A model generated the notes under the pieces. That model had not been told where the DNA came from and did not search any database. It saw only the letters and a list, made by a program, of their open reading frames with translations. From Smittium mucronatum (taxonomy: Eukaryota > Kickxellomycota > Harpellomycetes > Harpellales > Legeriomycetaceae), in contig LSSL01001091.1 of the NCBI GenBank assembly GCA_001953115.1, positions 1-56,037 on the forward strand: a stretch of 56,037 bases of DNA, read 5' to 3'. The position numbers were made by a program, and so were the translations under genes. Positions 1-56,037 of the stretch are shown one piece after another; the first letter of the stretch is position 1; the number at the start of each line of letters is the position of its first letter.

Positions 1-929
1 CCAAATTTAATAAAAAAAATATAAAAAATATAATAGTTTTTAGAATAATTTTACTTCTTGTCTTATGAAAATTATAGTTAAGAATGGAATTTATTTAAAG
101 TTTATTATCAATTATTATTAATAAAAAATCTAATGAATAAAGATAGTTTAAATTTAATTATAAGTCCCTTATTTCTCTAAAAGTCTTCCTTTCATAATAC
201 ATTATTCATATTTCAATTTATAGAATTCGTGTAATATAATTTGACTGAATTTGGTTAATAAATCTGTTTTTTGTTTTGGATATATTATTAATGACATAAA
301 ACTGGAAAAGGTTCGGATAAAACTTCAAGGAAAGCCGTTTTTAGACCATTTTTTGAGCTTATTATTGTTTTTTTATTGTTTTTAAATTTAAAAACATTTA
401 TAGATAATAGATTATCTTTTACAAGTACAATAACCAATCTCGAAACTAAATTTCTAATGGAAATCTTGCCTACTAGCTTGCCTATTATAAAGCAAATCAA
501 AAATATAATTACCAGTAAAAAAGAATAATTCCAATTTAAAATGCACTTTTATTAAAAGAAATTAATCTAAAAATCTTAGAGGTTAAAAATTACGCTTAAT
601 TGCTTATATCTAAATTAAAAATAGACCCCTTATTAGCGCCATAGAATTTCCAGACCAACGAAAAAACCAAATACATTTAGCTGAATTGGTTAATATTATT
701 TTATGATTAATCGAAACCTTTAATAAGAAGATTAACCAATATTATATGAAGGGGGGGGGGGTCATATTAAGTGCTACTACTTTTATTGTATAACATAATC
801 GAAATTACAAAAAACAAATGAAAATTTAGTTCGTTATAAATAAGTATCTAAAGAAAAATATTCTAATTTAAATACTGAAAGTACGGTCTATGATATCCTT
901 GCCATCTTTAGCAAAAGAAAATAAGAACG
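1..929. other. AT-rich intergenic DNA
   Basis: No gene is recognisable here. Short open frames on the minus strand (for example around 288-500) have low-complexity, hydrophobic or lysine-rich translations expected from random AT-rich DNA. An 11-base run of G lies at 751-761. Base composition becomes noticeably less AT-rich from about 880, where the neighbouring retroelement remnant begins. Confidence 0.6.
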
Positions 930-1640
930 GGCTGGCGGGATTTAATGTGACCTCCCCTCATAAAATATATTGATTAATCTTACATAATATTCCAAGGGGA
1001 GATCATTTCAAATTACTCCAGATGTAGTACTGCCTCAATCATATTAGACTGAGTTCTACGTTTCAGTATATATTAAGTATCGAACATGCTATTGTTTGGC
1101 CAAAAAGCATGCGATACTATATTTTTACTGTGAATCTAGAGGTGGCAGCCAAGGTTTATCTAACTTCACCTGCCTTATGAATTGGTGAATTTGGAGGTTG
1201 CTTTATTAATACTGAAAGGTTTTTTACAGCTTTGATATGCTATCTATCAATAGTGGCTTATTTTAGAACTTGGTGTACTTAAATGGCCTGTTTACGATTA
1301 TATAGTTTTATTATTTGTGGGGTTGGGCCTAATTTCGTTGATATCCTAACCTTTTATTCGATATATGCCAGTATTAGACGTAATATAGGATTAGGGTGTC
1401 TATTTTTTAGGCATAGAAGTTAAATGAACCGACCGTTTCGCTTTTCATTCTGAGCGATAATATCCAGTTTAAGTTATCATTGGTTATTATAGTCCTTGCG
1501 TAGTCGATTCTACGAATATCGCTATCGCGTAAAAATCCGCTCAGAGAATGTAAACAACATCACTTGGGAGTTATTTTGTGGTTTTCTAATTCACTGGTAT
1601 CATCCCAATAGATTATTTTCAGCACAAATGGGGATATGTC
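930..1640 (-). pseudogene. Tyrosine recombinase remnant of the DIRS-like element
   Basis: Minus-strand translation around 1545-1500 reads GFLRDSDIRRID, matching the R-x-SD-I-x-R-I block that carries the first catalytic Arg in DIRS tyrosine recombinases. It is preceded by a Leu/Thr/Lys-containing stretch and followed by a beta-rich segment. Around 1010-960 the frame contains LPLEYYVRL, which corresponds to the 'GVPLddI-LGnWss' segment near the C-terminal end of these enzymes. The H-x-x-R and final Tyr could not be assigned with confidence, and stops occur throughout. The position at the 3' end of the element supports the DIRS classification more than either motif alone. Confidence 0.55.
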
Positions 1641-2021
1641 AATTTCTAGGTTGAAAAAAGACTATATTTCGGTATCGTCTATCACACAATAGGATTCCTT
1701 AATTCAGGGTGAGTTTTCCACCGTCTTTGGATCTGCCACTAAGCATAATATCGCCAATTTATACGATTTTATAGTTTTTTACTAAGCTTCTTTGCCTTAA
1801 ATATCTGGGTCAGATAATTCACAAGATGGATATTTTGTATAGAGGTAGGCTGATTTTTGTTCAAGTGCCAATCTAAAAAGTTTTGTTGCGTATAATAGTA
1901 TCAGTATTTACGCTTGACTCTCGTTTTTTTGGAAAAAATGATTTTAATCCAAGTACCTTTAAGAACCTGTTCTTGCAGGACGCTCCGCTAATTCCCGACG
2001 CCTAGGCACTAGTTTTTTTTG

Positions 2022-3610
2022 TTAAAACGCGGATATTTTCATCATTTGGGGAATGGTATGTTCTTCGTTGCCTGTAGAAGCAATGGATTGGTAATTTATA
2101 ATTGCTGTAGGTCCGTATACCACATTTCTGTCATCCATACATAAGTGATTAAAATGATCGTTAGATGTTTTCTGCACACTTAAAGAATACCTAAAATAAC
2201 GTGTTTTACAGGAGGCAGCAGTAAGGGTTGGTCTGATTTGATAAATTGATGAGACGTGAGTTCTGATCTTTGGTCCTATGGTCTGGGAGCCAGATGTAAT
2301 GATTTTTAGATTTATGTTCCATCTCAATGCTAACAGATAGACATCGTGTGGTCCCTGTAATTCCGCTATATTGGATAATTTTTGGTCTGAAATTAAAATT
2401 TTCGTCTGTGCTGTCAGTTTACTCGATGTATCCAGTGGATTCATTTTAGATGAAAATTATGTAACTTTGGGGCGTTTTTTCGTCTCTAGGCGGCGTTTAT
2501 ATATAACTTCAACAATTTCTAGCAGTTTAGTGGATTTTGTCCCGCCAAACTCCCATGCATACTCTAAATTTGTGTTATTTTCTAATTATTCTAATACCAA
2601 ACGACCAACAACACTCCAGAGCCGAGTGCGTATAATATCGATAATAGTTCTTTGGAGTTGATTTTAATAAAAGCCCCCAAACGATTCCACAATCCTGAGT
2701 AGGATTGTGAGCCCACAGCTCTTCCACTAAAAGTGTAGATCATATCTATAGAGATTTCGAGTTATGGGGTCTCTGGGAGGAGCTTTTGGTCATTTCAGGC
2801 AGTTAGTCGGTCTTATGGAAAAAAAGGTACAGTCTGGTGGGCTTTGTAAGTGTCACAATTGATTTGAATGTCTTCATCGATTATAAGAAATTTTTTTTGA
2901 GTTCCAAAAGTCGTTTCTGCATTAGGTGACCCTGGAGCAGGGAAACCGACACAACCTGGGCTTTCTCAATAAAGCTCGGCAGAAATTTCAAATTCGTCAG
3001 ACCAGCTTACAATAGTTCTTTCGCTTCTCGTATGAGATCCCAAATATTGGAAGTATGGCCATGGGACTTATGTTCTGGGAATTGATGACCATTCAAAGAT
3101 GGGTTATCAACTGTTATGGTGTTGTTGACAAGTTCTTTAACTTAATTTATTTTCCCAGATCCTTCAGCTTGGATAATATTAAATCTGTATTATTTGTGCA
3201 TCTTATTTAGACTCCACAATTATCATGATGTCTTCTAGGTATGCCGATATTCTTATTTCGCGTGTTCTAGCTCATGAAATTATTGGACGGAGCGCCCTGA
3301 TAAAAGTTTGAGGGCTAAGCGGCAGTAAAAACGGGTGAACTCTGTTTTGATATTATTTCAAGTTCCGAAAAAAGCTCAGATACTTCTTGCAGGAATTTTG
3401 TATAATAATGTATATGAATGGGTCCTATGGATATAGAGACGCCATTAAATCGTTTTATCTTATTAGTCTGATATAGAAGCAAGAGCTCGATATTTAATTT
3501 CGTGTATTCGACGTGTGTGTTCAGTTCTCTTATGTCTAACACAGGTCTTAGTCCACTATTCTTCTTTGGGATAACGAAAATCTGGCTGTAAAAGCCTTAA
3601 TCTCATATCT
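2022..3610 (-). pseudogene. DIRS-type reverse transcriptase-RNase H remnant
   Basis: On the minus strand near 3600-3500 the translation reads FYSQIFVIPKKNSGLRPVLD followed by IRELN, the classic N-terminal RT block of DIRS-type polymerases. At about 3248-3222 the catalytic box reads AYLEDIMII, where YVDD-like residues are expected; the first catalytic aspartate is Glu. An RNase H-like stretch (about 2740-2600) contains INSKELLSILYAL, matching the conserved 'hIN-kEL-al' helix. Next come EFGGTKSTKLLEI (about 2550) and an open stretch 2444-2022 with NPLDTSSKLTAQT and GPHDVYLLALRWN, corresponding to the conserved connection region after RNase H (NPADxPSR and GPHxVDLFA in intact relatives). Several stops make it non-functional. 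Confidence 0.7.
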
Positions 3611-3950
3611 CGACTTCTTCGATTTCTTTCTTTGTATGCAATTATGTCGCTTCGTCCGTCAGGATCCATTGCGCTTCACAGTCGAGCTTCCAATTTTTTA
3701 GTTGAATGGGATAGCATCAATTGTGGTGGTACGAAGGATCGTGGCCCTTCGGAAATTTTTGTCTTCTTTGACGAAACTTTATTTGATTTTCACATATAAT
3801 TTTGGTAATATGTTTTGGATCCCTGAAAGGGATCATAAAACCCTTCTTAACGATGTTCAGATCAACTGGTTTCCCTTAATTACCTCCCAAATTTGTTAGA
3901 ACATTTCAAGGTGGCGCCCTAACGGGAAAGTATAGGAGGCGAAATGGTCT

Positions 3951-4759
3951 CTAATGAGACCTTCTTCTGCGACCGTATCCTAACCTGCATAATTTCGACT
4001 TTTTAGGATTTTTTTTGGCTGTTTTGGCCGGAATAACAGCTTCCGTGGTTTGTGCATGAGCAGTATTGCTGCTGGTACTGTTTAAAGTACCGGACTGTTG
4101 GCGTTCGCGAAAGAGATTACTGATCTGAAAACTTTTTTCAGGTGTCTTTTTAGAATTAAGCGTATCAAGCTTCCTCTGATTCATTAGAGGCTTGAAATTT
4201 AATTTTACTGATATTTTTTTTCCCCCGGTAAATCCATTTATTTGTGCAGATTGTCCTACCGTTCTTGGGTTACGGTGGCGGCGATGTTGGAGAGGAGAAC
4301 CCTCATCATGTTTGAAAAAAGTAAGCGAAGATCATCGGCAGTAATACCGGGGTTATCCCAAATTATAAGATGGACGTAATAATCCACTGGTCTAATTGCT
4401 TGAGCTAAGGCCACTTGAATACCATGTAGCATGGAATAAGCCTTCCTCACCGCAGACGATGCTGAATCTTTTAGCGGCAGTGGAAATTGGTTAATGAAAC
4501 TACTTTAGGAAACGATTATATCGCGTCATTTTGCTCTTTTTCCATAAACTGGATGTGGTAGAAATTTTCTTCGACTGAAGGGAGAGCTTCTTTGAGCATG
4601 GGATATATCTTGAGCATGCTGGTCGGAGCCTATGTGGTTATGATTTGATCCTCGGTATCCCGAACTTTAAATGGAGCTGGAACTGTTTCTCTTGCTGGAA
4701 ATAGTTGATTTAATTCTTCTTCCAGCTTATCAATCCGTATTAGAGATGCTTCGTTCATG
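3951..4759 (-). pseudogene. gag-like ORF remnant of the DIRS-like element
   Basis: An ATG at 4759 opens a frame beginning MNEASLIRIDKLEEELNQLF. An internal stop follows shortly after, and the frame then continues with a segment containing YPMLKEALPSVEENFY, a pattern typical of DIRS gag proteins. A second open stretch (4450-4256) contains ALAQAIRPVDYYVHL and a following MMRVLL segment, which match the conserved gag helix region of these elements. A third (4184-3951) is rich in Ser, Thr, Asn and Lys and ends in a GYGRRRRSH basic tail, resembling the nucleic-acid-binding C-terminus. Stops and frameshifts separate the pieces. Identification rests on recognised family patterns and order, without a database comparison. 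Confidence 0.6.
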
Positions 4760-4922
4760 ATGTTAAAGCGATTTAAGAATTTTAATATAAAAAAATCATT
4801 TTTTGAATATATACTATTTGATAATCTTTTAGCTGGTAGAGTACCTTTAAAAAAGAAAAGAACATAAGGGTATTAAAAACAATACTTTCAGTATTTATAT
4901 TATAAAATATTTTTTTGTTAGA

Positions 4923-4938
4923 TACTTATTTTATTAAG
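4923..4938. repeat. Target-site duplication, left copy
   Basis: The 16-mer TACTTATTTTATTAAG is present here and again, identically, at 5168-5183. The two copies bracket a poly(T)-headed insert exactly, as expected for target-primed reverse transcription. Confidence 0.9.
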
Positions 4939-5167
4939 TTTTTTTTTTTTTTTTTTTTTTATTACGGAATTTTATTGTAAGATAACGTCATTAAAAACTA
5001 TACTAAAAAAATTTGAAAAAAAGAAAAAGACGTATAGAAAAGACTATTATCCTAACTACAATAAGCTCCTCTGCCGGACTACCGGCTGCGTACCTACGGG
5101 AAAAGGGTTCAATCTACCAACCGAAAGACCCCCCCTGGCATTGCTTCAAGTAGGCTGGATGACTGAG
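4939..5167 (-). mobile_element. Poly(A)-tailed retroposed insertion (SINE or 5'-truncated LINE)
   Basis: Read on the minus strand, the insert starts with CTCAGTCATCC at 5167. It contains a GC-rich core (about 5140-5060) with a G-run, passes through an AT-rich stretch and an AATAAA signal (in CTTACAATAAAATTCCG), and ends in a run of about 22 A (4960-4939). It is flanked by a perfect 16-bp target-site duplication. These are hallmarks of retroposition by a non-LTR reverse transcriptase. The same sequence is repeated as the 3' part of longer copies at 21677-22315 and 23337-24430, so this copy is either a 5'-truncated element or a short nonautonomous derivative. No tRNA structure or convincing Pol III promoter was recognised. 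The source element is not identified. Confidence 0.85.
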
Positions 5168-5183
5168 TACTTATTTTATTAAG
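5168..5183. repeat. Target-site duplication, right copy
   Basis: This is the second copy of TACTTATTTTATTAAG, identical to 4923-4938, immediately after the 5' end of the inserted element. Confidence 0.9.
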
Positions 5184-8100
5184 CACTACATTTTTTTTTT
5201 GGTTTTTGGAAGTTCGATTTTGTTATCCAATAAATGATGTCAACACTTAATTTTACCTCCCCTTGAAATATAATAAAAATATTCATGAAAATATTTTAAA
5301 TAATACTAAGATGAAATTAATTATTATTAAAAGGAAATATTTTTTTTTGGCTTTTTGAACTTCGAGTTTTTTGGAGAAGTATTTTTTAAGTTTTGTCTAG
5401 CACAATCATTGCTAATATTTATTAATTTGATAGGATTGCTATTTTTGAGATAATATTTTCTATAAAGTTTTCAAAATAATTACAAAATCGTATTATATTT
5501 TATATACTGACGTTAAGTTCATATTATCAACTCTTCGATTTTTTTTTTTATAAGTTGGGGACTATAAAGATATTATATTTTTGCATTGCATTGCATATAA
5601 TATTTTTAATTTTCTATTACTAATACCTTTTGGAAAATAATGTATGCAGCACTTCAGTAATCTGAAACCTCCATATTATTATTAATTCATAATAAAAATG
5701 ATAAAAATTTTTTGTTTCCAACTTAAGAATATCATTCAGTATAAATTTTTTTAACTCTTATTTAATTGATAGTAAATAAAATTTTGAATATTTAATATTT
5801 AATAATGGATAAATATGTTAAATAAAGCTTTTGATTTCAACTTATAGTGAAAATAACTTTCACACACACATATATATAGCCAGATTTTTGAAACTAATAA
5901 CAAGAGGGTGAACGCGTTCGTAAAAATTGATTTATTATAAACTCAAAGTCATATTTTTTTATTACTATTATGATTTTTCCAGGTCTGTGATTTAAATTTT
6001 TCAAATGAATCAAGATCCAATAAAATTATCATATATTCAGACGGATTAACTTTTGTCTTAAAGATGAAATAAATTCTGAAAAAAATATGTTTTTTTGAAA
6101 AATTAATCGATAATAAAAACCTTAAGTGTATTCTAAAATGGTATACACTATATTTAGACATAGTTATGAATAAAGTAATATAAATTTAAGTATATAACAA
6201 GTGTCTTATAGATCAAGTTTAATTTTATTTAAACTAAAATATAATTTAGCATCATGTCATTTTACGTATATCCAGGTATTTTGATGCTTTATTACTACTA
6301 ATAAATGGTTTATCGAATTTACTGATTACTCATTTTCCTGTTGTATGCATAATATTGATTTTAAGTTCTTTTATTAATAAATTTTAATATTCAAAATATT
6401 TTTTAATCTATTTGTATAATTTTAGTTTCCTGATATGGATTGATACATAGGATCTTGGTTTTTCATATTAAAATGACGAGCTTTTAACAAAATATAAATA
6501 TTTAAAAAATGATAAAATAAGCTTCATAAATTGCCAATAGGTTTTATAAGTATGTTAAGGATATTAATATATATTAGCACCTCTTTTAAGCCTGCGTTTT
6601 GAATCCAGGTTAAAAATGAACAATTAAGAAGTGCATCATTGTATAATAATTTTTTTTTCACTTTGATAGTATTTATGAAAATAAAATCGTTAGATTTTTA
6701 TAGAAATTATTGAGATTCAAAAATCACATTTTTATTATCGAAATTTAAGAGTGGTGCGAGCTTAGGCGAGTTTTTACTTTACCCTATTTCGTTTATTATT
6801 TAATTATTATTTGTTTTTTGAAACATATTTGTTTTTAAATACTTATTGTATATTTTAGGACTAATAGATTTAATTAAAAAAAGTTTGAAAGCACTTTTTT
6901 TCCCCTAAACTAATTTCAAAAATAAACAATTAATATTGTAATTTCAGCTTTAATACTCTATATTATATTTAGAACAGTTTCTGATATTATTAGAGACTGA
7001 ATTTTGTTCATATATACGCAGTTTATCATTTAAGGCCGCATATACACATTATTTTAAGGTTTATTTATGAAATAAATAAAAATATTTTTTCCTCTCAAAA
7101 TATAAATTTATAATATCTTTCCATCATATTTTTCATAACTATTTCCAAAGAGTTCTTCAGTTAAATGTAAAATATTAAAATATTAAAGCGGTAGGATTAT
7201 AATTTTCTTCCTAATTGAAGTTATACCTTTTTTATGACACGAAATTCTTTGCACACTTGAATACAATTTTATTACATGTTTAATGTTTTATTTAAACTAA
7301 TTGATTTTTAATTCTTTTCTTTCAATTTTCAATTATATTTTTCATTTGTATATTAACAGCTTCTTTTATAGTAGCTTCTAGATTTTTTTTCAGTTATAGT
7401 AGCTTCTTCTTGGACTAAAATCGTTACCCGTTTGCTCAATTTTTATTAACTAAATTTATAAAATTTTCATTAGTGTTTTCAATTGCTCACATAGTGTTCT
7501 AATTATGGTTATGTACGATTATAGGTTTTTAAATTTCGGTTTTTATCCTTATGGGCTTACCATGAAGATTCTAATTGGCGAGATATAGCTGAAGATGAGG
7601 ATAGTGATAATTATGTATCAGTTTATATCTAATCCCCTGCTCTAGCTGAAGACTTAAAGCAGTCGGTCTATTTTTCAGGAAAAATATTATTGAGTATCTT
7701 GTATATTCTTTACTGGGGCTTTCTTTAAGTTTCGGACTCATCCCTCAACAAGGTTCTCGTCTGTTATTTCTATCTTGGGGGCTGTAATAAAATCTAGGAC
7801 TTGTAAGTTGATGGATAAATAAGTAATTTACAGATATACGGAGCGAGAAAGAAACAAATTCTTTAAATTCTCTTTGTGGTGGAGGAGCGATGAAAGTTGG
7901 TTATGTTGATATAGCTTTTTCCCACATTTGGTTATACAAAAACTGTTTTGAAGGTTAGATTTATTCAATTATTACTGGTATAATGGATCGACTAACTAAA
8001 ATATAAAAAAACTAAAAATCAAATCAATAAAATATTTCAAAATAAGTCAAAAAATATACCACACAAAAACATACTATATAATATATCCAAACTCATTCCC

Positions 8101-8490
8101 AAACGCTCACTAAAGCTATTAAAAACAAGAGGGAGCCCGATTACGGTATAAACCAAGCTAAAGTTGCTTAAGCTGAGAAAACATATGTCACCGAAAAAAA
8201 AGTTATAATAACACGGATCCCGGGATTTCAACTAAGATATTGATGGATGGATCCAATAAACTATTAAGAAAAAAAATGAACCAAAATAAGTCTCTTCTGT
8301 CAAGAACCTGTACATAGCACCAAGATGTAGATTCTTTAAAATCTAAGTGCTTAACAAGAGTAAAAAAAAGAATTTTCAGATTTAAAAAGAAGATAGGCTG
8401 TTTTCTGATACAGAAAAGCGAATTCTGAATTTTCCAAAATCATTACACCTATTAATAATCTTATTATAAGATGAGCCATTATAAAACCGC
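5184..8490. other. AT-rich intergenic DNA
   Basis: I see no supportable gene. Frames are short and low in complexity. Minor simple repeats are present: three GCATT units near 5582-5596 and a CA/TA run near 5864-5877. Between about 7540 and 7830 composition is less AT-rich. A plus-strand frame there carries an acidic stretch (AEDEDSDNY near 7590-7615), possibly the 5' edge of the decayed retroelement that follows, but this cannot be shown. Confidence 0.5.
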
Positions 8491-11400
8491 CACCTAATCC
8501 AAATTTAGATTTTGCAAAGAAGAAATAAAAGTCAAAGAATAGAATCTTTTCAGGCTCACTATCTGCCACACCGATGGTGGAACAACTCAAGAAAGGTTTT
8601 TTTTTCTATAGAATATTGATAAAATACAGAATAATCTGTGCCAATTACTAAGGATAAAGTCTAGAAGACTACTAATTCTTCAGCCACAAAGGTATTTCAA
8701 ATATAAAAATCATAAGGCGAAAGTAAAGAAACGAATTAGATCCAAACATTTCGATATTTAACCTATTCAGCCAAATTAATACATCTTACGAACAGTCAGA
8801 ACTTCAGTTGAGGAGGAGAAAATTCCCGCAGAGGCGACTCCAATTACTGAAGAGGATACTATAAACCCGATTAAAACTCAAAAAAGAGCTTTGGAACTTG
8901 CTATAACCAATATTTTTAATTATGGACTAAGTACAATAATCATAATTAAGACCGTGCACCTATTTCGAGCCAAAAAAAAGCAATCATGTTTAAGAAAATT
9001 AGACAAAAGATTCGACCTCCTGAAAAATAAATCACCTTAAAAAAATTGTTATTTATCAGAAATAGACTAATATCATATGATATATCAGCATAAAAATTTC
9101 TGATTAATAAAAAACTGAAAAATTTTGAAAAAAAATTAGAAGAAAATCTCAAAGATAAAAACATCCATAAAAAATTCTGTAGCCAGTATACAAGTATATT
9201 CAAAAAAAATGAAAAAAAATTTAAAAATGGGTCAAAAAAATATCCCAGGTGTTGCAAAAAAAAAATGTAACCGATCTGCGAGATTACAAAGAAAAATATC
9301 GAGATAAAATAATTAGCAATCTAAAACACCAAAATCCATTTGCAGATACCGATATTACTGACCAAAAGGTTTAAATTCTGCTTGTAAAACTTGAAGAACC
9401 CATGGGTATATTAAATTTTTAACCTTGGGTACAAAACAACGTTTTCCTTATAGAAACCTAAGTCCCAAAAAAAAACCAAAATCGCTAATCAAAATCCATA
9501 TCCAGAAGGAAATCAGCACAGTTTTTTAACAATATGTGATTTTGAGGACCATCAAAAATTACTAAACTAGGAAAGAGGTTTTTATCACAGATATGTGCCG
9601 AAAAGAGGACAGAGAAATTCCGTATTCTTTTTGAAATTATCCAAAAAAGGATTTTGTGGTCAGGAGAGCCATAGCATTGAGGCATTCAAATCCATAGGTG
9701 ACTTGAATTTATTAAGCTGCTTCATATTCAAATATAGCATCAGTTCAATCCAAAATTATTTTCTATTGAACCCGTATTAGCTATAGTGTACCGGTTATAT
9801 ATTTGTATCGACTACAAGAGCATTAGAATTAACTTTTTGATTGAAGACAGTGCCAAGAATATTTGCCAAAATAAAAAACATGTTTTTTAACTCTTCGGAG
9901 CAATAGGAAACAAGTCTAATTTTCCAAATTTATAATTTAGATGTACTTGGAAATTCAACTAAGAAATTTTAGTTTTAATTTCAAATAAACAAAGAAATGT
10001 ATAATAAATAGTATTCATAATGGAGTTTTGGATTAAGTAATCTAATTGGAAATACTACAAAATTCTCTTTTTTTATTTTATACACTGCACAACGATCTTG
10101 CTCCACGCCTGGGAGAGACAAGAAAAATATAGAGGGGTATTAATGATGCAATCAAAAACCATAATTAATCGGCCAAGATATGAACCTTAACGGATTGTTT
10201 TACGCTAAGAAAATAGTGGAACAGTTATTTTCTAAATCGACTAAAAAATAATTGAACATAACTTATTCATTAAATAAATAAAACCCTTACTATATTTCTC
10301 AATTTTTATAATCGAATATAACTGAGACTCATTTAGGTGGAGCAAAGAAATGTTTGGAAATGAATTATATTCCGTAGAATTCTTAATACACTGTGAAAAT
10401 ACACACCTTTATCTGAAACAACAGATGCTTCTGGAACTTGGTGAAAAATGGCCAGTGAAACTATTTCTGTTAATTACATGAAATTAAAAAAAAAAAAAAA
10501 CTGACTCCTCAAACTTAAAGAGAGCTATAAAACTATCGATTGCTCTAAAATACATATTTATTCATGGAAAGATTCTAATTTCAGAATTTAAAACGAAAAA
10601 ATTATTACAAAAGCCAATTTATAAATGTGAGAAAACAGAAAATCGTGAGTTTTAAATCTTGCAAAATAAATGTAGTGTATATGTCGTAGATTTAAAATTC
10701 GACTAACCAACTGTATTTAAAATCCCAAAAAAAACTCTATTTTGATTGGCCCTTTGTTTTTTTTTCTTTTGTACAAGGAGATAAAAAAATCTTTTAGTGA
10801 TGAGTTTTTTTTATAAGTGCACAAAACATAAAGAGGGGAAGCTATTTGCTTTACTATATTTACATTATAACTCATTTATTTATACTTTGTCGAAAAAAAT
10901 TACGTATTAGGAAATCTTATTAATATCTTTTGCTTTAAAGAGATTTCTTTTTGGTACTCCATTAAGCTTAGTCCTTGATCAGGTTTTTAAAACTGATAAA
11001 GAAAGTTAGGTCGCTATATCGGAAGACTATTACTACCAAAAGAATTTTTTTTACATTTTTTATATATTAATGGGTAAGGAGTGGCTAAAAATTCAAAAAG
11101 GCAACAAGTTTTAAAGTAAAACAAACTCCGGAATGGGCAAATATCCACTCTCTTTATTTCCTATAAAAAACCCATTTAAAAATATTGTGTTGACTTTATT
11201 AGTGTCTAAGGAAATGGAAAAAAAAAGGAAACACTCAACTTAACAGACTTGGGCTATTCCAAAACTGCCACATACATGAAATAGAATTAGATACTAGGAT
11301 AGAAAATATACATTTGGAAAGAAGGCTAATCATAATTACGAGTTTTTTTTTATCGAGGAACAAACAGAAGCAATTAGAACGGAAGATGCCAAAGTGATAA

Positions 11401-12300
11401 TTCTACGTCGTGAAAAATATTTGGGGACCGCTTAAGATAGAATTTAACGCATATTCAGCCAACCAAAAATTGAGCAGATAATATTCACAAGCTAATAAAA
11501 AAATAAAACACAAATATCAGCTGCTCTAGAACACCAGTCGAAAACAACTGAGCTTTAACTAAACCATCCAACGATTATTATATCTCCAACATACAGACGA
11601 ACAATCGAGGAATACTTATTAATGTTAATAATAGCCCCATATTGATAGAGACAGCCTTAAAAATATTGTTAGAAAAAGTTACATCCGTAGATAAAATCAT
11701 TCTAGTACAAGCTTACCCACAATTGGAGATGTAATCTTAGAAATTTTGCTAGATAAAGATTCCGAATCCTCATTAAATGTGAAAAAATTATTCTATGATT
11801 ATATAAAACCAAAAAATATAAAATGACATGTATCAGAATGAAAAAAAGTTGAGAGATTGAGAGCTTACAACCAACTATACCATTGTTTTTACAGTCCAGT
11901 GATACTTTCGAAATTTTTGACTTCGCTTTATCTAAAGCCCAAATTGATAGCCTAATAATCAACATCAGTGTCTTTGCTCTAGATTACATTGTACCCCGAA
12001 TAAAACTGGCCACTGTGGACAGGTAGTTATAAATACTTTTATTAATACTAAATAATGATTTGATGATGACTTACTCATACTTCCATTAAGCGAAATTAGT
12101 AAATTTTTGCACTATATAATTGGCAGGGTAATAATGATAAAGTTTTCATAATTTATTGGGAAAGAGATCAGATATTTTCCTGAAATTACTACATCCTAGA
12201 GAAATAAAAGTGATCTAAAAATAATCATAAGATCTGAAATAAGGAATTCAGGAAACTGAAAATAAGTTTATCTTCGTTACCCAAATCCAGAATGGAATAG
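8491..12300 (+). mobile_element. Heavily decayed Ty3/gypsy-like retrotransposon remnant
   Basis: Translating the plus strand piecewise gives Pol-like blocks in gypsy order. About 8790-9040 is a hydrophilic gag-like open stretch with EEEKIPAEATPITEED. About 9798-9830 reads YICIDYKSIRIN, like the 'fCvDYR-LN' block of reverse transcriptase. About 10418-10435 reads TTDASG, the start of the retroelement RNase H, followed near 10550 by ALKYIFIHGKILI, like the 'AL-kfr-YL-G-kF' helix. About 11140-11420 carries stretches resembling the integrase core. A downstream stretch near 12060-12120 may correspond to the post-integrase region. Stops and frame changes are frequent. No LTRs, primer-binding site or clear termini were found, so the limits are approximate. 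The plus strand is conspicuously A-rich here, consistent with its being the former coding strand. Confidence 0.5.
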
Positions 12301-14560
12301 AAGAAAGGAAATTTTTTCAAACAATTTGAAGAAAAACTAACTAATGATACAAAAAACACATAATTATTATTTAAAAATGATTAAAAGATATGAAATAGCA
12401 AGATAGATAAAAAAAAATCCTACAAGAATAGAATTAAAATAAAATGCGCAAAGCATCAGAGGCGTTAATGAAGTAAAAAAAATTTCGAGGGGCTAGTAGA
12501 ACTTGTGAAATTTCGAAGCATTCATATTAGAATTTAGCAAGAACTTTCGAAAAATGGAATGAAAGCGAAGTAGACATAAGGCTACGTAATTTGTTAAAAA
12601 GGAATTTTTTAGCTATTAAAATATCCCAATTGTTGGTTAGAATTTAGTTCGGGCTAGTATTTGAAATTTTTCGAATGATATTTACTAATAGCTGAGGACT
12701 GTTTGATGGGTCAAAAGTCTGGGAAAATATTACAACTACTCATCAAATATCTGCGAGGTGTCTTTAATGAATTAATTTTTAAATGGCTATGATATTCGGA
12801 GGAGGAAATTATCTTATATATTCCTATATTGGGAGAAAAAAATTTCCGTAGTTCATTAAAATAATAATAATTATCAATCAAATCCAGTCATAGAAAGATA
12901 TGGTCTAAAAAAAGTAGTATAGTAGCCCTTCGTTCTTTCAAACGTTTTTCAAATTTTACAATTTACACTCAGAAATGCTTCAATCTTTCATCCATACTAT
13001 ATCTCTAAAAAATTTAAAGAATAAATCAACATCATTTTTTCTAAGTGGCCCTTAAATGACTATTAAATTAGATTATATGACAATAACTCAAAAAAATAAC
13101 TAAATAATATTTTTCTGTTTTTATCTTGAAGATATATGCATTAGAAAATTATTAGGCTTTATTACCCCAGATTAAATATGAATTATACACTAACTGATTG
13201 GTTCTTTTTTTTCTAGAAATTCAATATAAAAATATATCCTTAAAAAAGAAATCCATTGAGTTTTAGTAAATATAGTTGATAATTATCTCTGTTTTTCAAT
13301 CTTATATAAATGTGTTATTATTACATTGATATTTCTTCCGCTAATTTTTTTATTATATTTTTTATTATTCTTTAATATATTTTATACAAGTTCGCATTTA
13401 AGCTATTGATCATTTCTTAACGTGAGTTAATTCATAATTAAATTTAAATTACTTGAAAAATTAAATAATTTTTACATCATTTTGACCTAATAATTTTCAT
13501 AAAATTACTAAGCATTTAGGAAGATTTGAATATAAGTATTTGTTAAAAAATAATTATAAAAATCCTGCAAGATGGGCTCATTTTTAAGACTAACTTTTTT
13601 ATATTAAAAAAATTATTTGATTCTTTTTATATTTTTGAAATTGAGTTAGTCATTTTTTTTATTCTTTTGTTTTATTTTTGAAATTTATTAGCCTTCACTG
13701 GTTATTTAACCGGTTTAGTGTTTGGGTATTTAAAAGTTGGTATAAAATAATGAAATCATAGAATAATTTTTTATGGTCTTTTTTTTTGGCAATGTAGTTT
13801 TTTTGAGTCGCAAATTATAACAATAATGTTCTAAGGCAACTATTTTTAAATTTTTGTTTCCTCTGCATGAATTTATATTCTTTTACGCCTTTTACCTATA
13901 TTACGCATATAATTTAATTTAATTTAATTTAATTTGTTTGCTTTTTTTTTTGGATCTTGAGGTTTCTTTTAGTGTTCTTCATAATAAAAATAATAATCCA
14001 TTGTATTGAGCTTCTAAACGAAATTCAAAAATCACTAATAAATGCTAGAGCTTTTTATAGAGTCAAAATTATTAATTTAGAAATAAATCAGCTCCTAATA
14101 TCTAAAGCTGTTGGGAAATTATTTAAAAATAAATAAGCTTCAAAATCCTATGTTTAATTAATAGATAAAAAAAATCAATTTTTTTTGGGAAATATACTAA
14201 ATTTGTTACGATGACATATTTATGTAAAAAAATTGAGATTAGTTGATATATTTCAACAAATTGTCTAATGAAAATAATAAAACATTATATTTCTCATAAA
14301 ATAAATGCTATTATTTACCTCGATATCAAACCAGAAGCTGATTAACGTATAGAGCAAACTTTTTATTTATTCTATATCCATAATTTTATTGTACGATAAT
14401 GTAGAATAAACTAATGAACACTTTTTACTTCATCAATTATCTTGAGATGTCTAGTAGTTTTTTTATCCCCCTTGTATCCACTGAATCAAATTATTGTTTT
14501 GGATAGCAACCATGACAAACTATTGGGTCTATTAACAACATTAGTTTATGATTTTTTTTC
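12301..14560. other. AT-rich intergenic DNA
   Basis: No coding signal is recognisable. Homopolymer A and T runs dominate. The only distinct feature is a five-unit AATTT microsatellite at 13911-13935. The 3' limit of the preceding retroelement remnant is uncertain, so the first few hundred bases could still belong to it. Confidence 0.55.
13911..13935. repeat. (AATTT)5 microsatellite
   Basis: Five uninterrupted AATTT units, 25 bp, in AT-rich intergenic DNA. Confidence 0.9.
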
Positions 14561-14578
14561 TGCCAACTATTATTGGCA
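14561..14578. promoter_or_regulatory. Inverted repeat TGCCAA-N6-TTGGCA upstream of the Ki-67-like gene
   Basis: A perfect 6-bp inverted repeat with a 6-bp spacer, containing a CCAAT-like ATTGG on one arm. It lies about 490 bp upstream of the chosen start codon and 24 bp before the first forkhead-type site. It could be a dyad protein-binding site; the function is inferred from symmetry and position only. Confidence 0.35.
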
Positions 14579-14601
14579 AATATCCAATACATGAATAAAG
14601 G

Positions 14602-14611
14602 GTAAACAAAC
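14602..14611 (+). promoter_or_regulatory. Forkhead-type site GTAAACAAAC (first of two)
   Basis: The 10-mer GTAAACAAAC matches the forkhead consensus (RTAAAYA core; GTAAACAAA in fission-yeast FLEX/PCB elements). An identical site follows 9 bases later. In yeasts, forkhead sites drive genes expressed around mitosis, which would suit the mitotic protein encoded downstream. Confidence 0.5.
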
Positions 14612-14620
14612 AACTTCAAT

Positions 14621-14630
14621 GTAAACAAAC
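14621..14630 (+). promoter_or_regulatory. Forkhead-type site GTAAACAAAC (second of two)
   Basis: An identical 10-mer in the same orientation, 19 bp from the first copy start to start (about two helical turns), about 440 bp upstream of the chosen start codon. Confidence 0.5.
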
Positions 14631-15068
14631 ATAACCAATAATACTACATCAATAATTTTATCAGAGTTGAGCTTAGCCACTCACAGAAAAACTAATGGCT
14701 CAAATCAAACTGCCACAGTTTATATAGTAAACCCATTTGCGAGTAATATGGTGAGAAATAGCTCTATTGTATTTGAATGTACAATAACTGAAAAAATATT
14801 GTGCATTATATTTGGTGATGGCATATTAATCTCACCAAACCCCAATAGAAATATTTTTGGATTGAATAGTTAATTAAATCAAGGTCATCTGCGAATGGTA
14901 TCCTATCTCGAAGCCGTATATATTTATAATTTATATTCTAGAAAACAAAAAGTATTCATTTTACTGCCTTTGTATAATATTGATTTAGAGTTATTCATAT
15001 ATCGTCTTTTGAAATATTCAAAATTCAATAAAGGCATAAGTTGCTGTATTTTAATCCACGACGTCCCA

Positions 15069-18000
15069 ATGTTACTTTCTCAAACCAACCAAAATAATAT
15101 TAAAAGCTACGGCCAGATTATTGTCCTGAAAAAGAATGGTAAAGATTCGAATATAACATTCCCTTTGGACATGTCTATTTGTTCAATAGGAAGGTAAGTA
15201 TTTTACAGCCTTCGTAATTGCTAATTTATTAAAAAAAAATCTGTCTTCATTGCTTCATCCCCTTTTTTTCTAACTTTATTTCCTCAGTGGTGAATACAAT
15301 CACGTAAAAATTGACGTAGAAAATGTTGCTGAGCGACATTGTCTATTATTCCTGGATAGGAGTAATAACGTAAGTAGTTATTATAGGGAAAATGTCTATA
15401 TTTTCTCATACTTATTTTAAATTATAAATATAAATATTTAGGTGTGGATTCGCTCGATTGGTGATCAAATTACGCTTCTGAATGGTGAAAAAGTTGAAAA
15501 AGATCAGCTAGTCCATCATTTGGACGTCATAAAAATCGGCTCTAGATCTTTCAGATTTGAATTCAATTTCGAAAAAATGGAGAATTTAACTCCCGGAAAA
15601 AGTTCTACTTACATTTCGAATCGTAGACACACTTCGTTTTTATCTAATAATTCGTTTCAGTCATCCCAACAACTAATACCTCACAATAACAACCTCACAA
15701 TCAAGCAAAAAAAGATAATAGAAGGATTTTATCGCCGTAAAAGTATGACTATCCAAAAAGACAATGAATTCAAACACACCGACCTTATAAAAGCCCATTT
15801 CTCACCTCAGCAGGATAACCTGCCTGATTCTTTGAAAAACAAATTATCTTCTTTAAAGCTAGAGCTAAATCGTATGTGTAGCCCAAGTAAGAAAATAAAT
15901 AGACTATCTTCATTAAAATTAGTATCTAATCCCCCCAATGGCTTACAAAAGTACTCTTCTCAAACTGAAAAGAATCCTAACATCAATAGACGAAGGTCTT
16001 CCTCCCTTCCGCCAATATTATTTAATGAAATCTTGGATAAAAAGTCATCTGAATCGTCGTCTATATCTACAGATATCCAAAACCTTCCAGTTAAAATTTC
16101 TTGGGATTCGTACGAATATGAGAATTATGGTTCTGAGACAGAATTATCTCGTAAAACCCTGGCTTTATCACCTACATACTCTTTTTTGAATAAACTTGGT
16201 AGAAAAAACTCAACATCCAATGGTCTGGAACCCGTACCTTCATACTCCAAAATTATGAACTCAGGAATTTATTCGACACCGCAAATTATATCTAGGAAAA
16301 TTGAGATCCGTAAAATCTCCACCGATATTCCGATTAATAAAAAAGAAAGAAGAAAATCTTTCAAACGTCCAAATTATGCTGAAATGTCTAGTGATTCTGA
16401 TTCACCTTCTAGCTCTGATCTCGACTCAAATTGTAGTGCTAGAAAAAGACTTGTTAGATTCGGGCCTCCTTTAAGCCCAGAAATCTTTGATCGACAAGCT
16501 CCAACCTCAACTCCAGTCAAACGAGGGTCATTAATAAATAACATACCAGATACAAAAACGACACAACTTAAGTCTATACTTAAGGTAAAATGTGGGATTT
16601 TCAGCTTGAAGCTAGCCCCTAGCCCATCCCTTAAATCTAAATCATTTGAATCTGTGTCTGGGACTCCATTACTAAGACAAAGAAAAAATGGTAAGGTTAA
16701 TTACGGATCTAGTCTTTATGACGAAACACCCATTGCTACTTATGAAACTGATTTGTTGGATGAAGGCTATCTTTCAGGAGATATAGATGATGGAAAAAAC
16801 GAAAAAATTATAAACGATGAAAAACCCATGAGCTTTGAAAATAATTTAGAAGACCACACTGAAATCGATAAAAACTCTGGTTCTTTTTCTCAGGAAGAAA
16901 TCGAGGTTAGTGAACTTTTAGATGTTGCACCTTTACCTAGTGAAAAAGATTTTCCAATTGATAATGTCTCTTCTGACAAATCATCAGAAGATTTTATTCA
17001 AACTCTACCCGATCCAGTTGATGAAAATACACCATCTTTTGAAGCTGTCGAAGTAAATTCAGTCCAGATATCAACACCTTTAACTTCAAGTAACGACAAC
17101 ATAACCGATGGTGATCATGCTATAATTAACTTTACTGAAAAACCCTCACCTAAAACGAAACAAAACTATCCCACACCCAGAAGCAGAAGAAGAAGTATGA
17201 GATTGGTCGAAAAAAATTTATTGAAATCCAATAGTCCTACTGAGAAAAATCAAGACAATTCCAAATTAGTAATACAGAATATTCAAATTGATGAAAATTT
17301 TATAACTGAAACACCGAAAGAATATGTTTCCCAGTTAGAAATAATCCATCAGTCCTCAGAACTTAATCAAAAATCGGTCTCTATCGAAGCGCCTATTCCA
17401 AGCACTAATTCTACAGCCAAAAAAATAATAGGGATTTTACCAGATTTGGATATTATTAATAAAACTTTGACCAAAAAAAGAAGCAGGCTTTCTCTTGTTG
17501 GGAAGGTTTCTCCTTTGAACAAAAAGAAATTAGCTCGACTTAGTCTGGCATCAAATTCAACAATAACAGATAAAAAATTGAACTCTCCCAACCAAAGCAA
17601 ACTTAATTTCAGTACTAAAGACGGGGTAAATAAGGAAAAAATGTCAGATAATCCTGAGAATGATTTCGAATTAGATAGAGCTGAACTTAATTATGACTTT
17701 TCATCTTATAAAAGAAGATACTCAATGCCTCAAACATCTACCAGTCTTTCAGGAAATATATCTAGTTTTTTTTCAAAGAAACCTGCTAAAACTGAAGCAA
17801 CAGATTCTCTTCCCCCAATTGATGATAAATTAAAAGGCATTAAAATTGATAATAATCAGGAGAATGTGTCTCCTAATTCTATTTCTACTCAAATTGTTAA
17901 CCATGAATTAGACACCAATTCTGAATCTATAATGTTATCAAGTCAAAAGGCTACCAAAAATAATGATCCTAATGAAAAAAAAGATGAGAATAATCGCAAT

Positions 18001-18471
18001 AAACTTGTAGGATTCAAATCTACAACATGTTCTAATCAAAACTTTAAAGAAAAGATTCCTAGTACTTCTAGGTTGACAAAAAATATTAATACAACAAAAT
18101 CTCCCAAGAAACCAAAGAAGAATAAAATCAAAAAAATTAGCATTACATTAAACAAATCAAAAAAAATTGATAAAAACCTAATTTCTTCCGGTAAGGTTCA
18201 AACCATCATACAAACTAATTTAGCTGCTAATGACACCTCTACTCCACAAAATGGTTCAGGTCATATCCTTAGAACAAAAAGAAAGGCTTCAGAAGAGACT
18301 TTAGTTAATGAACCCAACATTGATCCGCCCTCAAAGAAAAGGAATGTTTCGGCAAAAACCAAGAAATCTGAAAAATCCAAACCATCCACAATTAAAACAT
18401 CTAATCCCAGCATTTTGGACCGCCTTGTTAGACCTACAGTATCATCGAAACTGAAGTCAAAAAATTTATAG
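15069..18471 (+). CDS. Ki-67-like protein: FHA-like domain plus PP1-docking (KiR-SLiM) segment
   Basis: Three exons: 15069-15193, 15288-15369 and 15442-18471 (introns 94 and 72 nt, GT-AG), giving 1078 residues. Residues about 14-110 form an FHA-like domain that aligns without gaps to the N-terminal FHA of animal Ki-67 through the first half (FPL...CSIG...RHC) and again at DVIKIGSRSFRFE. Residues 405-431 carry LVRF, LSPEIFD and TPVKRG, the Ki-67/Repo-Man PP1-docking segment (Pfam PP1_bind type). The rest is Ser/Thr/Lys/Asn-rich and disordered, with about twenty S/T-P sites, many Aurora-type sites (RRKS, RRRSS, RRRSM, RRYS) and a basic C-terminus (KKPKKNKIKK). By analogy it would recruit PP1 to mitotic chromosomes. 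The start was chosen because it lies just before the FHA; an in-frame ATG at 14895 would add 58 unrelated residues. Domain identity is strong; orthology to Ki-67 is inference. The leucine/arginine-rich C-terminal domain and the internal repeats of vertebrate Ki-67 are not seen. Confidence 0.85.
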
Positions 18472-18500
18472 TATTCTTTCTTATAAAACCCGATGTTTAA

Positions 18501-18506
18501 AATAAA
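18501..18506 (+). terminator. Poly(A) signal of the Ki-67-like gene
   Basis: AATAAA starts 30 bases after the stop codon. A TTTATT (AATAAA on the minus strand) overlaps closely at 18518-18523 and could serve the convergent Dsn1 gene, although that would give Dsn1 a 3' UTR of over 300 bases. Confidence 0.45.
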
Positions 18507-18832
18507 CTATCTTTCCCTTTATTTTTTTAGAGAATCTATCCTTGAATATAAAATTTTAGTTCTTGGATAATCGGAATTATTATGGAAAACAAATTTCCCA
18601 CCGAAATTGGCTATTTAATTGAATTTGAAATGTATTCACAATGGATTCATTTTTCAGATATATAATCATCAAAGAAACAGGTTAATGTATTCAGAAAGAC
18701 AAATGTATTAATATTAAAGTAGTAGGAAAAAAGAAACGATTTTAATAAAACCAATAGAAACAAGGAATAATATGAGAGAAGGAGTTTAGGTGAAAAAAAA
18801 AATAAGAGTCAAGTAATTACAATTAAAGAGTA

Positions 18833-20942
18833 TTATATTGAGGATTTCTTTAAGGAGAATGACAATTCCTTGAGTAAGAGCTGGGGGTCGCAAGTAGACA
18901 GACTATTAACAGAACGGGATTGGAATGATTTAGATATTTTGGAAACGGCTTGCTCAGCCAAGCACTGAGAAGTATCGAGTTTCGAAACCAAGCTGTTTGA
19001 TGAAGATTTGAGAGAATCTACAAAGAACTCAGTTTCTTGGGCAAAGAAATCAACAAAGTCCTCTAGACTTAATTTTGAGTTGGACTTGAAAGCAGAATAT
19101 CTGGCTAATATTTGGTTAGAATCAAAATCTAAGGATTCCGCTAATTCCTTATTTCCATCCAATTGACGGTTGTTCTTTATAAGTATACGGATTTTCTCAA
19201 AATCGGAATCATTTATGGTTGAATGCAAATCCATAAGAACACCTAGTTTATTATCAATATCCCTAGATTTTTTGTAGGCTCTAACAAAACTGCGGTCTTC
19301 TTCTTGATATTTAGTTATTAGTTCCATTAATTCTGATTTTCGTTTTTCATTTAATAAATTTTTTGGGTGAAGCCTCAAAGCTTCAGTGGAGGATGAATCT
19401 TGAGAATTTGATTCAGATTTCTTTCAAAATTATGGATATCAATAAAAAAATAATAAAATTGACGTTAGAAAAAAATTAAAATTAATTTTAATGAAAAACC
19501 CCCAGGTACTTACAGGTCGATTATACCAGGAAGTTTCCATAACACCATTCTCAATCGCAGACTTAACCTCATTTATAACTTCAATATTAACTGTAAAATG
19601 AGAATAATAATCATAAGTATATATATAGTTTATGAATTAAAAATTTAGGTATAAAAAAAACTATCTAGAATATCAAAGATGGAAGGGAAAAAATCACCTT
19701 GTCGTGCCAAATCACAGAGATTTTTGTTAACTTCAATTTCGGTCGGGATTTCAGGAACTGGGGTTCTTTTTACAATCCACGACAAAAGTTGCCTAAGTCT
19801 CAATGGCTCGGGAACTTCAGGTGATATATGTCTGTATAATAACTTAGTTTCAATCTCTTGATGGGGAATTGCTATAAAAAAAACGTATTTGATTTAGAGA
19901 GTGAGTCAAAAAATAAGTTTGAGTATAAAATGATCGAGATTGAATTAGAAATGCAGAAATACAGAATTTTAAGCTGAATTTAAATTTCCAATTGAATACG
20001 ATTCAAATTAAACATAAAGAAAATCACCTGAATATCCATTCCCTATTCCCGAAGCCCGTTTACCCCTCTGTCCAAATGTGGATCTCCTTCGTGTAGAAGT
20101 GTCTTTAAAACTGCTAGAAGAAGACTCAGATAAACCTATTGAAAAGGGATGAATAAAAAAAGAAAGTTATGATTAAATTAGCGGATTTTCAAAATCTAAT
20201 AAAAAGTATGGGTATTCAATAAAACAGAAGTAACTTGAATTATAAACTTATGAAGTAGTTAAATGAAAAAATAAGATTTTTTATGATTTGAAATTAGGAA
20301 TGTGAAATTACTGCTTGAATTTGGCATAAGAGTCATATTTTTTCGTTTTTTGAAAGCATTATAGTTTTTTAATATCCTGGCTTCGAGAAAATTTTCCTGT
20401 TTTCTTTTCTGTTGGTCTGAGATGGATTGATTGGAAGGTATAATTGATAATGATGTATTAATTACTTGCGGTTCAGAAAACTCCCTGGAAACTAATGCCT
20501 TTTGAGCTCTTTCAAAACGAATTTGAGATTCAGTAAATAATGAATCGTCAAGCTCGATAGTACTGATAGTTGACTCCTTTAAAATTGATTTAGGCTTAGA
20601 AAAATCTATGTTTATATTTTTAATTGGACTATTTGATGAGCTTTCTTCCGCAGCAACTATTGTAGATTCTTTGGGGGTTATATCAGTGGTTGGTATTAAA
20701 GCTGTTGGAACAGGATTTGAAGGTATTTCTATAGATTGAAAACTCTCTTTAGGAACAGAAGTTGATAGCGTGGAATCTAGATTACTGGGATCTGAATGGG
20801 AGATTCGATCATTATCAATCAAAGCGACATTGGTTATTTCTTGTTGCTTTATATGGGCTCGTGAGAATCTATTCTTTAATCTTAATATTCTTTCCTCCGC
20901 CGATTTACTCGGGCGCTGGATTTTGAAATCGGGACCGATCAT
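18833..20942 (-). CDS. DSN1: Kinetochore protein Dsn1/Mis13 (Mis12/MIND complex)
   Basis: Five exons on the minus strand: 20942-20312, 20135-20028, 19871-19698, 19590-19514 and 19420-18833 (introns 176, 156, 107 and 93 nt, all GT-AG), giving 525 residues. Dsn1 is the Mis12-complex subunit linking inner kinetochore to Ndc80. Diagnostic features: residues 226-244 contain RRRSTFG and RGKRASGIGNG, the fungal Dsn1 basic segment with two Aurora-type serines. Residues 247-275 contain AIPH and LLYRHISPEVPEPLRLRQLL, the most conserved fungal Mis13 block. SWY at 325-327 matches the conserved 'SxWy' segment. A charged helical region (about 345-400) is a likely coiled coil, and the end (DPQLLLKELS) resembles the conserved Dsn1 tail. 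Residues 1-210 are a disordered Ser/Pro/Thr-rich head. The ATG at 20942 is preceded by an in-frame TAA. The gene converges on the Ki-67-like gene with 361 bp between stops. Confidence 0.9.
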
Positions 20943-21085
20943 TTCGTGTCGCCAGGATTAAATAGTATAACGAATAATGGCGACAAGCCCTAAATAGAAT
21001 AACTATTGAATAAATATCCAGCTTTCTTTTGGCTGCAAACATTTCTTTGTTCAAACAATTGCTTTTTTAGCTTGAATGGGGACAG

Positions 21086-21096
21086 CTATTATTGGC
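21086..21096 (-). promoter_or_regulatory. CCAAT-type box upstream of DSN1
   Basis: On the minus strand this reads GCCAATAATAG, a CCAAT box about 145-155 bp upstream of the DSN1 start, a usual distance for HAP-complex sites. The same 11-mer (CTATTATTGGC on the plus strand) also occurs at 14567-14577, upstream of the Ki-67-like gene. Confidence 0.4.
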
Positions 21097-21194
21097 TGTA
21101 ATCACGTCTTTTGCTCATCGAATACATTTTCCTCAAATGCATTTAAGGAATTTTAGACCATTGCCATTTCATTATTGTCTTTAATGCCTAAATT

Positions 21195-21201
21195 GTAAAC
21201 A
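21195..21201 (+). promoter_or_regulatory. Possible forkhead core site upstream of DSN1
   Basis: GTAAACA matches the forkhead core about 255 bp upstream of the DSN1 start. A single 7-bp match in AT-rich DNA is weak; it is listed because the convergent partner gene has two longer matches. Confidence 0.25.
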
Positions 21202-21676
21202 ACACTATCAAATAAATTTCCGTATCAGTAGATCTTTCTGAAAACGGAAACAGTATGATTTGTGATTCCAGATAAGCAGTTGAGATTCCCTATAAATTGC
21301 ATCTTCGAACAATTCAGGCTAAAATAATGTTGATTCGCCCAATACACTTACTTTGTATTGGTTTGCAGAATTTCCTAAAAAGCTGTGATTATTAATTTAT
21401 AAATTATAACATTCGGCGGAATAAATTAGCAGCAAATACCTTACCATTAAGCAAACAATTGGTGTTATTATATTAAGTTTCCTCGTTTCGTAATATAGTC
21501 ACGCGTAAAAAGATTGGGATGACATTTTTTATTTTTTATACTCTGAATAGGGTTTGAATATAGAATCACATAGAATAAAATAAATCTTTTTAGGAAAAAT
21601 TCACTATGTAGCATAGCTAGTTTTCCATCCCAGCTGATCTTGATGTAACTCTAAGAAATTCTAATTAATTTTTCGC

Positions 21677-22315
21677 TTTTTTTTGTCATGGAATTTTATT
21701 GTAAGTTAACGTCAATAAAAAAATACTAAAAAAACATGGAGAAAAGAAAAGGGCGTATAGAAAAGACTATTATCCTAACTAAAATAAGCACCCCTACCGG
21801 AGTACATGCTGTGTAACTACGGGAAAAGGGTGCGATCTTCCATCCAAAAGACCCCCCCCCCTGGCATTGCTATAAGTAGTTGTGTGACTGAGGCTTTAAC
21901 GGTTATGAATTAAGCTCTTTATCAATGAACAATAGTTCATTGAAGCTACTGACTCCTATTCAGAGCCTACTTCTGACAGGAATAATCTAATAGACACCTA
22001 CCCAAATGCGGTATTGATCAAATTGGCTTTCCTGCAAATAGCTGTTAAACGTTGAGTTCCGTTTGGCTGTTGAACGCTAGACTTGCGCACTAGATTATAT
22101 CCCAGTTGTGCTAAACGATTGGTTCCTCCTGTTTCTAGATGGTCCTCCTTTGGAATCGCTGTCCTCCGAATCGTTATGGGCTGTCTCAACTAGTTTCCAC
22201 TAGTCAATACTAAGAATAGTACAAAAATGTGTGAAATTTTATATTAGTGTGCTTCGAAAAGTACAGTATTTAGCCGCCAAACCATGGCAAGGTATTTTAT
22301 TCTTGTGAGTTACTA
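21677..22315 (-). mobile_element. Poly(A)-ended repeat, copy 2 (long form)
   Basis: Read on the minus strand, this copy starts near 22315 and runs through a moderately GC-rich body. Its 3' part (about 21895 down to 21677) matches the 4939-5167 insertion and ends in an A-run preceded by an AATAAA-containing segment. The part beyond the short insertion (21900-22310) matches copy 3 at its two visible ends, so the family is at least about 640 bp long. A frame in the body contains short open pieces with stops (for example 22189-21998) and no recognised domain. It is probably the 3' region of a non-LTR or other poly(A)-forming retroelement. No target-site duplication was found for this copy. Confidence 0.65.
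21922..21943. repeat. Perfect 9-bp hairpin inside repeat copy 2
   Basis: TCAATGAAC and GTTCATTGA are perfect inverted arms around a 4-base loop (AATA). The same hairpin occurs in copy 3 at 24168-24189 with the complementary loop. It lies just upstream of the segment shared with the short insertion at 4939-5167. Confidence 0.7.
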
Positions 22316-23336
22316 ATTCTTCAATAAGATTTAATAATTATATTCTCTCACTTATCTATTTTTTTTTATTTCTGTAATTATTACCGATATCATCATTATA
22401 TTTTAATGTTAACTTTAGGGTTTGTAGCAAATACATAAAAAAAGTATCGGATCATAACGAAAATTTCAGTTTTTAAAATGGGTGTTAAATTTAATGAATT
22501 TTAACCGTTTTAGATCTGAAATACAATAAAAATAGAAAAGTCTTATATTTTATCTTTTCTTTTCTTTTTATTCTCCGGATTTTTATACAAAATAATTTAT
22601 ATTGAAATTACTAAAAAATAAATAAATATTTCGCTTAGGTTTTGGAAATATTATTATCTTAAGCTTTAATAGTATAAACTTTATTTATAGATAAAGGGGG
22701 TTAAATTCACAGCTATAAATAATGTATAATTATTTTATTTTCTTAAAAAACTATGGATGGGCTATGAGACTTTCAGATTTTTTTTTAGTTCGGTTTCAAT
22801 GAGTATAAATTTTCTGTAACTAATTATTCCTTCAAAATAATCGACTTTTATCGATTTTGATCAAAATCGTTATTATATATTGATAAACTTGTAGTTTATG
22901 CTTTTATTTCTCAAATGAACACATATAAATGATGAATGCCTCATCTCATCGCGTCCATTTAATATGATCTGTAAATAAACACAATCTAAAAAACAGTGGT
23001 TGTTCTTCCAATTTGCTCTTGTTTTCCATTATTTAATACCTGATCGACCTTCACCCAAATAATCCCCAAATACTGACTCGACCTCTATCCAAAAGATGAA
23101 AAATATAATTGAACTTTCTTGTAAATAAGTCTTCAAAGATAGTTTAGCTTATCACCTAATCCCGGGTGGTTTGCTTTTATTTTTGGGGATACTTTTTATG
23201 AGATTAAAAGAAAGTATTATGGGAAGGTTAAAGATGGTAAAATATAATATAGTAAGATCTAGAATATAAAGTTTTAATTATCAAGATCTAATAGCAATTA
23301 ATTTTTCAAAAATCAAAAAATTCTTTTTTCTAATTC
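22316..23336. other. Spacer between two opposed repeat copies
   Basis: About 1 kb of AT-rich DNA with no recognisable gene. The part from about 22910 to 23240 is more complex in sequence than its surroundings but contains no open frame or RNA structure I can identify. Confidence 0.5.
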
Positions 23337-23387
23337 TGTACTCCTAAGAGTGAAATACCTTGCCTTGGTTTAGGGGCTTAATAGTGT

Positions 23388-24157
23388 NNNNNNNNNNNNN
23401 NNNNNNNNNNNNNNNNNNNNNNNNNNNNNNNNNNNNNNNNNNNNNNNNNNNNNNNNNNNNNNNNNNNNNNNNNNNNNNNNNNNNNNNNNNNNNNNNNNNN
23501 NNNNNNNNNNNNNNNNNNNNNNNNNNNNNNNNNNNNNNNNNNNNNNNNNNNNNNNNNNNNNNNNNNNNNNNNNNNNNNNNNNNNNNNNNNNNNNNNNNNN
23601 NNNNNNNNNNNNNNNNNNNNNNNNNNNNNNNNNNNNNNNNNNNNNNNNNNNNNNNNNNNNNNNNNNNNNNNNNNNNNNNNNNNNNNNNNNNNNNNNNNNN
23701 NNNNNNNNNNNNNNNNNNNNNNNNNNNNNNNNNNNNNNNNNNNNNNNNNNNNNNNNNNNNNNNNNNNNNNNNNNNNNNNNNNNNNNNNNNNNNNNNNNNN
23801 NNNNNNNNNNNNNNNNNNNNNNNNNNNNNNNNNNNNNNNNNNNNNNNNNNNNNNNNNNNNNNNNNNNNNNNNNNNNNNNNNNNNNNNNNNNNNNNNNNNN
23901 NNNNNNNNNNNNNNNNNNNNNNNNNNNNNNNNNNNNNNNNNNNNNNNNNNNNNNNNNNNNNNNNNNNNNNNNNNNNNNNNNNNNNNNNNNNNNNNNNNNN
24001 NNNNNNNNNNNNNNNNNNNNNNNNNNNNNNNNNNNNNNNNNNNNNNNNNNNNNNNNNNNNNNNNNNNNNNNNNNNNNNNNNNNNNNNNNNNNNNNNNNNN
24101 NNNNNNNNNNNNNNNNNNNNNNNNNNNNNNNNNNNNNNNNNNNNNNNNNNNNNNNNN
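23388..24157. other. Assembly gap (770 N)
   Basis: A run of undetermined bases inside repeat copy 3. Open frames that appear to cross it are artefacts of unknown codons. Confidence 0.99.
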
Positions 24158-24167
24158 CTCAGTAGCT

Positions 24168-24189
24168 TCAATGAACTATTGTTCATTGA
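24168..24189. repeat. Perfect 9-bp hairpin inside repeat copy 3
   Basis: The arms TCAATGAAC and GTTCATTGA surround a TATT loop. This is the counterpart of the hairpin at 21922-21943. Confidence 0.7.
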
Positions 24190-24430
24190 TAAAGAGCAAA
24201 ATTCATAACCGTTAAATCCTCAGTGATAACCTACTTGAAGCAATGCCAGGGGGGGTCTCTCGGTTTGTAGATCGCACCCTTTTCCCGTAGGTACACAGCA
24301 TGTACTCCGGCAGAGGAGCTTATTGTATTTAGGATAACAATCTTTTCCATATGTCATTTTCTTTTTCATATTTTTTAGTATAGTTTTGATGGCGTTATCT
24401 TACAATAAAATTCCGTGATACAAAAAAAAA

Positions 24431-27400
24431 TTATTCCAATCCTGCAATATATACCAATATGTATCTTTTTTTTCTATTATTAATAATCAGCTTGGCAATA
24501 ATTATAAGATTCTAATATTTATATATTTGATTTCTAGGCATTTTTAGAATTTTTTTTTGAAACATCGAAATTAAAATTTACCTGAACTAATGATTGACAT
24601 TAACAAGCCATCTAGTTATGTAGATGGGTTTAAATAAAAGGAGCATCCCAATCTTATTAGCTTTCATTATGTTTGTTTATAGCGATTTTACACTATTTTG
24701 TGTTGTGTAAATAAAAATAACTAGATAAACATAAGACAAATCAGGCACTACCACAAATTTGATTTTGTGATATCATCCGGTTGTGAAACTGTGAATTATA
24801 TTATTACTCATAAATAATAAATAAAATTGTTTTAAATGATATTTAAAAGTCAAATATTTTATTTTATAGAAGATAACATAAATATAGACATTTTTTTTAT
24901 TTCGATTCTTGGGTATATTAAGCTTTTTTTAAAAAAAAAATTTCAGATTTTTTTTTTTGCTATCGATAAACGTGTTACTATGCAAAATTTTGAAAAATTA
25001 ATAAAAAACTTAACATTAAAATTATCAAATACGCTATATATCGTATGTTTGATCAATAAAATAATTTTAATGCTGTTAGATAAGGTGGTATATGATGGCG
25101 CACTTTGCTCTATAAAAAATGACATCTATGGCTAAATGTAAAAAAAAAAGAAAAAAATTCATTTTCCGATTAATCATTCATCCTCCCTGTGTTAAAGAAC
25201 TAAGAAAAAATCTGAGCAGCTCAGCAGCTGAGCCCTTCATTATTTCTATATATATTTGAAATAAACATTTTTGGCTACTAGAAATTCCCAAGTTTAATAA
25301 CATAGATTCTTAGATTATTGATTATCATTATCATATTTACATAAATAATTTTATATATATATATATATGCTTTACTTTACATTCAAGATATAATAGCCTT
25401 TTTTTTTTAGTAATAATGATATTCTTTTTTATAATAACTAATATTAAAAATTATTATTAACAACTAAATGGCATGCTTTTTCATAGAGTTGTCTATCTGA
25501 AAAAATTTATTTTATTATCAAGAGCATATATTAACATATAATAATCTATTAATGGGAAAATTTTCAATTAGTTTGCAGAATTAAGAAAAAGGCTAAAAGT
25601 AATCTAAATTTCAATCTCTTCATAATTTTAAATTAACTTTTAATAACTTTGTAATATCTAAAAGCAACATGATCTTGTTTTATGATGTATTACTACTCTA
25701 TAAACCCCCAAATATAATAAATAATAATAACTTTTTTATATATTAAAATCGTATCTCCTATATGGTGAAAAAAGAAAACATAATATTATCTTTTAAAAAA
25801 AAATCCAAAATCTTATCAATCGATGTTTCATTGTGAAAATGACTTCAAAGATTTACAAGGAGGGTATTTTAACATAAGAATTCTGAATATCTTAGTATTA
25901 AGGATACCAGCTACGATTTGTTTAAATATTTCTCTAAAAAAATATTATACAGTTAAGATTACATAGTAATATAGTTTTTTGTTTAAATAAACATCCTTAT
26001 GGATAATATGTAGCGATATAATTCTATTTTGACCAGGAATACGTAAGAATATAATGTCTTTTAGGGAATTTTTAAACATACTAATCAGGAAATTAATAAA
26101 AATAGTCGTTAAGAAATAATTATAAATAAACTTTAACTTGTTTTTGTTGTGATAGATAGTTTTTTTAGCACTAATTTTATAAATAAATTACCAAATTTTC
26201 AAAAAAAAACTTTTAAAAAATATTCCAATTTCATTGTTATTAATAAAACTACGCGGTAAAAACAGATAAAAAAATCGAGTGAATAAAAAAAAAAAATCTG
26301 TTGAAAGGAATTTCTAAACGGAAAAATCAAAAACACAGGTAGTCAGAGTGGTTTAAAAAAATGCATTAATCATCAGATTCTGTTTTTTGATCTATGTATT
26401 TAATATCTGGAAATTTTTTAATGGGTCTGTTGATAGAAATGAGGGTTCATCTTTTAAATTATTAAATTTGTATTACCTTATTTTTATCAAAAATTATAAT
26501 CGATTTTTTGTGTATAATTCTTTAAGTTTTAATAAAAACAATTATTTTCTAAAATATTTTTATTAAATAATAATAATTTCAAAATGACCCTTTAAATCCT
26601 TGGCTAAAAAAGCTTAAAATATAAGCTAAAAAGTTGGTTTATTATCAATTCTCATAGAAAAATGGGACTTTTTTGATAATTAATTTTATTTATAAATACT
26701 TATCATAGGTTAAAAATGTGTTCAATCTTTATAAGACCTATTTTTTCTAATAAAAATCCTAGTAATACATTATTATTTTTTATTTGCTCTTCAATTAAAT
26801 TCTGATAATTTCTTTAACAATTTTTAATTCCATTAAAAAAAAAGAAATAAGTTTTTAACCTAAAAAAAATTCAAAAAAAAAACTATTGATATTAAATAAG
26901 GAATTGCTGACCACATTGTGTTTTGAAATCAATTTTTTCAATTATAATCGAAGGTTTTATAAATGTTTATTTATTATTCAGTTACTAAAAAAAACCATTT
27001 AAATTTTAAAAAAAAATAGTATAATTATGAAACATTGGTCTTTTTCTAATTTTCAAAATATTTATTTATGATGTTTTTTTTAAAATCTATTTCAGGGGGC
27101 TTTAAAAGATTATCCATATAATAATATTAAATTTTTCGAAGTTTTGAATAAAAATATAATTTAATCTAATATTATGAATCTATTGTAGTGAGCTAATTCC
27201 AACAATACCCAGTATTTTTTTTATTAAAATACGATTTTTCACTCTTTTTTCATATTTTAAAATAGAAAAAAGCACGAATATCAAAAGTGAAAATTTTTTA
27301 ATTAATTTTCAACCATTAAACTTATCAAAAAATTTAACATACCCTCATCAAATTTTATAATATAAATAAATAAGTAATATAGCAGTATTTAACACATATA

Positions 27401-28293
27401 GCCAATAAGAATAAAAAGAAGATTTTACCTTTCCGAGATGTTTTTTTATTTTTTATTTACATATGCTTCAACATGCAGGATAATCATTAGGTGGCATATA
27501 AAAACTCACTACAAAAAGTTGCAGTATTTTTAAAGTAATTTTAAGCAATATTTTTTTTTATATTTCTTTTAAAAAACTGTATTTAGTGACAAACAAACTT
27601 ACCATAAACTCATTAATTTTACTTCAATATTATGACATTTTTTAATTCTTTTTATCAATTTTCTGGTTCTAACTGGTGAATTTCGTAAAACTAATAATGC
27701 GTAATGCATAAATCGTGCGAAATAGAGTCGCAAATATTTTTAAAAAATAGATTTTTTAGAATCTTTTATTAGTCACGTAAATAAACAAATATTGAAATAT
27801 AACAAATAGAATAGCATAAGAAAGCATCAAATGTACGATTTTTATCGGATCCTGAATTTAATGTAAAGTTTTTCAAATCATTTTTCTTTAAATTTATGCA
27901 ATTCCATAATTTTTTTGGCTAAATTAATTGGATGTAACTTAGGAATAAAAGTACTCTTCTCCAAGACTCTTTTTTTTATTTGAGAAGGGCCTGCATTTTT
28001 GTTTTTTTTAGTTATTTGAATACTATTAGATAAATGTATAATGTCGGCTTTAATAAACAAAAAATGAAGTAAATGTTTTATTTTTTTCTATTGAATAGCT
28101 TTTCAGGTTTATAAAAAAATCTATATTTATTTTTTATGAAGAAATTTATTTTAGAATTACTTTATATATCTGGCTTTTAGGGTGGAATTGTGTTTTTACT
28201 ACATATCGTAAAAAAAGAGAGAAATATCATTAAAAAAATCTTTTTATCTATCTAAAAACTTAGGATCTTTGCTATAAATTGAAAAAACAAATA
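24431..28293. other. AT-rich intergenic DNA
   Basis: No supportable gene. Short open frames (for example 24836-25135 on the plus strand, 28060-27878 on the minus strand) lack recognisable domains or usable splice context. Composition is close to pure A+T in long stretches, with simple AT repeats such as the TA run near 25353-25368. Confidence 0.55.
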
Positions 28294-30038
28294 ATGAGGG
28301 CTTTATATTTATTTTTTACGATATATACTGGGATGATTTATTTGTTTGTATCTAGTGGTAAAAAATTAAATTACTTATTATTGCTACTATAATATGGATT
28401 TTATTTGAAAAATATTTTGGTAAATAAAATATTACAAACCCCACTAATTTTTTTTTAGATATTTGCAATAATGACTTTACTATTAGGAGCAACACAGATG
28501 TGAAAATAATTAACGATTGTAAAAATTTTAATAAGGCACTTATTATCGATCCAACAGAAGAAATTAATCTTGAAATTAAGATTGGATTTGCATCTAGTAT
28601 TCATATAAAATTTAATCATGAAAATTTTAAAAAAGAAAGTTTTACTATAGAAATATTTCTATTTAATCTAAAACACGTCATAGAGGATATTTTTATCGAC
28701 TGCCCTGTTTTAAAGAATATAAAATTTGGATATTTATTGAATGTTGGAGGACATATAAGTGTAAAAAATACTAAAATTTCAACTTTATCACTAGACTCGC
28801 TTATTTATCCTCCGAAAGGTATATGTATCCAAAAAAATACTGAATTAGCTAAAATTTACATCAAAGGAATTACATATGTTCAAAAAAACCTTAATACTGT
28901 TCAGAATGTAGATGAACATGTGATAAACATAATAATTGCCCAGAATAGAAAATTGACAGGTATTTTCCTAAATCAGTTGGATAAGGTGGGCCATTTAAAA
29001 GTTTCCGGATCTGGGATCGTAAAAATCTTTGCTCCAAATCTTCAACAAGCTTATGTGTTTACTATTAACTACAATCAGGGCATTGACTCTGAAAGCAATT
29101 TTGATTTAATACAGGTATTTTGCTTTTTAAAAATATCTGATAACTTTATTGGAGTCGAAAAACCATCTGTAGCACCCTCTATGCCCAAAAATAACGAATG
29201 CAACTTAGAAAAAATAGTCAATACGAGTTTTTTTACCAAAAATCTGAATGGGAAAATATTAATCCGCAATAATGATCTTGTCAAATTGCAGTTTTGTAAG
29301 CTAGAAGAAATAAATAGCATCGAAATCTACGACAACTCAGAAATCTGTTTTTTGATGTTTCCGAAACTGATAAAAGTATGGGACTCTTTCATTTCCTACA
29401 ATAACCCCAAGTTATTTTATTTCTCACTCTCCTTCCCAAATTTAATAAAAGTTGGTTCGGATTTTTTTATTCAGGGATACTCACAAATATTTGACTCCAA
29501 CAAGAAAATTGAAGTTGGCGGGACATCATCCATAATAATTAGAAAAGAAGATTTTCAAAAAGTAGAAAATCAAAATCTCTGCGAAAACTTTAATTGCTTG
29601 GTTGATAATAAATTCAAAAAGATTTCTAAACTTCCTCAAATTGAAATATATACTTGCTCTAATGGGATCGCATCTCAGCCATTCAACTTTGAAGATTACA
29701 AAAAGATAATTTGCAACAAGTGTTACTATGAAAACTATAGTTCTGAATGTATTGAGAATACCTATGACAATTCCGTTAATATATGTAAACATAGCTTAAA
29801 AGCACACGAAATTCCCAGAGTTTTACATCAAAAAGAGGATATAAACGTCCCAAAATATGTAAGTTCATGTAAACTCACCACTGAAACCTATAAGGGCTCA
29901 TATGATTTTGATAATGAATGTCTAGGTGACATTGGAGACTCGTTTTACGTCAAGCATGAAAAAATGATAAAAATTTCAGGAATTTCAAAAATCTCTGATT
30001 TGATTTATGCAAAAGAGCCCTTAAATTTTCGTTCTTAA
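28294..30038 (+). CDS. Secreted receptor-L-domain protein (Ecm33/Sps2-like), no GPI tail
   Basis: Two exons, 28294-28357 and 28459-30038 (intron 101 nt, GT-AG, phase 1), encode 547 residues. The first exon is a signal peptide (MRALYLFFTIYTGMIYLFVS), joined directly to a Cys-containing mature N-terminus (DICNNDFTIRSN). Repeating short hydrophobic beta-strand units (patterns like LNGKILIRNN, EINSIEIYDN, LIKVWDSFISYNN) are typical of the leucine-rich L domains of fungal Ecm33/Sps2-family wall proteins. A Cys-rich segment follows at about 370-430. The protein stops at KEPLNFRS, without the hydrophilic stalk and hydrophobic GPI signal that the paralogue at 53354 has, so it may be secreted or wall-retained by other means. 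Alternatively a missed last exon exists. The L-domain family call is confident; any wall-integrity role is inferred. Confidence 0.8.
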
Positions 30039-30112
30039 TTAGGATATTGATCATTAATATATATCTTTTTGTTTTTTTATTTTTCTTCATATGTATAACT
30101 CTAAAAATTAAT

Positions 30113-30118
30113 AATAAA
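30113..30118 (+). terminator. Poly(A) signal after the first L-domain gene
   Basis: AATAAA lies 75 bases after the stop codon. In DNA this rich in A and T a chance match is quite possible. Confidence 0.3.
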
Positions 30119-33100
30119 CATATATATATTATATGAATTTTTTTAGTAAAATAACCCTATTAAAAAAATATCAATTCATGTTAATCATTATATGAAAAAT
30201 ATAGCTTGTTTTTGATTAGTTTTATCTAAAGAATTTTTTTTTTCAAGACACTGTATCGATCTGAAGATTAAGTTTTACTAAACACATTTTGTGTCATCTT
30301 TGAGTTAAATGAAGCTTAGATTGTTTTCCAAAAATTTGCATTATATTAATATTATAAACGAAATTTGACAATATTCTGCTTATTTAAATCAATTTTCAAA
30401 AATAATTTTAAAATTTTTTTAACATGATTGATATTATTCGATTAATGTCCTTTACTTTTTTAAAAACATTATCTTGATAATTATTTATATGAAATCTGCC
30501 TATAATTTCCAAAAATCAATATCTACCGAATTATTTATGAGCAATAATTATGAAAAAATTATAATAGTTGAAAAAGTAATAAATGATTTAATTAATACTT
30601 GGGTTTTCCAATTTTTATGAAAACCTTATAGTTTCCTCTTGTTGATTATCCAATTACAAGAAAAGATGGGAATTAAAATGAAAATTTTATAAAAAAAAGC
30701 AAATAATTACAAGAAACATACATTTTTGTTATTTAAATAAATAAATTATATTATTTAAAAAAAGCTTATGCGATGATAATAGAAATTTTAATTATTGTAA
30801 GCCTAACTATATTATTTAAATCTATGGCCCATTTATGATTGACGTTATATATTTTTTTTCAAAAAGAAATATTTTCAAATATTCTCATGTCTAATGCATG
30901 AATATATATAATATTAACTTATCGGATTGAAAATTTTAAGTTATTTAAGAAAAATACCCATTTTATACCAAATTCAGGATTATATATAACTTTTTGAAAA
31001 AAAGTATTTTATAAAATGGGTTCTTATTTAAATCAAATTTATTTGATTGAAATTAAAAAAGTTATAATGAGGAAAAATTGCTATTATTTGCATAATAACA
31101 TAAAAAAGTGAATTTTAAAATCATTTAATTAAGGTAATATATATTTTTAAAAAATATATATATAAATGCATTAAAAAAAAGCAATTATAATTTAAATTTC
31201 ATTCAAATAACATGGTTAATTTTCATGCATTTAATGTCTTTTTTTATATATTTTATAACTTGTATTTTTTCATTTAAAAAAAATACTGTATAAAATATTT
31301 ATTATTTAAATAATTATAATTATTTTAAGAATGTTTAGTTTGTTATTATTTGATAAATAAAGAGTGTAAATATTTTTCGTTATTTAAATAGACTTTTGAA
31401 TTATAAAAATAAATTATTTTCAGACAAACTATTCATAAAAAGCAAATTTAATTTCCACTTTTTTTGAAAAAAAATTCTGCAATAGCGAAAAATATAGATA
31501 GAATTATATTGCTTTAAAGCATGTAATAATATTCAAATATAATATTTGTTTATAAATGAACTAAAAAATTATGAAAATTTTAATTCAAACTCACACTCTT
31601 ATATTTTTATTTAATATTTATTTGATTTTAATCATTTCATGAATGTATAAGGTGGGGAAAATGGAAAAAACATCGATTTTGATTATATTAATCGGAAAGA
31701 AAAAATTCGAATTTTTCTAGAAGATTTAATTCAAAATGTTTAATATATCTCTTTTAAACATTATGCTATTTTTTTAAATTTTTTACGCATCGGCTTTTTA
31801 AAATAACAGATATAATATTTGAATTTAGCCTAATCTAAATTTTTCGAGATCATGATTTTCAGAAAATTTTAGAATTTTTAACAGAAAGTATAAAAAATTT
31901 AATTTTTTTTTTAAATTGTTACTAAATTATTAGGAAAACATATAGCTTTATAAAAAAAATCTATTTTATGAAAAACTTAAATAAAAAATGTTTAATAGAA
32001 AAATTATCATAATCTGTACAACTTTTTTTAAAAATATTAAAAAAAAATTATCACAAACTTATAATCGGAAACAGGAGAAATAGATACCACGTGTTAAAAA
32101 AAAATTAATTTAATTTTTAATCAAAAATCAATTTTGGTTAATTACCATCGTGAAAATTGGTTTGCATAAATTTAGGTTTCTATAAATATTTCGATTATAG
32201 GCAACCTTAAACCCAATAATATATTACTACTTATTAAGTTTTAACTTAAATTCTAATGTTCTATCTTTTTTTTTTTAAACAATTTTTTTCTGGACTATTT
32301 TATAAAATTCCAACTGTAAACATCCCAAATGTATATTTTTTAGAATTAATTTAATATTAGGATATTTTTATAAAAAAAAGCCATTGAAATTTCATAAAAT
32401 AAACTCAAATAAATGGGGTGTTAGCATGCTGATAAACTAATTAATTCTGATTATGATTTTATTCACATCTTTTTGTGAATTAAATATTTTTCCTTTAAAA
32501 AATATGCTTTAATAGGTATAAGAGCTTCTAGAGGAAATTTATTTGTTATTTATAGAATTTTCATTGCACAAAGACATTTGGAAAAGATTATTTTTTTCAT
32601 TTTATCATTTAATAGCACATATTCCGAGATTTGTGGTGGTGATGAAATTTTTTTGGGTTATTTTGACTTTTTTTTCTATTTTAAATTATATTAAAGGTTA
32701 TTAATTCATATCAAAGATCTTATAATCATAAAAAAACAACACAAATCAAATAGTTACATAATAAAAATTATTTGCGTGCAACATATTAATTTTATTTCTC
32801 CTACAATTGATTGACCTGGAGTTTTATATTTGAGAAGAGGGGATTATATTAATAATTCAAAATAACATCTGAGTAATATTTTTTTAAAAAAAAAAAGTAA
32901 AGCAACGTTTTTTTAAATTAATTTCAGTTTGACTTAATTATTTGTTAGAAAATGTAGAAATATTTGAATTTATTTCAATCTTTGGAATTGAAAAAAATTA
33001 TAATTAAAGATTACCAACACTCTGTGCTGAAGATTTGTATCGATATCTAAATTTATATTCTAAAAACGGCATGATTTCAAATACTCAAGACAAATAATAA

Positions 33101-36100
33101 GACTTTTAATTAATAATTTTCTGTGATTTCAACATAAAATGAGAAGATAATAGTTGCTGTAAAATTTTGATAATTTATCATTTTGTTAATCTATTTTATC
33201 GCTTTAGAAATATTGAAGTATTTGAGCTAATTTTGACTTAGTAAATCTGTTAATTTTTTTCATAAAATATCTAATATCTAATTTTTTGCAAAACTGAGAA
33301 CAGATGCTTCTGTTTTCAGTAGAAGTAATTTTATAAATTTCTTATGGATATTTTTAAAATTATTTTGATTTCTGAATATTTTCGAAAAAAGCTTCAGAAT
33401 TTTTTTTATTTTTGCAATTTATCCAATATTTAAAAATTAATTAATCATTATAAGATACAATCGGAAATACAGGAGAGATATAATACTCATATTTTAAGCA
33501 TTAAATTGTTAAAAAATAGGGATTTATTCGTCTAAAAGCTTTGACTTTCAAAAAAATCATGTAAAAATATTTACTATTTTATAAAACAGTAAATAATGTT
33601 TTCAAATACGGATTTAGTAATAAATTAAATGGAAAAAATTCATTTATAAAACTTCAAATATTTTTATTGATTTAGAGGGTTTATTTAAATGCGCAAAATT
33701 TATATTTTTATGCTTGATACCCGCAATTGGTGTTTAGTAATGATCTTTATTTTAAAATTCATTATTAGAATTCCTATTAATATTGTATAAAATTTCAAAA
33801 TAAAAAAGCTGAATAAAAACTGAATAAAGAAGCTTATAGTTAACACAAAACCCGATATTTTTATTGATAAATATATGAGTACGTGGTTTTAATCATTACA
33901 AATATTGGAAACATAATCGGTGATTTTTAAATCTATTCAGATATGATCCAATTTAATTAATTAAAAAATTTACCGATAAAATTAATTTAAATTAATATAA
34001 ATTTTACTTAAATAAATTTTGATAAAGCACTCCAGATTCTCTTAATTTTCAACTGTTTATTTCTAGTATTTTATAAGTATTAACTGATTTATTTATGGTC
34101 ATAAAAAAGATCTCGCTATTAGAACTAGACACTAATTTTTTTAATGAGTTTCAATTCATAAATTATTTATTTAAAATGAAGAAAAATTGGAACAAATTTT
34201 TTTTATTTTTTTTTATAAATACCATTCAATAAAAATAATTCGTATCAAGTTAATTACATTTTTTAAAATGGCTAAGCAATTTTTTATTCTATATAAGTTA
34301 AGAAATGATCTTTTCAGCAAATGAAAGAAACTTAATCTCTAAAATTAATACTGCCAAGACAGTAGTGTGAATTTTTTTAAATGTGCTATTTTCGGAAATA
34401 TTTTAATCCTAATTTATTTTAATTTAGAAAAAAATATCATATGACATGTTTTGCATATTGTATTTATCATACAAAATTTGATCTGCTTTTAAAAAAATTG
34501 TTTGAAATAGTATGATAAGTTTAAGGATTTTTTTTCGATATGAGAGGGATCAAAATACCAAATAACCCTGTCATAATTCATTCTAAAAACAGGTTTTCGT
34601 TTAAATTATATACCATCTGTTTTTCTGGACACGCTAGAAATATTAAATATTTTACATTAATAAATTTTAAATAAAAATTCATTTTTTTTAAAAAATTCCA
34701 AATAAATAATCTTAAGTCTTAGTAATTACTGTTTAAAATATTTAAAAACGGTATGATATCTATTTTTCCGGTTTTAAACTATAAAAGCTATATAGTTATG
34801 TTTGTTTGAGTATTCAGGTTTGAACTTTTAATATATTTTAAAGATAAAATAGGAGTATAATAATTACATCTATTCAAGTTCAACTTTGAAATGTTTTGGA
34901 TACTTTTCATATATTTATCATCTAAAAATTCAACTGATTTTATATGAATAAATCATTAGCAAGCTCGTTTTATGTAGTGCACGCGAGCCTTATTTTTACA
35001 AGAATTTTCAGTCCATGAAAGTTAAATTAACATTTACAAATTATCAAATAAAAAAATTTAATCAAATAAATAATGCTATCATTTAAATTACTTAGATATT
35101 TTATGTTTTTGAAATGTCTAATAAAAATTGTTTAGATATATTCGAATTTTTATGCATAATAAATTGATGTTTTCTTTGGGCATAATTAAATGAAACTACC
35201 CTTTGAAAATGTTAGAAATTAATAATTTAACGTATATAAAGTTTACATTATTTTATCTATATTTATATTTTTCAAATTTTTATTCAAATAATTAATAAAT
35301 TGATTAAAATTTATCTTATTAAAATCAGATCAAATCCTCATAGGGTTCATAATTCACCGATTAAGGTTTGAATTTACGTAGTTTCAAATACACGTACAAA
35401 ACATTATAATTTTAAACTTGCTTTAATGAGATATAGTTATCATAATATATAAGTTTTAAATACCTAACAATTAACATTTTCAAAACTGTTAGTTTAAATA
35501 AAACCTCTGAACCAATCAAATAAAAATATAAAAATATAAAAAATACTATGTTCTTGTAACAAGGATTTCTTTCTCCACATATCTCTTTTGATAATAATAA
35601 AAAAAATAATACTTGTTTATACCAAATATATCCACCTTATAATCCATTTTAAATTTACTGTTTGTTTTTTCAAAAAAAATTTCAATAATCTCACAAAAAA
35701 ACTTTCTGTATACTATAAGAAAGATTATAAGTAATATTATTAATCGAAAATATTTTTTTTGGTTCAATAATACTCCATCACACTATGAAATAAATTTAAA
35801 ATAATGAAAAAGCATTTTATTATATATAAGGATACGAAATTTTCATCAAGTAAATGATGGTATTCGAAAAAAATAATAATAAAAACAAGTAGGGAGATAA
35901 TCTTTATAATTGATAATTATATTTTTTAATTTTTAATTTTTCAAATACAAGTCCTTTTTCGCTATAATTTTTTTTCATTATGTTAATATGATAATCGATT
36001 ATAATTAAATTCAGTATTCTTTAAAATTTGAATTATTTTCTACGTTATTAATATCAAAACCTATCAATTTTCGTCAAATTTTTGTTTAACAGAGCCCGAT

Positions 36101-39100
36101 TTTTCTTCATTTTTTCATTTTATAATTTATTTAATTGGAATGGAGCAATTTGAGAAGTATTTTATTATATATTATCAAACGAAATATTCTATAATGTTCA
36201 AAAAACTATCCAAAGTTCTGAGCCGTAAAATGCAAAAAAGTTCTTTAAGTTATCACTGTTGCTTAAGTATACCACTAATTGTTTAAATTTTTTGAAATTT
36301 CTTTCTGATATTAAAATTTAACAATATTCACAAATTTGTAACTTGAAAACTTCTATAATTTGATTTTGTATTAGATGAATAATTTTTATATTTTTTTAAA
36401 ATTTTAACTATTTTAGCTCTGTAACAATTTAAATAAGAACTATAATTTTTAAAAAATTATAAAAATAGCTAAGTAGTTTTATAAACTCTGCATGAGAGTT
36501 ATTTAATTGTTTAGTTAAATTTAAGTACATAATTGAAATTTTCTTAAATTAAATCAATTTAATTTTTCCGAATTAAAAAAGTTATTTCATTAATAAGCTT
36601 TTATAATAGTATAAATAAAAAAGTTATGGGGCTTGGTTACACTAATAAAATATTGTAAAAAAATATAATAAAAAATATTTATAATTATAAATACAATTAC
36701 GAAAAAATAAATTATATTCTGACATAAATTTCTGTTAAAATCAACCCCTTTAAAATATCAGAATTAAAATATATTCTAAGAAATAATTTTTTAACGTAGA
36801 TTCATAAAATTTTTATTTTTTTATTTGTTCATTTTTTTCATATTAGATAAGAATTTTTTTTTAAAATAAGTTTTTATTTCTTTCTTGATTATAAAAAGAA
36901 AACTCATAAATATCCATATTCATTTTTCTAAAGAGCATGTTATTTAATTAAAATTGTAGCGATATAAAAAAAATCGAGTATCAAATAAATTATATGCATA
37001 CATACATCGAAGTTAAAAGTGGATTTAAAAAACATAATGATACTTAATAATTTTAATTTTAATTTCTTATTAGCTAAATATAAAATAAGTTGTTTATTTA
37101 AAAATTATTTGCAATTTTTTTTTATTTGATAAATTTAGACGAAATACTTTTTAAATATGTGAAAAATTGATAAATAAATTCATTTGGTGAAAAGTATTTA
37201 AATTAATCATAATTTCAGAATTATTTATATTTTTTATTCATGAAAATTAGGTGAGTAATACAATTTTTCTCAATAAAACAAGCCTTTTTTAAAATGAAAT
37301 TAAGCAGTCATATAAATATATACTATTGAAAAAATATTATTATTTTGATATATCATAGAAACGAATTGTTTATTATTGGAATTTTCCCAAAGCATAAAAA
37401 GAGTATTTTTAATCAGAAAATCTCATGAATTTTAATATTTTATTAATGGTGAACGAAACTTAATAATCATCGATCACGTTTTTTGAATTATCTATTTTAC
37501 TATAAATTTTTTTATAATTTAACTTATTTAATTCTTTTATTTAATTAAAATCATCGTATTAACATTCCACAAAATTAAACCGAATTTTATACCTGTATTT
37601 TTTTTAGTATAAAATAAATTTAGGTTTAAAATTAAAAAAAAAATAATAATAATTGAATTTTTATTTTTACTCTGAAAATTTAAATAAATTGAATTGGAAA
37701 TTATAAAAATCATTCTTTTAAAGGACTATTTGCTAAATTTTCGAAAATACATTATTTAATATTACAAAATGCCTAAGCTTTCCTAATGAGGAATTGAAGG
37801 TTTTTTATCTTCTATTGTATGACTCCTGTTATATTTTTGCTTATTCTAATATAATTTACATGTAATTTAAAATAAATTTACCTAATAACCCAGGAATTTT
37901 TATTTTATATAACTAAAATAACAACTTTTTTACTCCTCAGCCTTTTTCGGGCCCAGAAATTTTGTTTTTTTCTATTTGTATTTTTATCTGATTCGATTGG
38001 ATTAATTCAATTTTTTATCCGATAGTATTTAAGCATTATTTATCATATGATAAAACTTTTCAAAATGCGAAAGCCATTTTTTGTTTATCTGTATTAGGAT
38101 GATATAAGAATTAATGTTAAGAGCTTGATATTGATTTTTTGGGCTAAATATGGATCCTAAATTTTTCATATTCGATTTTAGCGTTGAAAGCATTAAACAC
38201 GTCAACTACAAATTTCAGAATTTTCGAATTTAAACATTGATATAAAACAAATAGAGTGTTAAATTTGAGGATATCTAGGACTTATAGAGATATTTTAAGG
38301 AAAAAGATCTAAAGATAAATTTATTTGGAGGAATATTCAAAGTCATTTTTAATATTACTCTAGTTTAGAAGGAAAAAACACAAATATTTGTGGAAGGAAA
38401 TTTTAAATTCTTTTAAAGTTGTTTAATTATTATCAAATTAAATTTTTGACTTTGTTATACTCTAATAGCTCTTAGTTAAAATTTTTTATCTATGTCCTCT
38501 TTTAAATTATATATTCAACTAAAGAATTATTTTATTTTTGATATTAAAATAACTATATTCTGAGGATAATGTATTCCCACGTATATTTTAATGGCTATAC
38601 CAACCAAAATATCAAAAAAAATCAAGTATATACAATACCAGAGAAACTTCGTTTAAAAAAAATCATATTATAAAAATCATATAAAAGCAATTTGGAACGA
38701 ATTTCTTTTTTTATGAGCTCTTTATTGTTAGAAAGGGTTAATAATAATCAAGAACTCCCTTGGATTATCCTTTTTGATATTAGATTGAATAATTGTGAAC
38801 ACTGACTAAAAATTCTCAATTTTAATGGAATTTTTAATATTTTGTTGTAAAGAAGGCTTTAAAACACAACTAAATCCAGATTTACCAACAAAATATATTA
38901 AAAATTCGATTTTAAGTATCAAAAAAATATATTTGATAACATGGATTATATATGTAAGATAATAATATAAAAAAACTAAAAATAATAAGTGTTTTCTTAA
39001 TTTTATTTAATTCGCCCATCAATTAACGACGATAATTGAACTATTTCTGTGTAAGTCCGGATCCTCATTATTAAAATCTGAATTCATTATATTTATAAAC

Positions 39101-39485
39101 AATTTTATTTTGATCATAGAACATTTGAAATTTTGCCTCGAAGGATCATCATATTCATAGAAAGTTCAAAATATGTCCAATATCGGAAAAACTAATACAA
39201 AAAAGGGATTCTCAGTTAATTTATTAAACTTTTAGTTTTATCAAAAAAAATTATACTATAATTTCGATAAAAACCAGTAATTGATCTCTCAACATCATAT
39301 AGACACGAAACCCAAAAGATCCAACGGGAATTTTTTTAATATGAATTTTGGATCCAATCAGCAAAATAAAAATTCCAAGGTATATAACAATGATAAAATT
39401 GATCATAACTAACAAAATAAATATATTTTTTTCTAATTTTATTTATTAAAAGTTTATTTTGGTATATTTTTAAATTTATATTAAT
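30119..39485. other. AT-rich gene desert, left part
   Basis: About 9.4 kb with no recognisable gene, RNA or repeat family. Frames are very short and their translations are dominated by Lys, Asn, Ile and Phe. The small minus-strand frame at 35767-35546 has this composition and no family resemblance. Slightly more complex sequence appears from about 38990 on, next to the transposase remnant. Confidence 0.6.
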
Positions 39486-41100
39486 TCAAGTATAAGATTT
39501 GCTTCCGTTTTTGCAGCATTTAGTACATCTATAATTCGTTTTAGGTTTTTTTATACATTTGAGGATTTTAATAGACTCAATAGCTCTGGAATCTTTTTTG
39601 TAATCATTGATCCCTTTTAGAACCTGTTGGGATTCGATCTTTTTAGCTATTTTCTTCACTTTTGTTCTTGAAGGTGAATTGGGTGTTTGAAGAGTCTCAG
39701 TATCACAAACCAAATCACTATAAACTGTTCCGCGAATACAATCATAAACTTATTACATGGCTCTAAGATTATCTACTGAATGAAAATTGCCAAAAATTTT
39801 ATTTTTGAGGATATATAAATAATTAGCAGCTGTATATGCATGGGAGAAAGGGATCTCATGCTCCTGAAAAACATTGCAATTAAACGAATCTGTATCTAAA
39901 TTCACTATATTATTCTGATTATCTCCGTTTTTAGATATATAAACCGATTGATTGCCTATATAGCTCGAAACATACATAATTAAGCTTTTTTCTTATATCG
40001 AATCCAAATATTTCGGAAATTTAGAGTATAAAAAGCGATATTATTGAATATTATCTATATTTAAAAATCTCTAGTTCCTAAAAAAACATAACTTTTAGTT
40101 TTTTGTCATTTTTAAAAAAAATTAATTATAATGAGAAATCTATAACCTTTTATGAGAATTAAATTTTCTAATTCCAAAAGAATGTTTACAGATGGAAGAC
40201 TTCGAATTTTTTTGAGTGCAAAAAAAATTACTCCTATTGAATTGGATACAATTGAAACATATCTTGGTTTTTTTATAAAAAATCTGCACCATAATATTTG
40301 AGGGATTCTTTCACTCCAATAAATCATATTCTTTCCCGTTGTTTTTTATGATAAAAATTCCATAAAACCTTCGAACTCTGCATTAGTATAGCTTAAAACT
40401 GACGATATTAGCACACTGAAGTACGCCTTAGCAAATTTGCTTGAAAATTTTACCTGCATGTGTTGTATGCATATTGAGTTCATAAAACCTACACCAAAAA
40501 TATTTGATATAGCTCTAAATAAACCTTTGTCTACATCAAATTTTATTGCTCTTATTTTATCAGAAATACTAAGTTTTTTTAGATTTTTCAAAAACTAGTT
40601 TCAACTATAGCAATTTTTTGAAACCTCTATTTCCTGAGCTAAGATAAAAACCTCACTCATCGGATCAAGAGCTAAAGCTAACGTTGATAGGTGTTTGAAA
40701 TAATAATAGGGATTAGTAACCGTAGCATCGATGTTCAAAAAAACTTTGGAATAATTACAAGTAGAAGCTTGTAGAAATGGTCAAATAAAGATCCTTTTGA
40801 ATTATTTTTTTCTAAGCTTAGTGTTTGAGTTTACATTAAAATATATATCTTCTTCAAAATGTAAACTCAAAACCTCTCCTTCTATATCAATTTTTCTCTA
40901 TATGTTAGTAGGTATTTAAAACATCCATTATTACCGAAATATGTGGAGCTTTTAGAAATTTCGATATGTTTGTGGATAACTCCTTTCTTAAACGAGAATG
41001 CAATTCTTTTTTGAGAAAATGACTCCAATTTTCTATTGCTATCGAATTTATTTTAAGATCCTTTGATAAAATTAATTATATTAAATTGCTATTAGCACCA
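39486..41100 (-). mobile_element. Decayed Mutator-like (MULE) transposase
   Basis: On the minus strand the pieces of a MULE transposase are in the right order. About 40740-40620 gives NIDATVTNPYYYFKHLSTLA and LALDPMSEVFILAQ, the first-Asp block. 40591-40346 gives ISDKIRAIK and a CIQHMQ segment, the second block. 40327-40112 gives IPQILWCRFF and SIVSNSIGV...KIRSLPSVNILLEL, the highly characteristic TSN-ES-N-R-P region. 39977-39753 gives FNCNVFQEHEIPFSHAYTAA, a SWIM zinc finger with two Cys replaced by Phe. 39713-39486 ends in YRCTKCCKNGSKSYT, a zinc-knuckle remnant. Frameshifts and stops separate these open pieces, so it is inactive. Terminal inverted repeats and an intact N-terminal DNA-binding finger were not found; the upper boundary is approximate. 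Confidence 0.8.
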
Positions 41101-44100
41101 GAATTATTTTTGAAAATGGATTCGAAATTTTAGTGAAAATTATGCTCATTAGTGGAATTTCTTGAGAATTCCCATTTGCCTGAAATTATAGATAGATTTT
41201 ATCTAATCCTAAAAATACAGTTATCTTCTAGACATGGCAATTCGTACACAGTTTTATTTTATTTAAAAAATTTAATAAAAAAATGGCGTCTAAAATGGTT
41301 GATTCTTAAATAAAATTCAATACCAGACTTTACTTCAAACCACTTAAACAGTCTAATTATGAATATACCTCCCCCCCCCCCTTTGGCCAGATATAAAATT
41401 CATTTGTATTATCTATATTATTGAAATGATTACCCATTGAGAATTCAGGCAGCATATTCTGTTTATACTCCCTTCTAAAACTAAACGTATTAATTATAAT
41501 AGTCGATTTTTATAATTATTGGTATTTAAGGAAGCAGAATCAATTTAAAAAATTTAACCACTTTATAAAAAAAACTCCAAAAAATTCTTTGAGAAAAATT
41601 ATTGGGTATATTTGTTTTAAATATATTTAAATTTATTAAATTTAATAAAACCAATTTTCATGTTTATTTATTAGTTTTTTTTTCAAATACGCTTTGTAAA
41701 AGTTTTGACATTTTGCGAAATAAAATCATGGAATTTCGATATTTTGTGAACCATCTATTTTAAAAGCAACAAAATTAATAATAATATTAAGCCCGATTAA
41801 AATTTTAATTGAGATATAAAAAATCATCTCTAATATGAATCGTATTAATCGATGAGATAAATGAAAAAATTTATAAACTAATAATACGGATATCACTTTT
41901 ATGAGAAAATTGATTTTTTTACAGAATCATGTATTAAATTATTGATCATAAAATTTAATTTTTAAAATATTTAATTTATTTAATTTATAAAATGTGTACA
42001 ACTTTTCATGTCCAAGATAAAAAGATGCAAGTAAGATTTAAAAAAAATTCTAATAGATTTTAAAGAATTTTTAATAGATTTAAAATTTGTCAAGTTTGAA
42101 TTAAAAAAATGTAAATCCAGTTTAAAAGATTTACTACTGGTGAATTGATTTTTTCAATAAAAAAATATGAAATCCTTATTGCGGCTCATTATTCCATCCA
42201 AAGATAAATATTCCAAAGGTGTTTGGCCCGTTAAATTGACATTTCATCCAAAAACATTTGGCGAATGCTACCTAAAATAAAAAAAAATAGTTTATACGAA
42301 ATCTTTATTATATTTAAAAATTATGTATTGAGGACCCAATTATTTGGGTTAGAAACACAATTATCTGTTTTTTTCTTCCATAAAAACCAAATAAATAAAC
42401 CTCTACACTCTATTAGAGTTTTTTTAACGACATTAAATGCATTTTTATGAGAATTTTTCTTCGTATAGACGTGATTTTATTTCTTATTTGTAGTATTTGA
42501 AACTTTTCGATTTTAAATATGGATTATTATATTTTTTTAAAATTGCTTATAAAAGATAAAGAATAGTTTTTTTTTATTTTTATTAATGATACTACCATTT
42601 TTCGAAATGGACACAGATTTAAACAATTGGTTCGAATTTCACGGCGCCTTTTAAAACAACTATAAAAAATAGAAAGAGTTGAAAAAAATGTTCCGGAGGT
42701 TTATATTCAGTCATAAAGTTTATTATTGTGCTCAAATATTATGAAAACTATGAGTGAATACCTTTACCGAATCATTTACGAAAATCCTGAGAATCTATAG
42801 CCTACAAAACTTATATAATTTTTACTTTATTGGATTTCCCAGGCTAAATATTAAATTAAACCCATTTATCTATCTAGAATGTTAAAAAAAATGATTTAAA
42901 GATTCCAATAATTGAAATAATTGAGGCTCCCATTCAATTTAATAAAATCAATATTTTACTGGTAAAAATTTTAAATTGTATTTACGTTTTTTTAATTCAA
43001 ATTCACAAGATTTTAAATTTATTGAACATTCTTTAAAATCTATTAGACATTATTTTTATTGCTTGCATTTTTTTAATTTGGGGATAAAAATGTGTAAGAT
43101 AAAATCCATTTTATATAAAATACAAACGATGATAATAATTTAGTGAAAATATTGGATGAACCAATTTTTTAAAAAAATAAATAATATTGAAGTTTGAATA
43201 AAATTATCATAGATGTTAAGACTTTTTAATTATTATTTTTCTTTAAACTCAAATTAATTCTTTTAAGCCGGCTCTATGTAACTATATTTTACAATATTAA
43301 TATTTTGATCAATTAAAAAATAAGTAAAACTAGTGTGGCAAATCTTGTATTGAAACAGAATATCTTAATTAGAAACAAAAAAAAATTATCTAATTAAAAA
43401 TATAACATTTCGTAAAATTTTAAAAATATTATGATTAAATTATAATACATGATATCAATATTGTGATTTTATTTTATTTTTACAAAAGTGTAGAATTTAG
43501 TGATAAATTTAAGCCTAAAAGGTTAATAATTCCATTAAATGAGATAAAAATAATTAGTTTATTGCAAGAAAAAAATTTAACATTTTTAAATTAAATTAAA
43601 CTAAAATGAAGAAAAATTTAGTTTAAAACAGATTTTAATCTGGTTAAATATAATTTTAATTTGATTGCTTAGTTTAAAAAAAAAATTAAATATCCATATA
43701 TCAATTTTGGTCGCTTTTATGTTTTATAATTATATAATACCCATATAATGTATAAGCTCTACTATATTTTCGTCTTAATTTGAATAAATTATCAAATTTT
43801 TTCATAACAAAATTATCGGACACAACTCATAACGAAAATTTAATGATTTTAGTGGTTTAGATTTTTTTTTTCAAATTTTTAGAATACTATCATTAATTTT
43901 CAATAAAGAGCAACTATTTCTTTAAATAAATTCAAAAATATAAAAATAGTAAAATAACTAGTTATAAAGCCAAGTTATATATAATTTACATTTATTGAAG
44001 AATTAATTTTTTAATATTTTAAAAATTAAAAGCGTTTTTTATATTACAATAATTTTTTTAGTAAATTTTTGATTCCAAATAAACTAAAATGATTGAAAAA

Positions 44101-47100
44101 AATTCAAGAATGATCATATTTTTTTTATTACTTATCAGTTTTTAAATTATCTTTCTTATAATATATCGTGGCTATAGAACAAGATAAATAATAATCTCTT
44201 AACAGAGAAAATTACGGAATATTTCAAATATTAAAATTGAATTTTTATATGGCTATTTCTAAAAATAACGTCTCTCTAATAAATTAATCAAATAAAGGTG
44301 GAAAAATCTGTAAAATTTATAAAATTGAGAAAAAATTGTCCTATTTTTTATTAAAACGCCATTTTTATTGGCAATTTTTGGTGGTATTTAGTAAAATAAT
44401 AACTGATATCTGATAACTGATAACTTATAACAGGAATTTTTTGTTTTTTCATTCATTGTTATAAATTATTTAATAATATATATTTTAATTTTCCCTTATC
44501 CCACTAAATGAATAGAAAATAAAAAAATAATATTCTACTTAATTTTCTGAAATCTTTCTTGTTTTCCTATTAAATTTGTTTTTTAATTAGAAAAAAATCA
44601 TACCATGTTGTTATATTGCTAATAATTAATCAACTAAGTTAACTTATTTAAAATTATTTAAAAAGAATCTCTGGAAAGTTAAAAAAATCTATTAATAAAA
44701 GAAAGTTTTGATTTTATAAAATATCTAACAGGTTAATAAATTAAATGATTCTTACTTTCTTGTTCGCGAAAAACGTATATTTAAAGAAAAAAAAATTCAA
44801 ATGGTTAATTTTTTTAAACTAAAATTGATAAGATTATTTCCAGGATTAAATTTTACTTTTTCAATGCCTAAAAACATTGGAAAATAGAGAAAACAATATC
44901 AATCCATTATGAGATTCAATTTAGTCATCTATTGCTATTTATATATAATGAGTGCCTATATTATAATATAATTGACAAAAACTACATATGTTTAATTTAT
45001 TTATAAAGAAGTTGTTTATAAACTAAATGTATTTTTATAACTTTTTCAGCTGAGTTTAACTGTTTTATGACTGAATTTATTTTTTATAAAAAGACTTAAA
45101 ATGGCATGTAGAGGAGACTAATACCACATTTAATTTATAAAAACTAGATATACAGAGTAAATTTTTTTATAATTATAATTTATTGAAATTATCGAAGATT
45201 TTTTTAAATTATAAAAACTATATAATTTTTCATTTATTTTAAAATTAAAAATCGTAATTTCTTACCTATTAACTTGCAGTGATTTTTTTTTGTACTGAGA
45301 TATAAGATAAATGGTGAAAGATCTAATAATATAATGAATTAATGCCGTTAAATTTAAATTCAAATGATTTTATTTTTAGTCATAAAAACTTTAAATATCA
45401 AATTATTTAATAGTATTGGATATAGTTCATGTATATTCTATTATTTATGTAAATACATTTTTTTAATTATAGCATATTTTAATAATATGGGTGCAGAATT
45501 TTTTTTTATTACAGATTGATTTGATTTTTTATAAATATTAACTTTGACTTTTAAGAACACTATCTGAAAAAATGAAATATAATATTATATAATTAATATG
45601 TCATTAGTATTCATAATATATATCTAATGAATTTATTTTGCTATGAATGACAAATATACAAAACTTGTTTGGATTGGTAGATTTGAAGAAAAAAATTATT
45701 TTGAAATATTTTTAATTATATCCTATTTTTTTTATTTTCTTAATATATTTCTATTGTTTTAAGTTTTTTGTATCATTAAACCGGTGATTAAATATAATAA
45801 TTGAGTTTTTCGTGAAAAAAACGAAAATAATCCACGGAATGTCTATAAAAAAACAATATTGTAAATATATAAAAGTAGAATTTTATTACTAATTCCATGG
45901 TTGTATTTATAAACCCAAAAATAGTTGAATCCACCTACCAAATAAAATTTAAATTTAAGCTTAAGCTTAAAATTCACAAAAAATCAAAAACTATTGTATC
46001 ATGAATTTATAAAAAAATCCAATTTCAAATTCTATTTGTGATAATTATTTTCTATCAAGTAAAATTTAATAATTTCCATATTTTTTGGGAAATTTTCTTT
46101 GAAAATTCGCTTTAATATTAAATTTTTACATCCTTCCTAATTACGAAATTTAAAAATGAAAATAAAATTATTTATTTTTTTTTTTTTTGGTAAATAAACC
46201 AGTAATAAAAATTCGGTTAATTTAATTAATAGCAGAATGAAAAGCCTAATTATTGTAAGCTAAGACTAATAAATTTATTTTCTATGTTTGATAATAATTC
46301 AAAAAAAATCTTTAATGAAAATTTATCTAATTTTATCCTTAGAAAAAAAGTTCGGATTCAAAAAGAGACTCCCATACTAATTTTGAGCATGACAGTGTTA
46401 CTTAAATTTTTGTAATTTAATTTTTTCGACGAGATTTTTTTTCTTGATTTTTCAATTAAGATTATACAAAATATATTTTATTTAGATTAAATAATCAATC
46501 TCATAACACAATGAGAATAAAAATATACCCTCAGTTTAAGGATTATTAAAAAAAAATTGTATTTTTTGACATAGTTGGAATTATTCTATAATGAAATTTA
46601 AATATTTGGATAGACTAAAAACCATTGTCTTTGTAAAACTTTCTGATTAACGAATAAAATTTATAATAAATATCATGAAGATTTGAATTTTTATTTCTAT
46701 AAACGCCAATATGAGATAGATAATGAATTAATCGGATAATATACCTTTTAACAATTGATAAAGATTAAAATTTTACCTTTTAAAAAATAATTTGTTTGAT
46801 TTATATGCAATAATTATATTTGATAAAGAAAAATAGTTGTTTTTTGATATAAACTTAAAAAATGATTAGCCAAACTCGAGTAATGTTGGAATAATATTAC
46901 CTAATAATCTACGTGATAATAATAAAAAGCAAATAATATATTCATATTTAAATCAAATTTCAAATAACAGCTTTATTGGTTATACATGCATTTATTTATA
47001 TTATTTGATTATACATTACTTTTATTAAACATTAAATTTATGTTCCTCCTTGATATATTCTCTGAAAGTTTTATTATGATCACTTAAAAGTTAAATTTAT

Positions 47101-50100
47101 AAAGAAAAAAATCTACTTAGAGATCACAATCATGTGAAAGTTATATTAAAAATAATATTTTCACATTCTGCATTTCTCTACATACATTTCATAACATTCT
47201 CTAGCAAGTATTATTTTTTTTATTTGTTCAATAATCGCACATATATCTTCTAAATATAAATAATTTACCCAAAATTAAATGTTCTGGGCATTTAAAATAT
47301 AAAAGCTTTTAAAAAAAGGGTATCTCATATAAACTGGACACAACTGAAGGAATTTATGGATATTTGGTTTTATAATTTAAATTAAAAATTTGATAAATAT
47401 TAAAAAAAAAATTGATAATTAGCTAAAAATTTTGGTAAAAATATAAGAGTAAATATAATGACCTTAGAAAACAATAAGGTTTAAATTTAAATATATATCT
47501 TATATATAATAAATTTTAGGACTTTTAATTTATATTTTTTGAGAATAATAAATCCTTAAATAATCATAAAAAATATACTGACCCTGATTAAAGATAAAAA
47601 ATAAATGTGATATTTTCAAAAAAATTATGAAATTTCTTTAAAGAAGATTTTATTATGAAATTATACATAAAAATGAATTGGTGGACTATAAATCATAGTT
47701 TATAAAATGTAAAAAAACATTAAATGGTGAAGATTACAATATATATGACGAGATTAAATCATTAAAGATTAATTAATATTAAAATAAATGATTTATAAGA
47801 CATAAAACTTTTATCCAAATACAATTGTTGATATATATAAGAGTAGTGATGAATAAACTTCATGTATATACAACGTATAAACCCTATTTATAAATATCTA
47901 GTATTTTTTTACTGTTTATCCAAGAATAAAAAATATAATTTTTTTCATTAATTTTTATTGCTGAAAAAACATGAAAATTTTTGTAAAAATATAATAGAGA
48001 ATTAAAAATAACGATGATTTGAATTATGAATTATTTTTTCTCAAAATATTATCGCTACAGGTATTTCGCCATCATGATTAAATTTGAAAAAGAATATTCC
48101 GAAATCTACTAGAAAAAACTACATATTTCACAAATGGATGGCGATTGAAATTGAGTACAAAAAATTTAAATCCTGAATTTTTTCAAAATTAGTTCCCATA
48201 TTAAAAAATCAAAGAGCCGAATATATTGAACATTAAACATGTTTTTGAGAAAATTATTCATCGAAATTTATTTATTGTACTATTTATATGTCTTTAAGTT
48301 ATTTTAAAACCATTCATATTTCATAAATTAAACCAATTGAAGAAATTAAATTCTCGGACCTTTAACTTGTGATTTGATCATATATTTTGGGGAAACAATA
48401 ATAATCAAATATGAAGTTTTATCTAATGTATGATATTAAATTTTTATTTGAGAAAATACTTTATATTCAAAAAATTTGATATTTGATTTTCGTATTTGAA
48501 AAATTTATCTTATTTTTTGGATATTTGGTATAAATTGTTAAGAAAATTGTAAATATTCTTCCGAAAAATCAAAAAATATTAAAGGAAATTTCTTTTCCTT
48601 GTTAAATTGGGGAAACAAACTTCTTGATATTATTTTTATACTACTTGCTTATTGTAATGATTTGATTTTCGTCTGAAAAAAACAATTTTTAACGAAAAGT
48701 GGGTGATTAGAAAAGAAATATGTGAACATTCTATGCACAAAATAAAATTTATTAGGTAAAAAAAAGAATCTATATTGTGAATCAGATATTTCAAACCCCA
48801 TAATAAATAATCCAAAGTGAAGATTTAAAATAAAATATATATACTTATTATTTCTAAAAAATTAAAACCGCAAAAATATTAATAATATAAATTGAAAATA
48901 ATACGTATTGAAAATAATAGTGTATTATTATTTTTAAAATATAGTAAATATAGCAGCTGATTAGTGGAAATTAAAAATAAATTTGGGTTTTGAGTTTTTA
49001 ACTCGAAAAAAATATTGGAAAAAATCTATCTTCTCCATGCGAAAAATTTAATTTACTGAAATTAAGTGTTTCTATTAAAAAATTTAAATATTTGATCAAA
49101 TAAAATTTAAATTTAAATTTAAATTTAAAGGTAAGTAAATTTCAGGTGACAAGTCTAATCTCGATTTTTTTAAAGCGATTTCTTTCTATTTTAAAATTTT
49201 TCAAGAAAAACTTAATTTCTAATTATTATTATTAAAAATATATTATTTGAATAAATATAATATATTTCGTAAAAAAATCTTTGACAAAAATAAAATTTTA
49301 AATGGAGAATAACATACCAATAGGAAATTCTATTGTTAATACTAAAAATTTAATATTATTAAGTATAAAATAATAATTAGAAAATAGATTAAATTTAAAA
49401 TCAACGAAATATGATAATCTTGAGATTTCGAGATTTTTCAATGGATTTACTTTAATTTTAGACACTATATATACAAAATCTATAGTAAAAAATATATTGG
49501 AAATTTTATTTATTTAATGAATTTAATTATATTATAAAACATAGAATAAAATGTTTTTTTCGTTTAGTAACCAGATCAATAAAAAGGAAATATAATAATC
49601 AGAATAGATTTATTTTTATAAAAATATACTACAATAAAATATTCGGAGTTTCTTTTTTAGGCCGCCTAAGACAAAAATGTTTTTATAGATACTAGGCACA
49701 AATCCTGATTTTAAATTACAAAAACCCCAGAAAATGTTTTTTTCAAAAATCATCGTTAATATGATTATATTATCAATGAATTATAATCATTTTCATTTAC
49801 ATTTTTAAAAAAAAAAAATAATAATACCTAAATGGAAAAATAACATATATTTATTCATTTTAAAAGTATCCAAAACATTTAATGTATGGCTAGATTTTTT
49901 CCTGAGTGAGTTTATATCATTAAATTTATCTAAATATAATTTTCCAGTCTCAGTTTAGCAGAATTGTCTTAGCTAAATTTCATAATCTTATATTTTCACT
50001 TTTTAAGCAATAAACTTTTTTGGCCAAGGAAAATCATATAAAAAAATTCAAATTATTCATAAGGTTGTAGATGCTAGGTTAAATATGAAAAGATGATTAC

Positions 50101-53100
50101 TGATCAGTTATATTAATAGAATATTTTTGAAAAACGCTTATGTAAATTTTAAAAATAAATATTTAATCAATGATTTTTTTTTAAAATGACTTCATGTATA
50201 TTTATGTTACCTTATATTTACTTCATGATAATTTATACTGTATTTTTCCTAGATAATTGCAATTTTATGATTTTCGTTCTTTTAAATGCATTATAAAATG
50301 CCAAAAAATCGAAGCAGGAATCTAACCAACAAAGAAATTACACATATAACTCTGCGAAAATTCGCTTTTTTTAAATTTCAGATTGGTATCTCATTTTTAT
50401 CTACACTCAAAAGAGAAATAATTTCTATTAGATTCAAATAATTATGAATTTTTAATAGTATATTTACTATACTAATCATTTCGGATTATATTTTCAGTGC
50501 AATTCTGCCCACTTTCTATCTTTTTAGTTTTTAATATGTGTAAATTTACAGATTTTTGATTCCAAATTCTTATCTAAGTGTATCAATAATCAAATATTTC
50601 CTATTTTGATTTTCTTCAGAAAGGAAAATTATCATTTTATCACGATTTATGTTTATAATTTCTTAATTCAAATTCAAATTAAAATTACCTTGAAGATTTC
50701 ATATAGAAATACATATTTTAAAAAATTGTTGATAACCACACCCTTTTTTACAGTTCAAATATTCGAAAATCATCTATATTTTTAAAATTTTAAGAATTAA
50801 TCGATTTTTTAATAAAAAAATTTCTAGACTAAAGTACCAATTTATTATGTATATATATCATTAATTTTTAATCAAATTTTCAGAATTATTAGATAAATTT
50901 ATTAAAAATTATCAGTTTTTTAATTATATGTTTTTCATTTTCTGGATTTATTTTATAAAAAAATTCTATGGGGAGTTTTTTTTTTGCAAAACTCAATAAT
51001 GAAATTAGAAGAAAAAAAACTTAACTAAAGAATAGGGATTGAAAAAATATTTATTACACTCTCATTTATAAAATAAATAATTTCTTAGTTTTATAATAGA
51101 CCGTCAGTAAATATCAAATAATCTTATTATATAAATTTTTAAATTTTTTTTTTTGAAATCTGCAGTTTTTAGATTTTTTCAATAAAATAATAATTTCCAT
51201 TACCTGGTGGGAATATTTTTTTAATATATTTTAAATTGTTTTTCCTTTAAAAATTACATTTAAAATTTAGAATTTAATGTTAATCCATCTTATTATATTT
51301 CTGTATATATATATATACTAATTTTGGAAAACAGAGCCAATTTCTATCTATGGCATCAATTTAACTGTATTACCTTGTAAAGACTCAGTTAATTTAAATT
51401 AAAAAATATTCAAAAAAATCTTTAATTCTATTTACTAATAACATAATGAAAATCTCAAATATTTAAAGAGCTTTTCTTATAGATAAGATCATTAGACCAA
51501 AAAATCAATATGAAATTTTTTATGAGTTATTATTTCTTTATATTTGTTCTATAAACACTTATCTTTCCAAAAAAAAAACACTTAAATTCTTGCTTAGAAG
51601 ATGATTTAATAAAACTATAGGTAATTTTTTATTATTTATTTATTAATTTATCGATTTTTTTGGAATATGCAGTATCTTTATTAAACAAAATCATTTGAAT
51701 CAATTTTACTAAAAAATTTAAGTTTATCCGCAAACTTTTATATTTTTTTAGGCGTGAAAGGATGTAAAAAAACTTTTGCAATAATAAAAGAAAATATCAA
51801 ATCTTAAATTTATAAATAAATTAAGTTGACACCTTAGCTTTATCAAAAAATATATGGGAAATTTTTATCTTTAAAAATAAAAAAAATAATCATTTATAAT
51901 TCAGATTTTTTGTGAAACAAAACATTTAGATTAAAGAGTTCATTTGGTAAAATAAATCCGGAGGATATGGATTAAAAAATATCTTAGAATGATTAAAAGT
52001 GGTTAAACTTTATTAATCGATGATTTTGCAATTAATCAGTTCAGTCTTTAGATTTTTTTACAATAATAATAATAGCGTATATTCTCTTTAAAAAGAAAAC
52101 ATACGCGGTACTATAAATTAATATGGGATTTTTTTTATCGCAAACAAGGACCTCATTTGCAATCATTTTTTATGTTAAATGAAATTCTATTTGCCCTAAT
52201 TCATTTCGTATGTGATATTACCTGTATAAACTTTCATAAATATTTGGTGTAGCTTTTTTCAGTAAATTTTTATGAAATTAATATAATCAGAGAATGGCTA
52301 TTTTTAAAAAAAAAAAATATGTCAAATAAATAAAAAAAAGTCAAATTGCTTTTTTAAAAAAATAAACAGTAAAATTCAAGCCGAAGATTTTTTTAATCGG
52401 AATTTTATTGGCGGATATTATGAGAAAGATATTTATATCAAAAGTGCGACATATTTATATCCAAAATATTTTTTAAGGAAGTTTTTTTCTCTAAAATAAT
52501 TAAATCTATTTGCTACCATCTGTTTTTTAAAAAATAAATAGATAAGTAAAATAACAAATATGCACACGTATAAGAATGAATTTTTTTTTATGAATTAGTA
52601 TAAATGTAAGAGATGGATATGCCATGTATACATTACATATGAAATATGACTATTATTTTGTTTTCATTTTAACACACTTCATAAAATCCATTCATTTTGT
52701 GTGGATTTTAAGTTGATATCGTATTCATAGAAGCTCTTGTGGGGGGTTTTGGCTCAGAGGGTCTGGTATTATTAATAATGACGTGTAAAAAAATTAAAAC
52801 TCCATGCACGAAAATGTTTTTATTTTTTTAAATGCTTAAATGTGGATCTAAGTTTAGAATTAACACTCATGCTCTGCACATTACTTACATTGGTCCATAA
52901 ACCAATAAAATGGTCAAATATATAGGCTAATGTTTATATGGTTTTTTTACAGTGCTTTTTTGTTTAGAAATAAAAGCATTATAATAAGGGAGCTTGATAT
53001 ATATCGCAATTTTTTTTAAAAAAAAAAAATCTTTATTACAACGGCTTATTTATTTTATTTGTAGCAAAAATAATAGCGTATTATCACCAAACAAAGCTGT

Positions 53101-53200
53101 GAAGACCTCTATATGAGCCAAGTCTACCAATACTAGCTCTTTATACCCCAATATCCTGGTTTTTTAAAACAGCAGATATATAGAATAGATACATAAAGAA
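41101..53200. other. AT-rich gene desert, right part
   Basis: About 12 kb without a recognisable gene. Homopolymer and AATT-type runs dominate, and open frames are at chance level. An 11-base C-run lies at 41371-41381. More complex, less AT-rich patches occur near 52715-52765 and 53060-53160, shortly upstream of the next gene, and may be part of its promoter region. Confidence 0.6.
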
Positions 53201-53218
53201 TCTATAGATAAAATTTTG

Positions 53219-53227
53219 TATAAATAG
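53219..53227 (+). promoter_or_regulatory. TATA box of the second L-domain gene
   Basis: TATAAATAG is a full TATA-box match 127-135 bp upstream of the first ATG, within a more complex promoter-like stretch. Confidence 0.5.
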
Positions 53228-53353
53228 AGCTTGAATCTCGGAAGTATTTTTCCAGTATCGCTCAGAAATAAAAATAAAAATCTAATCAGAACAATTTTTA
53301 AAACTTAATATTTTTTTAATTCTTAATAAAAGAAATCTTTTCCTGGATAAAAA

Positions 53354-55253
53354 ATGATGCTAAAATTCTTTGCTGGGTTGGTACCTCTTCTATCCATTGT
53401 GCATCTAGGGGCGGCAAATGGTAGGGTTAAAATATTAATATTTATTTTTAAATTCATATGTATTCAATATTGGTATAATAAAGCATTATATCTTCTTTTT
53501 ATTCGTAGGTAAATTTTGTGGTGGGACTTATGAGGTCAAGGATTTTCAAAGTTTTAGAAGTATCTTAGGCTGTTCTGAGATTTCGGGATCTTTACTAATA
53601 AGAGAGTTTCCGGGGATCGATATATCAGTTCTTGGTGTTGAAAAAATAAAAGGAAGCCTTACGATTGAACTATCAGCTAAATCGAGTTATATTTTTAATT
53701 TCCTAAAAGAAATAGAGGGGTCAGTATTTATTACTGGAGGTGTGGAAAATTATTTGACTTTCTCCTCTCTTACGAAAATTCGGGGAGCAGTTTCTATACA
53801 AAACACTGGCTTAAAAGTTCTGGATATGAGATATATTAAACTCATTACTGGGGAGCTAAGAATAGAAAATAACCTTCACCTTGAAAGTGTTTATTTAAAC
53901 TCTCTTCAATTAGCTTCTGACATTGAATATAGCCAATGGTCTACAAGTTATAATTCTGCAACCGGCGGCATAATATTTATTAAGAATTCAAATCTTAAAA
54001 ACGCCGATTTATCTAGTTTAGTGGCAGCTACTAAGCTCATTTTTATTGAATGTGGAGTGACTAGTATTACTTCAAATAATCTTGGGTATGTGAAAGATTT
54101 AAATTTGGCCAAAAACAAAAACCTTATCTTTGCTCACTTCACATCTCTTACTGAGTGCTTTGGGACGTTTAAAGTTGAAGATAATAGCGTATATCTCTCA
54201 TTAATGATCAATAAGGTCAAGAAAATAGAAATATATGATGTAAATGGCGCAACTGTCTTTTGTTCTGAATTGAAAGAAGTGTCTAGCTTTACTGGCTACC
54301 AAACTGAAATCTCTAACTCCCAATTTGTTTTCATGCCCAATACCGAAATAAAAATTAATGAGATGAGCATCTATGGCGCTAGCATGGCGCTCAACATCCC
54401 CAAAACTACTGAAATCAAGAAATTAAATATTTATTACAAAGATAAAAACCCATGTGATTTGATTAAGGAAAGTATTGGTTCGAGTATCTCAATTAGTTGC
54501 GCTGAAATGGAAAGAACCACTATTATTCCAAAGAGGCAAATATTTTTGCCATTAATTTCTATATATAATTCAAAATTCCATTCGGAATCGATTGCGAAAG
54601 ATGTACTTTATTATAAGCCTATCGAATGTACTGGGAAATTCACAACTTCGTGCAAAAGTATGGGATACTATGATCTCTGTAAAAGAGAAAATTTCCGTAG
54701 TTTGAACCAAGAATGCTGCGACACTAGAAACGATTTTGTTGTTCATGAATCCAACTTCGACGTTGAAGGCAGTGTTCATATAGAGTTTTCAAAGTTGGAA
54801 TATAACGTACCGACACAAAATCTACACAGTCATATTGTTCAAGTTGGCGAACGACAACTTAATCTACTTGAACCTGATGTTAACTGCGGTAACACCAACA
54901 ATGAATTTGTTTGCAATAAACTAAACTTAGTAAAAATTGAAGATATTATTGGCTTAAATTTTGCTCTGGAGTACATTAAAACCGCAAAAACCCCTGATGA
55001 TTCTAATGATAAACTCGATGATCCAAAAAAAAATGAGGGATCCGATATAAATCGCGGTGAATTTGGTTCAGGAAAAGATATATCTGAAAAAACTGTTGCA
55101 AAGATTCAGAGGCTTGATGGTGAAAGTGAGTATGAACTCATTATGCATCAATTTACGTATTCCATGCATAAAAAATCAATAGCCCCTGCTAATAAAATCA
55201 AATCTATGATTACGCTTATTATCTTCTTTGTATCAACAGTATTGATGTTCTAA
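53354..55253 (+). CDS. GPI-anchored receptor-L-domain protein (Ecm33/Sps2-like)
   Basis: Two exons, 53354-53420 and 53509-55253 (intron 88 nt, GT-AG, phase 1), encode 603 residues. Residues 1-22 form a signal peptide (MMLKFFAGLVPLLSIVHLGA), followed by a Cys-containing mature start (GKFCGGTYEVKDFQSF). The GCSEISGSLLIREF pattern is the classic first L-domain strand pair (C-xxI-xGxLxI) of Ecm33/Sps2 proteins. Many further strand repeats follow (EGSVFI, RGAVSI, TGELRIENN). A Cys-rich region spans about residues 410-530 and a Asp/Lys/Glu/Gly-rich hydrophilic stalk about 535-570. The C-terminus (MITLIIFFVSTVLMF) is hydrophobic and ends without charges, as in GPI-anchor signals. In yeasts this family supports wall integrity or spore-wall formation; the role here is inferred. 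A second ATG at 53357 is equally possible. It is a paralogue of the gene at 28294. Confidence 0.88.
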
Positions 55254-55346
55254 AGTCGGATCGATAAGATAAATATAATAGCCAAATATCTCTATTCTAT
55301 TCTTTTTCCTCTAAATTATGCTTTTAACGAAGTGAAAATTTTACAA

Positions 55347-55352
55347 AATAAA
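55347..55352 (+). terminator. Poly(A) signal of the second L-domain gene
   Basis: AATAAA lies 94 bases after the stop codon. This is a candidate only, given the base composition. Confidence 0.35.
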
Positions 55353-55754
55353 CTATAAAAAGCCAAAAAGGATTTTGTAATTTTATTTAAAATTGATTCT
55401 TTTTTCAAAAAAATTAATTTTTTATTAGATTAATTTTTGAGCTTTCTGTAGTATCTTTTTTTAATAACTTTTCTATATTCTAGGGGCCAATATATATGTA
55501 TATATATAATGCAGATCGTATTTATACTGTTCTGACCTTACTAATTTCTGTATTAAAAGAGGTTCGGTTTAATATTTCTCTATATCAGCTTTTTATGATA
55601 TCGGCTCTTTATCCATGATGGTTAAACTTTGCTATCTAAATGGTTTTTGTGGCTTTATATTTTTATCCTATATTTTTATAATATGAAAAGAATAGAAACC
55701 ATATTCTCCTATTAAACGTAATGGCGTCAAGTCCGGTGATTATTTTTAATATAT

Positions 55755-55766
55755 TTCATACTGATA
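55755..55766. repeat. Target-site duplication, left copy
   Basis: The 12-mer TTCATACTGATA is repeated identically at 55933-55944, exactly flanking a poly(A)-tailed insert. Confidence 0.8.
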
Positions 55767-55932
55767 CTTTTTACCTTGAACCAAGGCCCAGTGGGTACGG
55801 AGCCGCTAGAGCGACAGATGGGAGTGGGATAAAATTTGATTACTTTTTTCCTTTTATTGTATTTTTACTTTAGTTTTTTTCTAGTATTTAAATATTATAA
55901 ATAAATTCCCTTTAAAAAAAAAAAAAAAAAAA
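55767..55932 (+). mobile_element. Poly(A)-tailed retroposed insertion, divergent family member
   Basis: A 166-bp insert flanked by 12-bp target-site duplications. It begins with a GC-rich stretch (about 55775-55830), continues into AT-rich sequence with an AATAAA near the end (about 55899-55904), and ends in 19 A (55914-55932). Its core matches the 4939-5167 element read in the same sense: TTGAACC, then GGTACG-AGCCG-TAG, then CAGA and GGATAA in the same order, roughly 70% identical over about 50 bases. It is therefore probably a divergent or 5'-truncated relative. A retroposed 3' end of a cellular mRNA is an alternative. Confidence 0.7.
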
Positions 55933-55944
55933 TTCATACTGATA
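55933..55944. repeat. Target-site duplication, right copy
   Basis: TTCATACTGATA, identical to 55755-55766, directly after the poly(A) tail. Confidence 0.8.
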
Positions 55945-56037
55945 TTATTAATAGTCCAGGAGATTAAATAATCCGAGAAATTTTTAATAAAACTCTTTAC
56001 ATTGCTTTTTTCTCTCCTGGCTAAAATCGGTGTTCTT

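Follow-up and report, generated by a model that had tools for sequence, protein, structure and literature searches.

Bridgin (Bgi1) of Cryptococcus neoformans is a linker between the kinetochore and chromatin, and the authors who described it name Ki67 as its metazoan homologue (PMC7794384). It was found through kinetochore pull-downs, is recruited by and dependent on the KMN network, and binds chromatin via a basic tail that can be replaced by the basic region of human Ki-67 (PMC7794384). Bridgin is further reported to contain 13 motif repeats, an acidic middle with a pI of 4.65, and a putative PP1 site at 161-164 that is called unconventional; PP1 is listed in a table of the bridgin pull-downs, and reversal of Aurora marks on Dsn1 by PP1 at anaphase is discussed (PMC7794384). 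Bridgin was described in Basidiomycota and basal ascomycetes (PMC7794384), and a review from 2022 calls it ‘Ki-67-like’ and mentions it also in other fungal phyla and in Amoebozoa (PMC9252888).

The docking of PP1 by Ki-67 and Repo-Man is described by Kumar et al. (PMC5005033), who give the general KiR motif as FDxxLP(P/A)N(T/S)PL(R/K)(R/K)Gx(T/S)P, with 14 specified positions. In that 2016 account the motif is found in Swiss-Prot in Ki-67 and Repo-Man only, the KiR pocket of PP1 is engaged by these two proteins alone, and the likeness of Repo-Man to Ki-67 is confined to the docking segment. Aurora B phosphorylates the x of RVxF in both proteins, S400, T412, and T419 of Repo-Man are Cdk1 sites, phosphomimics of the Aurora B/Cdk1 sites block PP1, and Arg20 of human PP1 gamma selects for Ki-67/Repo-Man (PMC5005033). 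Ki-67 has been viewed as ancestral to Repo-Man, and the legend of an alignment of the docking segment from 2014 includes Hydra and Trichoplax (PMC4032110), which makes the premise of a preliminary description of the present locus, that Ki-67 is an animal and mainly vertebrate protein, a dated one.

In the present study we describe a predicted gene of Smittium mucronatum whose features are collected in Table 1. By description, the protein is like bridgin in having an N-terminal FHA domain, a long disordered body, a basic tail, and a proposed PP1 site, in a fungus. Unlike bridgin, it carries a KiR-type segment at 405-431, whereas the PP1 site of bridgin is placed at 161-164, no long repeats were seen, and its middle as a whole is not acidic, although residues 470-660 are. 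With Ki-67 it shares an FHA domain followed by a KiR-type PP1-docking segment, disorder, and a basic tail, but no Ki-67 repeats or LR enrichment were seen and it has one third of the size. Repo-Man provides the best solved match of the docking segment, and the S400- and T412-equivalent Cdk1 sites are kept; Repo-Man is not known to have an FHA domain. The preliminary description presented a fungal Ki-67 homologue as a novelty, but bridgin was already in print as a fungal relative with FHA domain, disordered body, and basic tail (PMC7794384). What is new, as far as the literature was searched, is only the extension of the full docking segment to fungi: no fungal protein with a full RVxF/PhiPhi/KiR-like segment was found in the open-licence literature, and Pfam/InterPro member lists may show one. 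Together with the full docking segment, the degeneration of the FHA pocket and the exchange of kinase switches mark a variant and do not define a new class.

Table 1. Features of the gene and its neighbour; positions are those of the window, i.e. the whole stretch of DNA analysed (56,037 nucleotides).
Feature	Position	Strand	Description	Basis
Exon 1	15069..15193	+	ATG start, first half of FHA domain	gene model
Exon 2	15288..15369	+	middle of FHA; Ala56 for conserved Ser, His59 kept	gene model, alignment
Exon 3	15442..18471	+	FHA remainder (Asn83 kept), disordered body, PP1-docking segment, acidic stretch, basic tail, stop	
FHA domain	15114..15570	+	residues 16-112, across three exons; Ki-67 is the best solved relative	
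RVxF-type PP1 motif RLVRF	16447..16461	+	residues 405-409; x is Arg408	
LSPEI	16471..16485	+	residues 413-417; PhiPhi motif (EI) and Cdk1-type site equivalent to Repo-Man S400	
KiR-SLiM-like segment FDRQAPTSTPVKRG	16486..16527	+	residues 418-431; includes TP equivalent to Repo-Man T412	
SILK	16573..16584	+	residues 447-450; possible second PP1 motif	
Acidic stretch	16642..17214	+	residues 470-660, pI 4.33, net -20	
Basic tail	17932..18468	+	residues 900-1078, pI 10.5, net +29	
Convergent neighbour Dsn1/Mis13 (Mis12 kinetochore complex)	18833..20942	-	one exon by Pfam, rest and ends inferred from open frames	

Gene model and FHA head

The gene occupies positions 15069-18471 of the forward strand, and its three exons are predicted to encode a protein of 1,078 amino acids. 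The coordinates given for this protein in the preliminary description are correct, the splice sites are consistent (introns of 94 and 72 nt, donors GTAAGT, acceptors CAG/TAG), and homology extends across both junctions. The alignment with the Ki-67 FHA domain crosses the two exon junctions and is gap-free there, which supports the splice model, and exon 3 stays open over 1,009 codons in DNA of ∼25% GC. We infer that the FHA exons are spliced to exon 3. Intron 1 splits the codon of Ser42, the residue that replaces the conserved FHA Arg. For intron 1, donors at 15151-15215 were paired with acceptors up to 15340, the start and the second donor being fixed, and only two GT..AG combinations stay open and in frame with exon 3; these are the proposed intron and one alternative, which deletes seven residues around the conserved Gly-Arg position.

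The Pfam model PF00498 matches residues 39-102 with 29.4 bits (cut-off 20.7, E 1.1e-6). Among solved structures, the head is closest to Ki-67 (2aff and 1r21, 38 bits, E ∼1e-8), and the rows that follow, a non-FHA enzyme (E 0.079) and the FHA protein GarA (E 0.08), reach 15.9 bits each. In a reciprocal search the FHA domain of human Ki-67 matched this protein alone (E 1.6e-10); the search set consisted of the spliced protein and six-frame translations of the seven other FHA loci of the genome, which were handicapped because they were unspliced. The identities with the Ki-67 domain amount to 31 of 109 residues (28%), and FPL..S.C..G near the start and DVI.I..RSFR.E at the end are common to both. 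The resemblance to Ki-67 that the preliminary description had noted thus holds in both search directions, and by similarity the head is of the Ki-67 type. Two other Pfam models were considered and set aside. SPACA7 was below cut-off (E 0.057), and so was Yop-YscD_cpl of a T3SS family on the FHA domain (28.4 bits, cut-off 33.2, E 2e-6), a cross-hit that we attribute to the FHA fold.

Five residues are conserved in FHA domains: Arg, Ser, and Asn contact the phosphopeptide, and Gly and His hold the fold (PMC4037201). The Smittium head does not have the complete set: Gly41, His59, and Asn83 are kept, Arg is replaced by Ser42, and Ser is replaced by Ala56. In Ki-67 the corresponding phosphopeptide contacts are Arg31 and Ser45 (2aff chain numbering). 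Among the seven other FHA loci of the genome, this half of the domain can be read in a single frame in L001, L002, L004, and L005, and Arg and Ser are kept in each of these; in L003 Ser and His alone can be read, both kept, and L006 and L007 do not display this half in one frame. The translations of L004 and L005 are alike. We treat the five-residue set as a functional property and not as family-defining. The domain probably retains its fold, and its binding of phosphothreonine in the canonical way is probably lost or weak. Because two phosphopeptide-contact residues are gone, the domain is unlikely to act like that of Ki-67, and the degenerate pocket counts against a simple Ki-67-like reading.

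PP1-docking segment and kinase sites

No other Pfam model matches the protein as significantly as PF15276 (PP1_bind), which scores 34.7 bits on residues 403-445 (cut-off 27, E 2e-8). When the 73.8 Mb assembly was scanned in six frames with E up to 10, this locus was both the sole candidate and the sole match, in a scan that would reveal only paralogues retaining the docking segment. The solved matches of the segment are led by Repo-Man (5inb, 4.3e-5; 5ioh, 7.4e-5), followed by Ki-67 (5j28, 7e-4). Over 30 residues it shares 13 identities with Repo-Man and 14 with Ki-67, compared to 18 between the two. A docking segment of the Ki-67/Repo-Man type had been proposed for this protein, and judged from sequence similarity its PP1_bind/KiR homology is real. 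Neither Pfam nor the solved structures produced the outcome named beforehand as speaking against the proposal, namely a head nearer to another FHA family and no PP1_bind match.

RLVRF is an RVxF motif in the form of the consensus that includes a spacer. The distance from this motif to the KiR part, Phe to Phe, is 9 residues, the same as in Ki-67/Repo-Man. The KiR part matches 8 of the 14 specified positions of the consensus, and since 36 of 5,000 shuffles of the protein also reach 8, it is weak evidence when taken alone; the strength lies in the whole segment. RVxF-type motifs number three in the protein against a shuffle mean of 0.9 (reached by 8.1% of shuffles), and at least one SILK occurs by chance in 15.1%. 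The docking query also matched PHAX, an unrelated protein (E 0.004), partly via the flanking acidic Ser stretch, and this was not taken as homology.

The kinase sites of the segment are exchanged relative to both animal proteins. Position x of RVxF holds no Ser/Thr for Aurora B; it is Arg408, equivalent to Repo-Man T394, and because x is Arg the Aurora switch within the motif is absent. Two of the three Cdk1 sites of Repo-Man are kept (LSPE for S400 and STP for T412), and the third, T419, is Leu here. In human Ki-67 these two sites are missing, the S400 and T412 positions being Arg and Met. Cdk sites like those of Repo-Man in a protein of the Ki-67 type agree with Ki-67 being ancestral to Repo-Man (PMC4032110), and this one fungal sequence offers the suggestion, and only that, that sites of the S400/T412 type are ancestral and were lost in human Ki-67.

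The preliminary description had also called the body dense in Cdk and Aurora sites, and this stood in part when counts for the sequence beyond residue 112 were compared to those in 1,000 shuffles of it. SP/TP is enriched (22 against a mean of 13.9, reached by 0.8% of shuffles), as is the double-basic Aurora-type pattern [RK][RK](x)[ST] (20 against 9.3, reached by 0.2%). No enrichment over these shuffles is seen for the full Cdk consensus (4, mean 2.2, reached by 16.5%) or for the loose Aurora consensus (35, mean 31.0, reached by 22.9%).

Body, tail, and genomic setting

By the charge-hydropathy measure, which is a simple index and not a disorder predictor, disorder is predicted overall outside the FHA domain (-0.079 for residues 113-1078 against +0.161 for 1-112); 10 of 42 windows of 51 residues have a positive index, 6 of them outside FHA. 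The long disordered body and the basic tail of the preliminary description are upheld (Table 1). Residues 113-930 are net basic (pI 9.1), and of the stretches measured inside this region 470-660 is clearly acidic. Long internal repeats were not seen, with just four 5-mers recurring, and LR/RL pairs show no enrichment (9, compared with a shuffle level of 6.9; 23.4% of shuffles have as many). The tandem Ki-67 repeats and LR-rich chromatin-binding tail of vertebrate Ki-67 are not found here.

The gene for PP1 is present on two contigs (C1702 and C2189) that are identical over 2,601 nt. The gene encodes LLE/VRGS, which contains the Arg20 equivalent, and keeps R74, E77, Y78, F81, and Q294, in human numbering as placed on the alignment. 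The Glc7 query of budding yeast has the Arg20 equivalent too, and budding yeast is not known to have a Ki-67. Because the Glc7 query has the same Arg, we regard Arg20 as a sign of permissiveness and not of co-evolution.

A chitin synthase match in the assembly (8.1e-76) agrees with a fungal source. The assembly also contains an INCENP Aurora-binding box (3.3e-11), a CENP-C C-terminal domain (3.9e-18), and three matches to CENP-T_C, one of them above cut-off (31.2 bits, 1.1e-5). Prokaryote controls gave matches below cut-off for CENP-C_C in 4 of 14 and for CENP-T_C in 2 of 14, and because CENP-T_C responds in such controls, the two weaker matches mean little. The NIFK-binding model PF12196 and the Spc7/KNL1 model PF08317 had no genome match; their controls were silent too, hence this is no proof of absence. 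The convergent neighbour was recognized by PF08202 on 19645-19893 (E 4.5e-10), which marks a Dsn1/Mis13 exon, and its frames 18833-19423, 19439-19636, and 20259-20957 had no Pfam match. The adjacency of Dsn1, seen in one genome, may be due to chance.

Candidate PP1 adaptor and competing explanations

We think it probable that this fungal protein belongs to the bridgin/Ki-67 family and acts as a Cdk1-gated adaptor for PP1 on mitotic chromatin or kinetochores. The basic tail would hold the protein on DNA by charge. The disordered body and FHA fold would make contact with a scaffold, for which, by analogy to bridgin, the outer kinetochore is the likeliest candidate. The RLVRF...EIFD...TPVKRG segment would wrap PP1 in the way known from Ki-67 and Repo-Man. 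Cdk1 would phosphorylate the SP and TP inside the segment early in mitosis and keep PP1 off; at anaphase these sites would be cleared, PP1 would dock, and Aurora and Cdk marks would be reversed. PP1 binding, Cdk1 gating, and cellular location are predicted properties of the protein. Several points count against the adaptor reading, i.e. the KiR match of 8 of 14, the lost FHA Arg and Ser, Arg408, the non-specific Arg20, the basic character of 113-930, and the PHAX match.

A narrower form of this explanation, which does not exclude the adaptor, is that the protein is an ordinary bridgin-type linker from the outer kinetochore to chromatin, with PP1 docking as a minor add-on, and we give it a little less than an even chance. 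The architecture is similar to that of Cryptococcus bridgin, with its KMN recruitment and chromatin binding by a basic tail, and bridgin too has a putative PP1 site and PP1 in its pull-down table (PMC7794384); the adjoining gene is moreover Dsn1. However, the docking segment is the top Pfam match and reads fuller than the site described for bridgin, and because CENP-C and one CENP-T_C match above cut-off are present, a substitute linker may be unneeded. A true perichromosomal-layer protein, acting as surfactant or organiser as in vertebrates, is an unlikely identity. Homology to Ki-67 in the FHA and KiR parts agrees with it, as do the disordered body and the basic tail, but long internal repeats were not seen beyond the four recurring 5-mers, LR/RL pairs are at shuffle level, and the FHA pocket that takes NIFK in Ki-67 is degenerate. 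PF12196, with its uninformative control, has no match in the genome, and the fungal relative that has been studied, bridgin, sits at kinetochores (PMC7794384).

Convergence, in which an RVxF motif and a chance KiR-like stretch arose on an unrelated FHA protein, could draw on the shuffles that equal the KiR match and on the chance occurrence of RVxF-type motifs at the rate given above. It is nevertheless very improbable, as the whole segment reaches E 2e-8 and the scan of 73.8 Mb yielded no second match of this kind, the RVxF-to-KiR spacing is the same, and the FHA domain is independently Ki-67-like, in the domain order of Ki-67. That the FHA exons and the long exon are two separate genes is scarcely credible, given that FHA itself spans three exons, with its last strands and conserved Asn in the frame of the long exon, and that exon 3 runs without a stop for its 1,009 codons.

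Returning to the PP1 adaptor, a mitotic phosphatase adaptor of this kind probably predates the animal-fungal split, because a fungal protein joins a Ki-67-type head to the docking stretch. A more detailed history can be sketched tentatively, and we doubt that it holds as a whole. The animal-fungal ancestor would have had a single FHA + KiR adaptor that, through Cdk1 phosphorylation, held PP1 off chromosomes, and the Aurora B switch in RVxF and the perichromosomal coat would have come later in animals. In vertebrates the switches would have been divided among Ki-67 and Repo-Man, and in bridgin the segment would have been lost or reduced. In Smittium, PP1 would be delivered to the outer kinetochore, with Dsn1 as a natural substrate.

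Two bodies of literature, on the phosphatases of animal mitotic exit and on fungal kinetochore linkers, meet in a fungal relative of bridgin/Ki-67 that has a KiR-type segment. The short protein of 1,078 residues presents a putative Cdk-type gate that is separable and has no Aurora residue in the motif, and two Repo-Man Cdk sites inside a Ki-67-type protein are a hint about the ancestral switch. The finding suggests that the recruitment of PP1 is the older, shared function of the family.

Duplicate contigs in the assembly

The PP1 gene, whose product is the presumed partner of the docking segment, is carried by both C1702 and C2189, two contigs of the S. mucronatum assembly that are identical over 2,601 nt. 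The FHA profile scan likewise found one FHA gene twice, with equal scores (C343 and C1766). The assembly contains duplicate contigs or haplotypes.

Other features of the window

Features of the window
Feature	Positions	Strand	Remarks
Dsn1/Mis13 gene	18833-20942	-	several introns, apparently
Open frame within Dsn1/Mis13 gene	20008-20166		contains RRRSTFGQRGKRASG (frame translation)
N run	~23370-24165		X in translated frames; a masked or withheld stretch
Frame resembling the 604-residue frame	28428-30038		likeness by eye
604-residue frame	53439-55253	+	borderline Pfam match, Receptor L domain

The Receptor L match (21.8 bits) lies at the cut-off of the Pfam search, and we take the 604-residue frame to be, perhaps, an Ecm33/Sps2-like surface protein. 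The frame resembling it had no match in a Pfam search.

Possible kinetochore-related sequences

The RRRSTFGQRGKRASG stretch resembles the Aurora-regulated autoinhibitory motif of Dsn1. Scanning the assembly with the CENP-T_C profile gave matches on C2428, C2391, and C1379 (E-values of 1.1e-5, 3.2e-4, and 4.0e-4, respectively), one above the cut-off and two below it, which could represent CENP-T or different histone-fold proteins.
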